Source: Gammaproteobacteria bacterium (GTDB taxonomy: Bacteria > Pseudomonadota > Gammaproteobacteria > Enterobacterales > Alteromonadaceae). From it: a DNA stretch of 64,000 bases. Both the position numbers and the translations under genes were made by a program. Of the stretch, positions 1 through 64,000 are shown piece after piece (position 1 is the stretch's first letter; each line of letters begins with the position of its first letter). Where the stretch lies: NCBI GenBank assembly GCA_018222405.1, contig JAAFAI010000001.1, positions 186,001-250,000 of the forward strand, read 5' to 3'. A model generated the notes under the pieces. The model saw only the letters and a list, made by a program, of their open reading frames with translations. It made no database searches and was not told the origin of the DNA.

Positions 1-1
1 G

Positions 2-523
2 TACGCCGGTTCGCCTCAGTATGATTTTCAACGGGGTCCGGACGGTCAGCGCTACGCTATTGATGGAGAGGTGTCTATTGATGTCTCTACCGAAAATACA
101 CCACAACAAACTATCCGCAAAATGCAGCAGGTTCGTGCCGCTGCGCTGGCGCCTGCTGAGCCATCACCCCAGGATTTACAGGTTGCCGCCGAAGCGTCCC
201 GCATAGCATTCGAAGCGCGCAGCAAATTGGCTGAAGAGCGTAAAGAAGCGACGGCAGTAAGCCCGGAAGAAAGCGATTCTGCCTCGCGAGTGGCATCAGA
301 CGTCCCTACGCTGGAAGAAATTGTGGCGAATAACCAGCCTCAAATTCCAACCCGGAAACTCGACGAACTGGCTGTTGACGAAGACCCTTATAGCCAGCAA
401 AGCAGTGGCCGGCGCTCGCTGCAAATAGACAGTGAGCAAATGCAGCAACGCAATACCGTGATTGCGTCATTTTATAAAAATGTCGCGGTGCCTTTTGAAG
501 GTGGTTTCAGCGCCTCGGCTTAA
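2..523 (+). CDS. SprA-related putative metalloprotease, C-terminal part (5' end outside window)
   Basis: The reading frame is open from base 2 to a TAA at 521-523, so the gene starts left of the window and only about 173 C-terminal residues are visible. The opening residues, ending in a GPDGQRYAIDGEV motif, followed by KMQQVRAAALAPAEPSPQD, are typical of the SprA-related / CJM1_0395 family of putative metalloproteases. The zinc-binding HExxH motif, if present, would lie in the family core; I cannot see one in this part. The tail is low-complexity and rich in Glu, Ala and Ser. A GTG at 71 is only an internal valine codon. Function in the family is unproven. An intrinsic terminator follows within 20 bases. 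Confidence 0.75.
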   Translation, partial: YAGSPQYDFQRGPDGQRYAIDGEVSIDVSTENTPQQTIRKMQQVRAAALAPAEPSPQDLQVAAEASRIAFEARSKLAEERKEATAVSPEESDSASRVASDVPTLEEIVANNQPQIPTRKLDELAVDEDPYSQQSSGRRSLQIDSEQMQQRNTVIASFYKNVAVPFEGGFSASA

Positions 524-536
524 ACGAGCAGAATTA

Positions 537-572
537 CAAAAAAGCCCCGTCTCTTGCGAGCGGGGCTTTTTT
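537..572. terminator. Bidirectional intrinsic terminator between the SprA-like gene and tex
   Basis: AAAGCCCCG and CGGGGCTTT form a GC-rich stem around a short loop, with an A-run on one side and a T-run on the other. It can end the SprA-like transcript on the plus strand and tex, which stops at 591, on the minus strand. Confidence 0.85.
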
Positions 573-590
573 AGTTCAGCTTATTTTTTA

Positions 591-2924
591 TCAGTTTTTC
601 TTTGCCTTGGCGAAGGCATCGGCGAAGGCATTACCCATTGCTGCATTTGCAGGTGCACTCTGGCGGCTTTGCTGGCCTTTCTGATTACGGTTACTGCCGC
701 CTTTGTTTTGCGGCTTACCACTACCCTTAGGCCCTTTACTTTGCGGAGCCGGGGTGTCATCCAGGCGCATGGTAAACGAAATACGTTTGCGATCTGCATC
801 GACTTCCAGCACTTTTACCTTAACGATATCACCGGCTTTCACCACCTCGCGTGGATCGGAGATAAACTTATTGGTGAGTGCTGAAATGTGCACCAGGCCG
901 TCCTGATGCACGCCTACATCCACAAAGGCACCAAAGTTGGCTACGTTACTGACCACGCCTTCGAGGATCATACCTGGCTTCAGATCTGCCATGGTTTCCA
1001 CGCCCTCTTTAAAGGCGGCGGTTTTGAACTCCGGACGCGGATCCCGGCCGGGCTTATCCAGCTCTTTAAGAATGTCTTTAACGGTTGGAATACCAAAGTT
1101 GTCACTGACAAAATCTTCCGGATTAAGCTTACGCAGTAAGTCGGTATTGCCAATCAGGTCATTTACCGCCACATCGGTGCGACTGACAATGCTATCTATT
1201 ACCGGATAAGCTTCCGGGTGCACCGCCGAGCTATCCAGCGGGTTAGTACCGTTCACAATGCGCAGGAATCCGGCGGCCTGTTCAAAGGCTTTTGGCCCTA
1301 AACGCTCCACAGATTTTAAATCCTGACGACGGGCAAAGGCACCATGGGTGTCACGGTAGCTAACAATGTTGTGCGCGAGGGTTTTGTTTAATCCGGATAC
1401 ATAACTGAGCAGTGCCGGTGAAGCGGTATTTAGATCAACGCCAACGGCGTTAACACAGTCTTCGATAACCTGATCCAGCGACTTGCCCAGTAAACTCTGG
1501 CTGACATCATGCTGATACTGACCCACACCTATGGCTTTGGGCTCAATTTTTACCAGCTCCGCCAGCGGATCCTGCAAACGACGGGCAATAGACACTGCGC
1601 CGCGTAATGATACATCCAGCCCCGGCAGCTCTTTTGAGGCAAGCTCTGAAGCAGAATAAACCGATGCACCGGCCTCGCTGACCATAATTTTCTGGGCCTG
1701 CAGTTCGCTGTTGGCTTTGAGCATTTCACCTACCAGCTTGTCGGTTTCCCGTGAGCCGGTACCGTTGCCGATACTGATCAGTTCTACCTTGTGCTGTTTG
1801 CACAGGTTAGCCAGAGTGCGCTGGGATTTATCCCACTGATTTTGTGGCGCGTGAGGGAAGATGGTAGTGGTGCCCACCACCTTACCGGTTTTATCTACAA
1901 TGGCGACTTTTACCCCGGTACGCAGGCCCGGATCCAGACCCATAGTGACCTTTGCACCAGCAGGCGCTGCCATTAGCAGGTCGTTAAGGTTTTTAGCGAA
2001 CACATTAATGGCTTCTTCTTCGGCTTTTTCACGCAGTTGGCCAAACAGTTCGGTTTCCATGTGCAGGGCAATTTTGATTTTCCAGGTCCAGGTGACTACC
2101 TGAGCCAGCCATGCATCGGCAGGTCTACCCTGATTACGCAAGTCAAAATGCCCGGCAATAATTTGCTCGCAATAGGAGGCCTGGGCCGGCGAGTCTTCCT
2201 GGCCAGGATCGGCGACCATCTGAATGTGCAGCATATTTTCGTTACGGCCACGGAACATTGCCAGGGCCCGGTGGGAAGGTACTGAGGCCAGTTTTTCTGA
2301 GTGGTCGAAGTAATCGCTGTACTTCACTGCTGCTTTTTCCTGGCCTTCCACAACCCGACTGCGAATGTGGGCGTTTTCGTTAAGATAACGACGAATCTTC
2401 GCCAGTAAGCCCGCGTCTTCGGCAAACCGTTCCATCAGGATATAGCGCGCGCCTTCCAGCGCTGCCTTGGTATCCGCCACGCCGCTTTCAGCACTGACAT
2501 AGTCAGCAGCCACGGTTTCCGGGGTCAGCGTTGGGTCTGCAAACAGCGCATCAGCCAGCGGCTCGAGGCCAGCTTCAATCGCAATTTGCCCCTTGGTGCG
2601 GCGACGCGGTTTATAGGGCAGATATAAGTCTTCCAGCGTGGTTTTATTGTCGGCCGCGAGAATTTGTTGCTGCAGTTCAGGCGTAAGTTTTTCCTGCTCA
2701 CCGATAGACTTTAAAATCACCTGGCGGCGGTCTTCTAATTCACGTAAATAACCTAACCGCTGCTCCAGGTTACGTAACTGGGTATCATCCAGTCCCTGGG
2801 TCACTTCTTTACGGTAACGAGCAATAAAAGGTACGGTTGAACCTTCGTCGAGCAGTTTTACAGCCGCTTCGACCTGAGCAGGTTTAACGGCGAGTTCGTT
2901 GGCAATGGTATTAATTATCATCAT
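591..2924 (-). CDS. tex: Tex family RNA-binding transcriptional accessory protein
   Basis: A 777-residue protein matching the usual length of Tex (E. coli 773). The N-terminal helical region has [10 protein letters not shown], a Tex hallmark. A YqgF/RNase H-like fold begins around residue 325 (GLDPG at 329-333). Helix-hairpin-helix segments lie around residues 480-560, and an S1 RNA-binding domain near 650-720 ([19 protein letters not shown]). The tail is basic, Gly/Gln/Ser-rich and probably disordered. Tex is a cytoplasmic nucleic-acid-binding protein linked to transcription and RNA handling; its precise role is still debated. It is divergent from greB, another transcription-elongation gene, as in many gammaproteobacteria. 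Two ATG codons (2924, 2921) are possible starts. Confidence 0.95.
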
Positions 2925-3107
2925 GTATGAGATTCAGGCGGTAGTGAATTTAATGATTGGAAGTGTCCCTTCCTACCTACTATTGATTTGCAAGCGGTAA
3001 GCGTTACCCATGCTTTTAATGGGTCCAGAGTATAGCACCTCTACCCGCCGTGTCATATGGGTTTGCTGACCTCTTTTTCAGGCTCCGACAGGCGCATAAG
3101 ATTAGGC

Positions 3108-3137
3108 TTGGCTGGGGTTGCAAATTGCCTATACAAT
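3108..3137 (+). promoter_or_regulatory. Candidate sigma70 promoter for greB
   Basis: TTGGCT (3108-3113) and TACAAT (3132-3137) are separated by 18 bases and sit about 40 bases upstream of the greB start codon. The match is 4/6 and 5/6 to consensus. This is by eye only. Confidence 0.4.
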
Positions 3138-3175
3138 TCAGCGTTAAGCAATCATTTACTGAAGGATCTGCCAAC

Positions 3176-3652
3176 TTGCGTACAAACCTGGTGACCCGGG
3201 AAGGGTATGACAAACTGCGAAACGAACTAAATTACTTATGGCGTGAGTACCGGCCGGAAATTACTGCCAAGGTTACCTGGGCTGCCAGCCTGGGCGATCG
3301 GTCAGAAAATGCGGACTACAAAGAAAATAAACGTTTGTTGCGTAAAATCGATTCCCGGATACGGTTTTTAAGAAAGCGCCTGGAAACGCTTAAAGTGGTG
3401 GATTTTGCGCCGGAGCAGGCTGGCCGGGTGTTTTTTGGTGCCTGGGTAGAAATTGAAAATGACGACGGTGACACCAAGACCTTCCGCATTGTCGGGCCGG
3501 ATGAAATTTACGACCGTAAAGACTATATTTCCATCGATTCGCCCATGGCACGAGCGCTGCTGAAAAAAGAAGAAGATGAGCAGGTAGAGGTAAAAACGCC
3601 CGAAGGTATCAAGGTGTGGTATATCAACCGGATTAGTTACGAGGTTCAGTAA
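3176..3652 (+). CDS. greB: Transcription elongation factor GreB, TTG start
   Basis: GreB rescues backtracked RNA polymerase by stimulating cleavage of the nascent transcript. The protein reads LRTNLVTREGYDKLRNELNY, then WAASLGDRSENADYKENKRL with the acidic D and E of the coiled-coil tip that act in the polymerase channel, then a C-terminal FKBP-like domain (DYISIDSPMARALLKKE). I place the start at a TTG (3176), preceded by GAAGGA with 9 bases between. This gives 158 residues, the same as E. coli GreB. The open frame extends upstream to 3050 but those residues have no family resemblance. It is divergent from tex. Confidence 0.93.
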   Translation: MRTNLVTREGYDKLRNELNYLWREYRPEITAKVTWAASLGDRSENADYKENKRLLRKIDSRIRFLRKRLETLKVVDFAPEQAGRVFFGAWVEIENDDGDTKTFRIVGPDEIYDRKDYISIDSPMARALLKKEEDEQVEVKTPEGIKVWYINRISYEVQ

Positions 3653-3884
3653 GTTACTCCAATCGCAGTATGGGGGATTGGTGGCAACTTGCCCGACCTT
3701 ATGAATGCCTTTCGATCTGCAGGATGTTACTGGCTTTGATATCCGATTATCCATAATGAGTGCAGTTGCTTACGCTGCGCAGTTAGCGCTTATTCTCAGC
3801 TGATTTAAAAAATCATATTATTTATACAATAAACGCTAAACTGCGTAGCAGATTAGCGACAAACTTTGTGTTTATGTCTATAAT

Positions 3885-4017
3885 CTATGCGATTAATGAT
3901 TGTAATCTATACTAAAGATCCCTATTCGTAGCCTCGGTTCTCAGGTATTGTAATCGAAATGTAAATATATTGAACGAATTCGTCATACAAGTGACTAAAC
4001 TTTGCAGTCACTTTTTT
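3885..4017 (+). ncRNA. Candidate small RNA or leader transcript
   Basis: A perfect TATAAT lies at 3879-3884, with a poor -35 about 17 bases before it. About 125 bases downstream is an intrinsic-terminator-like hairpin. No open frame of note lies between. This could be a free small RNA or an attenuated leader of the membrane-protein gene at 4052. There is no similarity evidence, so treat it as a hypothesis. Confidence 0.25.
3989..4017 (+). terminator. Intrinsic terminator upstream of the 4052 gene
   Basis: AAGTGACT (3989-3996) pairs with AGTCACTT (4005-4012) around a short loop and is followed by more T residues. It lies 35 bases before the next start codon, so it ends a transcript coming from the left rather than that gene. 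Confidence 0.6.
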
Positions 4018-4051
4018 AAATGACATCGTTTACATTAAATGAACTGAGATT

Positions 4052-4339
4052 ATGAATCGATACTCATCAACAGAACGAACTGAGCAACACCAAGAGCGAG
4101 CTGACAAGCCGGCAACCGCCAGCGCCCTCGGCTTATGTTTAATGGGCTTCCTGCTGTTGTTAAGCGGCGTTTTAATGTTCATCCTCACCACTGTGAATGC
4201 GTTTAGTAGTAATGAAGGCACTAAAACCATGGTGTCAGTGCTGATCTGCCTTGCTATGTACCGGGCCGGAAAGTTTTTGCTGCAACAGGTTAGCAAATTC
4301 AAAATGCCACCTAATCGCCGCCGCGGCGTTATCTCTTAA
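4052..4339 (+). CDS. Small two-helix membrane protein of unknown function
   Basis: I do not recognise this family. The 95-residue protein has a hydrophilic, charged N-terminus (about 27 residues, rich in Glu, Arg and Gln). Two hydrophobic stretches follow: about 28-50 (LCLMGFLLLLSGVLMFIL) and about 62-80 (VSVLICLAMYRAGKFLL), the second ending in basic residues. It ends in a basic tail (PPNRRRG). This fits an inner-membrane hairpin with cytoplasmic ends. The ribosome-binding site is weak. It stands alone between an upstream terminator and a hairpin at 4371. That it is a gene is supported by the hydrophobic pattern and open frame, not by homology. Confidence 0.55.
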   Translation: MNRYSSTERTEQHQERADKPATASALGLCLMGFLLLLSGVLMFILTTVNAFSSNEGTKTMVSVLICLAMYRAGKFLLQQVSKFKMPPNRRRGVIS

Positions 4340-4370
4340 TTTGCTAAGCAACAGTTATCCAAATCAACAC

Positions 4371-4394
4371 GGGCACACAGCGACAAGTGTGCCC
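4371..4394 (+). terminator. Terminator-like hairpin after the 4052 gene
   Basis: A perfect 8-bp GC-rich stem with an 8-base loop, 32 bases after the stop codon. There is no T-run after it, so it may stabilise the 3' end rather than terminate. Confidence 0.4.
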
Positions 4395-4619
4395 TCTGAT
4401 CTGTTAAGTTCAGATTGGAATAAAACTCACGCCTTCTAGCTCGAAATATTGTTTAAAAAGTAGCTGTTCGCCGTGCAAACCGGTGAATCTAAACTAAGCT
4501 TAAGAAGCAAACAAAACTTTACCCGAATGAGTATTTGGGCGCATGCGTTGCTATCGTTTTGATTGGCATGAGTATGCAGACAGTACGGACTTACTGATGA
4601 GCAAGGACAGGTGCTGAAT

Positions 4620-4648
4620 AAAAAGCCGACAATAAATGTCGGCTTTTT
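4620..4648. terminator. Bidirectional intrinsic terminator downstream of the FKBP gene
   Basis: AAAAAGCCGAC and GTCGGCTTTTT form an 11-bp stem with a 7-base loop and A/T-runs on both sides. It serves the minus-strand FKBP gene, which stops at 4701. Confidence 0.85.
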
Positions 4649-4700
4649 CTTTTTAGTTCGATGGAATTTCAGTGCGGTGGATGAGTCACCGCGCCAGAAA

Positions 4701-5471
4701 TTATTCTGCGGCTTCTTCTTCTGCCGGTTTAACCACTTCCAGTAACTCAACTTCAAAGATCAGCGTTGAGTTAGGTGTGATATTACCTGTAGCGCGTTCG
4801 CCATAGGCTAACTCAGAAGGAATGAAGAAGCGGGTTTTACCGCCTTCTTTCATGGTTTGAACGCCTTCAGTCCAGCCTGGGATAACGCGGTTCAGTGGGA
4901 ATACCGCTGGTTCCCCGCGGGAGTAAGAAGAGTCAAACTCGGTGCCATCCAGTAAGGTTCCTTTATAATGAACTTTAACTGTGTCGGTGGCAACCGGGCT
5001 GGCGCCTTCACCTTCTGCCATTACTTCGTACTGCAGACCTGACTCAGTAGTAATTACACCTTCTTTCTGACCGTTTTCAGCCAGGAAAGCTTCGCCTTTA
5101 GCGATATTTTCTTCCGCCATTTTGCTGGCCAGTTCCTGTTGCTTAGCTTGCATTGCCTGCTCGCCAGCTTGCGCCAGTTGCTGAATTTCAGCCGTTTCAA
5201 ACATCAGGGTGTTACCCATGCCGTCTTTAATACCCTGCATCAGGGCGTCTTTATCGATGCTTTCACCAAACTGTTGCATTTGCTTGTCGCGGGTAAACAC
5301 GAACATGCCCATGCTGGCACCCATGGCATACGCTTGCTTTTGCGCGTCAGTCATTTCTTCTTTAGTCAGCTTTGGGTCCTGAGCAGGTTCGGTAGTGGTG
5401 CCCTGTTGAGGCTGACATGCTGCCAGACCCAGTGTAGCCATGATAGTTAGGGCAACGAGCGACTTTTGCAT
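4701..5471 (-). CDS. FKBP-type peptidyl-prolyl cis-trans isomerase, FkpA-like lipoprotein
   Basis: The enzyme isomerises proline peptide bonds and acts as a folding helper in the periplasm. The start is the ATG at 5471, with GGAGAAG upstream. It gives a signal peptide ending in LGLAAC, with the lipobox cysteine at residue 19, so the mature protein is lipid-anchored, unlike soluble E. coli FkpA. After a linker rich in Gln, Thr and Glu comes the helical FKBP N-terminal dimerisation domain (about 35-135), then the FKBP catalytic domain (about 145-245: [49 protein letters not shown]). The length is 256 residues. The frame extends further upstream to 5528, but that part lacks a signal sequence. 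Confidence 0.92.
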
Positions 5472-5687
5472 AAACTTCTCCGTTAGTTGGTCTCTTGTCG
5501 CTGCGTTAATTGTGCTGCGACAAATCAAATTCTATAAATGTAAACCAGGTTATTAACGCTTTACTGTAACACGCCTGATACGATAATCACGAATATCGGC
5601 TTCACATTGCGCCCAATCCCAAGGATAAGCGACGCATATTACGATTTCGTGCTATGTTAATGCGAGCATTCGCAATAAGAAAGGCCT

Positions 5688-6698
5688 ATGACAACACCAT
5701 CACTGAAAACGTTCACTTCTCGTCTGATTGTTACGCTACTGGCCGGATTTGGTTTAGCCGGGTGTATTGTTCCGGATACGACGCCGGACAATCAGTGGCG
5801 TATTGTTGAAGATGGTGCTTACGCGGCAGACATATCGGTGGATGGCCAGTTAAGCGTGGTGTCTGGTATCAATAATGGGATTCATGTGTGGCGCTTTGGT
5901 GAAGCTCAGCCGTTGTTTCAGTGGAGCCACCAAAGTGAAGACGGCGATCAGAGCAATAATCTGGTGGCCAATGTGCATATCAGTGCCGACAGTCAGTTTG
6001 CAGTGACATCAGACCGTGAGGCTTTTGCTATCTGGAGTTTATCTTCCGGTGAACCGGTGGGCTTCTGGCGCATTGACGAGTCAACCATCCGCGATGTGGC
6101 GCTGGCTAACGGCGGACGCGGCGTGTTGGTGGGACGGTCCAGTGGCAAGGTGATGTTTTTTGAACCGGAAAGTGGCCGGCGCATTGAGTTTCTTGGTCAT
6201 CAGGAGCGCATTAACAGTGTGGATATTACGCCGAATGGCCGTTACGCCCTGACCGGCGGAAACGACTATGTGGCTTACCTCTGGAGTACCGATAGCGGGC
6301 AAGTGATCCATACGTTTACACATCCCAGCCGCGTTACTCTGGTGGCGCTGGATGATGAGGGACGCTATGCCTTTACCGCCGACAGTCAGCAAAAATCGCA
6401 GATCTGGAATGTACAAACAGGTGAACCAATCAGCCAATTGCAGTATATTGCGCGCCAGAAGATATTTACCGATGCCGTGTTTTCTAAAGATGGTAAGTAC
6501 TTGCTTACCGGAGCCCCTTCCCGGCGGTTGTACTTGTGGGAAGTTGCAACGGGTGAACAGGTGGGAGAATGGAAAGTTGCCCCACGCGAAAACATGTCAC
6601 CGCCCTCTGCCGTAGTTTACGGTGTGGGTTTTCTCGATGACGAGCATGTGTTATCGGTAAGTAGTAGCGGATTAGCTGAGCTGTGGAGTATGCCCTGA
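5688..6698 (+). CDS. WD40-repeat lipoprotein
   Basis: A 336-residue protein with a lipoprotein signal peptide; the lipobox LAGC places the lipidated cysteine at residue 26. The rest is a series of WD40-type blades, seen as repeated VTSDREAFAIWSLSSGE, ALTGGNDYVAYLWSTDSGQ, AFTADSQQKSQIWNVQTGE and LLTGAPSRRLYLWEVATGE units. These form a beta-propeller, normally a protein-interaction platform. No enzymatic motif is visible. It starts after AAGAAAGG and its stop codon abuts the slyX start, so the two form an operon. It is divergent from the FKBP gene. The partner is unknown; a periplasm-facing envelope role is inferred from the lipobox only. Confidence 0.85.
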   Translation: MTTPSLKTFTSRLIVTLLAGFGLAGCIVPDTTPDNQWRIVEDGAYAADISVDGQLSVVSGINNGIHVWRFGEAQPLFQWSHQSEDGDQSNNLVANVHISADSQFAVTSDREAFAIWSLSSGEPVGFWRIDESTIRDVALANGGRGVLVGRSSGKVMFFEPESGRRIEFLGHQERINSVDITPNGRYALTGGNDYVAYLWSTDSGQVIHTFTHPSRVTLVALDDEGRYAFTADSQQKSQIWNVQTGEPISQLQYIARQKIFTDAVFSKDGKYLLTGAPSRRLYLWEVATGEQVGEWKVAPRENMSPPSAVVYGVGFLDDEHVLSVSSSGLAELWSMP

Positions 6699-6944
6699 AT
6701 GACAACGAACAACGACAAGCTGGCTAGTGAGTTAGCTAAAGCAGAAGACGCTATTGCCGAGCTGGAAACCAAGGTGGCTTTTCAGGAGCACACCATTGAT
6801 GCACTCAATGAAGCTTTGGCCCATCAGCAAATACAAATCGATAAGATGCAGTTTCAGTTACGTCATGTTATCGACAAGGTCAAAGGCATGGAGCCTTCCA
6901 ATATTGCCAAAATGTCGGAAGAGACCCCGCCGCCCCATTATTAA
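6699..6944 (+). CDS. slyX: SlyX family coiled-coil protein
   Basis: An 81-residue, mostly helical protein with heptad-like spacing ([20 protein letters not shown], then [19 protein letters not shown]) and a proline-rich end (PPPHY), all typical of SlyX. The function is unknown; in many gammaproteobacteria it lies next to an FKBP gene, as here. It follows the WD40 gene with no gap (TGA then ATG). Its last 4 bases overlap the end of the convergent gene at 6941. Confidence 0.9.
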
Positions 6945-7846
6945 GTGTTGCGCTGGAGCTTACCGGCCAGCAATACCTGGAGCCAACGAATGTCCTCCGG
7001 CCCCAGACGCGCTTTAGCATGTAGCGCCGGGGTGGCCAGAATATCCTTATACACATGACAAACCGCGGTTTCGGTTAAATTGCGCCAATGCTCGCTGTTA
7101 AGCTCTGGCATACTGGCGTTAGCCAGATTAGGATCGTGCAGTGGGTCGTGTTCTGCTTCACTGGTGCGCAAGGCAAACTCCAGTTCGTGCAGGATAGGAT
7201 TAACTACCTTAAGTGTGGTGGACTCAGAAAACTGCCCAAGCACATGTTGCTCTGCTTCGTGAGCCCGCTTTTCCAGTTGTGCCCGGGTTGCTTTTTCGCC
7301 CAGCGGTTTAAGGCCATGCCTGGCCAGTAAAGACGATATACCGGGCAAAACCGCTTTAATGGCAATGCCTGCGCCTATCAGCGGGTTAAATATCGCGGCT
7401 ACTGCTCCGATAACCAGCATACCGTAAGTGAGTTTGGTCTCCAGTGCGTCAATATCGTCAGCCAGTTTTTCCAGTGTACTTATTTCATGCTGATGTGAGG
7501 AGTAGGAAAGGTCTCGCGCTGCTTCAATCATGTAGTGGCGTAACGTGCCCTCATAATGTTCATTAGGGAAATGAAATATCCGCCGCTTAGGCAGATCATT
7601 AACCTCGGGTACGCCATTGGGTAGATAACGCATGGTATGAAGGGAAAAGCCGGCGTCGCTGGTAAAATTGGGGATCACAAAATAGTGCTTCTCATCAAAC
7701 TGACATGCTGTTTTTTCGCCACGCTCAAGCGAGGCCAGTACTGGCAGCTTTCCTACCTGTTCCCTGATAAGCGTGGCAGTGTTATCGAGCTCTGACTTCA
7801 GACTGTCGAGCCCCTCGCTAAGTCGATTAAGCAATGACTTCATCAA
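6941..7846 (-). CDS. Unknown protein with central hydrophobic segment, coupled to the DUF1294 gene
   Basis: I do not recognise this 301-residue protein. The N-terminus looks amphipathic ([20 protein letters not shown]). A mixed domain follows, with aromatic stretches ([29 protein letters not shown]). A coiled-coil-like stretch around 120-135 leads into a hydrophobic, Gly/Ala-rich region at about 138-170 ([20 protein letters not shown]) that could insert in the membrane. The remainder is charged and helical ([19 protein letters not shown]). Its ATG overlaps the stop of the upstream cold-shock/DUF1294 gene (ATGA), so the two are translationally coupled. It converges on slyX with a 4-base overlap. 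Confidence 0.8.
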
Positions 7847-8484
7847 CGCACGCCCCCAATCCCCGTTAACAATGCCTGACCGCTGGGGGTTAACAGGTAA
7901 CCCAGTGCGGTAAGGTTGAGTACCACAGTAAACCAGAACATGGCTTTAAAGTCTCGCTTTGCTGATTTATGCCGTAGCCACTGCTGAGCTAAATAAGCGC
8001 CGGGCCAGCCGCCAACCAGTGCTACCAGGTGTAAATGGCTTTCCGGAGTGCGCCAGCGGTTAGCGCGCGCGGCGGATTTGTCTATGGCATACATGACAAA
8101 CGCAATCAGGCTGGCAACGCCATAAACGTAAAGCACTTCAAGGGGAATGCGTTGAAACCAGATGAGACCACTGAGCAAGGCTAAAAAGGGCAGCACCAGC
8201 GGAACGCGCCTTGTGGATGGCCTGGATGGTGGTTTCGATGTTTTTGTCGGCCTGGCTTTATTGCCCGTTGGATGGTCGTTAACCAGGTTTATCTCAATGG
8301 CCCGAAGTTTACCTTTGCGGTCCTGACTGGTTTGGTACTGGATCATATCGCCGCTCTGAGGGCGGCGGGAATAAAAACTAAACGCCTTAATGTGAACAAA
8401 GGCTCGCTGGCCGCCACCTCTGGGCTCGACAAAGCCGAAGCCCCGGTTGTCGTCCCAGTTGAGCAGCTTGCCCTGTAGCTTCAT
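7843..8484 (-). CDS. Cold-shock domain plus DUF1294 membrane protein
   Basis: Two parts are visible in 213 residues. Residues 1-68 form a cold-shock-like OB fold (GKLLNWDDNRGFGFVEP, then AFVHIKAF), which in this family binds single-stranded RNA or DNA. A basic Pro/Ser/Thr linker (about 70-92) follows. Then come the hydrophobic helices of DUF1294, with its usual signature (YAIDKSAARANRWRTPE, LVALVGGWPGAYLAQQWLRHKS). The fusion is known from other proteobacteria, but its function is not. It suggests a nucleic-acid-binding domain tethered to the inner membrane. The gene is first in a coupled pair with the unknown gene at 6941. Confidence 0.88.
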   Translation of the reverse strand: MKLQGKLLNWDDNRGFGFVEPRGGGQRAFVHIKAFSFYSRRPQSGDMIQYQTSQDRKGKLRAIEINLVNDHPTGNKARPTKTSKPPSRPSTRRVPLVLPFLALLSGLIWFQRIPLEVLYVYGVASLIAFVMYAIDKSAARANRWRTPESHLHLVALVGGWPGAYLAQQWLRHKSAKRDFKAMFWFTVVLNLTALGYLLTPSGQALLTGIGGVR

Positions 8485-8503
8485 GGGTTCAGGCCAGGCA
8501 AGC

Positions 8504-8531
8504 TGCTACCGGCGCCTGGGGCGCGGTAGCA
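8504..8531. repeat. GC-rich hairpin between yqiK and the cold-shock/DUF1294 gene
   Basis: TGCTACC (8504-8510) and GGTAGCA (8525-8531) form the base of a near-palindrome with an inner GGCGCC. It lies just beyond the yqiK stop on the minus strand but has no T-run, so it may be a weak terminator or RNA-stabilising structure. Confidence 0.35.
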
Positions 8532-8547
8532 AGGCAGGTAAAAAGGA

Positions 8548-10335
8548 TTAACTGTTGGGCTTGTCATCTTCTGCCGGCGTTTCACCTTGAGCGGATTTAG
8601 CAGACCCGGCTTGCGGCTTTTTCGCTTTGGTAGCTACCAGGTCGCCGTCAATCACAGCACTGCCCTGGATAAGATCTTCCAGTGTGCCATCTTCAGCATC
8701 CACTAAACCCACTTCACGCAGTAATGAGTCAACTAAAGGCGCATTGGCGCGGTAGTTAAGTGCCGCGCTGGTAACCTGATCGGCCAGGCCTGCGCCGCCG
8801 CTCTCACCACTACCGCCAGCACCACCGAGGCTGTTGCCATAGCCTTGTAAAATCTTAATGCCGTCGATGTTTTCCAGCGGTTTAACCGCATTGGCAATAA
8901 TGTCTGGCAGAATTTTAAGGATGGCCAGTGAGCGTTGCAGATCGATTTGCTCATCTTTAAGGGTGTTTTCGGCTTCGTACATGGCTTTCTTACCGGCCGC
9001 TTCCACAGCAAATACTTTCTCGTCGGCTTCAGCCTGCAGCTTCTTGGCATCAGCGCTGGCCCGGGCTTCGGTAAGGATAGCTTCTGAAGTATTGATTGCC
9101 GCTTCACGCTTCGCTTCGGCTTCTACGGTAATGTTCACCGCTTCACGCTCTGCTTCTTTACGGGCGTCGATAACTTCAATTTCCATGCGACGATTTGCTT
9201 CGGCCACCTGTCGGGTAGTGGTCACCGCTTCTTCTTTTTCTACCTTGAGTTTTTCGGCTTCGGCCGCTTTGGCGCGGGCGGCGGATTCTTCTTCAGATTT
9301 ATTAGCAATGGCAATTTGCTTATTCTGTTCGGCCACTTCAATTTGCTGCAGTTGCAGGATCCGCGCTTCGTCGATAGCTTTACGTTTTTCTATCTCGCGG
9401 GCTTCAATGGTTTGCGCTTTTTCGATTTCTGCTGCAGAAATGGCTTTTTCTTTAGCAATTTCAGCCTGGCGCTCTTCCTGCTCTTTTTGTTCGCGCTGCT
9501 TGGCGATTTCGGCTTTTTGTTCCTGCCGTTTGAAGGCCAGTGATTGTTCCTGCTGAATGCGGGCTTCTTCTTCGTCACGCTTAATGTTTAACGACAGTTT
9601 TTCTGCTTCCAGGTTACGTTGTTCAATCTGGATGCGGTTTTCCTGTTGAATATCGTTGGTTTCTTTGCGCTTCTCTTCAATGATTTTGGCTAAGCGGGCG
9701 CGGCCTTCGGCGTCGAACGCGTTGTTTTCGTTAAAGTACTGCAGGTCGGTCTGGTCGAAGCCGGTTAAGCTCACCGATTCCAGCTCCAAGCCGTTCTTTT
9801 CCAGATCGTTTGCCACACTTTGCTGCACTTTTTGTACAAAGTCGGCGCGTTGTTCATGCATTTCGGTCATGGTCATTTCGGCTGCCACCGCACGAAGTAC
9901 GTCGACGAACTTCGATTCCATGAGCTTTTTCACTTCTTCGGCACGGGTGGTTCGGGTGCCTAAGGTTTGCGCCGCCATGGAGATACCGGCTGCGTTAGGC
10001 GCGACCCGCAGATAGAAGTCGGCTTTTACATCCACACGCATGCGGTCTTTGGTGATCAGCGCATCCTTGGAGGTTTTTTCTACCTCAATGCGCAGAGTGT
10101 TCATATTAACCGGGATCACCTCGTGAACCACAGGCAGCACCAGCGCGCCGCCATCCTTGATGACTTTTTCACCGCCCAGGCCGGTACGTACAAAAGCGGT
10201 TTCTTTCGTCGCCCGGGTATATAAACGGGCAAAGATAAAACCAATAACGAGCAGGCCAATGACTGCTGCGCCGATCATTATCAGCATGAAAGGTAGGTTA
10301 CCTAATCCTGAATTTTCCATATTGACTACTTCCAT
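8548..10335 (-). CDS. yqiK: Flotillin-like protein YqiK
   Basis: A 595-residue flotillin/SPFH protein. One N-terminal membrane helix (about 15-38, IMIGAAVIGLLVIGFIFARLY) is followed by the SPFH/band-7 domain (about 45-220). A very long Glu/Ala/Lys/Gln-rich coiled coil spans about 225-490, and a Gly-rich linker (GGAGGSGESGGAG) comes near 515. Flotillins build membrane microdomain scaffolds. The gene lies just downstream of yqiJ, its usual operon partner. The first ATG (10335) has a poor Shine-Dalgarno; an ATG five codons in (10320) has GGAAGT upstream and could be the true start. Confidence 0.92.
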   Translation of the reverse strand: MEVVNMENSGLGNLPFMLIMIGAAVIGLLVIGFIFARLYTRATKETAFVRTGLGGEKVIKDGGALVLPVVHEVIPVNMNTLRIEVEKTSKDALITKDRMRVDVKADFYLRVAPNAAGISMAAQTLGTRTTRAEEVKKLMESKFVDVLRAVAAEMTMTEMHEQRADFVQKVQQSVANDLEKNGLELESVSLTGFDQTDLQYFNENNAFDAEGRARLAKIIEEKRKETNDIQQENRIQIEQRNLEAEKLSLNIKRDEEEARIQQEQSLAFKRQEQKAEIAKQREQKEQEERQAEIAKEKAISAAEIEKAQTIEAREIEKRKAIDEARILQLQQIEVAEQNKQIAIANKSEEESAARAKAAEAEKLKVEKEEAVTTTRQVAEANRRMEIEVIDARKEAEREAVNITVEAEAKREAAINTSEAILTEARASADAKKLQAEADEKVFAVEAAGKKAMYEAENTLKDEQIDLQRSLAILKILPDIIANAVKPLENIDGIKILQGYGNSLGGAGGSGESGGAGLADQVTSAALNYRANAPLVDSLLREVGLVDAEDGTLEDLIQGSAVIDGDLVATKAKKPQAGSAKSAQGETPAEDDKPNS

Positions 10336-10344
10336 CGTAAAGGG

Positions 10345-10974
10345 TTAAAGGTCGGAATAACGACTTGCTAACCAGCGGTAATCCCGCTTTTGTATTAATA
10401 ATATTTTTTCGCCCTGGCTGAATTGCTCATCAGGCTCGAGAGGCTCTACTAACAGGTAGTGAGGCTGGCCATGGGCATCAATAAATTTACCTTCCGCCGG
10501 ACTGTTCTGACGGGCTACACCAACGGTGATGTGGCCTACCGTGCCAACCAGTTCATCGGCTGTGGTGGCCGACGATTCCTGTTTGGGGAGCAGGCGGGCA
10601 ATAAAGGTGCCGAACCGGGCCGTGAAAAACAGGCCGGCTACAACCGCCAGGAGTGTTATCAGCCAACGGGCAAAATAGGTGTCCAGCAGCGTGAGAGAAA
10701 GAAAATTAAATGTCAGACCGGCTGAGCCGAAAGTGGTAAGCAGTAATACCAGCCAAACCAGCAGGGGCACTTTGTCGAGCGCCAGCCAGCTACCAAACTC
10801 AGTAAAACCTGAAGAAGTATCAGCGTCGGCATCCAGTGCCGCCTGATCGTCGACTAGTCCTAGCAGACTAACCCCAAAAAACATCCCTGCCATTTCCAGA
10901 ATGAAAAGCGCTATAACAATGCCCAGCGCACAGCTAAACCAGAAATTGGCATCATCTAATAAGAATGACAACAT
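10345..10974 (-). CDS. yqiJ: YqiJ family inner-membrane protein with OB-like C-terminal domain
   Basis: A 209-residue protein, the same length as E. coli YqiJ. It has membrane helices near 10-33, 68-90 and 98-120. A soluble C-terminal beta-rich domain (about 140-205: ELVGTVGHITVGVA, HYLLVEPLEPDEQFSQGEKI) resembles the NfeD OB fold. NfeD-type partners are encoded with flotillin/SPFH proteins and are thought to assemble with them. The start codon at 10974 is 9 codons before the first helix. The gap to yqiK is only 9 bases. Confidence 0.9.
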   Translation of the reverse strand: MLSFLLDDANFWFSCALGIVIALFILEMAGMFFGVSLLGLVDDQAALDADADTSSGFTEFGSWLALDKVPLLVWLVLLLTTFGSAGLTFNFLSLTLLDTYFARWLITLLAVVAGLFFTARFGTFIARLLPKQESSATTADELVGTVGHITVGVARQNSPAEGKFIDAHGQPHYLLVEPLEPDEQFSQGEKILLIQKRDYRWLASRYSDL

Positions 10975-11110
10975 GCCACCGTCCCTGATGGTGAATCCAT
11001 AAGCAAGAAAATCAGTTTAATCCCAAAGTATTAGGTTGGCAAAACATTTAGGCATTAGCATCAGGGTGCTGGGCCAAGTAGAGAATAATGGGCGGGGTAA
11101 ATGAAAAGTG

Positions 11111-11644
11111 TCAGGAGGTATCTTTTTCTGAGATCTTCAGTTTGCCTGCCACGTACAAGCGCCAAATCGTAAAGCTGTTTACCATTAACAGCGTCATTTC
11201 CAGTAGCGTACCGCCAATAGAGCCAACAATAATGTTGTTGGTAAGCCAGCAAATAGCACCACATAAAAACGCCAGGCGCATTTTTATACCCGATAGACAA
11301 TACAGCGCATAAGTACCAATACAGGTGCCCAGAATGGGAAATAAGTCGTACCACACATCGGCCAGATAAATTCCCAGTGCCAGGGTAATTGCAATAAACA
11401 GGTACGCCACGATGCGCGAGCGGGTTTTAATCGATAAGCCGGTTCTTACCACCGATAACAACGCGCTTAAACAAGCAGTAGTGGCGCCAAGTAGCGCAAA
11501 ATGCAGGGCGTGATTTAAATTCATCACTACCATCATAATGCGCAGATGCTGATCGTCTTTCTGATAGAAGCACAAAATGCCGAGCACAAAGCTCAGCATG
11601 CCAAACGCCTGGGCGAGATTAAATTCGGGTAAGTCGGCTAGCAA
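11111..11644 (-). CDS. ygjV: YgjV family inner-membrane protein
   Basis: A 177-residue protein with several hydrophobic helices and family features: an N-terminal AQAFGMLSFVLGILCFYQKD, then the conserved LNHALHFALLGATTA segment and WLTNNIIVGSIGGTLLE. The family (Imp-YgjV) is widespread in gammaproteobacteria, but its transport or signalling role is not established. It lies between yqiJ and yheV on the same strand. About 135 bases separate it from yqiJ, so it is probably an independent unit with yheV. Confidence 0.85.
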   Translation of the reverse strand: MLADLPEFNLAQAFGMLSFVLGILCFYQKDDQHLRIMMVVMNLNHALHFALLGATTACLSALLSVVRTGLSIKTRSRIVAYLFIAITLALGIYLADVWYDLFPILGTCIGTYALYCLSGIKMRLAFLCGAICWLTNNIIVGSIGGTLLEMTLLMVNSFTIWRLYVAGKLKISEKDTS

Positions 11645-11661
11645 AATAAATGGTTTGGTGA

Positions 11662-11865
11662 TTATTCAGGTTTAAACACGCCAATCACGTTGGCGTTTTT
11701 GCTGGCGGTTTTAACCTCTTCCTGGGGTTGTGATTCGGCATAGCCGCACTCCACGCAGGTAAGCTTTTCGATGTTGTTTTCGAAAAATAACATAATGGTG
11801 TCGGTGGCCTTGCACTTAGGGCAGGTGGCACCGGCAATAAAGCGTTTTCGTTGGCGTTGACTCAT
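11662..11865 (-). CDS. yheV: YheV family zinc-ribbon protein
   Basis: A 67-residue protein with two CxxC pairs (CPKC at about 15-18 and CVEC at about 37-40), a zinc ribbon, with a basic start (SQRQRKRFIAG) as in YheV. In E. coli yheV lies beside kefBG and divergent from yheS. Here yheS is also divergent, but no kef genes are present; ygjV follows instead. The role is unknown. Confidence 0.9.
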   Translation of the reverse strand: MSQRQRKRFIAGATCPKCKATDTIMLFFENNIEKLTCVECGYAESQPQEEVKTASKNANVIGVFKPE

Positions 11866-11983
11866 GGGGTAAACCGTTGTGAATAATTAAGGTTGTTACG
11901 CACTGCGCGCAAATGCAGATCGCTTGCAGCGCTTCTGGTAAACTACGCAGCCAGACTATGTTATCACAGGTATTCGCAGTTTT

Positions 11984-13897
11984 ATGATCCAGTTATCCGA
12001 CGTCACCTTGTTGCGCGGCAGTAAAGTACTGCTGGATGGCGCATCGGCACAGGTTTTTCCCGGCCATAAGGTTGCCCTGATTGGCAGCAACGGCTGCGGT
12101 AAGTCGAGCTTGTTTGCTTTATTACGTGGTGAGCTTAGCGTGGATGCCGGAGACTGCGCAGTGCCTGCCGACTGGCGCATAGTCAGCGTGGCGCAGGAAA
12201 CGCCCGCGGTGGAGCGAAGTGCCATTGATTATGTAATTGACGGCGACAATTATTTACGCGGCCTGCAGCAAAAACTCAGCGAGGCAGAAGCGGCGAGCAA
12301 CGGCGAAGAGATGGGTAAGTACCATGATTTACTCGCACAGGCGGGCGCTTATGATGTGGAAGCCAGAGCCGCCACCATTCTGGCCGGTTTAGGATTTGCC
12401 CAGAGTCAGCTTACCGCGCCGGTTACGGATTTCTCGGGGGGCTGGCGTATGCGATTGAATCTGGCCCAGGCGCTGCTGTGCCCTTCAGACTTACTGTTGC
12501 TCGATGAACCCACCAACCACCTGGATTTGGATGCCGTGATCTGGCTTGAGCGCTGGTTACAGCGTTATCAGGGCACACTGCTGCTGATTTCCCACGATAA
12601 GGCGTTTATCGATAACACCGTGGCGCAGATCATCAGCGTTGAACAGCAGCAACTGATTGCCTACACCGGTAACTACTCCAGCTACGAAACCCAGCGTGCC
12701 GAAAGACTGCGCTTACAGGACATTGAATACCGCAAGCAGCAGGACAAAATCGCTCATTTAGAATCCTTTATTACCCGCTTTAAAGCCAAGGCCAGTAAGG
12801 CCAAGCAGGCACAGAGCCGCATTAAGCAATTGGAGCGCATGGAAACGCTGCTGCCGGCCCATCACGCCAGTCAGTTTAGTTTTGAATTTAAAGCCCCCAC
12901 GGCATTGCCTAACCCGCTTATTCAGATGGAAAAGGTCATGCTCGGGTATGGCGAGCACATTGTACTTGAGCAGGTAAAACTCAATCTGGTGCCGGGCAGC
13001 CGCATTGGCTTGCTGGGGCGTAACGGTCAGGGTAAATCTACGTTAATTAAACTTCTCGCCGGAGTGCACGAGCCGAAAACCGGTGTATTTACCACGGCGA
13101 AAGGGTTAAACGTGGGGTATTTTGCCCAGCATCAGCTGGAGTACCTGGATCCTCAGGCCTCGGCCTTGCTGCATTTACAGCGTCTCGACAGCAAAGCTAC
13201 AGAACAGCAGCACCGCGACTTCCTTGGCGGCTTTGGCTTTCACGGCGATGAAGCCACTGGTCCGGTAGCGCCCATGTCCGGCGGTGAGAAAGCGCGTTTA
13301 GTACTGGCGCTTATTGTGTATCAGAAGCCGAACCTGTTGCTGCTCGATGAACCAACTAACCACCTCGATTTAGAAATGCGTCATGCACTGAACATGGCTT
13401 TGCAGGGCTTTGAAGGGGCCATGGTGCTGGTCTCGCACGACCGTTTCTTATTAACCGCGGTGTGCGAGGAGTTTTATCTGGTCGACAGTGGCGAAGTGGC
13501 GCCATTCAGTGGCGACCTGGATGATTATCGCGACTGGATCCTTGCGCAGCAAAATGTCGATAAAGCGGCAAATGCCGAACCGGTGGATGATAAACCCAAA
13601 GTGGATCGCAAAGCTGAAAAACGCCGCGAAGCGGAGTTTCGCCAGTCCACCGCGCATCTGCGTAAGCAAATTCAACAATCTGAAAAGGCAATGGAAAAGC
13701 TTAATGCCTCGCTGGCCAAAGTAGAGGAGGAGCTGGGTCGCAGTGAACTCTACGAAGCAGACAACAAACCTGAGCTAATGAGGTTTTTGGATCAGCAGGC
13801 AACTCTTAAATCTCAAATAGAGGATGAGGAGATGCAGTGGCTGGATGCACAGGAACAACTGGAAGCTGCCAAAGACGCCTATGACATCAGCGCCTGA
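11984..13897 (+). CDS. yheS: ABC-F family ATPase YheS
   Basis: A 637-residue soluble protein with two ABC ATPase domains and no membrane part, as in the ABC-F family, which acts on ribosomes. Domain 1 has Walker A GSNGCGKSS, signature FSGGWRMRL and Walker B LLLLDEPTNHLD. The interdomain linker is basic (FKAKASKAKQAQSRIKQLERM). Domain 2 has GRNGQGKST, MSGGEKARL and a second LLLLDEPTNHLD. The C-terminal coiled coil (about 550-637) is like that of YheS. It heads the overlapping operon yheS-TIGR02444-yheT-yheU; the next gene starts 17 bases before its stop. Confidence 0.95.
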   Translation: MIQLSDVTLLRGSKVLLDGASAQVFPGHKVALIGSNGCGKSSLFALLRGELSVDAGDCAVPADWRIVSVAQETPAVERSAIDYVIDGDNYLRGLQQKLSEAEAASNGEEMGKYHDLLAQAGAYDVEARAATILAGLGFAQSQLTAPVTDFSGGWRMRLNLAQALLCPSDLLLLDEPTNHLDLDAVIWLERWLQRYQGTLLLISHDKAFIDNTVAQIISVEQQQLIAYTGNYSSYETQRAERLRLQDIEYRKQQDKIAHLESFITRFKAKASKAKQAQSRIKQLERMETLLPAHHASQFSFEFKAPTALPNPLIQMEKVMLGYGEHIVLEQVKLNLVPGSRIGLLGRNGQGKSTLIKLLAGVHEPKTGVFTTAKGLNVGYFAQHQLEYLDPQASALLHLQRLDSKATEQQHRDFLGGFGFHGDEATGPVAPMSGGEKARLVLALIVYQKPNLLLLDEPTNHLDLEMRHALNMALQGFEGAMVLVSHDRFLLTAVCEEFYLVDSGEVAPFSGDLDDYRDWILAQQNVDKAANAEPVDDKPKVDRKAEKRREAEFRQSTAHLRKQIQQSEKAMEKLNASLAKVEEELGRSELYEADNKPELMRFLDQQATLKSQIEDEEMQWLDAQEQLEAAKDAYDISA

Positions 13898-14369
13898 GCT
13901 ATCACCTGAACTGTTCTGGCAACACAGCCTGCAGCATTATGCACAACCTGGTGTGGCGGATGCCTGCCTGGCGTTGCAGGATAACTATCAGGTAAACGTT
14001 AATCTGCTGCTGTTTTATCATTGGTGCTATACGGTAAACCAACCGGTAACCCCGGCTTTACGTGAAGCCCTGGAAGAAGCAGTCGCCACAACCGATTCGG
14101 CAATACAGCAACACCGTGTCAGGCGCCGAGCGGCGAAAGGCAGCAGCGACTACGAGGCGCTCAAGCAGCAGGAGCTTGAGCTGGAAGCAACGCAGCAAGA
14201 AGAGCTGGTAGCCACCTACCAAAAAATCAAGGGGTCAGAGTCGTTGAATACTGACCCCTTGATTGGGGCATTCAACGACTCTGACCCCTTGATTTTCATT
14301 ATTACGGTGCTTGGGCTGCCTTACAACGAGGCGACCAGCTCATTAATCACAACAGTATTACAGGCATGA
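13881..14369 (+). CDS. TIGR02444 family protein carrying a palindrome-encoded insert
   Basis: A 162-residue protein; the start is the ATG at 13881, inside the end of yheS. The N-terminus (SPELFWQHSLQHYAQPGVAD, then ALQDNYQVNVNLLLFYHWC) is characteristic of the TIGR02444/DUF2390 family, whose function is unknown. Residues about 115-139 (KGSESLNTDPLIG, then AFNDSDPLIF) are encoded by a long inverted repeat. They look foreign to the family; the normal sequence appears to resume at ITVLGLPYNEA. The frame is kept, so a slightly enlarged protein is expected. Its stop overlaps the yheT start (ATGA). Confidence 0.85.
   Translation: MTSAPELSPELFWQHSLQHYAQPGVADACLALQDNYQVNVNLLLFYHWCYTVNQPVTPALREALEEAVATTDSAIQQHRVRRRAAKGSSDYEALKQQELELEATQQEELVATYQKIKGSESLNTDPLIGAFNDSDPLIFIITVLGLPYNEATSSLITTVLQA
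14223..14296. repeat. REP-like palindromic element inside the TIGR02444 coding region
   Basis: A perfect 27-bp inverted repeat: arm 14223-14249 and arm 14270-14296, with 20 bases between. The core GGGGTCAGAGTCGTTGA appears in one orientation and its complement in the other. A third core copy (CTGACCCCTTGATT, 14251-14264) lies in the loop and can pair with the left arm in an alternative 14-bp stem. GGGGTCAG-type palindromes are known in gammaproteobacterial genomes as REP-like elements moved by Y1 (RAYT) transposases; no such transposase gene is in this window. The assignment to REP is by motif resemblance. Confidence 0.8.
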
Positions 14370-15391
14370 CCATACGGACCAATCAATCACACGGAAGCAT
14401 TGTTAAAAGCAGTTTTGTTGCGCCGCGCTGGGCGCGTAACCGGCATATTCAAACTATCTGGCCGCGGTTTATTCAACGCCGTTTACCACTGAAATTCACT
14501 ATGGAGCGCATTAAGCTTGATGACGGTGACTTTCTGGATTTGGCCTGGGGGCCAGCGCCGCAAAAGCTGACCGGGCTGGTGGTGATGTTCCATGGCCTGG
14601 AAGGCTCCATGCATTCCCATTATGCCAACGATATGATGGCCACGCTGAGCCAGGGTGGCTGGCAGGTGGTGATGATGCACTTTCGTGGTTGCAGTGGTGA
14701 AGCCAACTTGACCGCCAGAGCTTACCATTCCGGTGAAACCGGCGATCCGGCATTTATAATAAACCTTTTGCAGCAGCGTTATCCTGACACACCTAAAGCC
14801 GCAATCGGCTTTTCACTGGGCGGTAATATGCTGCTCAAATTGCTCGGTGAACACCCGGACAGTCTGGGGTTAAAGGCGGCGGTAGCGGTGTCGGCGCCGT
14901 TAAAACTCGATGAGTGTGCCACCAGTGTGAATCAGGGCTTTTCCAAGGTGTATCAGAAGTACCTTCTAGGCAGCATGAAGAAGAACCTGTTAAAGAAAAT
15001 GCAGCGCATTGATTACCGCGACATTTTGCAAATCAGCCAAGCTGATGTAGAAGGCATACAAACGTTCTGGCAGTTTGATAACCTGGTCACCGCCCCGCTG
15101 CATGGTTATGCTGATGCTAAAGACTACTACGAGAAGTGCAGCGCTTATTACTTTTTAAAAGCTATTCATTGCCCAACACTTATTTTGCATGCGCTGGACG
15201 ACCCTTTCATGAATCATCTGGTCATCCCGCAGGAGCAGGAACTGGCGCACAGCGTAACCGTAGAGCTGAGTGAAACCGGCGGTCATGTTGGTTTTATGCA
15301 GGGTACACCCACCGCGCCAGATGTGTGGATGCACCAACGCGTGTTGCGATATTTCCGCGACTATTTACCCATAACCACGGAGTCTGCATGA
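14366..15391 (+). CDS. yheT: YheT family alpha/beta hydrolase
   Basis: A 341-residue hydrolase of the YheT/AB-hydrolase-4 family. [16 protein letters not shown] contains the oxyanion-side HGLEGS motif, and GFSLGGN is the nucleophile elbow with the catalytic Ser. [10 protein letters not shown] supplies the likely Asp and TGGHVGFM the His. The opening [18 protein letters not shown] is a family hallmark. No signal peptide is seen, so it is cytoplasmic; the substrate is unknown. It overlaps the upstream gene by 4 bases and yheU downstream by 4 (ATGA). Confidence 0.93.
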
Positions 15392-15618
15392 TTATTCCTA
15401 TCGACGAACTAGCGCCGGATACGCTTCACAATATTGCCCGGGAATTCGTGCTGCGTGAGGGCACCGATTACGGCGAAATTGAGGCGGCATTTGCAGATAA
15501 AGTTGAGCAGGTGATTGCTAAACTTAAAAGCGGTGAAGCGATTTTAGTGTATTCGGAACTGCACGATACCGTAGATATCCGCCCTGTCGATAGCTACCAG
15601 GCTGATAGCGAAGAATAG
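15388..15618 (+). CDS. yheU: YheU family (UPF0270) protein
   Basis: A 76-residue protein: [20 protein letters not shown], then [10 protein letters not shown] and an acidic end, all matching YheU. The start is the ATG at 15388, sharing bases with the yheT stop; the open frame extends further left but only inside yheT. The function is unknown. yheS-yheT-yheU is the conserved gammaproteobacterial order. Confidence 0.92.
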
Positions 15619-15675
15619 GCCATTAATGTAAACGGGCCTGAGAAGCCAAAAATCTTTTCAAAGTATTTCAGAGTG

Positions 15676-15704
15676 TTGACCAATCTTTAAACAGCGCGCA
15701 TGCT
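15676..15704 (+). promoter_or_regulatory. Candidate promoter for the M16 gene pair
   Basis: TTGACC (15676-15681) and CATGCT (15699-15704) are separated by 17 bases, about 85 bases before the start codon. The -10 is weak (3/6). Confidence 0.25.
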
Positions 15705-15789
15705 GGGATTAACATAACACAAACTCTGCGCCGCGTATCGGCGCCGGGTTTATCTAACAACCCTTACTCTAACGACACAAGAGAACATT

Positions 15790-17262
15790 ATGAGAACACT
15801 CTCTGTTATTGCCGCAGGCGTAATGTCTGTCTGGCTGGTCGGCTGCGGTCAACCAGCGCAGACCGATGCACAAAAAAGCAGCGCGGCAGACATGCCGGAT
15901 GCCAAAACCATCGCCGATGCCGCCAGTGGCGTAGACATGAACGTGGGATACAGCGTACCGGTAGAATATTTCAAACTTGATAACGGCCTGAAGGTGGTTT
16001 TATCAAAAGATGAAACCGCCCCCACAGTGACCGTTGCCGTGTACTACAACATCGGGTTTCGAAATGAGCCAAAAGACCGCACCGGCTTTGCGCATTTGTT
16101 TGAGCATATGATGTTTCAGGGCTCTGAAAACCTTGGCAAGATGGAGTTCATTAAATTGGTAAATGACAACGGCGGCGTGCTGAATGGCTCGACCCGTTTT
16201 GACTTCACCAATTATTTTGAGATTGTCCCGGCGCACAAACTGGAAACCTTTTTATGGGCTGAGGCCGATCGCATGAAAGGGCTGGCCATCACGCAGGAAA
16301 ACCTGACTAACCAGCAGGGCGTGGTGAAGAACGAAGTAAAGGTAAATGTGCTAAACCAGCCTTATGGCGGATTCCCCTGGCTGGACATGCCTCAGTATGC
16401 CTTTAATAACTGGTATAACGCGCACAACTTTTACGGTGATTTGGCCGACCTGGACGCAGCCAATCTTGAAGATGTGGCGGGCTTTTTCGACATGTACTAT
16501 GCGCCGAATAATGCTGCGCTCGCTGTGGTAGGCGATATTGATGTGGCCGAAGCAAAAGCCATGATCGAGAAGTATTTTGGTGGCATTCCGGCAGCCGAGA
16601 TTGCGCCGCAGCCGGATTTATCTGAGCTACGTCAGGAAAAAGAAAAGGTCTTTAATAAATACGATAAGCTGGCGCCTAAACCAGCCTATGCCTTTGCCTA
16701 TAAAATGCCGCCAAGGGATACCCCTGAATACTATGCCATGGGCATCATCGACCAGATCCTGGTGCAGGGTGAAGACAGCCTGTTGTATCAGGAGCTGGTA
16801 AAAAATAAACAAATTACCGGCAGTGTGGGTGGAGGAATTAACTACCTGCTTGGCAATATGTTTAACTACAACGGCCCTATGCTGTGGATGAGCTCGTTCA
16901 CCCACGACGACACCGTGAGTCAGGAAACCATTACCTCTGCTATTGATTCTGTGGTTAATAAGTTAGCTGAAAAACCACTCAGCGAAGAAGAGATGTCACG
17001 AGCGATCGTGAAGATCCGTTCCAGTCTGTTCGATTCCATCGATGGATTCTACGGTTTCGGCCGCGCCGACCTGCTGGCCAGTTTTGCGTTGTTTGATGAT
17101 AAACCGCAAAAGATCAATGAACTGGAAGCCAACTTTAAGCAGGTAACCCCAGAGCTTATTATGCAAACGGTGAAAGACTACCTGCGCCCCACCAATCGCA
17201 CCATACTTACCGTTACGCCCGGAGAAGCACCGGCTGACGAAGCACAGGCAGAGGGAGAATAA
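15790..17262 (+). CDS. M16 family zinc metallopeptidase, catalytic subunit, lipoprotein
   Basis: A 490-residue insulinase/pitrilysin-family peptidase. The signal peptide ends in the lipobox LVGC (Cys19), so it is a membrane-anchored periplasmic lipoprotein. The inverted zinc motif HxxEH is present as HLFEH (102-106) in the N-terminal M16 domain. The second, inactive M16 domain follows from about residue 230. It lies 2 bases before a second M16-like gene that lacks the motif. This two-gene arrangement is typical of heterodimeric M16 proteases, in which one chain carries the zinc and the other supports substrate binding. Likely substrates are short peptides. Confidence 0.93.
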   Translation: MRTLSVIAAGVMSVWLVGCGQPAQTDAQKSSAADMPDAKTIADAASGVDMNVGYSVPVEYFKLDNGLKVVLSKDETAPTVTVAVYYNIGFRNEPKDRTGFAHLFEHMMFQGSENLGKMEFIKLVNDNGGVLNGSTRFDFTNYFEIVPAHKLETFLWAEADRMKGLAITQENLTNQQGVVKNEVKVNVLNQPYGGFPWLDMPQYAFNNWYNAHNFYGDLADLDAANLEDVAGFFDMYYAPNNAALAVVGDIDVAEAKAMIEKYFGGIPAAEIAPQPDLSELRQEKEKVFNKYDKLAPKPAYAFAYKMPPRDTPEYYAMGIIDQILVQGEDSLLYQELVKNKQITGSVGGGINYLLGNMFNYNGPMLWMSSFTHDDTVSQETITSAIDSVVNKLAEKPLSEEEMSRAIVKIRSSLFDSIDGFYGFGRADLLASFALFDDKPQKINELEANFKQVTPELIMQTVKDYLRPTNRTILTVTPGEAPADEAQAEGE

Positions 17263-17264
17263 CC

Positions 17265-18650
17265 ATGAAAATAGTCAAAACACTACTGGCTTCCTCGCTT
17301 ATCACGGTGCTGACATTGTCGGTGAACGCTAAGGAAATGCCACCGGCAGGGGGCACTCCAGGCAACTTTACTGTGCCTGCTACACAGGAAATGACTTTGG
17401 ACAATGGCCTGAAAGTGACCTTTATACCTTATGGTAGTACCCCTAAAGCCACTGTCAGGCTGGTTACCAACACCGGTAATATTGATGACGGCGAAAAGGT
17501 CTGGCTAGCCGATCTGAGCTTCGATATGTTGCGCCAGGGAACAGACACCCAGTCCGCCAAAGCATTGGCTGAAGCGGTTGCCAGTATCGGCGGAGAAATT
17601 GCTACCAGCGTAGGTATGGATTCCAGCTTTATTGGCATGGATGTACTTGGCGAATTTACCCCGGACGCGGTGGACGTACTGGCAGACATGGTGATGAACG
17701 CCAGCTTTGCTGAAGCAGACCTGGCGCGGCTTAAAACCGATAGCCAGCGTAACCTCGCAGTGCAGAAATCCAGCCCTTCCGGGATTGCTACCGAGGCTTT
17801 TTACCAGTCAATTTATGGTAACCACCCTTATGGTCGATTATATCCTACCGCCGAGAGTCTGGCGGCGTTAACGGTGGATGATACGAAAACTTTTATTTCG
17901 TCTAACCTTGTGCCGAATCGCAGTCATTTGTATGTGTCTGGCGTGTTTGATCAGGCGGCCGTTAGTAAAGCCGTTAAAGCGGCATTTGCCGACTGGCAGG
18001 CAGGCGAGGCGCGAGCGGCAAAAACGGTGCTTACCAAGCCCGGTCCAACCCTCGAGCTGATTGAGCGAGAAGGCGCACCACAGTCAACGTTGCGCCTGGG
18101 GCTGGCTACGGTAGATGCTACCCATCCGGACTACACCAAACTTAGCGTAATGAACACCCTGCTGGGTGGCGCATTCTCCAGCCGCATTACTACCAACATT
18201 CGTGAAGATAAAGGCTACACCTATTCGCCGCGTTCTGCTGTGGTCGACCGGGTTGGCAGTGCAGTATGGTATGAAGGGGCTGATGTAACCGCCGAAGCCA
18301 CCGGTGCATCCCTGGTCGAAATCTTTAAAGAGATTGAATTGCTGGCCAGCGAAGCCCCCACGGCTGAGGAGCTTAAAGGCGTGCAAAACTACATGGCGGG
18401 TATCTTTGTGTTACGCAATTCTTCGCGAAGCGCGATTATTTCGCAGTTAGCGTTTATAGAGCTGCATGGTCTGGATAAAACATACCTTACCGACTATGTG
18501 CAAAATGTGCATGGTGTGACACCCGAGGAAGTGAGTAATATTGCGAGGAAATACCTGGACAGTGCCAGTATGCACCTGACCATTGTGGGCGATAAGGCAA
18601 CGGTCACGCCACAGTTAAAAGAAGTTAAAGCACTGGAAGCCTATCAGTAG
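17265..18650 (+). CDS. M16 family non-catalytic partner subunit
   Basis: A 461-residue M16-fold protein with a cleavable signal peptide (LLASSLITVLTLSVNA, then KEM). Where the active chain has HxxEH, this one has LADLSFDMLRQGT, so the zinc ligands are lost. The C-terminal domain has the RxxxxYTYSPRSAV-type segment (NIREDKGYTYSPRSAV) that in M16 partners provides substrate-binding Arg/Tyr residues. It is expected to pair with the product of 15790. The gene follows by 2 bases with its own AGGGAG ribosome-binding site and is closed by a terminator at 18680. Confidence 0.92.
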   Translation: MKIVKTLLASSLITVLTLSVNAKEMPPAGGTPGNFTVPATQEMTLDNGLKVTFIPYGSTPKATVRLVTNTGNIDDGEKVWLADLSFDMLRQGTDTQSAKALAEAVASIGGEIATSVGMDSSFIGMDVLGEFTPDAVDVLADMVMNASFAEADLARLKTDSQRNLAVQKSSPSGIATEAFYQSIYGNHPYGRLYPTAESLAALTVDDTKTFISSNLVPNRSHLYVSGVFDQAAVSKAVKAAFADWQAGEARAAKTVLTKPGPTLELIEREGAPQSTLRLGLATVDATHPDYTKLSVMNTLLGGAFSSRITTNIREDKGYTYSPRSAVVDRVGSAVWYEGADVTAEATGASLVEIFKEIELLASEAPTAEELKGVQNYMAGIFVLRNSSRSAIISQLAFIELHGLDKTYLTDYVQNVHGVTPEEVSNIARKYLDSASMHLTIVGDKATVTPQLKEVKALEAYQ

Positions 18651-18679
18651 GAGTAAGACAACGCTGAAATAAACAAAAA

Positions 18680-18706
18680 AATGCCGGACCCACATCCGGC
18701 ATTTTA
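18680..18706 (+). terminator. Intrinsic terminator of the M16 pair
   Basis: AAATGCCGGA and TCCGGCATTT form a 10-bp stem with a 6-base loop and T-rich tail, 30 bases after the second M16 gene. Confidence 0.85.
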
Positions 18707-18725
18707 CTTCTGAGGGATTGAGGAA

Positions 18726-18758
18726 TAAAAAGCCCCGCCTCGTCCTTGTATGCAGGGC
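18726..18758 (-). terminator. Intrinsic terminator of the beta-barrel gene
   Basis: On the minus strand GCCCTGC pairs with GCGGGGC (one G-T pair), followed by TTTTTATT. It lies just downstream of the gene ending at 18771. Confidence 0.6.
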
Positions 18759-18770
18759 GTAAACTGCTAA

Positions 18771-19319
18771 TTAAAACGCGTAACGGGCGGAAAGCTGAAA
18801 TACATCCGCGTCGTCCATAAATTCATAATTGGCACCTACCGCAAATTGCGGGTTAAAGTAGTAATAGGCGCCGGCTTTAAGGGTAATGTCACCGTCATCC
18901 AGATCCAGGTAGCCCAGCTCACCGTTTACTTCCAGCTCAGGTGTTAACATGCTGCGTACCCCTGCATTCAGGCTGTAGCCATTATCATCGTAAAAATCCG
19001 CATCAATGCGTTCGAAATTCGCGCCTACATAGGCATCGGTAGTGCTATTTACAGCTAAGCGATAACCACCACCGAGCGTCAGAGTGGTAAAATCGATATT
19101 ACCGGTCTCTGCCCAGCCAAACTCGCCGTTCACGTAAAAGTTGGGATCGAGTAAATACTTCCCATTAACCTGTAAACCGTCCGGATCGAAGCCACCATCG
19201 CCGTCATAGCTGAGGTAACCGCCTTCTACATAGCGCCAGTCGGGCGTATCAGCAGCAGCTGATAGCGAAAACATGGAAGCCGACAACGCGGTGATGGCGA
19301 TAATTGAAGATGCTTTCAT
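18771..19319 (-). CDS. Small outer-membrane beta-barrel protein
   Basis: A 182-residue protein with a signal peptide (ALSASMFSLSAAADT, cleavage after about 23). The mature part is made of alternating hydrophobic/polar strands with Asp/Gly turns (YVNGEFGWAE, TLTLGGGYRLAV, AYVGANFERID, FAVGANYEFMDD) and ends in an aromatic FQLSARYAF. A terminal Phe is the usual outer-membrane insertion signal. It would form a barrel of roughly eight strands, like the OmpA/OmpW-size proteins. The substrate is unknown. AAGGAG lies upstream of the ATG. The gene is divergent from opgG. Confidence 0.85.
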   Translation of the reverse strand: MKASSIIAITALSASMFSLSAAADTPDWRYVEGGYLSYDGDGGFDPDGLQVNGKYLLDPNFYVNGEFGWAETGNIDFTTLTLGGGYRLAVNSTTDAYVGANFERIDADFYDDNGYSLNAGVRSMLTPELEVNGELGYLDLDDGDITLKAGAYYYFNPQFAVGANYEFMDDADVFQLSARYAF

Positions 19320-19430
19320 CGTGGTACTCCTTAAGAAAAAACATAAAGCGTTTTGCTGTCAGGACTATCGCAAGCATTGGGCCAAGGTGTAAAAATAAGT
19401 TAAATAAAAGCAAATTAATGCTTATTAAAC

Positions 19431-19444
19431 AGATGTTTACATCT
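19431..19444. promoter_or_regulatory. Operator-like palindrome upstream of the beta-barrel gene
   Basis: Six-base arms AGATGT and ACATCT around a TT centre, 112 bases upstream of the beta-barrel start. The binding protein is unknown. Confidence 0.25.
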
Positions 19445-19571
19445 TTTTAAGACGATTTATCGAGAAGGTTTGAGTGATGTTTAGGTTGATTTTTAAACAA
19501 GTGTTTTGTGAAAAGTGTTGCTAAATACCAACACCCGGTTAGCCTAAAGTATAATTTTCACGGTGTGTTTT

Positions 19572-19600
19572 TTGAACAGAAATACTAATCATGAATTAAT
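19572..19600 (+). promoter_or_regulatory. Candidate promoter of opgGH
   Basis: TTGAAC (19572) and ATTAAT (19595) with a 17-base spacer, 4/6 each to consensus, about 125 bases before the opgG start. Confidence 0.25.
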
Positions 19601-19726
19601 TTAGCCTCTAACTTACTAATAAATAATGTTTTTATTTTGATTTGTGTGCAAAGTAACAAGGTTGGATCGGCATTTGCTCTAGTCAATGTAGTTTTTCTGG
19701 CTGCTTTGAATCAAATGGAGATAGCA

Positions 19727-21358
19727 ATGCCACCAACCAAACGGTTTTTACCTCATTATCTGGCTGCTTTATCAGCCGGCGGTCCGGTTTTCAGTGACCG
19801 CACAATCGTTTATTCAGTGCGCGCGTTTGCATGTGTCATTCTTATGCTATGCGGCGCGGCAGTGACTCAGGCCGAAGAAGTGTCAGCGCAAAACCTGCCA
19901 CCCGAATCAGCGCCTATTTTAAACAGCGTAATTGAAGAAGCTCGTCAGTCGGCTACCCAGGTCTACAAAACAGACGATCATGAACTGTCTGACGCGCTAA
20001 AAGAAATGAACTACCAGACTTACCGAGCAATCCGTTTTAAAGCAGACAAGAGCTTATGGCGCGGTGAGAACCCCTACGAAGTACAGTTTTTCCACCCCGG
20101 CTTTTTGTATCAGCAGCCGGTCACTGTATACACTATCGGCGCAGACAATCAGCCTAAACGTTTACCCTTCGAGCGCGAGGCATTTCGCTATGACGGCGAT
20201 GCCGCACCGCTGGCAAAAGAAACCGCCGACGATAACGGCTATGCCGGTTTTCGTGTTCACTTCCCGATTAAAAACCAACAATACAAAGACGAATTTGCCG
20301 TATTTCTGGGCGCTTCTTATTTCCGCCTGATTGGTAAAGAGCATGTCTACGGCATCTCTGCCCGGGGCCTGGCTATCGATACTGGCCTGCCTGAAGGGGA
20401 AGAGTTTCCACATTTCACCAAGTTCTGGCTAATTGAGCCGGGTCAGGGTGAGCCTATGATGATTTATGCCCGCCTGGAGAGCCCCTCGGTAAGCGGCGCA
20501 TATAAATTTATTATTACTCCGGGTGACGAGACCAACGTAAAAGTACAAAGTTGGTTGTTCGCTCGCGAAGACGTTGCCAAGCTTGGCGTTGCCCCTTTTA
20601 CCAGTATGTTTTTATACGGCGAAAATACGGCTGTAGTGCCCGACGATTATCGTCCTGAAGTGCACGACAGTGATGGTGTGAACATGATCACCGAGAGCGG
20701 CGAACAAATCTGGCGGGTACTGACCAACCCTGCACAACTGCAAATCACGTCGATGAGTGATAGTGCGCCAAAAGGGTTTGGAGTAATGCAACGCGACACC
20801 GACTTCGCCAGCTACCTTGACGGCGAAGCGAATTATCATCAGCGCCCCGGTTTATGGGTAACACCACAGGCGGGTTTTGAAAAAGGCCGTCTGGAAGTGG
20901 TGGAAATTCCCACTAAATCTGAAACCCACGACAACATTGTGGCGTACTGGGTACCCGAAGCGCCTTTTGTTGCCGGTGAAAGCCGCTACTTTGCTTACCA
21001 GCTTGAAACGGTAACCGGGGCTCGCGACAGCGACTTAGCCACGGTTGTACGCACGCGTCAGGGCGCTACGGTATTACCGGGCGAAGAGCCTCAGGAGTCG
21101 CAAACCCGCCGTTTTTCCATCGATTTTAAGGTGCCTGAAGGCATGAGCATTGCGCCAGAAATGCTTAACCTTACAGCTACCACCAACCAGGGACAGATTC
21201 AGCAGGCGCGCGTGTTCCCGGTTAACAGCGGTAAATTATTGCGCGCCACTTTTCTGCTAACCCCGCAGGCCGGTCAGCCAGCGGATATGCGTCTTTACAT
21301 TCATCAGGAAAACCAACGTGTCAGTGAGGTATGGAACTATGTCTATCATGCAGAATAA
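19727..21358 (+). CDS. opgG: Periplasmic glucan biosynthesis protein G
   Basis: OpgG (MdoG) acts in the periplasm in making osmoregulated periplasmic glucans, after OpgH has built the beta-1,2 backbone. The 543-residue protein has a long N-terminal region with a hydrophobic signal core (about 33-50, ending VTQAEEV). The MdoG fold follows: ALKEMNYQTYRAIRFK, FFHPGFLYQQPV, FAVFLGASYFRLIG, YGISARGLAIDTG and FTKFWLIEPG are family hallmarks. I chose ATG 19727, which has GGAG 6 bases upstream, over 19637. opgH overlaps its end. Confidence 0.95.
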   Translation: MPPTKRFLPHYLAALSAGGPVFSDRTIVYSVRAFACVILMLCGAAVTQAEEVSAQNLPPESAPILNSVIEEARQSATQVYKTDDHELSDALKEMNYQTYRAIRFKADKSLWRGENPYEVQFFHPGFLYQQPVTVYTIGADNQPKRLPFEREAFRYDGDAAPLAKETADDNGYAGFRVHFPIKNQQYKDEFAVFLGASYFRLIGKEHVYGISARGLAIDTGLPEGEEFPHFTKFWLIEPGQGEPMMIYARLESPSVSGAYKFIITPGDETNVKVQSWLFAREDVAKLGVAPFTSMFLYGENTAVVPDDYRPEVHDSDGVNMITESGEQIWRVLTNPAQLQITSMSDSAPKGFGVMQRDTDFASYLDGEANYHQRPGLWVTPQAGFEKGRLEVVEIPTKSETHDNIVAYWVPEAPFVAGESRYFAYQLETVTGARDSDLATVVRTRQGATVLPGEEPQESQTRRFSIDFKVPEGMSIAPEMLNLTATTNQGQIQQARVFPVNSGKLLRATFLLTPQAGQPADMRLYIHQENQRVSEVWNYVYHAE

Positions 21359-23306
21359 TACTCACTCGGACTCTGAAGGAAGTACTCCAAAGGCAACGCC
21401 TGTATTGCGGGCGTGGGGTTCAGGCGTACGATTATCCATAATGGCGATTCTGGCCATTCCCACCGCAGCATTAGCCGGGTGGAGCCTGTACGAAATTTTT
21501 AAACCTAACGTGTTAACCGAAATGGAAATTGCCCAGCTGGCATTAAGTATGATGCTGTTTTTGTGGCTGGCGATGTCGTTCTGGACAGCGGTGATCGGCT
21601 TTGTATTAAAGCTGTTTAATATCGATCCGCTCAGTATGCGTAAAGCACAACCCGCACCGCGCACCGATGCACCGCTCACCAAGCGCCACGCCGTGGTAAT
21701 GCCGGTGTATAACGAAGATACCCGCCGTATAATGGTAGGTTTTGAGGCCTGCGTACGGGAATTGCTGGATACCGACAACGGCAAGCAATACGACTTTTAT
21801 ATGCTCAGTGATACCACCAAGCCGGAAATGGCCGAGGCCGAACTGGCCGCCTGGGAAGCGCTAACCGCTCGTTTAGGCGATAAAAGCAGTCAGGTATTTT
21901 ATCGTCGTCGTGAGAAAAACACCGGCCGTAAGGTGGGGAATCTGGCCGACTTCTGTCAGCGCTGGGGCAATCGTTACGAAGCCATGATTGTGCTGGATGC
22001 CGACAGTATTATGTCTGGTGAACGCATGAACGATCTGGCTTATCGCATTGAGCAAAACCCGGATACGGCGCTTATTCAGACCATTCCCATGCCGGTGCGT
22101 CAGCACACGTTCTTTGCACGCTTTGTGCAGTTTGCTGCGCACCTGTATAGCCCGATGCTGGCTACCGGATTGTCATTCTGGCAAACCGACAGCGCGAACT
22201 ACTGGGGCCACAATGCGATTATCCGCGTGGAACCTTTTATGCAACACTGTGGATTACCCACGCTGGAAGGTAAAGAACCCTTTGGTGGCGACATTTTAAG
22301 TCATGACTTTGTGGAAGCGGCTTTATTACGTCGCGCTGGTTGGCAGTGCTTCTTGCTAACGGATACTACCGGCAGTTATGAGGAAGTACCGTCTAACATG
22401 ATTGAATACGCTACCCGCGACCGCCGTTGGGTACAGGGCAATATTCAGCATTTAGGTTTACTGGGTGTTAAGGGCTTAAAAGCCACCAGCCGCCTGCATT
22501 TTGTGTTTGGTGCTTTCGCTTATATTTCGTCATTACTGTTGTTGCTGGTACTGGCATTTGGCACCGCCGATGCGCTGTATCGCGCACTTACGCCAGTAGA
22601 ATTCTTTACCGCCGAATACCAGTTATTTCCGGACTGGCAGATTGCCCGACAGGGCTTAATGGTGGCCACCATGTGGGGAACGGCAGCGCTATTATTTATG
22701 CCTAAAGTGCTGGGCCTGATCCTGGCGTTGATCCAGCGTCGCGACGAGTTTGGCGGTGCATGGCGCTTAATTAAAGGCGGCGTGATGGAGCTGGCCATGG
22801 CGATTCTGATTGCACCGCTGATGATGTTTTACCACAGCTACTTTGTGATCAGCGTATTTGCCGGTATTTCGGTGAAATGGGAAGCCCAGGCCCGTGAAGG
22901 TAGTATGGTACCCTGGATGGATTCACTTAAACGCTCAAAGGTTGCGTCTATCGTCGCTTTAGCCTGGGGCGCAGCCACGTTCATTTACACGCCGGCTCTG
23001 TTTATCTGGCTGTTACCGGTATTAATCGGGCTCATTCTGGCAGCGCCGCTGATTCGGATCACCTCAAGCCTTGGCCTTGGCCGGGCGGCCATGCGCGGTG
23101 GTATCTTCGTGATCCAGGACGAAATCAACGAATGCCGCGCGTTAAAACGGGTTCGTATTGGTATGGCTAACATTGAACACAGTGAAGCTGACAGTATGAA
23201 AGCCCCGGTACCAGCATTGCCTGAAAGCAGTTGGCAGCCTATGGTGATTCAGGATTTCAGTGCTTACCCTGAACCGCGAACGCCACTGGCGCCAGAAGTA
23301 GCGTAA
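21339..23306 (+). CDS. opgH: Glucosyltransferase H for periplasmic glucans
   Basis: OpgH is the inner-membrane family-2 glycosyltransferase that polymerises UDP-glucose and exports the glucan backbone. Visible features are N-terminal helices (about 30-50 and 65-90) and the GT2 core with MPVYNED, LDADS, a later SHDFVEAALLRRAGW and the product-binding RDRRWVQGNIQH. Several C-terminal helices span about 395-570. The length is about 655 residues, shorter than E. coli MdoH (847), mainly at the N-terminus. It starts about 20 bases inside opgG; ATG 21339 or 21348 are both possible. A terminator follows. Confidence 0.94.
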   Translation: MSIMQNNTHSDSEGSTPKATPVLRAWGSGVRLSIMAILAIPTAALAGWSLYEIFKPNVLTEMEIAQLALSMMLFLWLAMSFWTAVIGFVLKLFNIDPLSMRKAQPAPRTDAPLTKRHAVVMPVYNEDTRRIMVGFEACVRELLDTDNGKQYDFYMLSDTTKPEMAEAELAAWEALTARLGDKSSQVFYRRREKNTGRKVGNLADFCQRWGNRYEAMIVLDADSIMSGERMNDLAYRIEQNPDTALIQTIPMPVRQHTFFARFVQFAAHLYSPMLATGLSFWQTDSANYWGHNAIIRVEPFMQHCGLPTLEGKEPFGGDILSHDFVEAALLRRAGWQCFLLTDTTGSYEEVPSNMIEYATRDRRWVQGNIQHLGLLGVKGLKATSRLHFVFGAFAYISSLLLLLVLAFGTADALYRALTPVEFFTAEYQLFPDWQIARQGLMVATMWGTAALLFMPKVLGLILALIQRRDEFGGAWRLIKGGVMELAMAILIAPLMMFYHSYFVISVFAGISVKWEAQAREGSMVPWMDSLKRSKVASIVALAWGAATFIYTPALFIWLLPVLIGLILAAPLIRITSSLGLGRAAMRGGIFVIQDEINECRALKRVRIGMANIEHSEADSMKAPVPALPESSWQPMVIQDFSAYPEPRTPLAPEVA

Positions 23307-23325
23307 TAGCCTGATAACTACCATT

Positions 23326-23350
23326 AAAAGCCGTCACATGACGGCTTTTT
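23326..23350 (+). terminator. Intrinsic terminator of opgGH
   Basis: AAAAGCCGTC and GACGGCTTTT form a 10-bp stem with a 4-base loop followed by T residues, 20 bases after opgH. Confidence 0.9.
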
Positions 23351-23534
23351 TGGTTAAGGCCGTTATGTTTCTTATTGGTGGTGGTCGTAGTCATTTCCGA
23401 TCTATACCGCGCGACGCTGCGTAAATAACTTGATACTTAAGCACTAATTACGAGTTTAAATAAACAGTGTTCCCAGCATGATGTTTACCCGGAGGTTCAC
23501 TCAGTTCACCCGCTTCAAGATGAATGGAGGCATT

Positions 23535-25022
23535 ATGGAACAGAAGCAGCCTGTTACGCCAACGCTATCGCTCGCACTGACGCCGGTGATATTGACGCTG
23601 ATTATTCTGGGCACACAGATATTCTATTTCGGGGTGTTTGAGCCACATATTCCCCTGGCTATTGGGGTGGCGCTGGCGAGCTTTGTGGGCATTTACCAGG
23701 GGCTCAAGTGGGAAGAAATTCGAGCTGGTATTTTTAAAGTTATCCATGTGGCCCTGCCATCGGTAAGTGTACTGATTGTGGTGGGCATGATCATCGGTAT
23801 ATGGATTGCCAGAGGTACCGTGCCAACCATCATTTATTACGGCTTAAAAACCCTGTCACCCGAGATCTTTCTGGCGGCGGGCATGGTGATATGTGCCGTG
23901 GTTGCCGTGTCCCTTGGTACCAGTTGGGGAAGCGTGGGAACCGTTGGCCTGGCACTGATGGGTATTGGCGATGGGTTTGATATCCCGGTTTACTGGACAG
24001 CTGGGGCGGTAGTGTCTGGTGCATTTTTCGGCGATAAGGTCTCGCCCCTTTCAGACACTACTAACCTCGCACCGGCCGTCACTGGCACCGATGTGTTCTC
24101 TCACATACAAAATATGATGGCGACCACTATTCCTGCCATGGTTATTGCCTTTCTTATTTATATTGGGGTCGGGTATTTTGTTATTGATACCCAAAGTGTT
24201 TCGTTTGAAAAAATCGAAGGGATTACAGCGGCGTTAGAAGATAACTTTTATATCTCTGCCTGGGCCTTACTTCCTGCTTTAGTGGTCATGCTGCTGGCAC
24301 TGAAAAAATTCCCGCCACTGCCTTCACTATTTGCAGGGGTAATTGTGGGCGGCGCGTTTGCCATGGTGACTCAGGGGCAAAGCCTGCAGTCGGTCTTTGA
24401 CTACGCGAATAACGGCTACAGCATTCAAACCAATATCAGCGAGATAGACAACCTGCTCAATCGCGGTGGTATTCAATCCATGATGTGGACCATATCGCTG
24501 GTACTGATTGCCTTAAGCTTTGGCGGTGCACTGGAAACCACGGGCTGTCTGCGAAGTATTATTAATTCCATTAAGAGCAAAGTGAAAACCTTTGCCGGTA
24601 CTCAGGTGGCGTCGGTAGGAACGGCGTTTGCGACCAATCTGGTGGCAGGCGACCCCTATTTATCGGTAGCATTACCAGGTCGGATGTTTTCGCCTGTTTA
24701 TCGCGGCATGGGGTATTCAACGTTAAACCTATCGCGAGGCGTTGAGGAAGGGGGAACTTTAATGTCGCCTCTGATCCCCTGGAATGCCGGTGGCGCGTTT
24801 GTTATCTCAGCGCTTGGTCTGGGCATTGCTGGCGATAGTTTAGAGAACTTACTGTACATCCCTCTGGCCTTCGCCTGCTGGACAGCGCCTTTAATCGGGA
24901 TATTTTATGCTTACCTGGGTTGGTTCTCACCTAAAGCAACAGACGAGGAACGCAAAGAATGGGAATCATCAGGCGCTGACATCGCAAAGTTTAATGACGA
25001 TGGTACGCCAGTGGCGAATTAG
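23535..25022 (+). CDS. nhaC: NhaC family sodium/proton antiporter
   Basis: A 495-residue polytopic inner-membrane protein of the NhaC family, which exchanges external protons for internal sodium. Conserved stretches are GTSWGSVGTVGLALMGIG and GAFFGDKVSPLSDTTNLAP, the charged signature of the family. Later come FATNLVAGDPYLSVALPGRMF and a GGTLMSPLIPWNAGGAF motif. About a dozen hydrophobic helices are spread over the length. The start is ATG 23535, with GGAGG just upstream, rather than the more distal ATG at 23478. Amino-acid exchange variants exist in this family, so the substrate is inferred. Confidence 0.9.
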   Translation: MEQKQPVTPTLSLALTPVILTLIILGTQIFYFGVFEPHIPLAIGVALASFVGIYQGLKWEEIRAGIFKVIHVALPSVSVLIVVGMIIGIWIARGTVPTIIYYGLKTLSPEIFLAAGMVICAVVAVSLGTSWGSVGTVGLALMGIGDGFDIPVYWTAGAVVSGAFFGDKVSPLSDTTNLAPAVTGTDVFSHIQNMMATTIPAMVIAFLIYIGVGYFVIDTQSVSFEKIEGITAALEDNFYISAWALLPALVVMLLALKKFPPLPSLFAGVIVGGAFAMVTQGQSLQSVFDYANNGYSIQTNISEIDNLLNRGGIQSMMWTISLVLIALSFGGALETTGCLRSIINSIKSKVKTFAGTQVASVGTAFATNLVAGDPYLSVALPGRMFSPVYRGMGYSTLNLSRGVEEGGTLMSPLIPWNAGGAFVISALGLGIAGDSLENLLYIPLAFACWTAPLIGIFYAYLGWFSPKATDEERKEWESSGADIAKFNDDGTPVAN

Positions 25023-25075
25023 GTTAAGCAAAGCATTAAGCCGCTGGGACGCTTACTTTAAGCTTCGATTCGCAG

Positions 25076-25285
25076 CTAACTGTCACTGAAAGTATTCAGG
25101 TACAGTGCTTCTACTTTATCCCTGGCCCACTGTGTTTTGCGCAAAAACTTTAGCGACGATTTAATCGACGGATCGTTATTAAAGCAATTGACTCTGATTT
25201 GCTGATACAGCCCTTCCCAACCATGGCGGGTAAGGATCTTTTCCAGCGTCAGGCCGTGTAACGGATTGTTGGGCTGTTGGTTCAA
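25076..25285 (-). CDS. VF530 family (DUF2132) DNA-binding-type protein
   Basis: A 69-residue protein with the family block [19 protein letters not shown], then [20 protein letters not shown] and [15 protein letters not shown]530 from Vibrio fischeri has a fold proposed to bind DNA; the role is unknown. It lies downstream of the LytTR regulator on the same strand, 65 bases after it, with an inverted repeat between. Confidence 0.88.
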
Positions 25286-25299
25286 GGTGAGAGCTCTGT

Positions 25300-25326
25300 C
25301 GCGATAATTGTGTGGGCATTATCGCG
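25300..25326. repeat. Perfect 9-bp inverted repeat upstream of the VF530 gene
   Basis: CGCGATAAT (25300-25308) and ATTATCGCG (25318-25326) with a 9-base loop. It lies between the regulator stop and the VF530 start; with no T-run it could be an operator or an RNA hairpin. Confidence 0.5.
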
Positions 25327-25350
25327 TGTTGCCGCTGGCCTGAAAAGCTC

Positions 25351-26046
25351 TTATTGGCGAGGTAGGGGTAATAGCCGATTTAACACGCTTTTGAATGACT
25401 TGCCCACTTTAAGTCGTATCTGATTGTTCAGTAACACGGAGTCACTGTCTTTTCCTATTACTGCGTTGTTGCGTACTACAAAGGATTTATGGATTTGGCT
25501 AAAGGCCTGTGCGGGCAGTTCTGCCAGTAGCTTCTTTAAAGTGCTGTTAGCCAGTAGCATGGTATCACCCTGCCACACTTTCACATAGTTGCCATAGGCT
25601 TCCAGATAGGTGATGTCACGCAGGCTTACTTTTCGTAATTCGCGGTCTACTTTAATCACAATCTCTTTGGGTGTGTGTGCTGGTTTGTTAGCCGCGCTTC
25701 GCTGGCGAACCTTATCTAAGGCTGAAGCAAGGCGGGCTTCACTCACGGGCTTCAACAGGTAATCGGTCACATCCAGTTCGAAGCCCTGCAGGGCGAATTC
25801 CTCGTAAGCGCTAACGATAATCACCTGGGGCCGATTAGCCATTACCTTAAGCATATCCATGCCGTTTAGCTGTGGCATATTAATATCGAGGAAGATCAAA
25901 TCGGCGCGGTTAGAGGCTAACCAGGCCAACGCCTCGGTGGCGTTATAGCATTGCTTTACCACTTTTACGTCCCGGTGACTGGCCAGGTGATGCAAAATGA
26001 CTTTATGGGCTAACGGCTCATCATCCACAATCAATGCTTTAAGCAT
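25351..26046 (-). CDS. LytTR-type response regulator
   Basis: A 231-residue regulator. The receiver domain (about 1-118) has the acidic pair VDDEP, the phosphoacceptor Asp in LIFLDINMPQLNG (about residue 54) and the switch Lys in YLLKPVSEARL. The LytTR DNA-binding domain (about 130-228) has REIVIKVDR-like and DITYLEAYGNYVKVW segments, HKSFVVRNNAV and a final LKVGKSFKSVL. It overlaps the upstream histidine kinase by 16 bases and faces the ABC/M1 operon, which is its probable target. Direct repeats in the gap have LytTR spacing. Confidence 0.93.
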   Translation of the reverse strand: MLKALIVDDEPLAHKVILHHLASHRDVKVVKQCYNATEALAWLASNRADLIFLDINMPQLNGMDMLKVMANRPQVIIVSAYEEFALQGFELDVTDYLLKPVSEARLASALDKVRQRSAANKPAHTPKEIVIKVDRELRKVSLRDITYLEAYGNYVKVWQGDTMLLANSTLKKLLAELPAQAFSQIHKSFVVRNNAVIGKDSDSVLLNNQIRLKVGKSFKSVLNRLLPLPRQ

Positions 26047-27530
26047 GGTGCAAGCTCCATCTGCAATCGGGTGTACCAGTGAGTACCGCGCTGTTCGCTA
26101 ATCAGCTCGTGGCGATTAGCGTATTGCAGGCTTAGGCGGCGATGCAGGTTTTCTAGTCCCAGGCCACTGTTGTCTTCATCAACCGGCGCTTGTGTGCTTT
26201 GGCCAATGGGATTTTCACATTCAAATACCAGACGATTCTCATCCAGTGTGAGTGCTAACTTAAGTTCGCAGGGCTTGTCGGCTTTTTCGATGCCATGTTT
26301 AAAGGCATTTTCCAGCACAATGATCAGTAACAGCGGTGGCAGTTGCCAGCGTTCAGCCCGGGTTGGCCAGGTACACTGAAAGTGACAGTCATCGGTATAG
26401 CGCATGGATTGCAGTGCCAGATAGTCCTGTAAATAGCGCACGTCATCGGCCAGGGATACCTGTTCTTTCTGGCCCTGATAAACCGTGTAGCGTAACAGAC
26501 CTGCCAGTTTTTCCACCATGTCAGGAGCCTGTGGTGAACGTTCCAGACACAGCGCATACAAGTTATTCAGGGTATTAAACAAAAAGTGAGGGTTTACCTG
26601 TTGTTGCAGCATTTGCAATTCGGTGCGGGTTTGTCGGCGGGCAATATCCGCTACTCTGGCATCCTGAGACTTGCGTTCAAAAGCCAGAATGATGGGGGTG
26701 CTGAACATTAACAACCAAAAGGTCATTTGACTGTTAAAAGGGTCAAAAGGGTTATGGTTTTCTGACGGGATCAAGGTGAAGTCTGTCACATTATTCAGCG
26801 GCATCAATAACAGCAGCGCGCTTATCGGCGTGCTGAACAGCAGAATAAAGATGAGTCCACCGGCCAGAAAGGGGATTAAACCATGCACCGCTAACAAGCG
26901 GCGAATCAGCACATAACGGTTAAACCAGTATACGCCGAATAGCACCAGCGCCATCAGACTGAATTGCCAGAAATAGTGCATAAACAGCGGCAACTGCTCT
27001 ACGATCAGGTTAAAGTCGATGATCATCTGTAATGGCTGATTGACCATGGGGTTATCGGTGTACAGAAAAACGCCCGCCATGGTAAAGGTCCATAAAAACA
27101 AGCTTAGCGCCACCATGAAGTCCAATGATAACAGGTGCGCAATCCAGCTTCGGGGGCCCTGCTTAACCCGCCCGTAGAAGTGGTGAATAAACCACAGCAC
27201 ACTGGCTATCAAGGCAAACAGGATCCCTTGTATTTCCAGCAACAGCCACTGACCGTAAGCGGGGATCGTATGAGCCAGAATATTGCTTAACAGCGGATAA
27301 CCGATAAACCCGCCTAACCAGATGAGCAGCGCCGGCCTGCCGCAGCGTGTTGAGGCCAGATAATGGCACACAAAAAACGGCAGCATTTCAAGCAATAGTT
27401 GGCCGTGAACCGCCAGATAAGTGGTGGCATCGGGTTGTTGGTAAGAAAGAAAGCGAATCGCGGCTTCCAGCAACAGGGCGGCAAAAATCGGTAGCAGTAC
27501 CAAACTGTTTTTGCGCAAATTAACCACCAT
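26031..27530 (-). CDS. LytS/YehU-type membrane sensor histidine kinase
   Basis: A 499-residue sensor. The N-terminal half holds about seven or eight hydrophobic helices (roughly 5-290). The kinase half carries the His_kinase (LytS) box QQVNPHFLFNTLNNLYALCL with the phosphoacceptor His. The ATPase part has LIIVLENAFKHGIEK (N box) and NSGLGLENLHRRL (G box). I chose ATG 27530; an upstream TTG (27563) lacks a ribosome-binding site. The membrane domain is not one I recognise, so the stimulus is unknown. It is co-transcribed with the LytTR regulator and divergent from the ABC/M1 operon. Confidence 0.9.
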   Translation of the reverse strand: MVVNLRKNSLVLLPIFAALLLEAAIRFLSYQQPDATTYLAVHGQLLLEMLPFFVCHYLASTRCGRPALLIWLGGFIGYPLLSNILAHTIPAYGQWLLLEIQGILFALIASVLWFIHHFYGRVKQGPRSWIAHLLSLDFMVALSLFLWTFTMAGVFLYTDNPMVNQPLQMIIDFNLIVEQLPLFMHYFWQFSLMALVLFGVYWFNRYVLIRRLLAVHGLIPFLAGGLIFILLFSTPISALLLLMPLNNVTDFTLIPSENHNPFDPFNSQMTFWLLMFSTPIILAFERKSQDARVADIARRQTRTELQMLQQQVNPHFLFNTLNNLYALCLERSPQAPDMVEKLAGLLRYTVYQGQKEQVSLADDVRYLQDYLALQSMRYTDDCHFQCTWPTRAERWQLPPLLLIIVLENAFKHGIEKADKPCELKLALTLDENRLVFECENPIGQSTQAPVDEDNSGLGLENLHRRLSLQYANRHELISEQRGTHWYTRLQMELAPCLKH

Positions 27531-27833
27531 GTTGCTGAACCCTTGAATAAATAATGCTGCCAAAGCCTGCCTGAAAGGCGCGGCCTGTACACGTTGTGAA
27601 TGATGAACCTACGCAATTTAATGATGAAAGTAAAACCTGTTGCCGCCGGCATAACGCACTGGCCTTTACCACAGTGGTAAATTCAACGGCTGCAATCCGG
27701 CCCGGCGCTTAACAAAATCACACTATTGCCGTTTGTCATCGCAAACTCATGCTTTGTCATCCCTTGCTGTTTAGCCGTTAATCAGCTTGGTAGGTTAAGG
27801 CTATTCTCGTTTCACATTCAGGATGATGACCAC
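27531..27833. other. Divergent promoter region between the LytS-type kinase and the ABC operon
   Basis: About 300 bases without a supported gene. It should hold the promoters of both operons. The main visible feature is a direct repeat near 27728-27761; a CCACAGTGG hexamer-type palindrome at about 27668-27676 is also present. Confidence 0.6.
27728..27761 (+). promoter_or_regulatory. Candidate LytTR operator (direct repeat)
   Basis: TTTGTCATC occurs at 27732-27740 and 27753-27761, 12 bases apart (21 from start to start). LytTR regulators generally bind two 9-bp direct repeats with about 12 bases between. The left copy also contains CCGTTTGT, close to the described LytTR consensus; the right copy fits less well. 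It lies about 75-105 bases before the ABC start. Confidence 0.4.
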
Positions 27834-28685
27834 ATGCTTACCATGACCGACGTGTCTAAAACCTATTCAGACGGCACCAAAGCGCTGAGTGACATTTCCT
27901 TAACCTTGCCGGCTGGCATGGTAGGCCTTTTAGGCCCCAATGGTGCGGGCAAATCAAGCTTAATGCGCACTCTGGCTTGTTTACAGTCACCAGACAGCGG
28001 GCAGATTAGCTTTAACAATACGGATATTCAGCAATCACCGCAGCGTTTGCGCGAACAGCTTGGCTACTTACCCCAGTCTTTCGGGGTGTATCCACACATT
28101 AGTTGCGTGGCGCTACTTGAGCACATTGCGGCACTTAAAAACATTCCGCGTAAGCAGGTTAAACAGCAAATAGAGGAATTACTAACGCTAACCAATCTGA
28201 CGGCATTTGCCAGTAAGCGCGTAAGCACCTTTTCTGGCGGCATGCGACAACGATTTGGGATTGCTCAGGCGCTGCTGGGCGACCCAAAGTTATTGATCAT
28301 GGATGAGCCCACGGCTGGGCTTGACCCGCAGGAACGTCAGCGATTGCACAGTGTGCTCATTCGACTGAGTCAGAATAAGCTGGTATTGCTTTCTACTCAC
28401 ATCGTGGAAGACATCGAGCACCTGTGTCCTCATGCCGCCATTATGATGCAGGGCGCCATCGTCGACAGTGGCGCTATTCCCGCGCTCATTGCGCCAATGC
28501 AAAACAACGTCTGGGAAACGTCAGCAAAACCCGCAGAAGGCATATTGTTGGGTGAGCGTTATCACTTCGGCCAGCCGGTATGGCGGGTGTTCCACCACGA
28601 GCCGCCCGGCGCTGATGCCGTAGCCTGCCGGGCAACCTTGCAGGACCGCTACTTTCTTGAACTGGCCAGGCGGGAGGCGAACTGA
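27834..28685 (+). CDS. ABC transporter ATP-binding protein
   Basis: A 283-residue ABC ATPase. Walker A is GPNGAGKSS, the Q-loop GYLPQSFGVYPHI, the signature FSGGMRQRFGIAQ, Walker B LLIMDEPTAGLDP and the switch His LLSTHIVEDIE. The C-terminal 60 residues are less conserved. The start is ATG 27834; the frame runs on upstream but those residues are not ABC-like. The permease gene starts within its stop codon (TGATG), so the two are coupled. The cargo is unknown. Confidence 0.93.
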   Translation: MLTMTDVSKTYSDGTKALSDISLTLPAGMVGLLGPNGAGKSSLMRTLACLQSPDSGQISFNNTDIQQSPQRLREQLGYLPQSFGVYPHISCVALLEHIAALKNIPRKQVKQQIEELLTLTNLTAFASKRVSTFSGGMRQRFGIAQALLGDPKLLIMDEPTAGLDPQERQRLHSVLIRLSQNKLVLLSTHIVEDIEHLCPHAAIMMQGAIVDSGAIPALIAPMQNNVWETSAKPAEGILLGERYHFGQPVWRVFHHEPPGADAVACRATLQDRYFLELARREAN

Positions 28686-31600
28686 TGCTTCTCGCTAATG
28701 AATGGCGTTTATATGTGCGCCAGCCTCTGGTGTGGTTATGCGCACTGGGTCTCCCCGGATTGTCAGTATTGTTGGTGCAGGGCCTGACAGTTGCCGATTT
28801 ACAGTTGGCAAAACGCCTTACCATGCTAAATATTACGGTGGTCATGCTGGCACTGCCTGTGGTGGTGGCTGCGTTAACGCCTCCATTACTGCAGCGTGAC
28901 AGGCTCCACAATATGCAGGAGCTCGTTGGTGCGGCCAGAACGAGTCAGTTTACCCGACGGCTCAACCGGTTTGTGGCTTTTTTGAGTCTGGTGGCGCTGA
29001 TCTGTTTATGCGGCTCGGTGCTGCAGCTATTGATGCTCAGTCAGCATCCGCTATTCGATGCCGGTATTATTCACACTGCGCTGAAAAACGGTTTGTTTAT
29101 AGTAGCCCCGGCGTGCTTTTTGTATTGCGCAGCCGCGTTACTGATTGCTCAGCGGGTCAATAGTGCGCTGCCGGTGTATGCCTTTTTTGCGCTGGTATGG
29201 ATAGGTTATGTGATGCTGGCGTCCGTGACCGGCTCGCCTGTGCTGGCCGGTAGCAGCATTATCCACCCATCGCTTTACGAGGCCATGCTGGTGGCTGACC
29301 CTTTGGGCTTTACGGCGATTTTTGCCCAGCTCACGGGTGATCAGACAGACTGGTCAGCAAACCCAAGCATTGCTCTTAATCGTCTGGCCTGGTTGGCGCT
29401 TAGCGTAGTACTGGTGTGGTTAGCGTTGAACGCCCGAAGTGTGTTACATGAAAACTCTAAACGCGCATCATGGTGGCGTTTGAGAAAAGCTGCACCGCTG
29501 CCTGATAGCCAGATTAAAATGCCTGCGGCCATTACTCATCATCCCTTTGCCGCCTTGCTCGTGAGCGCGATCAAAGTGCTACTGCTTAATCGGGTAATGC
29601 TATTAGTGCTGGCGCTATACGCTGGCGCGATTTTCTCTGAAGTATTGGCCGCTATTGATTATGCCGAACCCCATTCAGTTCTCACGCCGCTGAGTATTGA
29701 TGCGCTGAATCGCGTTGTGTGGGATATGTTACCCTTTGCCGGGTGCGTACTCATGGCGCTCTGGAGCTGGCAACTGGGCTGGCAAAATCAGCGTGACGGT
29801 GCCGCAGAAATGATCGCCGCTACGCCAGCAACTAACGTTCAGTTGGTCATGTCTCAGGCCGGTGCGTTGTTCTTCGCCGGTCTTGTGCTGTTGGGTATAA
29901 CAGCTATTGCCGTTGTGGTTGCCCAGTTACTTGCGGGCAGCCAGATAGAAGCGGCTACCTATGCCCGTATGCTTACAATGACCGGCCTGCCTGTATTACT
30001 GTTTGGCTGGCTTTGTCTGGCACTTCATCATGTGATGCGTAGTGCGTTGATGGCGGGGGGGCTGTGTCTGCTGTTGCTGATTGTTAAGTTCACGCCGTTA
30101 CTTTCCCTGGCCGGTATTTCTCACCCGTTGCTGGATATCGCCGGTACACCTTTACAGCCTGCCGACTATTTAATTGGTTTCTCCCGCAGTGAACATACCT
30201 TTTGGCCATACCTTATTTTGTGGTCGGTAGTAGTGGTTTCTGCGCTGGTGCTGACAGTAAACAAAACCCACCGCGGGGCAGGGTTTGAATTGCGGTCCTG
30301 GCGAACCTTGTCTCACTCCGGCTGGCTTGCTGTTGGCGCGTTAGTAGTGGTGCTAGCGGGCTTTCATCTGGCTCTGCAGCAGGAACGCCCTTACATGACG
30401 CCCGACGCCCGATATGCCCTGCGTGCCGACTACGAAAAGCAGTATGGCCAATGGGAGGAGCGGGCTCAGCCGGTTGTTACGCACATTGATGCGCTGGTGG
30501 ATTTTTTTCCGGAGAAGCGCCAGGCCTCGCTTAAACTTACACTGCACCTAAAAAACCTCAGTGGTGAGGCGATTAATGACGTGTTAGTGGGCAGTTATCC
30601 CGGCTTTAAACCCGAAGTGCTAACGCTCAGCGGTGGGCAACTAACGTCTCAGAACGAGCGGTTACAGCAGTTTGTGTATGAACTGGACTCGCCATTACTG
30701 CCCGGCCAGATGCTGACCTTACAGGCAGAAATGGTGGTAAACGGCGCGCGCAGATGGTTACCTTCAGGGCATCAAATTCTGTTACCTGAATTCAGTTATT
30801 TACGCGGTATTCCATTGCTACCTAATATTGGTTTTAACCGGCAGTACACGCTACGTGATGAAGTGCTCAGGGAAGAGTTTGGCTTAGCGGCTCTGGATAT
30901 GCCGTTACCCAGTACCTTTGCTGATGCGGCCCCGGCCACAACATTGCAATCGACTCCGGTTACCTTTCACAGTGTTGTTTCGTCGCCAGTTTCGCATGCC
31001 GTGCATTCTCAGGGACAAATCGTTAACCAGTGGCTGGCTGCTGGTCGTCGCTACTCGGAATTTGCAACCGCTGAACCTGTTCGAAATATCCCGGTCTGGC
31101 TGGCTACAATGCAAACCAGTACCATCCATAGTGTGACGGCGGGTGAGCACTCTGTGGATATCAATCTGATCGGCTTGACCCGCGGTCTTACGAGTGGCTC
31201 ACAGGCCAGCGCTCAGCAAGTGCATTTACAGGCAGTTAGCGACACCCTTGAATGGTTTTCGGCTCAGCTTACGCCTTATCCTTACAAGCAGCTGTCCTTG
31301 CTGTTTACGCCGGAATTCGGTCCCAGCGGTTATGCGCTGCCACAGGTGATTTTAATGTCGCATCGCCTGGCGGTTCGGGCGCGCCCTGCTGACGATGCTG
31401 GTTTCGATAAACGCTACCGGCGCACGGCGCATGAGGTTGCCCATCAGTGGTTTGGGCATCAGATTGGCTATGGCGTCGAAGCAGACGGCTCCTTTTTAAT
31501 TGAATCGCTGGCGAAATACGCCGAGCTGGTGCTGATTGAGCAGCGCTTTGGTAAAGAGGCAATGCAATCGCTGGTGGACTATGAGCGGCAGCGCTATCAG

Positions 31601-31885
31601 CACGCTTTGCGGGGCAGGCTAACTGCCACCAGAGCCATTATTGATGCCACCAGTTCGCCGGATGTGTATGCCAGAGCAACGCTGGTGTTTGCCAGGCTGC
31701 GAGAGCTGGTGGGCGACGAACCTATTGTTAGTGTATTGAAACGATTACTGGAGCAAAATGCTCCGGGTCAAAAAAGCGCAACCTCGATGGATTTTGTTAC
31801 CCGGCTGCTGGCTTCAACTGACGCGCAGTATCACGACGAAATAAAGCAACTGCTGCTAGGGCGAGAGGTTAAGGGGTTACTGTAG
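28685..31885 (+). CDS. ABC-2 type permease fused to an M1 aminopeptidase domain
   Basis: A 1066-residue protein. The first half (about 1-570) is an ABC permease with about twelve hydrophobic helices, probably two six-helix units. A large C-terminal domain (about 600-1066) follows. It contains an M1-family zinc centre: HEVAH at 916-920 and the third ligand Glu at 940 (IESLAKYAELV). The usual GAMEN exopeptidase motif is not seen; the equivalent region reads GPSGYALPQVI, as in other members of this fused subfamily. The peptidase should face the periplasm. It forms one transporter with the ATPase before it, and may cleave peptides linked to transport. The function is unproven. A terminator follows. 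Confidence 0.9.
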   Translation: MLLANEWRLYVRQPLVWLCALGLPGLSVLLVQGLTVADLQLAKRLTMLNITVVMLALPVVVAALTPPLLQRDRLHNMQELVGAARTSQFTRRLNRFVAFLSLVALICLCGSVLQLLMLSQHPLFDAGIIHTALKNGLFIVAPACFLYCAAALLIAQRVNSALPVYAFFALVWIGYVMLASVTGSPVLAGSSIIHPSLYEAMLVADPLGFTAIFAQLTGDQTDWSANPSIALNRLAWLALSVVLVWLALNARSVLHENSKRASWWRLRKAAPLPDSQIKMPAAITHHPFAALLVSAIKVLLLNRVMLLVLALYAGAIFSEVLAAIDYAEPHSVLTPLSIDALNRVVWDMLPFAGCVLMALWSWQLGWQNQRDGAAEMIAATPATNVQLVMSQAGALFFAGLVLLGITAIAVVVAQLLAGSQIEAATYARMLTMTGLPVLLFGWLCLALHHVMRSALMAGGLCLLLLIVKFTPLLSLAGISHPLLDIAGTPLQPADYLIGFSRSEHTFWPYLILWSVVVVSALVLTVNKTHRGAGFELRSWRTLSHSGWLAVGALVVVLAGFHLALQQERPYMTPDARYALRADYEKQYGQWEERAQPVVTHIDALVDFFPEKRQASLKLTLHLKNLSGEAINDVLVGSYPGFKPEVLTLSGGQLTSQNERLQQFVYELDSPLLPGQMLTLQAEMVVNGARRWLPSGHQILLPEFSYLRGIPLLPNIGFNRQYTLRDEVLREEFGLAALDMPLPSTFADAAPATTLQSTPVTFHSVVSSPVSHAVHSQGQIVNQWLAAGRRYSEFATAEPVRNIPVWLATMQTSTIHSVTAGEHSVDINLIGLTRGLTSGSQASAQQVHLQAVSDTLEWFSAQLTPYPYKQLSLLFTPEFGPSGYALPQVILMSHRLAVRARPADDAGFDKRYRRTAHEVAHQWFGHQIGYGVEADGSFLIESLAKYAELVLIEQRFGKEAMQSLVDYERQRYQHALRGRLTATRAIIDATSSPDVYARATLVFARLRELVGDEPIVSVLKRLLEQNAPGQKSATSMDFVTRLLASTDAQYHDEIKQLLLGREVKGLL

Positions 31886-31890
31886 AAGCG

Positions 31891-31918
31891 AAAAAGGAGC
31901 AGATAGCTGCTCCTTTTT
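31891..31918. terminator. Bidirectional intrinsic terminator between the ABC/M1 gene and yceI
   Basis: A perfect 12-bp stem (AAAAAGGAGCAG with its complement) with a 4-base loop and A/T-runs on both flanks. Confidence 0.92.
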
Positions 31919-31937
31919 AAGGGGGTAGGCCAAAGGC

Positions 31938-32510
31938 TTATTCCATTTCAAAGGTCACAGAGAAGGTCACTGGTGACGTTTGAGTAATGCTTTTTAAGCC
32001 TGCAATGTTTTGCAGCATGTCCAGTCCGGCCGTTAAACCAAAGGTTTCTGCTCCAATCAGCGTAGGCGATACCGTGCTTACTACCATGGTATCGGCAGAC
32101 ACCTTGCTAACGCTCACGTTAAAGCTGACCGGCGCTTCCACACCGTGCAGCGACAGCGTGCCATCGACCTTCGCCGTGGTGCTGCTGCCTGCTTTTAGTT
32201 TCATTAAGTCAGCGGGTACGTCGGCGGTAAAAGTAGCGGCCGGAAACTTGGCTACATTAAACAGCTTTTCCTGCATGCGCGTATTGCGGATAGGAATGTT
32301 GGTATTAACTGAGCTAAGTGGCACCTCAATCATCAGTTTACCAGTGTCTGACACTGAGCCGGAAAGCTCCTCGAAGGCATGTACCTCGGTTACCTGGGCA
32401 TTTTTGGTTGACATAAAGTGCAGGCTTGATTGCTCTGGTGCAACTGTCCAGTCGGCAAACGCCGGTGCTACCAGTAAACTGCTGAGAAGAACTAATGATT
32501 GCTTTAGCAT
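31938..32510 (-). CDS. yceI: YceI family periplasmic lipocalin-like protein
   Basis: A 190-residue protein with a signal peptide ending VAPAFA, before DWTV. The YceI beta-barrel pattern is visible: an opening DWTVAPEQSSLHFMSTKN, the middle VPLSSVNTNIPIRNTRMQE, FPAATFTADV and GTLSLHGVEAPVSFNV. The family folds like a lipocalin and binds isoprenoid-type lipids in a few studied cases. It is a single gene between a terminator and cysQ; the cysQ stop is 15 bases away on the same strand. Confidence 0.92.
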   Translation of the reverse strand: MLKQSLVLLSSLLVAPAFADWTVAPEQSSLHFMSTKNAQVTEVHAFEELSGSVSDTGKLMIEVPLSSVNTNIPIRNTRMQEKLFNVAKFPAATFTADVPADLMKLKAGSSTTAKVDGTLSLHGVEAPVSFNVSVSKVSADTMVVSTVSPTLIGAETFGLTAGLDMLQNIAGLKSITQTSPVTFSVTFEME

Positions 32511-32525
32511 AAAAACACTTACTCC

Positions 32526-33344
32526 CTAATATTGAATAATGTCCCGCCACGGCACATTTTGATCGCCCAGTACAATAAAGTCCGGGTTCTCTAACGTATT
32601 ACGCTGATTGTAGCTAAGTGGCTCAAAATCAGCAGCATAGATGGCACCGCCTGCTTCTGAAACAATGCACTGAGAAGCGCCGGTGTCCCATTCGCCGGTA
32701 ACCCCCAAACGCATAAAGACGTCGGCTTTGCCCTCAGCAATAAAGCAGGACTTCAGCGAGCAACTGCCTAATGGCAGGGTTTGATACACCCGCTTGGCAC
32801 ATAATTTAGAAATCACCCGCTCCCGCGGCTGGCGACGACTAATCGCCAGGATCACCACGCTATTGTGTGGATCATCCAGTTTTCGTACGCTAATCGGGCC
32901 ACTGGCTTCAGGCGAGTCTTTAAAGGCGCCATGTCCGGCCAGAGCGTAATACAGGCTTTGTCCGGGCGGCCAGAAAATCACCCCTATCTTAGGCTTGTTG
33001 TCTTCAATCAGCGCGATATTCACGGCAAAGTCGCCGCTGCGTGCGATAAATTCCTGTGTGCCGTCAATAGGATCAATTAACCAGTAACGCTTCCAGGTTT
33101 TGCGTTCTTCGAGACTGGCGTGTTTGGTTTCTTCCGACAGAATAGGAATGTCCGGTGACATTCGGGTGAGTATGTCGGTGATAATTTCGTTGGCTTTGTA
33201 GTCGGCACTGGTGACCGGTGATTCGTCGGCTTTCTGGTAGCTTTCGAAATCCCCAACGTCATACAACCGCATAATGGCTTCGCCAGCTGCCAGAGCGGCG
33301 TCTTTGGCTATCTGTAGCAAATCATGATCAGTATTATCAGGCAT
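32526..33344 (-). CDS. cysQ: 3'(2'),5'-bisphosphate nucleotidase CysQ
   Basis: CysQ removes the 3'-phosphate from PAP, the by-product of sulfate assimilation, and is a magnesium-dependent phosphatase of the inositol-monophosphatase family. Metal-binding motifs are LSEET (about 69-73), WLIDPIDGTQEFI (DPxDGT) and GEWDTGASQ (WD). The length of 272 is slightly above E. coli CysQ (246). It overlaps the end of nudE by 8 bases; nudE-cysQ is a common gammaproteobacterial arrangement. Confidence 0.95.
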   Translation of the reverse strand: MPDNTDHDLLQIAKDAALAAGEAIMRLYDVGDFESYQKADESPVTSADYKANEIITDILTRMSPDIPILSEETKHASLEERKTWKRYWLIDPIDGTQEFIARSGDFAVNIALIEDNKPKIGVIFWPPGQSLYYALAGHGAFKDSPEASGPISVRKLDDPHNSVVILAISRRQPRERVISKLCAKRVYQTLPLGSCSLKSCFIAEGKADVFMRLGVTGEWDTGASQCIVSEAGGAIYAADFEPLSYNQRNTLENPDFIVLGDQNVPWRDIIQY

Positions 33345-33909
33345 AGTCCGGATGCTCCTTTAACCACTTTTGAGCAAGAAACAGTGCGGCGATACAGCGC
33401 GCTTCAATAAAGTCTTCGCGAGCCAGTAGCTCGTCGGCCTGGTCAATCGGCCAGCGCACCAGCTCAAGCGGCTCCGGTTCGTCGCCAGGCAGCGTTTCGG
33501 GATAGAGATCGTGAGCGATAACAATGTTCATCTGGGCATTAAAGAACGTTGGCGCCATATTCACTTTATGGATGGCCTCCAGCTCTCTGGCACCAAAGCC
33601 GGCCTCTTCTTTTAGCTCACGGTTCGCCGCTTCTAAAATACTTTCACCCTGATCGATAAGGCCCTTAGGGAACCCCAGTTCGTAAGTATGGGTACCGGCT
33701 GCATACTCTCTGACCAACAGAAAGTCGCCATCCTGCACCGCAACGATCATTACGGCTCCGCGGCTGTAGCCTGCCATACGCTCAAACTGACGGGTGGCGC
33801 CATTAGTAAATTCGAGGTCCACACGCTCAACCCTGAAAAAGCGACTCTCGGCCACAATTTCGCGCTGGTGGATCTGCGGAAGCGTTTTGTCCTTATCGAT
33901 ATTGCTCAT
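33337..33909 (-). CDS. nudE: ADP-ribose-type Nudix hydrolase NudE
   Basis: NudE hydrolyses ADP-containing compounds such as ADP-ribose, NADH and Ap3A. A perfect Nudix box is present around residue 83-105: G(LIDQG)E then REL-x-EE-x-GF. Downstream MAPTFFNAQMNIVIAHDLY is NudE-like. The length is 190 residues (E. coli 186). It is divergent from yrfG, with a gap of about 68 bases. Confidence 0.95.
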   Translation of the reverse strand: MSNIDKDKTLPQIHQREIVAESRFFRVERVDLEFTNGATRQFERMAGYSRGAVMIVAVQDGDFLLVREYAAGTHTYELGFPKGLIDQGESILEAANRELKEEAGFGARELEAIHKVNMAPTFFNAQMNIVIAHDLYPETLPGDEPEPLELVRWPIDQADELLAREDFIEARCIAALFLAQKWLKEHPDYA

Positions 33910-33977
33910 GTTGTTTGGGTCAGTCTTTCGTTATCATATTATCAAACTTAAGGTTAACGTATTTAGAGGAAAAGCGC

Positions 33978-34664
33978 TTGCCATTTCTGCCCTGGAACGA
34001 AATCAATACCGTCTTACTGGATATGGACGGCACCTTACTGGATCTGCACTTCGATAATCAGTTCTGGTTGGAGCACTTGCCTAAAAAACTGGCCGAGAAA
34101 AGTGGCCGTTCGCTGGCCGAGTGCCGCGAAGAATTGCATAAGCACTATTCACGGGTTAGTGGCCGCATTGAGTGGTACTGCCTGGACTACTGGGCTAAGC
34201 ATCTGGATATGGATATTGTGGCTGCTAAACGTGAAATTGAACACCTCATTGCCATGCGTGACGATACGCTGCCATTTCTGGATGCCCTGCATGAAAGCGG
34301 CCGTGAGGTGGTATTGGTAACCAATGCCCACCCGGGGAGTCTTTCGTTAAAGGTGGAACACACCAAACTGGACGCACATATCGATACCCTCATTTCCACC
34401 CATGAATTTGGCGTTACCAAAGAGTCGCAGGATTTGTGGCGTGCATTGCAGGCACGTTTGGGTTTCGACCCGGCCACCACGTTATTTGTTGATGACAGTC
34501 TCAATATCCTTGAGGCAGCAAAAACCTTTGGTATTAAGCATGTACTGGCGGTGAAAAATCCCGACAGCAAGCAACCCCATCGGGAAATCGAGGGCTACCC
34601 TGCGATCAGCGATTATCGCACCCTCATTGATGATATTACTAATCACCCCTTTGAAAACGCATAA
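33978..34664 (+). CDS. yrfG: GMP/IMP nucleotidase of the HAD family, TTG start
   Basis: A HAD phosphatase that hydrolyses purine 5'-nucleotides. The catalytic motif is LLDMDGTLLDL (nucleophile Asp), motif II is LVTNAHP, and FVDDSLNILEAA supplies motif IV. The pair HLDMDI / WYCLDYWAKHLD matches YrfG. I place the start at TTG 33978, preceded by GAGGA 7 bases before. This gives 228 residues and aligns with E. coli YrfG; the frame extends left to a TTG at 33915 with no ribosome-binding site. It neighbours nudE, and hslR-hslO lies beyond the gsp operon. Confidence 0.93.
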   Translation: MPFLPWNEINTVLLDMDGTLLDLHFDNQFWLEHLPKKLAEKSGRSLAECREELHKHYSRVSGRIEWYCLDYWAKHLDMDIVAAKREIEHLIAMRDDTLPFLDALHESGREVVLVTNAHPGSLSLKVEHTKLDAHIDTLISTHEFGVTKESQDLWRALQARLGFDPATTLFVDDSLNILEAAKTFGIKHVLAVKNPDSKQPHREIEGYPAISDYRTLIDDITNHPFENA

Positions 34665-34678
34665 ACGGAAATGGTGTA

Positions 34679-35209
34679 ATGAAAGTAGTTGTTGGCTCAA
34701 AAAATCCGGTAAAGGTAAATGCTACCCGCGTAGCCCTACAACAGGTCTTAGCGGCGGGGGATGATTTTGAGGTGATAGGCGTCGACGCGCCAAGTCTGGT
34801 GGCCGATCAGCCCATGACGGAAGCAGAAACGCGGTTAGGCGCGGTTAATCGGGTAAAAGCCTGTATGGCTGAACATCAGGCCAACTGGTATGTGGCCATT
34901 GAGGGTGGTGTGGATAAGTTTACCGACGGCCCCGCTACCTTTGCTTACGTAGCCATTTGTAATGGTGAACACTGGTCTGTGGGCCGCAGTGCTAACCTGC
35001 CTCTGCCTGAGGCGGTTTACGCGTCTCTTACCGCCGGCGAGGAGCTTGGAGATGTGATGGATAAACTGTTTGATACTCACAATATCAAACAAAAAGGTGG
35101 CGCTATTGGTTTATTAACCAATCACCTGGCCACCCGCCAGAGTGTTTATGAGCTGGCTATTATTCTGACCATGGCCAAATTTAACTTTTTGTCGATGTAC
35201 TCAGATTAA
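34679..35209 (+). CDS. yjjX: Inosine/xanthosine triphosphatase YjjX
   Basis: A 176-residue Maf/HAM1-like phosphatase that removes non-canonical purine nucleotides (ITP, XTP). Opening GSKNPVKVNATRVAL, middle QPMTEAETRLGAVNRV, then YVAIEGGVD and GGAIGLLTNHLATRQ all match YjjX. It lies 14 bases after yrfG on the same strand, and converges with gspN. No terminator is obvious in the 14-base gap to gspN. Confidence 0.95.
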   Translation: MKVVVGSKNPVKVNATRVALQQVLAAGDDFEVIGVDAPSLVADQPMTEAETRLGAVNRVKACMAEHQANWYVAIEGGVDKFTDGPATFAYVAICNGEHWSVGRSANLPLPEAVYASLTAGEELGDVMDKLFDTHNIKQKGGAIGLLTNHLATRQSVYELAIILTMAKFNFLSMYSD

Positions 35210-35223
35210 AGCTCTAACTGGGG

Positions 35224-35985
35224 TTAAAGTTCAAACTGGGTATAGCCATTGGCATCCGGGCGGCCAAAAAATAACGCGGCCTCGTGTACTTCCTGCGGCA
35301 GTGATGGGTCGGGTTTGAACTGCCCTTTTACCGATAAACCGGAAAAGTCCTGACGGGCTGAAGCTTGCATAGTCAGTCCAAAGGCGTTGGGCTCTTCTAC
35401 ATTAATTACAATTTGCTCGTCCTGACAACGGATTTGCGCCGAAAAGGTGCCCAGCTCGATGGGGCCCTGCGTGCCGGCAACCCGGGCATTCAGCCAGTCG
35501 CCATAAGCCATCATCTGGTCGCACCCCCGAGCGGAATACGCCAGGTTTTCGATATTGACCCGAAATCGCCCGCCGGCGTTTACCGGCAGCGGTAATTGCA
35601 CTTCAGACAGCACCCGATCAACCGGTAAGTACAGCAAAAAGTCTTCGGCAGACACCGCCTGAAAATCAAACAAGCTCACACTAACCGGCCCGTTAAAGGC
35701 GATTGACGCTGCATCACGCATGTTACCGGCATCGAGTTCCACAGCCAGCTGGCCGGTGAATAAGGCCCAGGGAGATACGTCCCAGCTTAACTGATTAACC
35801 GGGATATTATTAACGATAACCCTGTCAACCTCGCCCTGCCACAGCGTACCCTGCACATTGCCAACCTTAACGTTGTCTGGCAGGCTGACTCGGCTAACCA
35901 CCTGCGACGCGGGCAGATAAGCAACCAGTAAACACAAATAAAGAAAAAGGCCGGCTAACAGCCAGCGCCAGTTAATGCCCATCAT
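35224..35985 (-). CDS. gspN: Type II secretion protein GspN
   Basis: A 253-residue last gene of the gsp operon. One N-terminal membrane helix (about 7-26, WLLAGLFLYLCLLVAYLP) is followed by a periplasmic domain rich in beta strands (VQGTLWQGEVDRVIV, LSWDVSPWALFTG, VNIENLAYSARGCDQ), typical of GspN. In Vibrio and Aeromonas GspN is present, though dispensable in some. Its ATG overlaps the gspM stop (ATGA). Confidence 0.92.
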   Translation of the reverse strand: MMGINWRWLLAGLFLYLCLLVAYLPASQVVSRVSLPDNVKVGNVQGTLWQGEVDRVIVNNIPVNQLSWDVSPWALFTGQLAVELDAGNMRDAASIAFNGPVSVSLFDFQAVSAEDFLLYLPVDRVLSEVQLPLPVNAGGRFRVNIENLAYSARGCDQMMAYGDWLNARVAGTQGPIELGTFSAQIRCQDEQIVINVEEPNAFGLTMQASARQDFSGLSVKGQFKPDPSLPQEVHEAALFFGRPDANGYTQFEL

Positions 35986-36458
35986 TTTGTAAGTACCAAC
36001 CGTCTGACTTTTATCATTCCTGGCGCATTGGCTTCAGCAACATCGAGTTGATCAATCACAATGCCTCGCGTTTCTAATTCATTCAACCAGCCCACCAGGC
36101 TGTTGAAAGGCGCTTCATCTATCCATACCTGAATTTCATCACCTTGCGGTTGCATGCGCGATATAGATAGTGAGTGATTACTACTTGTACTGGTAACCAA
36201 CTGCGGCAAAGAACCGGTAACCCGTCTGGGCGACGACTGAGTACGACGCAGCTGCGCGGCTTTTTGGCCCTGCTCTTCAACCCAGCTGACCAGTTTTTTA
36301 TTACTTTCCAGTAACTGACTTTGCTGACTGATACTCTGATTAAGCGGTGCCCATAATCCCCAGTAAAAAATACCCAGTAAAATCACCAGGCCTGATAACA
36401 GTACCAGGCGCTGTTCCCGTTCTGTGAGAGCAGTAAACTTTTGCTTTAAAGCGATCAT
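35982..36458 (-). CDS. gspM: Type II secretion protein GspM
   Basis: A 158-residue inner-membrane protein. A short cytoplasmic start (LKQKFTALTEREQRLV), one helix (about 19-38, LLSGLVILLGIFYWGLWAPL) and a periplasmic ferredoxin-like part follow. It interacts with GspL in the assembly platform. Start and stop both overlap neighbours by 4 bases (gspL and gspN). Confidence 0.93.
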   Translation of the reverse strand: MIALKQKFTALTEREQRLVLLSGLVILLGIFYWGLWAPLNQSISQQSQLLESNKKLVSWVEEQGQKAAQLRRTQSSPRRVTGSLPQLVTSTSSNHSLSISRMQPQGDEIQVWIDEAPFNSLVGWLNELETRGIVIDQLDVAEANAPGMIKVRRLVLTK

Positions 36459-37660
36459 GAGGCTCCCCGGATATTCATTGTGCCAATGACCGTGTCATCG
36501 CGGTTGTTAATGGCGCCCTGCTCTACGGTAAACCCGGCGGCTTCGGCACTGCGCTTAAACGTATCCAGTGCATTAAAATCCTTCCCCAGTGCCTGCATGC
36601 GGATCTCAGTGCGGTTAGCATCAAAGCGCAATGTTTGTGGAGTGATATTCGACGCGGCGAATGCCGTATTTAATTGCGAAAGCATCACCAGTAGCGAACT
36701 GCCGTCGCCGGACTGCTCCAGCCGTTGCATCTCCTGTTGTACTTTCAGGCGGACGTTGCGATAGGTACCAATATCCGGAAAACCTTGTTTTACCAGAGCG
36801 TCGATTTGCGCGGTCAGCTCGGCATTTTGTTGTTGCAGTTGATTGAGCCTGAGCGTTTTATCGCCAATGGTTAAAACGATCACCAGAGCGAGCAAAATGA
36901 GCGGCACGCGCCAGACCTGCCACACCTGATTGTGCTGCTTTTTAGGCTTGTATTGCCCCTGGAGTAAATTGAACGATGCTTTGCCAGCGTGTTTGGCCAA
37001 TACGCCAATGGCTGGCACGTCGTCGTTATGTGCTTCCTGATGAATATTAGGTACAGCGTGAAGATCGATGTCGGTGAGGGCGCTTAAGTTAACCGGCTCT
37101 GGCTGGGCTTTGACCTGTAAGGCAAGTACCCCGGTAAGAAAAGCCTGTTCTCCCTGCATGCCCTGCCATGGTCCCTGACGAACAATTAATTGTTCACCGA
37201 TTGCCAGCGCTACCCATTGGTTATCTTCCTGTTGAGGAAGCGCCAGGATATCAGGCAGGATCACATCAGCAGTAAACCCGGCATCTTCCAGCCAGCCCTG
37301 CCACTTTGCCATTTGGCGGTGACTGACAATGGCCACGGATTGTTCCGTGCCTCGGGAAGGGCCCATGGCAAAAAACAGTTCGCCGATATCTTCAGCCAGT
37401 TCGTCTTCCAGCATAAACGGAATCGCGTTTTGTAGTTTGCGATTGACCTTGCCAGGCAGAGTAACGTTGCATAGCCGTACATCTGCGCCGGGGACCAGCA
37501 CGATTGCTCTGCGCAAACTGGTGCGCTCGCCGAGGCTTGTCAGCGCATCGGCACCGGCTAATTCGCCGCTGGCGATAACGTCCTGGCTTTGGGCAGACCA
37601 GACTACCCAATGCACGGGATCGTGCAGGTTAGTACCCAGCCTAACAACTAACTGTTCCAT
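36455..37660 (-). CDS. gspL: Type II secretion protein GspL
   Basis: A 401-residue inner-membrane protein linking the cytoplasmic ATPase GspE to the platform. The cytoplasmic actin-like part spans about 1-235 (MEQLVVRLG, LVPGADVRLCNVTLPGKVNR). A membrane helix (about 251-266, VPLILLALVIVLTIG) precedes the periplasmic part, which starts as a coiled coil. The gene is coupled to gspK and gspM. Confidence 0.94.
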   Translation of the reverse strand: MEQLVVRLGTNLHDPVHWVVWSAQSQDVIASGELAGADALTSLGERTSLRRAIVLVPGADVRLCNVTLPGKVNRKLQNAIPFMLEDELAEDIGELFFAMGPSRGTEQSVAIVSHRQMAKWQGWLEDAGFTADVILPDILALPQQEDNQWVALAIGEQLIVRQGPWQGMQGEQAFLTGVLALQVKAQPEPVNLSALTDIDLHAVPNIHQEAHNDDVPAIGVLAKHAGKASFNLLQGQYKPKKQHNQVWQVWRVPLILLALVIVLTIGDKTLRLNQLQQQNAELTAQIDALVKQGFPDIGTYRNVRLKVQQEMQRLEQSGDGSSLLVMLSQLNTAFAASNITPQTLRFDANRTEIRMQALGKDFNALDTFKRSAEAAGFTVEQGAINNRDDTVIGTMNIRGAS

Positions 37661-38643
37661 TACTTTATGACTCCAAATTCGCGGCGCAACACCGCTATTT
37701 TGCCTGATGAAGCGGCATTTAGCACGGTTGTCATGGCAAACGTTGCTTCATTGTAACGGCTCTTGGTATGTAAAATAAAATACTCTGTGGTCACACTGAA
37801 CCATTGAGTTTGTTCTGCTTGCAAATTCAACGCTGCAATATCCGGTTCGGCTAAAAAGGTGTTAACGTCATCCCAGCCGTCCATTGGACGAGCAGCGATA
37901 ATCGAGGAAGCCTGTGACAGGCTCAATCCGGTTAAGGCAGCCAGCACCGGCGCGCGCTCCTCGCTTAGCGTGTTTACATTGATTACTAACTGATCACTAC
38001 CGGGAATAACACAAACCTGCGGCAGCAAATCTTCCAGCCATTCGGCTTCCACACCATTAATCAGGCGTAATTCCGACTGGCTGCTCATCTGCCCGTTGGC
38101 GGCAAGATAAGGGTATGCGCGCGAGGCATATTCGCTGTCTTCAGCGCCGTAAATGCGCATGCGGTCGTCACTGTCGAGCCAGTCTGCCAGAGAGTCCCGT
38201 ACCGTATCTACTGTAAAGCTGGGTATTTCTTCGTTGGTCATCTGCAACAAGCGGGCAAACGCATTCATGGCTTCGGTAGGTTGCTGGCCATTTACATTGG
38301 TCTGGTTGGCGTTGGGCAGTGCGTTAATATTGAAGCAACTTTGCATGTCTTCCAGGTTTACGCTGATGCCGCCTTCTTCCATGGGATATTCGAATTCCTG
38401 CGCCCAGGGCTGATTCAGGGTAATTTTATCGCCGGTTTCTTCCATCAGCGTTACCAGTGACATGCGGGCATATTCTTCGGCGCTTTTAGCATACCAGTAG
38501 GCCTGGTTACTGCTTTTGATATTGCTGGCCCGCTGTACCTGAAGTTGCAGTCTGGCCCCCATCTCTGAAGCCAGTATCGCTACCAGAGCTACTACCATCA
38601 GTACTATTAGCAGGGCTGCACCGCGTTGTTTACCAAACCTCAT
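37660..38643 (-). CDS. gspK: Minor pseudopilin GspK
   Basis: A 327-residue large minor pseudopilin. The prepilin-like start RGAALLIVLMVVALVAI lacks the Glu at position +5, as is normal for GspK, the tip subunit. The globular part (CFNINALPNANQ, ADWLDSDDRM, YPYLAANGQM, LINGVEAEWLEDLLP) matches the GspK fold that caps the pseudopilus with GspI and GspJ. Its ATG overlaps the gspJ stop; gspL begins within its stop codon. Confidence 0.95.
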   Translation of the reverse strand: MRFGKQRGAALLIVLMVVALVAILASEMGARLQLQVQRASNIKSSNQAYWYAKSAEEYARMSLVTLMEETGDKITLNQPWAQEFEYPMEEGGISVNLEDMQSCFNINALPNANQTNVNGQQPTEAMNAFARLLQMTNEEIPSFTVDTVRDSLADWLDSDDRMRIYGAEDSEYASRAYPYLAANGQMSSQSELRLINGVEAEWLEDLLPQVCVIPGSDQLVINVNTLSEERAPVLAALTGLSLSQASSIIAARPMDGWDDVNTFLAEPDIAALNLQAEQTQWFSVTTEYFILHTKSRYNEATFAMTTVLNAASSGKIAVLRREFGVIK

Positions 38644-39254
38644 GACGCTTGCTCCGTAAGCGCAAAAACGCGCTGGATCTCGCCCATGTCGGCAAGGGTA
38701 ATGGTAATCCGAATCCCCCGCGGCAGGGTTTCGCCAATGTAGTTGTCATGCCAGGCCGCTTCGCCTGTTTCACTGCCGCCGGTATTAAACTCAACGGTAA
38801 AGTTTGTCACGTTGTCGAGGATTTCCCTGACTTTAGGCTCAGTGCCCAATACGCTATCTACATAAACGGTATTCAGACGTTCGAGTTTATTCTCCCGCAG
38901 GCGATATGCTACGCCCTGTAAGGTGCTGCGCGGCAGCGCCAGCTTAGGGTTGTGCCAGCCGCCGCGCACAAAGGCCAGTCCGCCAGCGTCGCTGTCGTCG
39001 GTTTCTTGCCCTCCACGCATAACGATGCTGTTTTGCTGGCCTTCTATGCGCACTGCCCGTGGCATTGCCTGCTGTATATCCCGCTCAAGAATAAGCATAA
39101 ACCGTTGTAGCTGTTGTAATCGGGCAAACTTCTCGCTGGAAATTTCGTCGCTGTCGATAACCGTAGAGAGCAGCGCTGTGGACGCCAGACCCAGCATGGC
39201 AAAGATCGCCATGGCAATTAAAATTTCAATCAGGGTAAAACCGCGGGTACGCAT
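38640..39254 (-). CDS. gspJ: Minor pseudopilin GspJ
   Basis: A 204-residue prepilin. Short leader MRTRG then FTLIEILIAMAIFAMLG, with cleavage after Gly and Glu at +5. The body contains LERDIQQAMPRAVR and FVRGGWHNP, both typical of GspJ. It pairs with GspI and GspK at the pseudopilus tip. Its start overlaps the gspI end by one base. Confidence 0.95.
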   Translation of the reverse strand: MRTRGFTLIEILIAMAIFAMLGLASTALLSTVIDSDEISSEKFARLQQLQRFMLILERDIQQAMPRAVRIEGQQNSIVMRGGQETDDSDAGGLAFVRGGWHNPKLALPRSTLQGVAYRLRENKLERLNTVYVDSVLGTEPKVREILDNVTNFTVEFNTGGSETGEAAWHDNYIGETLPRGIRITITLADMGEIQRVFALTEQAS

Positions 39255-39640
39255 TAGCCGTTCTCCGCTGGTTTGGCAAAGTAGGTGATCACTGTGGTAA
39301 TGGTGTCGTTGAAGTCTGCATCAAGGCTGACGCTCACTTCTACCGCTTTAAAGTCACTGTCGCCGGTATCCTTCACTACCTGCTTCCAGTACCAGGTACG
39401 TTCGGCCATCTCAGCCTGGCCCTTAAGGTTGTTTTTCAGCGGCCAGGGGCGCTCTAACTGAATTTCATTTAGCTGGTTGTTAGCTACCCAGGTGGCAATG
39501 GTGATTTCTTCAATCTGCCCCACGCCGTTGAGGTGCTCTGACGCGGCTTTCATAATGGCGCCGCCGGTCATGGCAAAGATAAACAGAGCTACCATCACCT
39601 CGAGCAGGGTCATGCCTCGTTGGCTGCGTATTAGTCCCAT
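39254..39640 (-). CDS. gspI: Minor pseudopilin GspI
   Basis: A 128-residue prepilin with leader MGLIRSQRG and FTLLEV-type start (MTLLEVMVALFIFAMTGGA). The later segment WVANNQLNEIQLERPWP is a GspI hallmark. Its start lies inside the gspH end (10-base overlap). Confidence 0.95.
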   Translation of the reverse strand: MGLIRSQRGMTLLEVMVALFIFAMTGGAIMKAASEHLNGVGQIEEITIATWVANNQLNEIQLERPWPLKNNLKGQAEMAERTWYWKQVVKDTGDSDFKAVEVSVSLDADFNDTITTVITYFAKPAENG

Positions 39641-40293
39641 TCTGGACGCTCCAATGGGCCGAGCAACTCCAGCGGTGGCATATCCTGGCAGTTTAATACG
39701 TAGTAAACGGGTAAATCGTTAGTAAATTCAGGCTCATAATGAAACACCAGACTAAAAGGCGTAATGTCACCGCTCGACATTATCAGGATTTGTGGCGGGG
39801 GCGGCGGCGCTTCTTCCTCACCAATTTCAATATCCTGTTCATTAACACTCAGTGAGCTGTCAAACATCTCGCGGTCGAACAATCGGTCTTCGGTTTGCCA
39901 GGGCAGGTCATCCAGATTGAGGGTAAAAAAGAACGGTTCGGTGAGCGTCACCGGCTCGTACAGCGTATTACCTTCTATGAATTGCCACTCATCTTCTTCG
40001 CTGAGTTGCATAAAGCTATAAGTACGATTTTCCTGATCAATATAGATACCCAGTTGCTGCTGATTGAGTACCGCATAATCACTGGCCATGTCGATGACCA
40101 CCTGCAGGCGCCGGGCTTCTCTTTCGAACTGCTCTGATGGGTCGGTGGAGAAGGCATTAAAGATGACATAGCCGGCCGCCAGGCCCATTAGCAGTAACAC
40201 CAGCATCACTTCGAGCAGCGTAAAGCCGCGCTGGCGGCTGGCCGCCAACGATGCTAGAGCGAAGCTGTACCGGTGACGGCCTGGTGCACGCAT
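39631..40293 (-). CDS. gspH: Minor pseudopilin GspH
   Basis: A 220-residue prepilin, longer than most GspH. The processing site lies at RQRG-FTLLEVMLVLLLMG, preceded by an unusually long leader of about 23 residues (MRAPGRHRYSFALASLAAS). A TTG just before AASRQRG gives a shorter leader but has no ribosome-binding site. The body has REARRLQVVIDMASDYAV, as in GspH. A poly-proline run (APPPPPQ) lies near residue 165. Confidence 0.9.
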   Translation of the reverse strand: MRAPGRHRYSFALASLAASRQRGFTLLEVMLVLLLMGLAAGYVIFNAFSTDPSEQFEREARRLQVVIDMASDYAVLNQQQLGIYIDQENRTYSFMQLSEEDEWQFIEGNTLYEPVTLTEPFFFTLNLDDLPWQTEDRLFDREMFDSSLSVNEQDIEIGEEEAPPPPPQILIMSSGDITPFSLVFHYEPEFTNDLPVYYVLNCQDMPPLELLGPLERPEWD

Positions 40294-40308
40294 AAACAGC
40301 GTAATGCC

Positions 40309-40746
40309 TTAATTCAGGTAGTCGTTAATGTTCCAGTTACCAATATCGTCATCGGTACCGGGTTCACCATCCGGGCCGTTAGAGAAGATATCAATGGTGC
40401 CCATTTCTCCCGGGCTGATAAGCACATAAGGATTACCCCATGGATCGTCCGGTAAACGCTTGATGTAACCATCTGCAGGATAATTACGCGGAATAGGATC
40501 CAGAGTTGGCGCACTCACAAGGGCATCAAGCCCTTGTTCGGTAGTAGGAAAACGGTTGCTTTTAAGCTTGTACATTTCCAGCGCACTTTCCAGTTGCTGA
40601 ATATCCACGGCGGCCTTTTTAAGCTGCGCTTCTTCCTGATTGCCGAGGATTTGCGGTGCAACCATTGAAGCGAGGATACCAATGATCAGCAGCACCACCA
40701 TGATTTCGATTAAGCTGAATCCCGACTGTCGTTTAAGCATTTTCAT
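40309..40746 (-). CDS. gspG: Major pseudopilin GspG
   Basis: A 145-residue major pseudopilin. Leader MKMLKRQSG, then FSLIEIMVVLLIIGILASMV with Glu+5. The periplasmic part has LDALVSAPTLDPIPRNYP, DPWGNPYVLISPGE and the calcium-binding end SNGPDGEPGTDDDIGNW. It is the main subunit of the pseudopilus. Its ATG overlaps the gspF stop by one base. Confidence 0.97.
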   Translation of the reverse strand: MKMLKRQSGFSLIEIMVVLLIIGILASMVAPQILGNQEEAQLKKAAVDIQQLESALEMYKLKSNRFPTTEQGLDALVSAPTLDPIPRNYPADGYIKRLPDDPWGNPYVLISPGEMGTIDIFSNGPDGEPGTDDDIGNWNINDYLN

Positions 40747-41969
40747 TACACATTCACCATATTATTTAGTGCCAGAATTGGTTGGATAATGGCCATGACG
40801 ATAAATAAAACCACGCCAGCCATTGTTACAATGAGCAAAGGTTCAAACACCTTTAGTGAGACACTGATTAGCGACTCAAATTCCCTGTCCTGATTATCGG
40901 CAGCCCTGCCAAGCATTTGTTGTAGCTCACCCGAGCGCTCACCCGAGGCAATCATATGCATCATCATCGGCGGAAATATCCGGGTATTATCCAGTGCGGC
41001 TCGCAGGCTGGACCCTTCTTTTACATGTACTGCCGCTTCAGCAATACGTTCTTTTATGTAGAGGTTTTGCAGCACATCCGTAGCGATCCGCATAGACTCG
41101 AGCAGCGGCACGGCACTGGCGGTAAGGATACTCAGGGTTCGCGCAAAGCGAGCGGTATTAAGGCCTCTGGATACCTTACCGATCATGGGCACCTTTAGCA
41201 GTGCCTGGTGAAAGCGCAGGCGAATCGCTGGCTGCTGGATCAGGCGCTGGAACACCACAACCAACAACATAATGGCAACCAGCAGATATAACCCGTAGTT
41301 TTGCATCCATTCACTTATGGCGATGAGCACCGTGGTAATAGTGGGCAGATCCTGACCCATGTGATCAAACTGGCCGACGATTTTGGGCACCACTACGGTA
41401 AGTAATACCACCACTATCATCATGGCGAAAAACATCATAATGGAAGGATAAATTAACGCCTGAATCACCTGACTGCGGGTTTGCTGGCGCCTTTCGGTGT
41501 AGTCGGCCAGGCGATTTAACACGGTATCCAAATGGCCTGATTTTTCACCGGCGGCGACCATGGCGCGGTATAAATCATCGAATACGCTGGGAAATTCGCT
41601 GAGTGCATCGGCCAGGGTGTAACCTTCAACCACGCGGCTGCGAACCGCCATCATCATATTTTTATGGCGCGGCTTTTCACTTTGCTCGGCAACGGCCAGT
41701 AGCGCTTCCTCAATGGGCAACGCTGATTCAACCAGAGTGGCAAGCTGACGGGTAAGCAACGATAAATCACTGGCGGAGATACGCGGACGAAACAGCTGAA
41801 ATCCTGAAGACGACTGTTTAGCGCTTTTTTCGGCGACCTGTTCCACTTCCAGCGGTACCATGCCCTTTTCGCGCAGTTGCTGGCGGATTTGCCGGGCGTT
41901 ATCGCCTTCCAGAACACCACTTTTATTGCGCCCGTTGGCGGCAATGGCTTTGTATGCGAAAGCGGCCAT
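40746..41969 (-). CDS. gspF: Inner-membrane platform protein GspF
   Basis: A 407-residue polytopic protein of the PilC/GspF family with two similar cytoplasmic helical domains and three membrane helices (about 170-190, 220-240, 375-397). Sequences such as LLTRQLATLVESALPIEEAL, ALIYPSIMMFFAMMIVVVL and FPPMMMHMIASGERSGELQ are typical. It links the ATPase GspE to the pseudopilus. It abuts gspE by one base and gspG by one base. Confidence 0.96.
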   Translation of the reverse strand: MAAFAYKAIAANGRNKSGVLEGDNARQIRQQLREKGMVPLEVEQVAEKSAKQSSSGFQLFRPRISASDLSLLTRQLATLVESALPIEEALLAVAEQSEKPRHKNMMMAVRSRVVEGYTLADALSEFPSVFDDLYRAMVAAGEKSGHLDTVLNRLADYTERRQQTRSQVIQALIYPSIMMFFAMMIVVVLLTVVVPKIVGQFDHMGQDLPTITTVLIAISEWMQNYGLYLLVAIMLLVVVFQRLIQQPAIRLRFHQALLKVPMIGKVSRGLNTARFARTLSILTASAVPLLESMRIATDVLQNLYIKERIAEAAVHVKEGSSLRAALDNTRIFPPMMMHMIASGERSGELQQMLGRAADNQDREFESLISVSLKVFEPLLIVTMAGVVLFIVMAIIQPILALNNMVNV

Positions 41970-43528
41970 TAATCCTCCCGGGTAACCCGCAGCACTTCTT
42001 CCAGCGACGTTTGTCCGCTGAGTACTTTATGGCAACCGTCTTCACGAATACTCGGCGTGGTCTGGCGAATATATTTTTCGATAGCCTGTTCACCCTTGCC
42101 TTCATGCATCATGGTGCGTACCGCTTCATCAACAATAAGCAGTTCATGAATACCGGTACGGCCGCGATAGCCGGTTTGGTTACAGGCTGCACACCCTTTA
42201 GGTGAATAGATCACTACATCAGTGGTATCGCTTAAGCCCAGTATCTGCGCTTCCTGCTCGCCGGGTGAGTGAGGTGTTTTACATTCCGGGCACAGCGTAC
42301 GTACCAGACGCTGTGACAGCACGGCCAGTAAGCTGGATGACAGCAGGAAGGGTTCTATTCCCATGTCTTCGAGACGGGTAATGGCACCCGCTGCGGTATT
42401 GGTGTGCAGGGTCGATAGTACCAGGTGACCGGTTAAACTGGCTTGCACCGCAATCTGGCCGGTTTCGATATCACGGATTTCCCCCACCATGACCACATCC
42501 GGATCCTGACGAAGAATGGCTCGCAAACCGCGGGCAAAGGTCATTTCTACCCGTGGATTAACCTGGGTCTGACCAATGCCCTGCAAATCAAATTCGATGG
42601 GGTCTTCCACCGTCATGATGTTGCGATCTTTGGAGTTAATTTCGCTCAGGCCAGCGTAGAGCGTGGTACTTTTACCGGAGCCGGTTGGCCCGGTGACCAG
42701 AATAATACCGTGTGGTTTACGGATCAGGGTAGAGAAGTGGTCGCGGTTAACCTGCGTCATACCCAGGTCCGCTAAATTCAGTCGCGCATTATTTTTGTCG
42801 AGTAAACGCAGTACTACTCGCTCGCCATGGCTGGACGGCAGGGTAGATACCCGCACGTCAACGGCACGGCCGGCAATTCGCAGCGTGATACGGCCATCCT
42901 GAGGCACGCGTTTTTCAGCGATATCCAGTTTCGCCATTACCTTAATCCGTGAGACCAGCATCGATGACAGTTTGCGGTTTGGCCGCAGAATTTCGCGCAG
43001 CACGCCATCTACCCGGAATCGCACCACTAACTGATTTTCAAAGGTCTCAATGTGGATATCCGACGCGCCTTCTTTGATGGCTTCGCCGAGCATGGCATTA
43101 ATGAGTTTGATGATGGGCGCGTCGTCTTCGCTGTCGAGCAGATCTTCGGTATCCGGCAGTTCTTCAGCCAGAGAGAATAAGTCACTCTCGTTACCGAGAT
43201 CTTCCATTAACTGCTTGGCCGCCGAGGAATCCCGCTGATACGCCTGAGTCAGCAGGGGCTCAAACTGGTCTTGCGGGAGTTCTTTTAGCACCAGTGATCC
43301 AGCATGATAACGACGGACTTCGCTGAAGATTTCCAGCGGTGTTTCGCTGGTGTGATAAAGCAACGCAGGTTCCTGATTGAGCTCCAGCAATACCTTGTGC
43401 CGCTTGGCAAAACCAAAGGGCAACTGTTGATCGTCTACCGCTTCTTCCGGTAACAGCTCTTCTGCCGATTCAGCAGCCACACTGGCTACTGATTCGGTAA
43501 GTTCGGGCTGCTTGGCTTCGGTGCTCAT
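41969..43528 (-). CDS. gspE: Type II secretion ATPase GspE
   Basis: A 519-residue cytoplasmic hexameric ATPase that drives pseudopilus assembly. The N-terminal domain binds GspL. Motor motifs are Walker [16 protein letters not shown], the Asp box [12 protein letters not shown], Walker [18 protein letters not shown] and the His box [15 protein letters not shown] zinc-type four-cysteine element (CPEC, then CAAC) lies at about 422-465. It is coupled to gspD (4-base overlap). Confidence 0.97.
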
Positions 43529-45585
43529 TCGTTGCCATCCTGGGCTTTTTGCTGAGCTTCTTCCTCTTCCCGACGCTTGAGGTAATCCTCATAGGTAGGC
43601 GGCAGCGCCAGGCTTTCATTCCACTCAGGTAATACCGGCGTTTCGGTGCGAGGCATTAACGCGACGCCACGTGACTGGCGCTCAAGCTGCTCAGCACGGA
43701 TATAATTGTATTTACGCTTGCTGATCTCATTCATGGTGACGCCATCACGAATGATTTTAGGGCGTAAAAATACCATCAGGTTAGTCTTACGTTTGCTGCT
43801 GCTGGTTGATTTAAACAGGTGGCCCAGAATCGGAATGTCACCCAGTAACGGTACCTTGGACTCACTCTCCTGAATATCTTCGTCAATCAGGCCGCCCAGC
43901 ACAATGGTGCCGCCGTCATCTACGATAACCGTGGTTTTGATTTGGCGTTTATTAATTGAGATATCCACTGCCGTCGCCCCGGAAACACTCGACACTTCTT
44001 GCTCGATGGTCAGCTGAATGGCGTTACCTTCGTTGATTTGCGGGGTGACCTGCAGCTTAATACCCACTTCCTGACGGTCGACGGTCTGGAACGGGTTAGA
44101 GTTGTTGGCGCCGGTAGTCTGGCCGGTGATCACCGGTACTTCCTGACCCACAATAAAGAATGCCTCTTCGTTATCCATGGTGGTTAAATGCGGGGTTGCC
44201 AGTACATTAGAATTGGTGTCGTTACTCACAGCCTGAATTACGGCTCCCCAGCCATTTTCAACAATCCCGGCGATCAACCCATTCGCGCTGCCGAGCAGAC
44301 TGGCCAGGCTGGTGAAATCGCCCTGGGTGGTATCCTGGGTTGTTACTACCTCACCGTTTGCGGTGACATAGGTTGACTGGGTTGTCTGATCTTCTGCCTG
44401 ACGTAAGGCTACACCCAGCGCGCCCACCGGTACCACACCGTTATTAAACTGCGTACCGCCACCGGCTTCTGATACAAACTGCATGCCCAGTGACGTACCG
44501 TCACCTTCATACATTTCAACAATGATGGCTTCAACCTGTACCTGAGCGCGGCGGATATCGAGCTGTCGGATGACTTCTTCCAGCGAACGCATCATGTCCG
44601 GCTCAGCGGTGATCACCAATGCATTTGAGTCTTCGTGTGAATCGATGCTGACATTACGGTTAGACGAAGTACGACGAGCATTGCCAGCGCCGGCAGTTTC
44701 TTCGGCCTGAATACTGTCGCTTACACCCTGGAGGACCTTTACCAGATCTTCGGCTTTGGCGTAGTTGAGGAAAATAACCCGGGTATTACCGTTGGTTTCG
44801 AGCTCCTGATCCATGCGCTGTACCAGGTTGATCAGACGTTTGCGGGCTTTGGAGTCGCCGCTTACGATAACGCTGTTGGTGCGGTCATCGGCTACTACGC
44901 GAGGTTCACTTTTACCGCCCGCAGCTTGCTTACCCTGTGATTTGTTGATGCTTTCTATTATGCGTACCATTTCAGAAGCAGAGGCGTATCGCAGCTTAAC
45001 AATGTCGACTTCCTCGTCACCGGCACGGTCGACCCTTTCGATGATCTCCACCAGTCGGTTTACTACTGCGGCACGGCCGGTTAGCATCATGACATTCGAT
45101 GGGTCGTGGCTCACTACGTTACCACCGCCAGCCTGATCGTTAAGCTGGCGTAAAATCGGTGCCAGTTCACGTACCGGCACGTTATACACCGGAATAACGC
45201 GAGTGATCATTTCGTCACCGTCGAGGTTCGCGTTTTCTACCACCGGAATATTGGAGGTTTTGGCGTCTTTAGAACGGACTACCTTTAAAATGCCGTTGGG
45301 CATTTCAACCACCGCAAAATCGTACACCTGCAGCACGTTTAAGAAGAACTGATAATACTGTTCCTCGTTCAGCATATCGTAGCTGATGACGCTGATTTTG
45401 CCCCTTACGTTGGGGTCTACAATGATGGTTCTTTGCAGGTTTTTACCAACAATCGTAATAAATTCGTTGATATCCGTATCCTGAAATTTGGGCATACGAT
45501 CGATTGCCGCTGCCTGCACACATAACAGTGTGGTGCAGATTGCTACGCTCATTCGGGTCAACCAGGTTCGACCAACTCGCCTCAT
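43525..45585 (-). CDS. gspD: Secretin GspD
   Basis: A 686-residue outer-membrane secretin. Signal peptide ([15 protein letters not shown]), N0 domain ([15 protein letters not shown]), N1-N3 repeats (about 120-340; [47 protein letters not shown]) and the secretin core (about 350-620; [22 protein letters not shown] is split by Met-Asp, later [16 protein letters not shown]). A C-terminal S-domain-like tail follows. The gate forms the channel for folded substrates. It lies 34 bases after gspC. Confidence 0.97.
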
Positions 45586-45619
45586 GTTTTATTCCTGTTT
45601 AGTATTTTACTTGCTTAAA

Positions 45620-46588
45620 TTATTGCTCTGGCATGTCCAGATACAGTGTAATGTACTCGCCTTCGCGGGTCACCGTCAGCTCGATGGACTGCGCTGTTCT
45701 TAATTCGCCCATGGCCTCTCTGGCCTGCGCCGGATCGGTTAAGTCCAACCCGTTTATCTGAATAACAATGTCGCCGTTTTGTAACCCCACTGACTCAAAC
45801 AAGCTGGGATTCTTACCCGGCTTTACTTTATAACCGGCCATCTGGCCGCCTTCGAGTGCCGGAGTAACGGTAATAAAATCAATAAAGCTGGACGGGCTCT
45901 CGCGCAGCGCCTCGGTGGCTGCCACGGCTTCGTCACTTAACTCGCGAGCTGGCTGAGGGCTGTTATCGATTCTGCCCATGGTTGCACTGTTGTTATTATT
46001 GTCCCGGGTAATTCTGCCGGTAGCCGATGATTGTTGTGCCGCGCGGCGCTTGGTAAAATCAAGACCATCGAGCATCAGGGTTTCGTGGCGACCGCCATTT
46101 TTAATAATCACGCGGTCGGTATGGACCTGATAAAGCGTGGCATTGGTGCCGTCAATCTTCTCGCCAATGGCGTAGGTTGCCTGTTTGCCGCGATTTTCAA
46201 TGATAGCAGTGCCCTGATCTTCAGCGCTGGTAGATACTACGCCGGAGAGCACCAGATTAAGCTGGGTTTCCGGTGCATCGGTAATGGTTTCCTGTACCGG
46301 CGGTGGTGCAGCTTTATTTACCTCGCCAAATAAGTTCAGGCGTTGTATTTGGGTAATGTCGACCCCACGTTGGGAGTTTGATGACGCCCCGGCGGAGCCG
46401 CGACCAGCGGTGTTGAGCCCGGACAGGCTGGCATTGCTGTCTGGCTCGGGAATGAGTTTCCAGGTGATTTCAGCAGCGAAAGCGATAAGATACAGGCACA
46501 ATAACACCACCACCGCGAGTCGAAGGCGTGGTTGGTGGGCGCTAAATAAGGCCGGTAAATTTTGTAAGCTGGATTGATTTAATATCAT
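45620..46588 (-). CDS. gspC: Type II secretion protein GspC
   Basis: A 322-residue first gene of the operon. A membrane helix spans about 24-45 (LAVVVLLCLYLIAFAAEI), followed by a Ser/Gly-rich linker. The homology region comes next (about 100-170; LNLVLSGVVSTSAEDQGTAI, VHTDRVIIKNGGRHETLML), which contacts GspD. The C-terminal PDZ domain (about 215-320) has ESVGLQNGDIVIQINGLDL. It is divergent from hslR, and the 139-base gap should hold the operon promoter. Confidence 0.94.
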   Translation of the reverse strand: MILNQSSLQNLPALFSAHQPRLRLAVVVLLCLYLIAFAAEITWKLIPEPDSNASLSGLNTAGRGSAGASSNSQRGVDITQIQRLNLFGEVNKAAPPPVQETITDAPETQLNLVLSGVVSTSAEDQGTAIIENRGKQATYAIGEKIDGTNATLYQVHTDRVIIKNGGRHETLMLDGLDFTKRRAAQQSSATGRITRDNNNNSATMGRIDNSPQPARELSDEAVAATEALRESPSSFIDFITVTPALEGGQMAGYKVKPGKNPSLFESVGLQNGDIVIQINGLDLTDPAQAREAMGELRTAQSIELTVTREGEYITLYLDMPEQ

Positions 46589-46727
46589 CTGAAAACAACT
46601 AATTGGTGAACAAATAACCGCGAAAAAACGTTCCCATCATAGCCTAGTCTGCGCGGGGGCAACAACATTAATCCGATCAGGTTAAAATTATATTACAGTT
46701 TAGTAATTAAACGCATGAGAAAAACCG

Positions 46728-47126
46728 ATGGCTAATGATGCAACCAATGAACTAAAGGTCCGGTTGGACAAATGGCTCTGGGCAGCGAGGTTAACCAAAA
46801 CCCGCGCACTGGCAAGAGACCTGATTCAGGCCGGAAAAGTTCACTACAACGGGCAAAAAAGCAAGCCGGGTAAAATTGTTGAGCCCGGTGCAGCCATTCG
46901 GGTGCCTGCCGGCTGGGATGTAAAAGAGCTCATAATTCAGGACGTTTCTGAAAAACGCCTGCCAGCCAAAGACGCTCAGCTATTATATGAAGAGACGCCG
47001 GAAAGCATCGCTAAAAGGGAAGAGAATCAGGCCGCCCGAAAATCGCAAAGTTTCCATAATCCGCGACCGGAAAGCCGGCCCGACAAAAAACAGCGTCGCG
47101 AACTTATTAAATTTAAACATCAGTGA
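46728..47126 (+). CDS. hslR: Ribosome-associated heat-shock protein Hsp15
   Basis: A 132-residue RNA-binding protein that recycles dissociated 50S subunits carrying a nascent chain. The S4 domain is at about 10-58 (VRLDKWLWAARLTKTRALA, then KVHYNGQKSKPGK). The tail is basic (DKKQRRELIKFKHQ). It is upstream of hslO as in E. coli, and divergent from gspC. Confidence 0.95.
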   Translation: MANDATNELKVRLDKWLWAARLTKTRALARDLIQAGKVHYNGQKSKPGKIVEPGAAIRVPAGWDVKELIIQDVSEKRLPAKDAQLLYEETPESIAKREENQAARKSQSFHNPRPESRPDKKQRRELIKFKHQ

Positions 47127-47153
47127 TAACACTGGTGACAGACAGGAAATACC

Positions 47154-48053
47154 ATGAATCAGTTTGATCAGTTACATCGTTATTTATTCACTGATGCCAG
47201 CGTGCGCGGTGAATTGGTTAGATTGCAGGACACTTTAAAGCCAATCGTACACAGCACCGATTATCCGCAGGTCATTCAGCAACTGCTGGCCGAGATGGCC
47301 GCAGCCACCAGTTTGTTAACCGCCACCCTCAAATTTGAAGGGGAAGTGGGGCTGCAAATTCAAAGTCAGGGCAAAGTGCGCTACGCCGTGGTCAATGCCA
47401 CCCACGAACAAACCCTGCGGGGCGTTGCCCGCTGGGACGAGGAAGCCGATTTATCAACCGCGAGCTTTGCCGATCTGGTGGCTAACGCTGTGCTGGTTAT
47501 TACCATTACGCCTACCGAGGGGGAGCGGTATCAGGGCGTTGTAGCGCTCGATAAAGGCTCGTTGGCCGGCTGTATTGAAGATTACTTTGAACGCTCAGAA
47601 CAACTGGCAACCCGCGTGTTTATTCACACTGACTTAGCAGACAAAAACGCACCTAAAGTGGCCGGGATGTTTTTGCAGGTAGTGCCGACCAGCAGTGAAG
47701 CCACCAACGTGACTGCCGACAGTGAATTTGAACACCTGTGTACATTAACTGAAACCATGACCAGTGAGGAGCTTTTTGCCTTACCTGCTCAGGATGTATT
47801 GTACCGGTTGTATCATGAACAAACCGTTGAAGTGTATGCCCCTGAAGCGGTGACGTTTGCCTGTACCTGTTCCCGGGAACGTAGCGCCGAAGCATTGCGC
47901 AACATCGACAAAGCCGAACTGCTGGCCATCATTAAAGAAGAAGGTTCTATCAATATGAACTGTCAGTACTGCCACACAGAATATCGCTTCGATGAAATTG
48001 ACGTGGAAGCGTTAAAAAGTGGCTATAACAGCGCACCAGAAGCTTCACAGTAA
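47154..48053 (+). CDS. hslO: Redox-regulated chaperone Hsp33
   Basis: A 299-residue chaperone activated by oxidation and heat. The four zinc-binding redox cysteines are present as CTC (237-239) and CQYC (270-273), with about 30 residues between. The core shows MAAATSLLTATLKFEGEVGLQ and FERSEQLATRVFI. It lies 27 bases after hslR, as in E. coli. Confidence 0.97.
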   Translation: MNQFDQLHRYLFTDASVRGELVRLQDTLKPIVHSTDYPQVIQQLLAEMAAATSLLTATLKFEGEVGLQIQSQGKVRYAVVNATHEQTLRGVARWDEEADLSTASFADLVANAVLVITITPTEGERYQGVVALDKGSLAGCIEDYFERSEQLATRVFIHTDLADKNAPKVAGMFLQVVPTSSEATNVTADSEFEHLCTLTETMTSEELFALPAQDVLYRLYHEQTVEVYAPEAVTFACTCSRERSAEALRNIDKAELLAIIKEEGSINMNCQYCHTEYRFDEIDVEALKSGYNSAPEASQ

Positions 48054-48064
48054 GCGGTTTATTG

Positions 48065-48307
48065 ATGGCTGACTTTCATATTAAAGCGCTTGAGCTGGCC
48101 AGAGCCGGTGACTGGGATGGCTCTCACGAACTGGTTCAGGACTATAACGATGAATATTCCTGCCTGGTCCACGGCTATTTGCACCGGGTTGAAGGTGATG
48201 AGTTTAATGCCCGTTACTGGTATACCCGGGCTGGCACTTCGATGCCGGCGAATTCACTGGAACAAGAGTTGGCGCGCCTGGAGAGCCTGGTGCGCGGCAA
48301 CGGCTAG
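48065..48307 (+). CDS. Small conserved-type protein of unknown function
   Basis: An 80-residue protein starting at ATG 48065 (a TTG just before it is also in frame). The pattern DWDGSHELVQDYNDEYSCLV, then HGYLHRVEGDEFNARYWYTRAG, resembles a small widespread proteobacterial family with W-H-Q-HAyLHR-EGD-NA-YWY spacing; I cannot name it. The sequence is helical and has no signal peptide. It lies 11 bases after hslO and is probably the last gene of that operon. Confidence 0.75.
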   Translation: MADFHIKALELARAGDWDGSHELVQDYNDEYSCLVHGYLHRVEGDEFNARYWYTRAGTSMPANSLEQELARLESLVRGNG

Positions 48308-48495
48308 CCGGGCGAAGTTAACCCTTTTCTCATACTTTTACTTGTATGCGGCGGTGATTACCAGATTTGTTAAGTACATTAACGAAATCACGCGCTGCAT
48401 ACGAATTCTTATTGATGTGCCCACAGGTTCGATGCTATTGCTAACGTAGTCGGCTTTTATCTGGGAGCCGGAACGACGCGTTTGACGGAGAACTA

Positions 48496-49671
48496 ATGAA
48501 TCGAACCCTGGCCACTACCGTTATTTTCAGCGGCTTTTTTCTGCTCGGTATTTTGCTACTAATGTGGGGGATCCTGCTGCCTCGTATGGCGGCAGAGCTG
48601 ACCATGAGCAGTTTTGTTAGTGGCGCGTTGTTTACGCTGTTTTCACTGGGCATGATGATGGGGGCGATTATTGGTGGCAAATATGCGTCGCGATTTGAGT
48701 TCTTACCGTTGTTTGCCAGTTTATCGCTGGTGAATGCCCTGTTCATCGTTATTGCCGGCTTAATGCCAAACTGGCACGGATTGCTGGTTATTGTGTTTAT
48801 TGTTGGCGTACTGAGCTCCTGTAAAATTACCATTGGCCATACGGTTATCGCCCAGCTCTATGTGGAAAAGCGCTTTGCCATGATGGGCATTATGGATTTT
48901 ATGTTTAGCCTGGGCACGCTGGTGGCGTCTTTTTACGTGTCGCTTATCTTTTTGTGGCAGGCTAACTGGCGCTTACCGCTGTACTTTCTGGCCGGTTTGT
49001 GGGTTATTCTGGCGCTGTTTACTTTCTTAAGTGTACGTAATGCCAATGCAAAATTACCGGTTGAGAAACAGCAGGAATCGGCGCCTAAACAAACTCTGGC
49101 GTTTGCAACTATCGTGCGTCAGCCGGTGTTTTTATTGTTGGCGGTAGCCAGTTTTGGCTATGGTGCGGTGGAATTTGGTACGGTTAATTGGTTTGTGAGT
49201 TACGCGCAGCAGGGGCTGGGTTTCGACGGGGATGCCGCCCGTTTGTTATTAGCCGGCTTTACCGGCGGGATGGCGTTGAGTCGGTTGTGCTTTGCCTGGT
49301 TTCTTCGCTGGTTTAGCGTACACCGCTTAATGGTGGTGCTGGTCACTATGCTGCTGGCCGGTGCCATTGTTGCCAAGCTGGGCGATACCTTTATGCCGAT
49401 AATGCTGGGTAACTTCCTGTTAGGTCTGGGGCTTGGCGGGCTCTTCCCGTTAATCCTCTCTGCCGCCATGAATATCGACAGCGAAAAAGGCCCGTTGCTA
49501 TCAGGAATAACTATTCTTGGTAATGCCATGGGAGTGCAGTTGGTGTCGCTTGGCACCGGCGCCTGGGCCGGGATGGCTTCTATTGAAGTAGCTTACTGGG
49601 CCGTGCCGATGGCGGCGGTGCTACTGTGGAGCGCAACCTGGTTTTACAGCCGCATTATTAAGCAAGGCTAG
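48496..49671 (+). CDS. Major facilitator superfamily transporter
   Basis: A 391-residue protein with 12 hydrophobic helices. The MFS-type loop 2-3 motif appears as GAIIGGKYASRFEFLP. The middle cytoplasmic loop is at about 185-205 (NAKLPVEKQQESAPKQ). The substrate is not evident; sugar-type and drug-type members look alike at this level. GGAG lies upstream of the ATG. It stands alone, between the hslO operon and convergent envZ (8 bases apart). Confidence 0.85.
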   Translation: MNRTLATTVIFSGFFLLGILLLMWGILLPRMAAELTMSSFVSGALFTLFSLGMMMGAIIGGKYASRFEFLPLFASLSLVNALFIVIAGLMPNWHGLLVIVFIVGVLSSCKITIGHTVIAQLYVEKRFAMMGIMDFMFSLGTLVASFYVSLIFLWQANWRLPLYFLAGLWVILALFTFLSVRNANAKLPVEKQQESAPKQTLAFATIVRQPVFLLLAVASFGYGAVEFGTVNWFVSYAQQGLGFDGDAARLLLAGFTGGMALSRLCFAWFLRWFSVHRLMVVLVTMLLAGAIVAKLGDTFMPIMLGNFLLGLGLGGLFPLILSAAMNIDSEKGPLLSGITILGNAMGVQLVSLGTGAWAGMASIEVAYWAVPMAAVLLWSATWFYSRIIKQG

Positions 49672-49679
49672 GCCGTATT

Positions 49680-51020
49680 TTACAGCCCCTCGCTGGGCAG
49701 CCAGAATTCAGCAATCAGGCCTTCCTCGGGATGATTGCGCAGGTTGATCTGCCCGCCATGCATCTCGATAATACGCTTGGTGATGGCCAGTCCAAGTCCT
49801 GAGCCGCCAGAGTTGCGCGCTGAGTCGCCCTGAGAGAAGGGGCGGAAGACGTTTTCCAGACTATCCTCAGGAATGCCCTGACCAAAGTCCCGAACTTTAC
49901 AGACCACCCGGTTCTGCTTCTTGTCAAAATAGGTGGTGATTTCTATATGGTTACTGCCGTAGCGGAAGGCGTTTTCAATCAGATTATCCAGCACCCGTTT
50001 GAGGGCGACTTTACGCAATGGAATATTCGGCAGCGGATTGAGCTCCAGATGAATGGACTGACGATCTGCCGCGGAAGGATTAAACTGCTGATTGGTATTG
50101 CGGGCGTCGGTTAATTCGGTAATTAACGGGTTCAGGTTGGCGATGGTCTGGCGTTCCTGTTGTTCCTGCCGGGCGTATTCGATGAACTGATCAATAATCG
50201 CATTCATATCTTCAATATCGCTGACGATGCCCTCTTTCACCCAGTCCTGGTCTTCGGGCAGCATTTCGGTGGCCAGGCGAATGCGGGTAAGTGGGGTGCG
50301 CAGATCGTGGGAAATCCCCGCCGTCATTACCATGCGATCATGCTCTAACTGCTTGATACCCTGGTTCATGCGGTTAAACGCTTTGGTTACCTCAATCATT
50401 TCGCTGGTGCCATCTTCCTTCAGTGGCGGCGGGAACTGACCCCTGCCCACTTTGATAGCGGCGCGTTGCAGTGCGCTCAATGGCCGGTTAAGACGAAATA
50501 CAAACAGCCAGCCACCACCCACACTTAAAATACCAATTAGCAACAGGTACAGGGTTAACGGAAAGATATTGGCTTCACTCAAACCGTAAACTGGAACCCG
50601 GATCCAATTATCTGGCAGGCTGGCGATTTTTATCCAGACATAATAGGGCGTGGATTGCTGATCTAGCTGGGGCGCACTAATGCGTACTTCGGCTTTTTCT
50701 TGCAGCTGCTCGGTGACCTGGGCAGACATAAACTGATAAAAGGTAGCCTGGCCGAGTCGGGCAGCCTTGGCCTCGGTATCAGTAAAAATACGAATGCCGG
50801 TTTGTGCCTTTAGAGTACGCAGGTACTCCGGGTCGTCAAGTTCGTCCAGCTGGGTTTTGAGTGTGGCAGCCTGGGTGGCAATCAGGCTGTTGATTTGCTC
50901 GTAACTGGGTCGGATAAAATACATGGTGACCGACAGGTATGATACTACCTGGTTGATCAACAATAAAACGCCAATCAGCAGTACGGTTTGGCCAAAGGCG
51001 CTTTTAGGGAGTAATCGCAC
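49680..51020 (-). CDS. envZ: Osmosensor histidine kinase EnvZ
   Basis: A 446-residue inner-membrane sensor. Helix 1 is at about 10-30 and helix 2 at about 155-178 ([21 protein letters not shown]), with a periplasmic region between. The HAMP domain follows (about 180-230), then the H box [20 protein letters not shown] with phosphoacceptor His. ATPase motifs are [11 protein letters not shown] (N box), RDFGQGIPE (D/G1) and [10 protein letters not shown] (G2). With OmpR it controls porin and other genes in response to osmolarity. The start is 7 bases after ompR. Confidence 0.95.
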
Positions 51021-51027
51021 TGATTAA

Positions 51028-51753
51028 TTACTGGGCAACCGCGCCGTCCGGCACGAATACATAACCTAAACCCCATACCGTCTGGATGTAACGTGGATTG
51101 GCCGGATCTTCCTCCAGCATGCGGCGCAGGCGTGATACCTGAACGTCGATGCTGCGTTCCAGGGCGCTATAGTCCCGACCTCTGGCCAGGTTCATCAGTT
51201 TGTCGCGAGACAACGGCTCTCGGGGGTGAGTAACCAGTGATTTTAATACCGCAAATTCGCCGCTGGTGAGTGACAGGGATTTGCCGTCGTCGGTCATCTC
51301 GCGGGTGGCCAGGTTTAACCGGTAGGTGCCAAACTCGACAATTTGTTCTTCCATGGACGGCGCGCCGGGGGCCTCGTGTGTCTGACGACGCAGCACGGCT
51401 TTCGCCCGGGCCAGCAGCTCCCGCGGATTAAATGGCTTTGGCAGGTAGTCATCGGCACCCATTTCCAGCCCGATAATGCGGTCTACCTCATCGCCCTTGG
51501 CGGTTAACATGATTATTGGCATCTTGCTTTCTGCCTGACGCATACGACGGCAGATAGACAAGCCGTCCTCACCGGGCAGCATCAGATCAAGGACCATCAA
51601 ATGAAAGTTTTCACGTTCTAACAGGCGGTCCATCTGCTCGGCATTCGCCGCGCTTCTTACCTGAAAGCCCTGCTCCACAAGGTAGCGCTCAAGCAAGCTA
51701 CGTAACCGCATATCGTCATCGACGACTAATATTTTTGATGTTTCCTGACCCAT
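51028..51753 (-). CDS. ompR: Response regulator OmpR
   Basis: A 241-residue regulator. The receiver domain has VVDDDMRLRSLLERYL, the phosphoacceptor LDLMLPGEDG and switch Lys in LPKPFNPREL. The winged-helix DNA-binding domain follows (LTSGEFAVLKSLVTHPREPLS split by loop, ALERSIDVQVSRLRRML). It is the first gene of the ompR-envZ operon. Confidence 0.97.
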   Translation of the reverse strand: MGQETSKILVVDDDMRLRSLLERYLVEQGFQVRSAANAEQMDRLLERENFHLMVLDLMLPGEDGLSICRRMRQAESKMPIIMLTAKGDEVDRIIGLEMGADDYLPKPFNPRELLARAKAVLRRQTHEAPGAPSMEEQIVEFGTYRLNLATREMTDDGKSLSLTSGEFAVLKSLVTHPREPLSRDKLMNLARGRDYSALERSIDVQVSRLRRMLEEDPANPRYIQTVWGLGYVFVPDGAVAQ

Positions 51754-51870
51754 TTCTGCCTCACTGACAACCGCGTTCCGGTATCACTATAACCTTAAGT
51801 GATACCGGACAAAAGTGCTCAAATGTTTCGAACCGGCACGGATTGTTACAAAGCGTGTCAGGCGTGTAAT

Positions 51871-53127
51871 TCAGGCAACGCCGGGCATGATATAAGTGGC
51901 CACTCCATAAACCAGCGCGTAGCCAACGGAATAGGCAATAAGTAACAGCAAAAAGTACTTGCCGTAACGGGCGAAACTCAGGCCCTTAACCTTACTCATG
52001 GTCACAATGCCAGCTGCCGAGCCGATGATGAGCAGAGAGCCACCTACGCCTACGGCATAAGTCAGTAACATCCATTCACTCACCGACATGCCAATATTGG
52101 CTTTAAGCAATGCGGCCGTTAGCGGTACGTTGTCGATTAAGGCCGAGGTTGCACCCATTACATAATTAGCTACCAGTGGCGGGAAGACCTGGTATAGATA
52201 CAGCAACGAGTGCAAGGCTTCGATATGCTCCAGCATACCCACTAACAGCAGTACACCCAGGAAGAACAGCAAGGTATCGAACTCTATATAGCGGATGTAA
52301 TCCATAATAGGGTCCTGGTCATCATCTTCGCCCATATGGTTGGCCACCAGAAACATAATCGCCATACCCGCGAGGAAGGTCAGCATGGGCGGAATGGCAT
52401 ACAACACGTTAAGGATCAGCGTTGAGATAATGGTGCTTAAGAAAATACCCGCGATCACATAGTCGATAGTATTGGTGGCATAGGTCGTTTTACGAATTTT
52501 TACTTTGCCGGTCATGCCGATGCTCAGTAATCCGGTGAGTACCATTACGGCCAGGAACGAGGGCACCAGCAGCCAGAACAACTGGGTTATGGTGACTTTC
52601 TTCTGCATAAAGATCATCAAAGTGGTGACATCCCCGGTAATCAGCGACACGCCGCCGGAATTGACCGCGAAAACTACCAGTACCGCAAAGCGCATAGTTT
52701 GATTAAAGGGCAGTCCCAGTGATAACACCATGGCGATAGACACCAGCGTAGCGGTAATGTTGTCTGCCAGCGAGGAGAAGCAAAAACTAAACAATGCGGT
52801 GATCAACATCAGCTTTTTGAGTGAAATGTTGGTTGGCATCACCAGATTCAGCATATTGGCAATCAACCCCTTGCGGTTGAGATAAGCCACAAAGGTCATG
52901 GCTGCCACCAGGAATAACCACAGGGTGGAGATTTCGGTAATGTTATGCAGTAAGCCTTCGTTAACCGCGTCGGTAGAGCCCGGGTTGTCGGCAGAGATAA
53001 ACAGGATCATCCAGGCCAGCGTGCCAAAAAACAGGGTGATCTTAGCTTTGTTGATATGCAGGACTTCTTCGAACATCACGCCAAGGAGGGCCAGGGCGGC
53101 CAGGGTAATAAGAATGGTATCTATCAT
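51871..53127 (-). CDS. nhaD: NhaD-type sodium/proton antiporter
   Basis: A 418-residue polytopic protein with about 12 helices. Family features are SSLADNITATLVSIAMVL (the ADNITAT stretch), VNSGGVSLITGDVTTLMIF and ALIDNVPLTAALL. NhaD transporters exchange sodium for protons at alkaline pH and are common in marine bacteria. It lies 117 bases after ompR on the same strand; the intervening gap shows nothing definite. Confidence 0.93.
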   Translation of the reverse strand: MIDTILITLAALALLGVMFEEVLHINKAKITLFFGTLAWMILFISADNPGSTDAVNEGLLHNITEISTLWLFLVAAMTFVAYLNRKGLIANMLNLVMPTNISLKKLMLITALFSFCFSSLADNITATLVSIAMVLSLGLPFNQTMRFAVLVVFAVNSGGVSLITGDVTTLMIFMQKKVTITQLFWLLVPSFLAVMVLTGLLSIGMTGKVKIRKTTYATNTIDYVIAGIFLSTIISTLILNVLYAIPPMLTFLAGMAIMFLVANHMGEDDDQDPIMDYIRYIEFDTLLFFLGVLLLVGMLEHIEALHSLLYLYQVFPPLVANYVMGATSALIDNVPLTAALLKANIGMSVSEWMLLTYAVGVGGSLLIIGSAAGIVTMSKVKGLSFARYGKYFLLLLIAYSVGYALVYGVATYIMPGVA

Positions 53128-53292
53128 GAGGGGGGATTCCGCAATTTCAGTGGCCGTATTTTACGGCGAAGCCCTCGCCAGTAAAGGGGCTAAGCGGTCA
53201 ATGAGGGGTATCAGGCGTTAATAGTTAGTATTCATTTTGGTTATAAAATACTTTGGTCTTACAACTAAAGCGCGAGGTAAACTGGCCGTCGG

Positions 53293-53536
53293 CTATTCCA
53301 TAGGCAGACGGGTAGAGGCCTTCACCTCGCGCAGCGAAATATTTGAGCGAATGGCAGAAATGCCGGGGGAGTTTACGCAATACGTTCTCAACAAACTCGC
53401 TGTAGTCATCGAGAGCTTTCGCTACCACCTGCAGCATGAAATCGGTTTCGCCTGTAGTGTTATGACAAGAAAGGACATTTTTGGAATGAAGAATTAGGCT
53501 CTCGAATTTCCGGGTGCTGATCGGATCAGGTACGGG
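53293..53536 (-). pseudogene. Degenerate Lrp/AsnC family regulator (C-terminal half, frameshifted)
   Basis: On the minus strand the translation begins STRKFESLILHSKNVLSCHN, then TTGETDFMLQVVAKAL and DDYSEFVENVLRKLP. It continues in another frame as GISAIRSNISLREVKASTR to a TAG at 53293. Together these form the RAM effector domain of the Lrp/AsnC family. The frame break lies at a run of five C (53365-53369), one more than needed. A stop (53537-53539) and unrelated sequence replace the N-terminal helix-turn-helix, so about 70-75 residues are missing. No start codon or ribosome-binding site is seen. Confidence 0.85.
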
Positions 53537-53714
53537 TTAGCCCGGGTCATTGGTTGGCAGTACGCGGTTGCGGGGGCGTTGGATTATCGGCTGTGATGAA
53601 TAAGGATAAGTCGACTTCAGTTGGCGTGACAGTGGTAACAGAGTTTTAAAAACGGGGTTTAATAGAAGTGTACCGGAGCGCCTTTCGTAGCAGGCGCTCG
53701 GTGAATGTTGCTGG
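53537..53714. other. Gap between the Lrp remnant and prkB
   Basis: About 180 bases with no gene. It contains a hairpin of 8-base arms GAGCGCCT (53677-53684) and AGGCGCTC (53692-53699), just downstream of prkB on the minus strand but without a T-run. I found no trace of the missing Lrp helix-turn-helix. Confidence 0.5.
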
Positions 53715-54611
53715 CTATTGCACCCAGTCCATCTGATAGCCGCGGCTTTTCTTGCGCTTCATCAGATCTTCAATCAGTGGTGTTAGAATAAGCTCCATGG
53801 CCAGGCCCATCTTACCGCCGGGCACCACCAGCGTGTTGATGCGCGACATAAAAGAGCCGTCGATCATTTGCAGCAGATAAGGAAAGTCGACGTTTTTCAT
53901 TTCTCGGCGGAACCGCACCACCACGAAGCTTTCATCCTGAGTGGGTATTTCACGAGCGCTGAACGGGTTTGAGGTATCTACCGTGGGCACACGCTGAAAG
54001 TTTATGTGGGTGCGGGAAAACTGCGGTGTGATGTAATGGAAGTAATCGTCCAGGCCACGCACAATGCTGCTCATCACCGCTTCCCGGGAATGACCCCGGT
54101 CGGTGGTATCGCGCACAATCTTCTGGATCCATTCCAGATTAACAATGGGCACCATGCCAACCAGTAAATCCACATACTGAGACACATCGATGTCTTCGGT
54201 TTTAACGCCGCCATGTAAGCCTTCGTAAAACAACAGGTCCGTATCATTAGGTAATTCCTGCCAGGGCGTAAAGGTACCAGGCATCTGATTAAACGGCACG
54301 GCATCGTCAAAGGTGTGCAGGTACTGACGAAACCGGCCTGTACCATCTTCTGCATACTGGCTGAATAAGGTCTCGAGCAACGAAAAATCATTGGCTTTCG
54401 GCCCGAAGTAGCTGATGTGACGCCCCTGCTCTTGTGCTTTACGTATTTCTACTTCCATTTCCGGACGGGTAAAGCGATGAAAGCTATCGCCGCCAACATA
54501 CGCCGCATCAATTTTCAGGTTACGAAAAATATGCCGAATTGCATTGGTGGTGGTGGTGGTGCCAGAACCAGATGAACCGGTAATAGCAATAATGGGATGT
54601 TTTACCGACAT
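53715..54611 (-). CDS. prkB: Phosphoribulokinase-family protein PrkB
   Basis: A 298-residue kinase resembling E. coli PrkB, a phosphoribulokinase-like protein with no Calvin cycle in that host. Walker A is GSSGSGTTTTT, followed by GDSFHRFTRPEM, GRHISYFGPKANDF, LFYEGLHGG and GHSREAVM. The start is ATG 54611 (AAGAG upstream); a GTG two codons before is also in frame. The substrate in such bacteria is unknown. It is separated from the channel gene by about 107 bases. Confidence 0.93.
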   Translation of the reverse strand: MSVKHPIIAITGSSGSGTTTTTNAIRHIFRNLKIDAAYVGGDSFHRFTRPEMEVEIRKAQEQGRHISYFGPKANDFSLLETLFSQYAEDGTGRFRQYLHTFDDAVPFNQMPGTFTPWQELPNDTDLLFYEGLHGGVKTEDIDVSQYVDLLVGMVPIVNLEWIQKIVRDTTDRGHSREAVMSSIVRGLDDYFHYITPQFSRTHINFQRVPTVDTSNPFSAREIPTQDESFVVVRFRREMKNVDFPYLLQMIDGSFMSRINTLVVPGGKMGLAMELILTPLIEDLMKRKKSRGYQMDWVQ

Positions 54612-54718
54612 GCGCACTCTTTTGGGCTGATGATGATCCGAAATACCAGACTCTTAGTTGGCCTGTGTCAGATACTCAATAAGATAATCCCTATTTATAA
54701 GCTTGTGGGCGGCAATAA

Positions 54719-55732
54719 TCAACCCTGATGCGAATCGGTGGCCTGTCCGGCTGGGAGTGATTTACCGCAGTGAGGGCAGTACTGATAGGTGCTCGTGTGT
54801 TGATTTTGCTGATTATATTCCTGTGCAATGTCGATCAATAAATTGGCCTGATCATCGTCGAGCCCGAGGGTTTCCCGTAGCTGATTCAGGCGTGATAATT
54901 CATGGGGCGATAAGCTGCCATCGGCAATGACTTCCATTACATGCTTACGAAAGGTATCGCGCCGCAAGCGTAATTGCTCGGATAAACGGGAGGCCAGAAT
55001 ACCTGCTGGTAAAGCAAAGATCCCTACCCCTAAAATAGTTATTGCACCGCTGAATATCTTGCCCAGCGGCGTAATCGGCGTGACGTCGCCGTAACCTACA
55101 GTGGTCAGCGTATTGATTGCCCACCAGAGTGCGGCCGGAATGCTGCCAAAGGCATTTGGTTGGGCGTGTTGTTCTATGTAATACATGCCGGTGGCGGCGA
55201 GCACCATTACGATAACCAAAACCGATACTGCGGCCGCGAGCACACGTAGCTCTTTACGAATAACGGTGTACAGCAGGTTAACTGAACGGGAGTAGCGACC
55301 GAGTTTTATCAATCGGGTAAGCCGCAATAACCGTAAAATACGCAAATCAAAGGCAATAAACATGCTTAGATAAAAGGGCAGTATCGCGGCTAGATCTACC
55401 AATGCCATGGGCGTAAACATGTAGCGTAAACGCTGCTGCCAGGATTTGCTGTATGGTGCCTGGCGGTAGCTGGCGGTTTGCGGTGCACTGGTGGCGCTCC
55501 ATACGCGGGCTACATACTCCAGGGTAAACACCACCACCGAAAAAATCTCAAATGCATAGAGTTGAGGGTGCCATTGCCGGTGCAGTGACTCTACCGTTGA
55601 TGCCATTACCGCCACTGTATTGAGCAGGATAAGAACAATCAGGAACAGGTCAAATACCCGGCTAAGGTGATCGCCCTTTCGATGGGGCTCAAGAATATGA
55701 TAAATACGGTTGCGAATTGGCTGGTAGCTCAT
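54719..55732 (-). CDS. Voltage-gated-type potassium channel with a cysteine-pair tail
   Basis: A 337-residue channel. Six helices are visible, with an S4-like segment (DLRILRLLRLTRLIKLGRY) carrying regularly spaced Arg/Lys. The pore has the selectivity filter TTVGYGD (210-216). The cytoplasmic tail has a coiled-coil/helical region (about 250-300) and ends in a CPHCGKSL motif (C319, C322), a single CxxC pair that could bind metal or be redox-active. This tail is unusual compared with minimal bacterial Kv channels. A potassium role is inferred from the filter. Confidence 0.9.
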   Translation of the reverse strand: MSYQPIRNRIYHILEPHRKGDHLSRVFDLFLIVLILLNTVAVMASTVESLHRQWHPQLYAFEIFSVVVFTLEYVARVWSATSAPQTASYRQAPYSKSWQQRLRYMFTPMALVDLAAILPFYLSMFIAFDLRILRLLRLTRLIKLGRYSRSVNLLYTVIRKELRVLAAAVSVLVIVMVLAATGMYYIEQHAQPNAFGSIPAALWWAINTLTTVGYGDVTPITPLGKIFSGAITILGVGIFALPAGILASRLSEQLRLRRDTFRKHVMEVIADGSLSPHELSRLNQLRETLGLDDDQANLLIDIAQEYNQQNQHTSTYQYCPHCGKSLPAGQATDSHQG

Positions 55733-55905
55733 TAAAACTCCTCAGTACTCCTGTTTTACTCTAACCGTTAGCAATCATGTTGAGCAAGTCTGGCCGGCGG
55801 GCAGGCTTGAGCTATCACAATTTTTGGGTATTTAGCGATTCAGTGTAATTTTTCTGCGCCATAGCAGACTACCTGTATAACCCTTTCACTTACAGGATAT
55901 ATGAT

Positions 55906-56157
55906 ATGGAATTTTTAACGCAGCTTTTCGACAATACCTCACCGGCTCAGTTTGCCGTTGTCGGTGCATCGGTGCTATTTGTGTGGTTTTTACCCGCCAT
56001 GGTGGCCATGATGTTTAACCGTAAACAGGTAAAGCTGATTGCCCTGGCGTGTATACCTGCCGGCTTTTCCCTGATCGCCTGGGGTGGCGTAATGGTATGG
56101 GCATTCACGGGTAACATGGTTAACCGGTTTAATAAAAAACCGGCGACTCAGGAATAA
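55906..56157 (+). CDS. Small membrane protein resembling superinfection-immunity (Imm) proteins
   Basis: An 83-residue protein with two hydrophobic helices (about 15-38, including VGASVLFVWFLPAMVAMMF, and 44-68) and a polar end. FVWFLPAMVAMM, then a basic NRKQVK loop and IAWGGVMVWAF, resembles the phage-T4-Imm-like family of small two-helix proteins (YFLP, then WxxxLxWA spacing). The family function outside phages is not established. It is a single gene between the divergent channel gene and a terminator. Confidence 0.6.
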   Translation: MEFLTQLFDNTSPAQFAVVGASVLFVWFLPAMVAMMFNRKQVKLIALACIPAGFSLIAWGGVMVWAFTGNMVNRFNKKPATQE

Positions 56158-56191
56158 GACCTTGATAATGGGCCAGATGGTGTTTCAGAAA

Positions 56192-56219
56192 AACAAGCCG
56201 CTCTGGTGAGCGGCTTGTT
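56192..56219. terminator. Bidirectional intrinsic terminator between the Imm-like gene and purD
   Basis: AACAAGCCGCTC and GAGCGGCTTGTT form a 12-bp stem with a 4-base loop; A-rich and T-rich flanks suit both strands. Confidence 0.88.
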
Positions 56220-56230
56220 ATTTTCTAACT

Positions 56231-57529
56231 TTATTTGGCTAAACCAGCCTGCTCTCGCGCCATTGCCCGATAGGCAATATCGTTGCGGAAGTAGACGTCT
56301 TTCCAGTCAATGGCTTTGACCAGCTGATAAGCCTGTTGTTGGGCTTCGGTAACACTGTTACCCAGCGCCGTGGCACAAAGCACGCGACCACCGCTGGTAA
56401 CTACTTCACCGTCTTTCAGCGCAGTGCCTGCATGAAATACTTTGCCGTCCAGTTTTGCCGCTTCATCTAAGCCCGAGATCACATCGCCTTTGGCATAATC
56501 GGCAGGATAGCCACCGGCCGCCAGCACTACACCAACGGCAGCGCGGGAGTCGAAGTCAATCTCAATACCTTCCAATTCGCCGTCACAGGCTTTCAGGCAG
56601 AGCGCTACCAGATCTGACTGTAAACGCAGCATGATAGGCTGGGTTTCGGGGTCGCCGAAGCGGCAGTTATATTCAATAACCTTAGGCGTGCTGTCGGCCA
56701 TAATCATCAGGCCGGCATACAAAAAGCCGGTGTATGGATACCCTTCTTCGGCCATGCCATTAACGGTGGGATAAATCACTTCATCCATAATGCGCTGGTG
56801 GATATCAGGCGTTACAACCGGTGCCGGTGAGTAAGCGCCCATGCCGCCAGTGTTAGGGCCGGTATCACCGTCACCCATACGCTTGTGATCCTGGCTGGTG
56901 GCAAACGCCGAAACGTTCTTGCCATCGACCATGACGATAAAAGACGCTTCTTCACCGTCAAGGAATTCCTCGATAACCACACGGCTACCGGCTTCACCAA
57001 AGGCGTTACCTGCCAGCATATCTTTAATGGCGTCTTCAGCTTCTTCCAGCGTCATGGCAACAATAACACCTTTACCCGCAGCAAGGCCGTCGGCCTTCAC
57101 TACGATAGGCGCGCCTTTTTCACGTACGTAAGCCAGCGCTGGCTCAATCTCGGTGAAGTTCTGGTAATCGGCGGTTGGGATCTGGTGGCGGGCCAGAAAA
57201 TCCTTGGTAAAGGCTTTAGAACCTTCCAGCTGTGCAGCGCCTTTACTCGGCCCGAAGATCTTAAGACCTTCTGCCTCAAACGCATCTACCACACCTATTA
57301 CCAATGGCGCTTCCGGCCCAACAATGGTGAGTCCGATAGCGTTTTCCTTGGCAAATGCCACCAATGCTTCTACGTCAGTCGCTGAGATATCAACATTAGT
57401 TAAGCCCGCTTCGGTGGCTGTGCCGGCATTACCCGGTGCAACAAATACGTCGGTTACGCCAATCGATTGTGACGCTTTCCAGGCCAGCGCGTGTTCGCGG
57501 CCACCACCGCCAATTACAAGTACCTTCAT
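56231..57529 (-). CDS. purD: Phosphoribosylamine-glycine ligase (GAR synthetase)
   Basis: PurD makes glycinamide ribonucleotide in purine synthesis. The 432-residue protein opens with MKVLVIGGGGREHALAWKAS and has an ATP-grasp core (IVVKADGLAAGKGVIVA, EEFLDGEEASFIVMV, GPNTGGMGAYSPAP, CRFGDPETQPIM). It is the last gene of the purH - methyltransferase - purD cluster; the gap to the methyltransferase is 18 bases. Confidence 0.97.
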   Translation of the reverse strand: MKVLVIGGGGREHALAWKASQSIGVTDVFVAPGNAGTATEAGLTNVDISATDVEALVAFAKENAIGLTIVGPEAPLVIGVVDAFEAEGLKIFGPSKGAAQLEGSKAFTKDFLARHQIPTADYQNFTEIEPALAYVREKGAPIVVKADGLAAGKGVIVAMTLEEAEDAIKDMLAGNAFGEAGSRVVIEEFLDGEEASFIVMVDGKNVSAFATSQDHKRMGDGDTGPNTGGMGAYSPAPVVTPDIHQRIMDEVIYPTVNGMAEEGYPYTGFLYAGLMIMADSTPKVIEYNCRFGDPETQPIMLRLQSDLVALCLKACDGELEGIEIDFDSRAAVGVVLAAGGYPADYAKGDVISGLDEAAKLDGKVFHAGTALKDGEVVTSGGRVLCATALGNSVTEAQQQAYQLVKAIDWKDVYFRNDIAYRAMAREQAGLAK

Positions 57530-57547
57530 TAAGAGTGTTCCGTAAAG

Positions 57548-58360
57548 TTATTCAGGTTTCATAAATTTTAGGGTCATTCGGTCACTTTCACCAATAGCCA
57601 GATAGTGAGCGCGTTTTTCGTCGCCCAGGCGTAGGCTTGGTGGCAGTGTCCAGACACCCCGTGGATGATCTGCAGTATCCATTGCGTTGGCGTTAATCTC
57701 GCTGGTTGCGACCAGTTTAAAGCCGGCTTTTTCCGCCATCTCAATCACGTATGATTGTTTCATGTAGCCAGAAGATTCCATCTTATCGTCGGCGTCAGAC
57801 TCCGGTAAACGGTGATCAACAACACCCAGAATACCGCCTGGTTTCAGCGCTTTATAAAAGGTTTTCATGGCATTTGCCACGCCGTCCTTCTTATCGGCCA
57901 TATACCAGTTATGCACATTGCGGAATGTCAGTACGCGGTCGGCACTGCCGGCTTTCGCAACATCAAGTTGCTCAAGCGGATCAAAAGCGGTTAGCTCTAC
58001 TGCGTTAAACGGCCCATCGCTGGCCATTTTCTCTTTAAAGTTGGCTAACAGGCGGTTGTAGTAACTGGGTGAGTCAGCTTTCACATTGAAGTGCGCGGCA
58101 ACCAGTTTACCGTCTTCTTCCAGTAATGGCGCGAGGATGTTTGAGTACCAGCCACCGCCTGGCAGAATTTCCACCACGGTCATGTCAGGCTGAACATCAA
58201 AAAAGCGCAGGGTTTGCTGAGGGTGACGGTATTCGTCACGCAGACGCTCCTGGCTCGAACGTGTATCGCTGGCTACTGCATCAGCAATGGCATCGGCATT
58301 GGCTGTAAAAGCCGGTGTCGCCAGTAAGCTGGCTAGTAATAGAACCGCAGATTTACGCAT
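57548..58360 (-). CDS. Exported class I SAM methyltransferase-like protein
   Basis: A 270-residue protein starting at ATG 58360 (AGAAGGG upstream). A clear signal peptide is present (KSAVLLLASLLATPAFTANA). The rest is a Rossmann methyltransferase fold: motif I is MTVVEILPGGGWYSNILAPL, motif II KLVAAHFN, and later VLTFRNVHNWY and LKPGGILGVVDHRLPE. The signal peptide on a SAM-dependent enzyme is odd, since SAM is cytoplasmic. It may use a bound cofactor or have lost catalysis. It lies between purH and purD. Homologous exported proteins exist in marine gammaproteobacteria but are uncharacterised. Confidence 0.85.
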   Translation of the reverse strand: MRKSAVLLLASLLATPAFTANADAIADAVASDTRSSQERLRDEYRHPQQTLRFFDVQPDMTVVEILPGGGWYSNILAPLLEEDGKLVAAHFNVKADSPSYYNRLLANFKEKMASDGPFNAVELTAFDPLEQLDVAKAGSADRVLTFRNVHNWYMADKKDGVANAMKTFYKALKPGGILGVVDHRLPESDADDKMESSGYMKQSYVIEMAEKAGFKLVATSEINANAMDTADHPRGVWTLPPSLRLGDEKRAHYLAIGESDRMTLKFMKPE

Positions 58361-58516
58361 TTGGTATTTCCCTTCTGTCATTAACAACGTGTTGTTTATA
58401 CTGCATTACTCATCAGATCGTTTAATGAGCAATGACTCTTGCGCTAGCCTAACACAAAATTTTTACATTCGTGATGTCAGGCCAACGCAAAAACACGTTA
58501 CACAGCGTATGCTGAA

Positions 58517-60115
58517 TTAGTGACGGAAGTGACGCATGCCGGTAAACACCATGGCAATGCCGTGCTCGTCTGCCGCGGCGATAACTTCATCGTCACGCAT
58601 AGAGCCACCCGGTTGAATTACGGCTTTAATGCCAGCCGCTGCGGCAGCATCAATGCCGTCGCGGAATGGGAAGAATGCATCAGAAGCCATCACTGAGCCT
58701 GCTACTTCCAGATCTTCATCCGCCGCTTTAATGCCGGCAATTTTGGCTGAATACACACGGCTCATCTGGCCTGCGCCCACACCAATGGTCATGCTGTCTT
58801 TGCAGTAAACAATGGCGTTAGATTTAACGTACTTGGCCACTTTCCAGCAGAACATCAGATCGCGCAGTTGCGCTTCGGTAGGTTGTACTTTAGACACTAC
58901 TTTCAGGTCTTCCATATCAACCATGCCAAAGTCACGCTCCTGGATCAGCAGGCCGCCGTTAACCCGTTTAAAGTCGTAACCTTCCGTTAACTGGCCAGCC
59001 CAGTCGCCGCAAACCAGCAGACGTACATTTTTCTTGGTGGCTACAATGTCGGTCGCGGCTTGCGATACCGATGGTGCGATGATCACTTCAACAAACTGAC
59101 GGTCGATAATGGCCTGTGCGGTAGTGGCATCCAGCTCGCGGTTAAATGCGATAATGCCGCCAAAGGCAGACGTCGGGTCGGTTTTAAAAGCGCGGTCGTA
59201 GGCTTCAAGGATATTTTCACCCAGTGCCACACCACAAGGATTTGCGTGCTTGACGATAACACAGGCTGGTTCGTCGAACTCTTTCACACACTCTAAAGCG
59301 GCGTCGGTATCGGCGATGTTGTTAAACGACAGCTCTTTACCATTTAATTGCGTAGCGGTAGCAACCGAAGCTTCCTGAATGTTATTTTCAACGTAAAAAG
59401 CAGCAGACTGATGGCTGTTTTCGCCGTAGCGCAAATCCTGCTTCTTGCTGACCTGAATATTGTAGGTCCGCGGGAATTCGCTGTGCTCGTGCTCGCAGTC
59501 ATCAGCACAGTCGGTTGAATCCAGTCGTGCGCCGAAGTAGTTAGCAATCATGCCATCGTATTCAGCCGTGTGCTCGAATGCCTTGATAGCTAAATCAAAG
59601 CGCGTGTTGTAGGTCAGGGACCCTTCGTTACCCTGCATTTCGCTGAGTACGCGTGGGTAATCCGCCGCATTCACCACGATAGTGACATCTTTGTGGTTTT
59701 TCGCCGCCGCACGCACCATAGTTGGTCCGCCGATATCGATATTCTCGATAGCGTCTTCTAAGGTGCAGTCTTCTTTTGCCACAGTGGCCGCAAACGGATA
59801 CAGGTTAACCGCCACTAAATCGATAGGGCCAATGTTATTTTCTGCCATCACCGCCTCGTCGGTACCACGACGGGCTAAGATGCCACCATGAATTTTAGGG
59901 TGTAAGGTTTTCACCCGGCCGTCCATAATCTCTGGGTGTCCTGTGTAGTTTGACACTTCAATAACGGGCAGCCCCTTGTCAGCGAGTAGCTTGGCGGTGC
60001 CACCTGTCGACAGCAGCTCAACGCCTGCTTCGTGTAGTGCAGTCGCGAACTCAACAATGCCGGTTTTGTCTGAAACGCTTAACAGGGCTCGTTTGATAGG
60101 TTTTGGTGTTTCCAT
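58517..60115 (-). CDS. purH: Bifunctional AICAR transformylase / IMP cyclohydrolase
   Basis: PurH performs the last two steps of IMP synthesis. The N-terminal cyclohydrolase (about 1-195; [42 protein letters not shown]) and the C-terminal transformylase (about 205-532; [40 protein letters not shown]) are both complete. The start is ATG 60115, giving 532 residues; a frame from TTG 60148 is not supported. A Cys/His-rich insert ([15 protein letters not shown]) at the domain junction differs from E. coli. It is followed by the exported methyltransferase and purD. Confidence 0.96.
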
Positions 60116-60216
60116 AGTGGTATTTTGCTTCGATGAGGTTAATAACAATGGTGTGGGTGTCCGGAGTGTCTCTATTTTATCCGCCTTTGCCTCCGGAACC
60201 AGACAGGGCGATTAAA

Positions 60217-60245
60217 ACAAAAAGAGCACCAAAAGGTGCTCTTAT
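60217..60245 (-). terminator. Intrinsic terminator of dusB-fis
   Basis: On the minus strand AAGAGCACC and GGTGCTCTT form a 9-bp stem with a TTTT loop, followed by a T-run; it is 23 bases after fis. Confidence 0.88.
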
Positions 60246-60265
60246 GTGGGCCAGGCCCGCAGGGC

Positions 60266-60559
60266 TTAGTTCATGCCATACTGCTTTAATTTTTTGCGCA
60301 GGGTGCCACGGTTGATGCCCATCATGATTGCTGCGCGGGTTTGGTTGCCGCGAGTGAAAGTCATAACTTCTTCCAGTAAAGGCGCTTCAACTTCGGCCAG
60401 TACCATTTCGTACAGGTTGTCGATGTTGGTGTTGTCTAACTGCTTCAGGTACTTGTTGACTGCTTGCTTAACAGAGTCACGCAGTGGTTTTTGTGCCTGA
60501 GTTTGTGACGGAGTAGTTACAGTAGTTGTAAAAGGAGAAGTTACATTTTGATCGAACAT
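60266..60559 (-). CDS. fis: Nucleoid-associated regulator Fis
   Basis: A 97-residue DNA-bending protein (E. coli 98). The C-terminal helix-turn-helix [20 protein letters not shown] is nearly invariant. Fis controls rRNA, tRNA and growth-phase genes. It follows dusB by 30 bases in the conserved dusB-fis operon; the promoter upstream of dusB has a GC-rich discriminator. Confidence 0.98.
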
Positions 60560-60589
60560 AATACTTTCTTGCTCTTTTGTTAATCAGTC

Positions 60590-61591
60590 TTAAGCTGCCG
60601 GTGAGATCTGTCGGGCCTCGCCATCAGGCAGCACGTTGTTAAAGTAGTGGTCAATGGCCTGCAGTTGCTCTTCGGCAGACTCCAGCGCATTAAACACTTT
60701 ACGGAACTGACGATCCTTATCATGCTCCATCAAATACCAACCCACATGTTTGCGGGCAATACGAACACCGTTTTCCTCGCCATAAAAGGCATGAACCGCT
60801 GTTACGTGTTCTTTAAGCACCGAATGTTGTTCCATTAATGATGGTGGGGCCAGTCGTTCACCGGTATTCAGAAAGTGGGAGACTTCTCTGAATATCCACG
60901 GATTGCCCTGGGCACCGCGGCCAATCATTAATGCATCAGCTTCAGTATACTCAAGCACTTCCCTGGCTTTTTCTGGTGAGGTTATATCACCATTGGCAAC
61001 TACCGGAATCGACACCGCCTGCTTAATGTTGCGGATAGTGTCGTACTCGGCAAAACCTTTGTACATACAGGCACGGGTTCGACCATGAACGGCCAGTGAC
61101 TGAATGCCATTTTCCTGTGCAATGCGGGCAATCTCCACCCCATTGCGGTTGTCCGTGTCCCACCCTGTACGGATCTTCAGGGTGACGGGAACTGACACAG
61201 CGTCTACTACCGACCGAACAATGGATTCCACTAAATCCGGATATTGCAGTAGTGCTGAACCTGCCAGCTTTTTATTTACTTTCTTGGCAGGGCAACCCAT
61301 ATTGATATCAATAATCTGGGCGCCGTTGGCAACATTAAATTTTGCTGCTTCTGCCATTAAGTCGGGGTCGGCTCCGGCAATTTGCACAGAACGAATTCCT
61401 GACTCCCCGCTGTGATCCATGCGTTGCATAGACTTCGCTGTATTCCATACCCTTGGATTACTGCTCAGCATTTCCGACACAACCAAGCCTGCTCCCAGAC
61501 GACGACAGAGCTGTCTGAAGGGCCTGTCTGTTACACCTGCCATAGGTGCTAACATTAGGTTGTTATCAAGTGTGTAAGTTCCAATTCGCAT
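60590..61591 (-). CDS. dusB: tRNA dihydrouridine synthase B
   Basis: A 333-residue flavoprotein reducing uridine in tRNA. MLAPMAGVTDRPFRQLCRRL, then DINMGCPAKKVNK with the catalytic Cys, LAVHGRTRACMYKG and MIGRGAQGNPWIFRE are DusB hallmarks. The start is ATG 61591; the frame runs further left to 61666 but overlaps the promoter. It is the first gene of dusB-fis. Confidence 0.97.
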   Translation of the reverse strand: MRIGTYTLDNNLMLAPMAGVTDRPFRQLCRRLGAGLVVSEMLSSNPRVWNTAKSMQRMDHSGESGIRSVQIAGADPDLMAEAAKFNVANGAQIIDINMGCPAKKVNKKLAGSALLQYPDLVESIVRSVVDAVSVPVTLKIRTGWDTDNRNGVEIARIAQENGIQSLAVHGRTRACMYKGFAEYDTIRNIKQAVSIPVVANGDITSPEKAREVLEYTEADALMIGRGAQGNPWIFREVSHFLNTGERLAPPSLMEQHSVLKEHVTAVHAFYGEENGVRIARKHVGWYLMEHDKDRQFRKVFNALESAEEQLQAIDHYFNNVLPDGEARQISPAA

Positions 61592-61646
61592 AAAAAACAA
61601 CCTAACTTTGCGTAGAAAATAACCACCTGTCTGAAACGGGGCGCTA

Positions 61647-61675
61647 AGTGTACGCGTTTTCTGCAATCTTGAAAA
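61647..61675 (-). promoter_or_regulatory. Candidate stringently regulated promoter of dusB-fis
   Basis: On the minus strand TTTTCA (61670-61675) and TACACT (61647-61652) are 17 bases apart. They are followed by TAGCGCCCCG, a GC-rich discriminator as in the E. coli fis promoter, where it makes transcription sensitive to ppGpp. It lies about 55 bases before the dusB start. Confidence 0.5.
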
Positions 61676-61785
61676 GGCTAAAAATTACACAAAATTTGCG
61701 TGTTCACTCTTGACAAAGAGATTTCGTTTTTATGTCAAAGTAGTGACATTGACATTTAAGACAGGTCAACCAGTATCGTCGATAA

Positions 61786-62667
61786 TTAACCGTGCCGACG
61801 GCCCGAAACTCGTGCCCATTCCTGCTCAATAGCGCTGGTATCGAGGGTGATATCACGGGCGTAAGCCTGTTCGATTCGTTCTACCTGCTCGGCGAGAATA
61901 CCGGACAGCACCAGCAAGCCGTCCGTTTTACAATAGCCGGTGATCACATCCTGCAGTTCCAGTAACGGACCAGACAAAATATTAGCCATCACGATATCGG
62001 CTTGAAGTGTGGGTTGGTCTGCCGGCAAAAACACCTTTAGGCGGTCGGCTACCTTGTTGCGCTGGGCGTTGTCCATAGATGCCAGTAAAGCCTGCGGATC
62101 AATATCGATACCAATGACTTCTTTAGCACCGAGTTTTAAGGCCGCGATAGCCAGGATCCCCGAACCGCAACCAAAGTCGACCACCGTTTTACCTGCTACC
62201 TCTATGCCGTCCAGCCAGCGTAGGCACAGGGCAGTGGTGGGATGCGTGCCGGTACCAAATGCCAGACCCGGATCGAGCATAACATTTACCGCATCGGGCT
62301 CCGGCACATCGCGCCAGCTCGGGCATATCCACAAGCGCTCGCCAAATTTCATCGGGTGGAAGTTATCCATCCATTCGCGCTCCCAGTCTTTGTCTTCCAG
62401 CGGTTCCAGGCGGTATTTAAAATCCTTGCCAAGTACTCTGGCTTTTTCGAGACGCTTAATAATGGTCGGCATGTCGTCTGCGGCATCAAATAGTCCGACT
62501 ACCTGGGTATCCGGCCATAACATCACTTCACCTGGTTTGGGCTCGTACATCGGGGTGTCTTTAGCATCCACAAAAGTAACAGCCTGAGCGCCATTGGCAC
62601 TCATCATTCCGCCCACTTGTTCAGCTAACTCGGCAGATGTATCGATTCGTAATTGTAACCAGGGCAT
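61786..62667 (-). CDS. prmA: Ribosomal protein L11 methyltransferase
   Basis: PrmA methylates ribosomal protein L11. The 293 residues equal E. coli PrmA. The N-terminal substrate domain begins [17 protein letters not shown]. The SAM-binding domain has [35 protein letters not shown] and [12 protein letters not shown]. The start is ATG 62667, with GAGG upstream; the frame is open to 62889 but only as a shadow. It lies upstream of dusB, about 110 bases before its promoter region, and is divergent from the amidase. Confidence 0.97.
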
Positions 62668-62829
62668 GGGATCCTCAGCGGTAGTGCGGAAAAGCGCAAT
62701 TTTAACAGGGATGGCAATAATTGGTATCGGCGATTGCACAGCATAGCGATCGTTGCTCTTTTCATTTATGGTAAATAAAAACGTCGTATTAATAATAACA
62801 AAGCGGAACAGTCCGCCCGGAGAGAAAAT

Positions 62830-64000
62830 ATGAAACAAAGACTGCTTAGCATTCTGCTCGTCTGTTTCGTTGTATCCTGTGCCACGCAAACTCAGCCCGT
62901 GGTCGACAATAAATGGTTGGATGCACCGGTAGCTCAGCAGGTAGCAGCGATGAAGCGCGGTGAGTTAACTGCCGAAGCGCTGGTGGCTGGGTATCTGGCT
63001 CGCATTGAGTCGATCGATAAAAGCGGCCCGACGATAAACAGTATTTTGCTGGTAAACCCGAACGCGCTGGCTGAAGCCAGAGCAAAAGATGCGGCGCTCG
63101 CCAGTGGTGAGGCAACGGGCCCGCTGCACGGTATCCCGGTATTACTTAAAGATAATATTGAAACCCGGGATATGCCTACCACAGCAGGTTCACTGGCCTT
63201 ACTTAATAATAATACCCGACGTGATTCGCCGTTGGTGGCCAGCTTGCGTGCTGCCGGGGCGATTATTCTGGGCAAAACTAACTTATCAGAATGGGCTAAT
63301 TTTCGCTCAGAAGACTCCATCAGCGGTTGGAGTGCGGTAGGCGGGCTTACTCGCAACCCTCACGTGCTTTCCCGCACAGCTTGTGGTTCTTCTTCGGGCT
63401 CTGGTGCGGCTGTAGCGGCAGGACTGGCATCCCTTGCAGTCGGTACCGAAACTAACGGCTCAATTATTTGCCCGTCTTCAATGAACGGTATTGTAGGGTT
63501 TAAACCCACGGTGGGCCTGATCCCGCGTACGCATATTGTGCCCATTTCCGTGACCCAGGATACTGCCGGCCCTATGGCTCGCTCAGTAGCAGACGCCGCG
63601 CTGATGGCCTCAGTCATGGCCGGGCAGGATGAACAGGACGATGCTACTATGGCAGAAGCTCGACCAGAAGCCAGTGCGCTTGCCGCAGTTAACGGTAATA
63701 TTCAGGGGCTGAAGATTGGCGTTATGCGTTATCGGCAGGGCAACAATCCGGCTATTATTGCGGCGGTCGACGCGGCCGTGGAAAAGCTAACTGCCCTCGG
63801 TGCACAGGTAGTTGAAATCGACAGCCTTGAACAGCCGGAGGATTTCTGGGCCAAATCTTATCTGGTATTGCTTGCAGAGTTTAAAACCACGCTGAATGAC
63901 TATCTGTTGTCATCGCCGGCTGATTTGCCGGTGGCCAATCTGGATGAACTGATTGGTTTTAACCGCACGTCAAAACGGGAAATGCAGTTATTTGATCAGT
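62830..64000 (+). CDS. Amidase signature family lipoprotein (3' end outside window)
   Basis: The frame is open from ATG 62830 (GGAGAGA upstream) to the window end, about 390 residues. The signal peptide has a VVSC lipobox (Cys17), giving a lipid-anchored periplasmic enzyme. The amidase-signature core is clear: [12 protein letters not shown] with catalytic Lys107, then [17 protein letters not shown], the cis-Ser region, and [20 protein letters not shown] with the nucleophile Ser. The natural substrate is unknown. It is divergent from prmA. Confidence 0.92.

Follow-up and report, generated by a model that had tools for sequence, protein, structure and literature searches.

Organization of the divergent cassette

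We analyzed a 64,000-nucleotide stretch of DNA (the window) from a marine bacterium related to Alteromonas. Within it, genes for a LytTR response regulator and a sensor histidine kinase on the reverse strand were found to diverge from genes for an ABC ATPase and a permease/M1 peptidase fusion on the forward strand. All four genes were confirmed as real by open reading frame (ORF) and profile checks, at or near the coordinates given in an earlier note on this DNA, and the ORFs and Pfam profiles bore out its description of a LytTR two-component pair opposed to an ABC ATPase and peptidase-fused permease. The span which that note assigned to the set (26031-31885) was found to hold the kinase, ATPase and permease genes; the LytTR regulator gene (25351-26046) lies outside of it. 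The features are as follows.

25351..26046 (-): LytTR response regulator, 231 aa (Pfam Response_reg 78.7 bits, LytTR 44.8 bits)
26031..27530 (-): sensor histidine kinase, 499 aa from the likely ATG (Pfam PF06580 90.5 bits)
27600..27628 (-): putative operator facing the kinase gene, TTCATCAT-N13-TTCATCAT (direct repeats, 21-bp period)
27732..27760 (+): putative operator facing the ABC genes, TTTGTCAT-N13-TTTGTCAT (direct repeats, 21-bp period)
27834..28685 (+): ABC ATPase, 283 aa (Pfam ABC_tran 113 bits; motifs)
28685..31885 (+): permease fused to an M1-fold peptidase, 1066 aa (ORF, Pfam, structure model)
28685..30268 (+): residues 1-528, two fused six-helix ABC-2 half-permeases (separate model, structural alignment)
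30314..30385 (+): residues 544-567, thirteenth helix (model helix; hydropathy)
30410..31882 (+): residues 576-1066, two-domain M1 fold (beta and catalytic domains), predicted periplasmic (structural alignment)
31325..31339 (+): residues 881-885 (SGYAL), position of the lost GAMEN motif (alignment to ERAP2)
31430..31504 (+): zinc site H916, E917, H920 (HEVAH) and E940 (132 of 135 relatives retain these and Y995 together)
31667..31669 (+): Y995, putative catalytic Tyr (conservation; role by analogy to M1 enzymes)

The kinase and regulator genes were found to overlap by 16 nt, and the start codon of the permease gene shares 1 nt with the stop codon of the ATPase gene. The regulator scored above the Pfam cut-offs for both its receiver and its C-terminal LytTR domain, and its receiver, as read from sequence, includes D54 within LDINMP, which we take to be the phospho-acceptor. 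The kinase ORF extends to a TTG at 27563; the ATG at 27530 was favored as the probable start because relatives begin there. Hydropathy analysis of the kinase revealed 7-8 hydrophobic segments (counted by eye) followed by a His_kinase domain with the H-box NPHFLFN. When the window kinase was aligned with 28 relatives, two conserved loops (NQPL..ID and PSxNxNxF) were observed. The earlier designation of this kinase as LytS-type holds for the kinase domain, as PF06580 was matched in all 29 members, and fails for the sensor: 5TM-5TMR_LYT, the LytS sensor domain, was detected in none of the 29 at E 0.1.

NatKR-NatAB of Bacillus is similarly composed of a LytTR pair that controls an adjoining ABC-2 exporter, but is not known to have the fused peptidase present here. 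Chance adjacency of the LytTR genes was rejected, as only 4 LytTR domains were found in 4.96 Mb. The LytTR systems AlgZR, YpdAB and BtsSR resemble the cassette in combining a LytTR regulator with a PF06580 kinase. By contrast, profile search of the 29 cassette kinases found no known sensor domain in the sensor part, which among 60 genomes occurs only with one ABC/M1 cassette.

The exporter and its fused M1 domain

The ATPase start at 27834 was found to be correct, and the Walker A, FSGG, Walker B (with its Glu) and switch His motifs were all present. Modeling of the full permease (mean pLDDT 88.8, pTM 0.85) yielded a 12-helix ABC-2 exporter topology to which a thirteenth helix is added. When residues 1-534 were modeled separately, they aligned with the chain of a mycobacterial efflux pump (8k1m-8k1p; Z 19.5, rmsd 4.1, 451 aligned), and the two halves aligned with chains of NosDFY entries, taken by inference to be NosY (Z 20.0 and 19.1). 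Alignment with the ABCA and ABCG lipid/drug exporters was also detected by structural search, and no FtsX-fold permease was among the 50 structural matches listed, though similarity to that fold may lie outside them. Support from sequence was weaker: Pfam ABC2_membrane_4 matched 23 of 56 members, the window's own membrane part had no Pfam match by profile search, and its sequence had no match to solved structures at E 10. Based on the models, which give a six-helix bundle per half and align at Z 19-20, the permease with its ATPase is an ABC-2 type exporter. Two six-helix bundles in one chain are likewise present in the mycobacterial pump and ABCA, and by halves in NosFY; the thirteenth helix and the predicted periplasmic M1 domain distinguish the protein described here.

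The thirteenth helix (residues 544-567) had a hydropathy of 2.13 and was preceded by a positive loop. As modeled, it leads out of the cytoplasm, such that the peptidase should be periplasmic. This location had been predicted earlier and is supported by the positive charge of the cytoplasmic loops under the 12+1 helix topology; structural prediction of domain orientation, a test named beforehand, likewise placed the peptidase outside.

The C-terminal domain scored 44.6 bits against the Peptidase_M1 profile (cut-off 27.7) and aligned with aminopeptidase N (Z 28.1, rmsd 3.4, 405 aligned) and a two-domain M1 enzyme of Deinococcus (Z 27.3, rmsd 3.2, 396 aligned). Among the 50 matches listed, PepN, ERAP2 and the Deinococcus enzyme shared the M1 fold over ~400 residues at Z 25.6-28.1. 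Longer M1 enzymes have further C-terminal domains, whereas the cassette protein ends at residue 1066 without them. The 1066-residue length, C-terminal HEVAH and Glu ligand 20 residues on that were reported in the earlier note were all confirmed in the sequence: H916-E917-V-A-H920 is followed by E940, twenty residues past H920. The motif is HEXXH-X19-E and not the canonical HEXXH-X18-E, thus one residue longer; among 93 proteins, counting that of the window and near-duplicates, 87 had this spacing and 6 were unmatched by the pattern. The zinc-site Glu aligned with the third ligand of ERAP2. H916, E917, H920, E940 and Y995, the last presumably the catalytic Tyr by analogy to M1 enzymes, were jointly kept in relatives with identities to the window protein down to ~20%.

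HEXXH, Glu and Tyr are shared with M1 peptidases; the X19 spacing, the permease fusion and the loss of GAMEN set the cassette domain apart. At the position of the GAMEN Glu, none of 135 relatives had a Glu (A in 86, S in 44, N in 2, and V, L and T), and in three (L072, L076 and L133) a Glu was found within the adjoining columns. With this exopeptidase motif lost from the sequence, the M1 domain is unlikely to be a plain aminopeptidase. Zinc-site or Tyr residues were lost in 3 of the 135; two Colwellia-type relatives (L066 and L094) kept the kinase/regulator pair and lost the Tyr, one of them also a zinc His, which suggests that catalysis is not always needed. Conservation of A919-H925 in the best 80 of 156 loci is biased, as these loci came from two motifs, one of which (AHQWFGH) covers this segment. 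Among 65 proteins found by whole-protein or profile searches, free of this bias, H925 was not universal, and it was present in 34 of 45 of the Bacteroidota set.

Conservation, putative operator repeats and a fifth gene

The fusions fell into a short form, to which the window protein belongs, and others including a long form (~1180-1290 aa, gammaproteobacteria) that has the same domain order and zinc site and is ~24-26% identical to the window protein. Of the 64 short-form rows in a 136-fusion tree, 61 had the kinase/regulator pair next door and a 62nd had it displaced by an insertion; the remaining two (L106 and L108) were without pair and operator, yet carried the fifth gene described below. 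By contrast, none of 20 long-form loci had a LytTR pair, and it was present in 14 of 44 profile-found Bacteroidota loci. In the neighborhood survey that had been set as a test of the LytTR association, the short form thus passed and the wider family did not, and the pair was rejected as a hallmark of all fusions. The tree was built with FastTree, with long branches flagged and a root that is only a midpoint; it did not show a 13-row Bacteroidota set as sister of the short-form clade. Near-duplicates (L038-L042, L054 and L055) and truncated, split or repeated entries (L057, L064, L074, L092, L095, L102, L126, L128, L138, L151, L152 and L204, the last at a contig end) were removed beforehand. 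The 45 Bacteroidota loci taken were a subset of all matches. Pairs were detected with profiles built from the window's relatives, by which highly different kinases could be missed, and a 6.5-kb rule scored L056 as pair-free although the pair is present in the locus.

The kinase sensor part was found in exactly the 7 of 60 related genomes that carry the short-form fusion (Fisher 2.6e-9, kinship uncorrected). Among neighbor clusters in at least 5 loci, those recurring were mostly confined to one genus, the fifth-gene family excepted. That no other neighbor recurs across distant genera argues against a co-encoded biosynthetic product, and a biosynthetic cluster was rejected. The protein encoded behind the regulator showed 39% identity.

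In the divergent promoter region, each gene was found to be faced by a pair of direct repeats, TTYRTCAT-N13-TTYRTCAT. Without use of a seed, the 21-bp period was detected in 44 of 76 promoter regions compared to 2.65 expected from first-order random sequences (20 rounds); other spacings from 12 to 39 were found in at most 8 of the 76. These regions include close relatives, and in the 48 representatives less than 70% identical, 25 had the 21-bp spacing compared to 1-4 at eight other spacings recounted. Both orientations occurred in 55 of the 76 compared to 0.0 in shuffles (10 rounds), counts that are partly circular because the operator seed came from the same regions. Near-duplicates were left out of the operator counts, and 12 tree rows with the pair gave no region, mainly owing to the Walker-A pattern used. 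By a loose score applied to 63 regions, 55 and 59 passed at 21 bp compared to at most 25 at other spacings (18 bp), with 24 and 22 at 24 bp. Among 53 regions taken as pair-free, 4 and 4 passed, two on both strands: the L074 contig ends before any pair, and L196 in fact has one. In Bacteroidota the operators were weak, with both orientations detected in 3 of 13, and L082 had none.

Within the window, 2 operator matches were found compared to 0.06 expected at up to one mismatch, and both were exact. Only three exact sites were detected genome-wide, two in the cassette promoter region and one before a distant gene. Single-mismatch sites mean little, as this genome has 11 sites at up to one mismatch and the reversed pattern matches 5; the stricter pattern behaved likewise in 12 carrier genomes. 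A sigma-70 consensus scan of 27480-27880 found neither promoter nor terminator. The cassette repeats fit the layout of LytTR sites given in PMC4847170, namely two repeats of 9-11 nt that are 11-13 nt apart, and the first half of the operator at 27732..27760 overlaps the half-site CCGTTTGTC, which equals the AlgR site algD-RB3 in PMC4064291. Judged from sequence, a LytTR-like putative operator faces both transcription units. The "one regulated unit" of the earlier note is upheld to the extent that the four genes are conserved and apparently co-regulated.

The third exact site lies 31 bp before the distant gene, here termed the fifth gene. All 6 of the clear detached homologues examined, that of the window's genome included, had such a site upstream, and relatives of the gene adjoin the cassette in 7 loci. 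The search detected the fifth gene in only 2 of the 7 carriers among the 60 genomes sampled, and in 6 of 20 additional carrier genomes, at cut-offs by which its distant type could be missed. Its product is probably secreted and weakly TPR-like. The operator repeats and their link to the fifth gene are new in this analysis.

Proposed function and alternative explanations

The gene set, folds, conservation, operator and fifth gene were established in silico; the direction of regulation, the substrate, its cleavage and the role of the fifth protein are inferred. The likeliest role of the cassette is controlled export and cleavage of peptides, and we hold with middling confidence that kinase, regulator, ABC exporter and periplasmic peptidase form a self-contained unit for export and cleavage that is controlled by a signal. 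The membrane kinase would sense a signal within or outside the inner membrane and phosphorylate the LytTR regulator, which would bind the 21-bp-period repeats before both divergent units and control its own operon along with the ABC operon and, in the window's genome, the distant fifth gene, with induction being expected. Two copies of the ATPase would drive the single-chain, two-halved permease, which may expel or extract a hydrophobic or amphipathic substrate, most likely peptides, and the tethered zinc peptidase would cleave it, probably not as a classical aminopeptidase. Only tentatively do we extend this to a five-part periplasmic peptide-surveillance machine, in which the kinase, the exporter with its tethered GAMEN-less M1 endopeptidase (or other non-aminopeptidase) and the secreted partner would share one LytTR operator and cleavage products or pump state would feed back on the kinase; the unit would be common to Alteromonadales and Sphingomonadales, with looser kin in Bacteroidota. 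The operator provides a direct handle, as it predicts responding promoters and offers a reporter to screen for the signal, and through it two lines of evidence point to the fifth component. If the proposal is true, the roles of the M1 family would extend to an enzyme that lacks the aminopeptidase motif and is tethered to a pump.

It is fairly unlikely, in our estimate, that the cassette is instead a controlled lipid or drug efflux pump of ABCA/ABCG-like or mycobacterial mode, with an M1 domain that mainly processes envelope proteins or acts as a lid. The membrane part does align end to end with the mycobacterial pump chain, and with ABCA and ABCG, but fold similarity does not give the substrate, and a complete zinc site in 132 of 135 relatives as divergent as those above is hard to explain for a lid.

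It is unlikely that the transporter belongs to the sensor in the manner of flux-sensing BceAB-type systems. Here the kinase would read the permease state and the M1 domain would bind a peptide signal, consistent with the finding that a single kinase sensor part goes strictly with a single fusion clade and with the correlation of permease and kinase distance matrices (0.955, compared to 0.944 for permease and ATPase; 67 loci with their own exclusion list, shared species history not removed). BceS kinases have two transmembrane helices only and the BceAB permease is of the FtsX fold. The cassette kinase, by contrast, has its own membrane sensor of 7-8 segments with conserved loops, and the catalytic residues of the M1 domain are kept.

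That the M1 domain has no catalytic activity and serves in binding or docking is quite improbable: the universal loss of GAMEN and the three relatives with lost zinc-site or Tyr residues speak for this, but the five residues stand together in all others. A merely inherited neighborhood without function is most improbable; the loci are related and the Fisher and matrix figures are uncorrected for kinship, but enrichment of the repeats at exactly 21 bp persists in the dissimilar representatives, and the repeats face both genes and mark a distant gene whose relatives adjoin the cassette in other species.

The C39 domain of ABC transporters is a cysteine-type peptidase located in the cytosol. C39 ABC transporters likewise have a peptidase fused to an exporter, at the N-terminus according to PMC13039773, whereas the peptidase described here is C-terminal, zinc-type and predicted to be periplasmic. 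Among the papers listed by searches of open-licence PubMed Central literature, judged by title and the opening of the abstract, none showed functional work on the fused class. Of the genomes sampled at E 1e-20, 10 of 369 from Gammaproteobacteria and 49 of 198 from Bacteroidota had this class. The window's genome also carries one long-form fusion (L048).

Organization and distribution of the cassette

The cassette is a real, conserved and dedicated unit, in a novel arrangement of parts that are all known. Two divergent gene pairs were identified in the window, with a predicted operator facing each.

Genes and predicted operators of the cassette
25351-26046, minus strand: LytTR response regulator
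26031-27530, minus strand: histidine kinase
27600-27628, minus strand: predicted kinase-facing operator, 69 bp before the start codon
27732-27760, plus strand: predicted ABC-facing operator, 73 bp before the start codon
27834-28685, plus strand: ABC ATPase
28685-31885, plus strand: permease-peptidase, 1066 residues

The regulator and kinase genes overlap by 16 nt and the ATPase and permease-peptidase genes by 1 nt, with a gap of 303 bp between kinase and ATPase; catalytic motifs are present in the ATPase. An earlier note had placed at 26031-31885 a LytTR system facing an ABC transporter with an M1-fused permease. This structural claim was right and the description accurate, except that the regulator (25351-26046) lies outside that interval. 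The nearest named relatives at this locus were Alteromonas (A. oceani and A. alba). A Na+/H+ antiporter-family gene (23478-25022) lies next to the cassette, in the window as in two close relatives, and shows no sign of belonging to it.

The short, window-type form of the fusion was found in 7 of 60 related genomes (G000, G016, G023, G025, G028, G029 and G034). The longer form was detected in several, and also, as a single copy (L048), in the window's genome. Named genomes were scanned as well, and of 156 loci the best 80 were kept; these extended from Alteromonas, Rheinheimera, Pseudoalteromonas, Paraglaciecola, Bowmanella, Microbulbifer, Novosphingobium and Erythrobacter to Bacteroidota. A window-like kinase and regulator accompanied 74 of these best 80; of the remaining six, three (L106, L108 and L120) are without such a pair, and three (L057, L074 and L092) stop close to the gene. 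In a tree of 136 fusions, the pair adjoined the fusion in 61 of the 64 short-form rows and was displaced by an insertion in a 62nd (L056), leaving L106 and L108 without it; in 13 Bacteroidota rows that form a set apart, the pair was always present. The pair label required 9 changes over this tree compared to 42.7 in shuffles. Long-form gammaproteobacterial loci had no pair (0/20), and it was present in 14 of 44 profile-found Bacteroidota loci.

Individual loci varied in layout. At L040:1417-5943 (the same genome region as L056) the cassette is split by genes for a TonB-dependent receptor, an M48 peptidase and a DUF898 protein between the kinase and ABC genes. L094 carries an additional kinase/regulator pair of this type (14991-17275), some 4 kb downstream from its permease. 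L108 comes from bin JAACSL01, which carries a full cassette (L089) on a different contig. In the window's genome, a class II glutamine amidotransferase gene precedes the long-form fusion (L048:5074-10540, on C39), and a protein with the same start precedes the fusion in L049, L143 and L144.

Predicted operator and a detached fifth gene

The 76 kinase/ABC intergenic regions were examined for 9-mers recurring with no more than one mismatch, a test that used no seed. By this approach a 21-bp period was detected in 44 regions versus 2.65 expected, with each remaining spacing from 12 to 39 found in 0-8 regions (the 8 at 33 bp, versus 3.0). Exact 8-mers recurred at 21 bp in 22 regions versus 0.4. 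Among 48 representatives less than 70% identical, 25 had the 21-bp repeat, and eight other spacings gave 1-4. The motif is TTYRTCAT-N13-TTYRTCAT, with each gene faced by one pair of repeats. When pairs scoring at least 13 of 16 were counted with this seed, the ABC-facing pair was present in 61 regions, the kinase-facing pair in 64 and both in 55 (shuffles, 2.4, 1.8 and 0.0). The operator occurred on either strand in 62/63 Pseudomonadota loci and on both in 52/63; it was weaker in Bacteroidota (8/13 and 3/13). This layout agrees with that of LytTR sites in general, described in PMC4847170 as two repeats of 9-11 nt, 11-13 nt apart, and the first half-site overlaps CCGTTTGTC, an AlgR site reported in PMC4064291. 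The earlier proposal of regulation by the LytTR system is now supported by this predicted operator. The window's genome has only four LytTR domains and three exact operator matches; with one mismatch, 11 matches were found versus 5 for the reversed pattern.

On a different contig, the third exact match stands 31 bp upstream of a gene for a 357-residue protein, which by eye has a hydrophobic, signal-like N-terminus. Its likeness to TPR is weak, falling under the Pfam cut-off, with one relative (L106) just over. Relatives of this fifth gene adjoin the cassette at 7 loci. In L106 and L108, both without the pair, the permease is followed by relatives of 41-42% identity; in L107 and L110 the regulator is followed by relatives of 44% and 39% identity; and in L068, L083, L107, L110 and L111 more distant ones (27-29%) follow the permease. 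In L107 and L110 the cassette is flanked by two different family members. No operator was found in L106 or L108. Eight fifth-gene loci were examined. Six of them are clear homologues detached from the cassette, and each of the six is preceded by the operator in the correct orientation (scores 16, 16, 16, 16, 16 and 14), 31-76 bp from the ORF. Of the other two, L246 is the fifth gene that adjoins the cassette in L106; L247 is a more distant homologue and showed no such site upstream. Within the 60-genome sample the gene was confined to 2 of the 7 short-form carriers; among 20 other carrier genomes it was present in 6. Operator and neighbourhood evidence thus converge on a single additional, optional component.

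Kinase sensor, fused peptidase and proposed working

Hydrophobic segments in the kinase number 7-8. Two of its loops, NQPL..ID and PSxNxNxF, are conserved and on our reading of the sequence probably periplasmic. PF06580 was found in 29/29 kinase members and a known sensor domain in none of the 29. When the sensor part alone was used as query against the 60 genomes, it matched exactly the seven short-form carriers, once each, at the cassette.

A structure model of the fused protein was built on 65 sequences (mean pLDDT 88.8, pTM 0.85). In this model residues 576-1066 form a two-domain M1 fold, similar to aminopeptidase N (Z 28.1, rmsd 3.4, 405 aligned) and to a two-domain Deinococcus enzyme (Z 27.3, rmsd 3.2, 396 aligned). 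Residues 1-596, modelled separately (mean pLDDT 87.7), form two six-helix ABC-2 bundles. Residues 1-534 resembled a mycobacterial efflux pump chain (Z 19.5, rmsd 4.1, 451 aligned), and the two membrane halves each resembled a NosDFY transporter chain (Z 20.0, rmsd 3.3, 232 aligned; Z 19.1, rmsd 3.2, 231 aligned). Sequence lent this ABC-2 assignment weaker support than structure comparison: a Pfam search with the window's own membrane part gave no match, ABC2_membrane_4 was found in 23/56 members, and a search of solved chains with the membrane part found nothing. Since a thirteenth helix (residues 544-567) follows a positive loop, the peptidase should lie outside the membrane.

The zinc motif is HEXXH-X19-E, not X18. 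H916, E917, H920, E940 and Y995 were all retained in 132 of 135 relatives (68/70 from the motif scan; 20/20 and 44/45 from whole-protein or profile searches), the set being incomplete in L066, L094 and L220. The GAMEN motif is absent: its Glu, proposed to contact the substrate amino end (PMC10343166), was never found at the position aligned to ERAP2 in the 135 relatives, which have Ala (86), Ser (44), Asn (2), Val, Leu or Thr there; three have Glu in adjoining columns. Endopeptidase activity is known for the M1 enzymes AplP and NosP (PMC13039773), but NosP retains GAMEN. The fused protein is probably an active zinc peptidase other than a plain aminopeptidase. In L066 and L094, Colwellia-type short forms with the kinase/regulator pair, the catalytic Tyr (aligned to residue 995) is replaced by His; L094 additionally has Asn for the first zinc His (aligned to residue 916).

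On sequence evidence, a signal would act through the kinase on the regulator, and the regulator on both cassette promoters. The fold further suggests that a substrate would be exported or extracted at the expense of ATP and cleaved outside. Because the peptidase site is preserved, peptides are the likeliest substrate, with lipids or drugs as less favoured candidates. No biosynthetic neighbours of the cassette conserved across distant genera were found, and for this reason the substrate is more probably generic or external than a product encoded with the cassette. In a close relative (L039:10286-15738), the region downstream of the permease encodes an M20 peptidase, an AraC regulator and a TonB-dependent receptor, which the window does not have.
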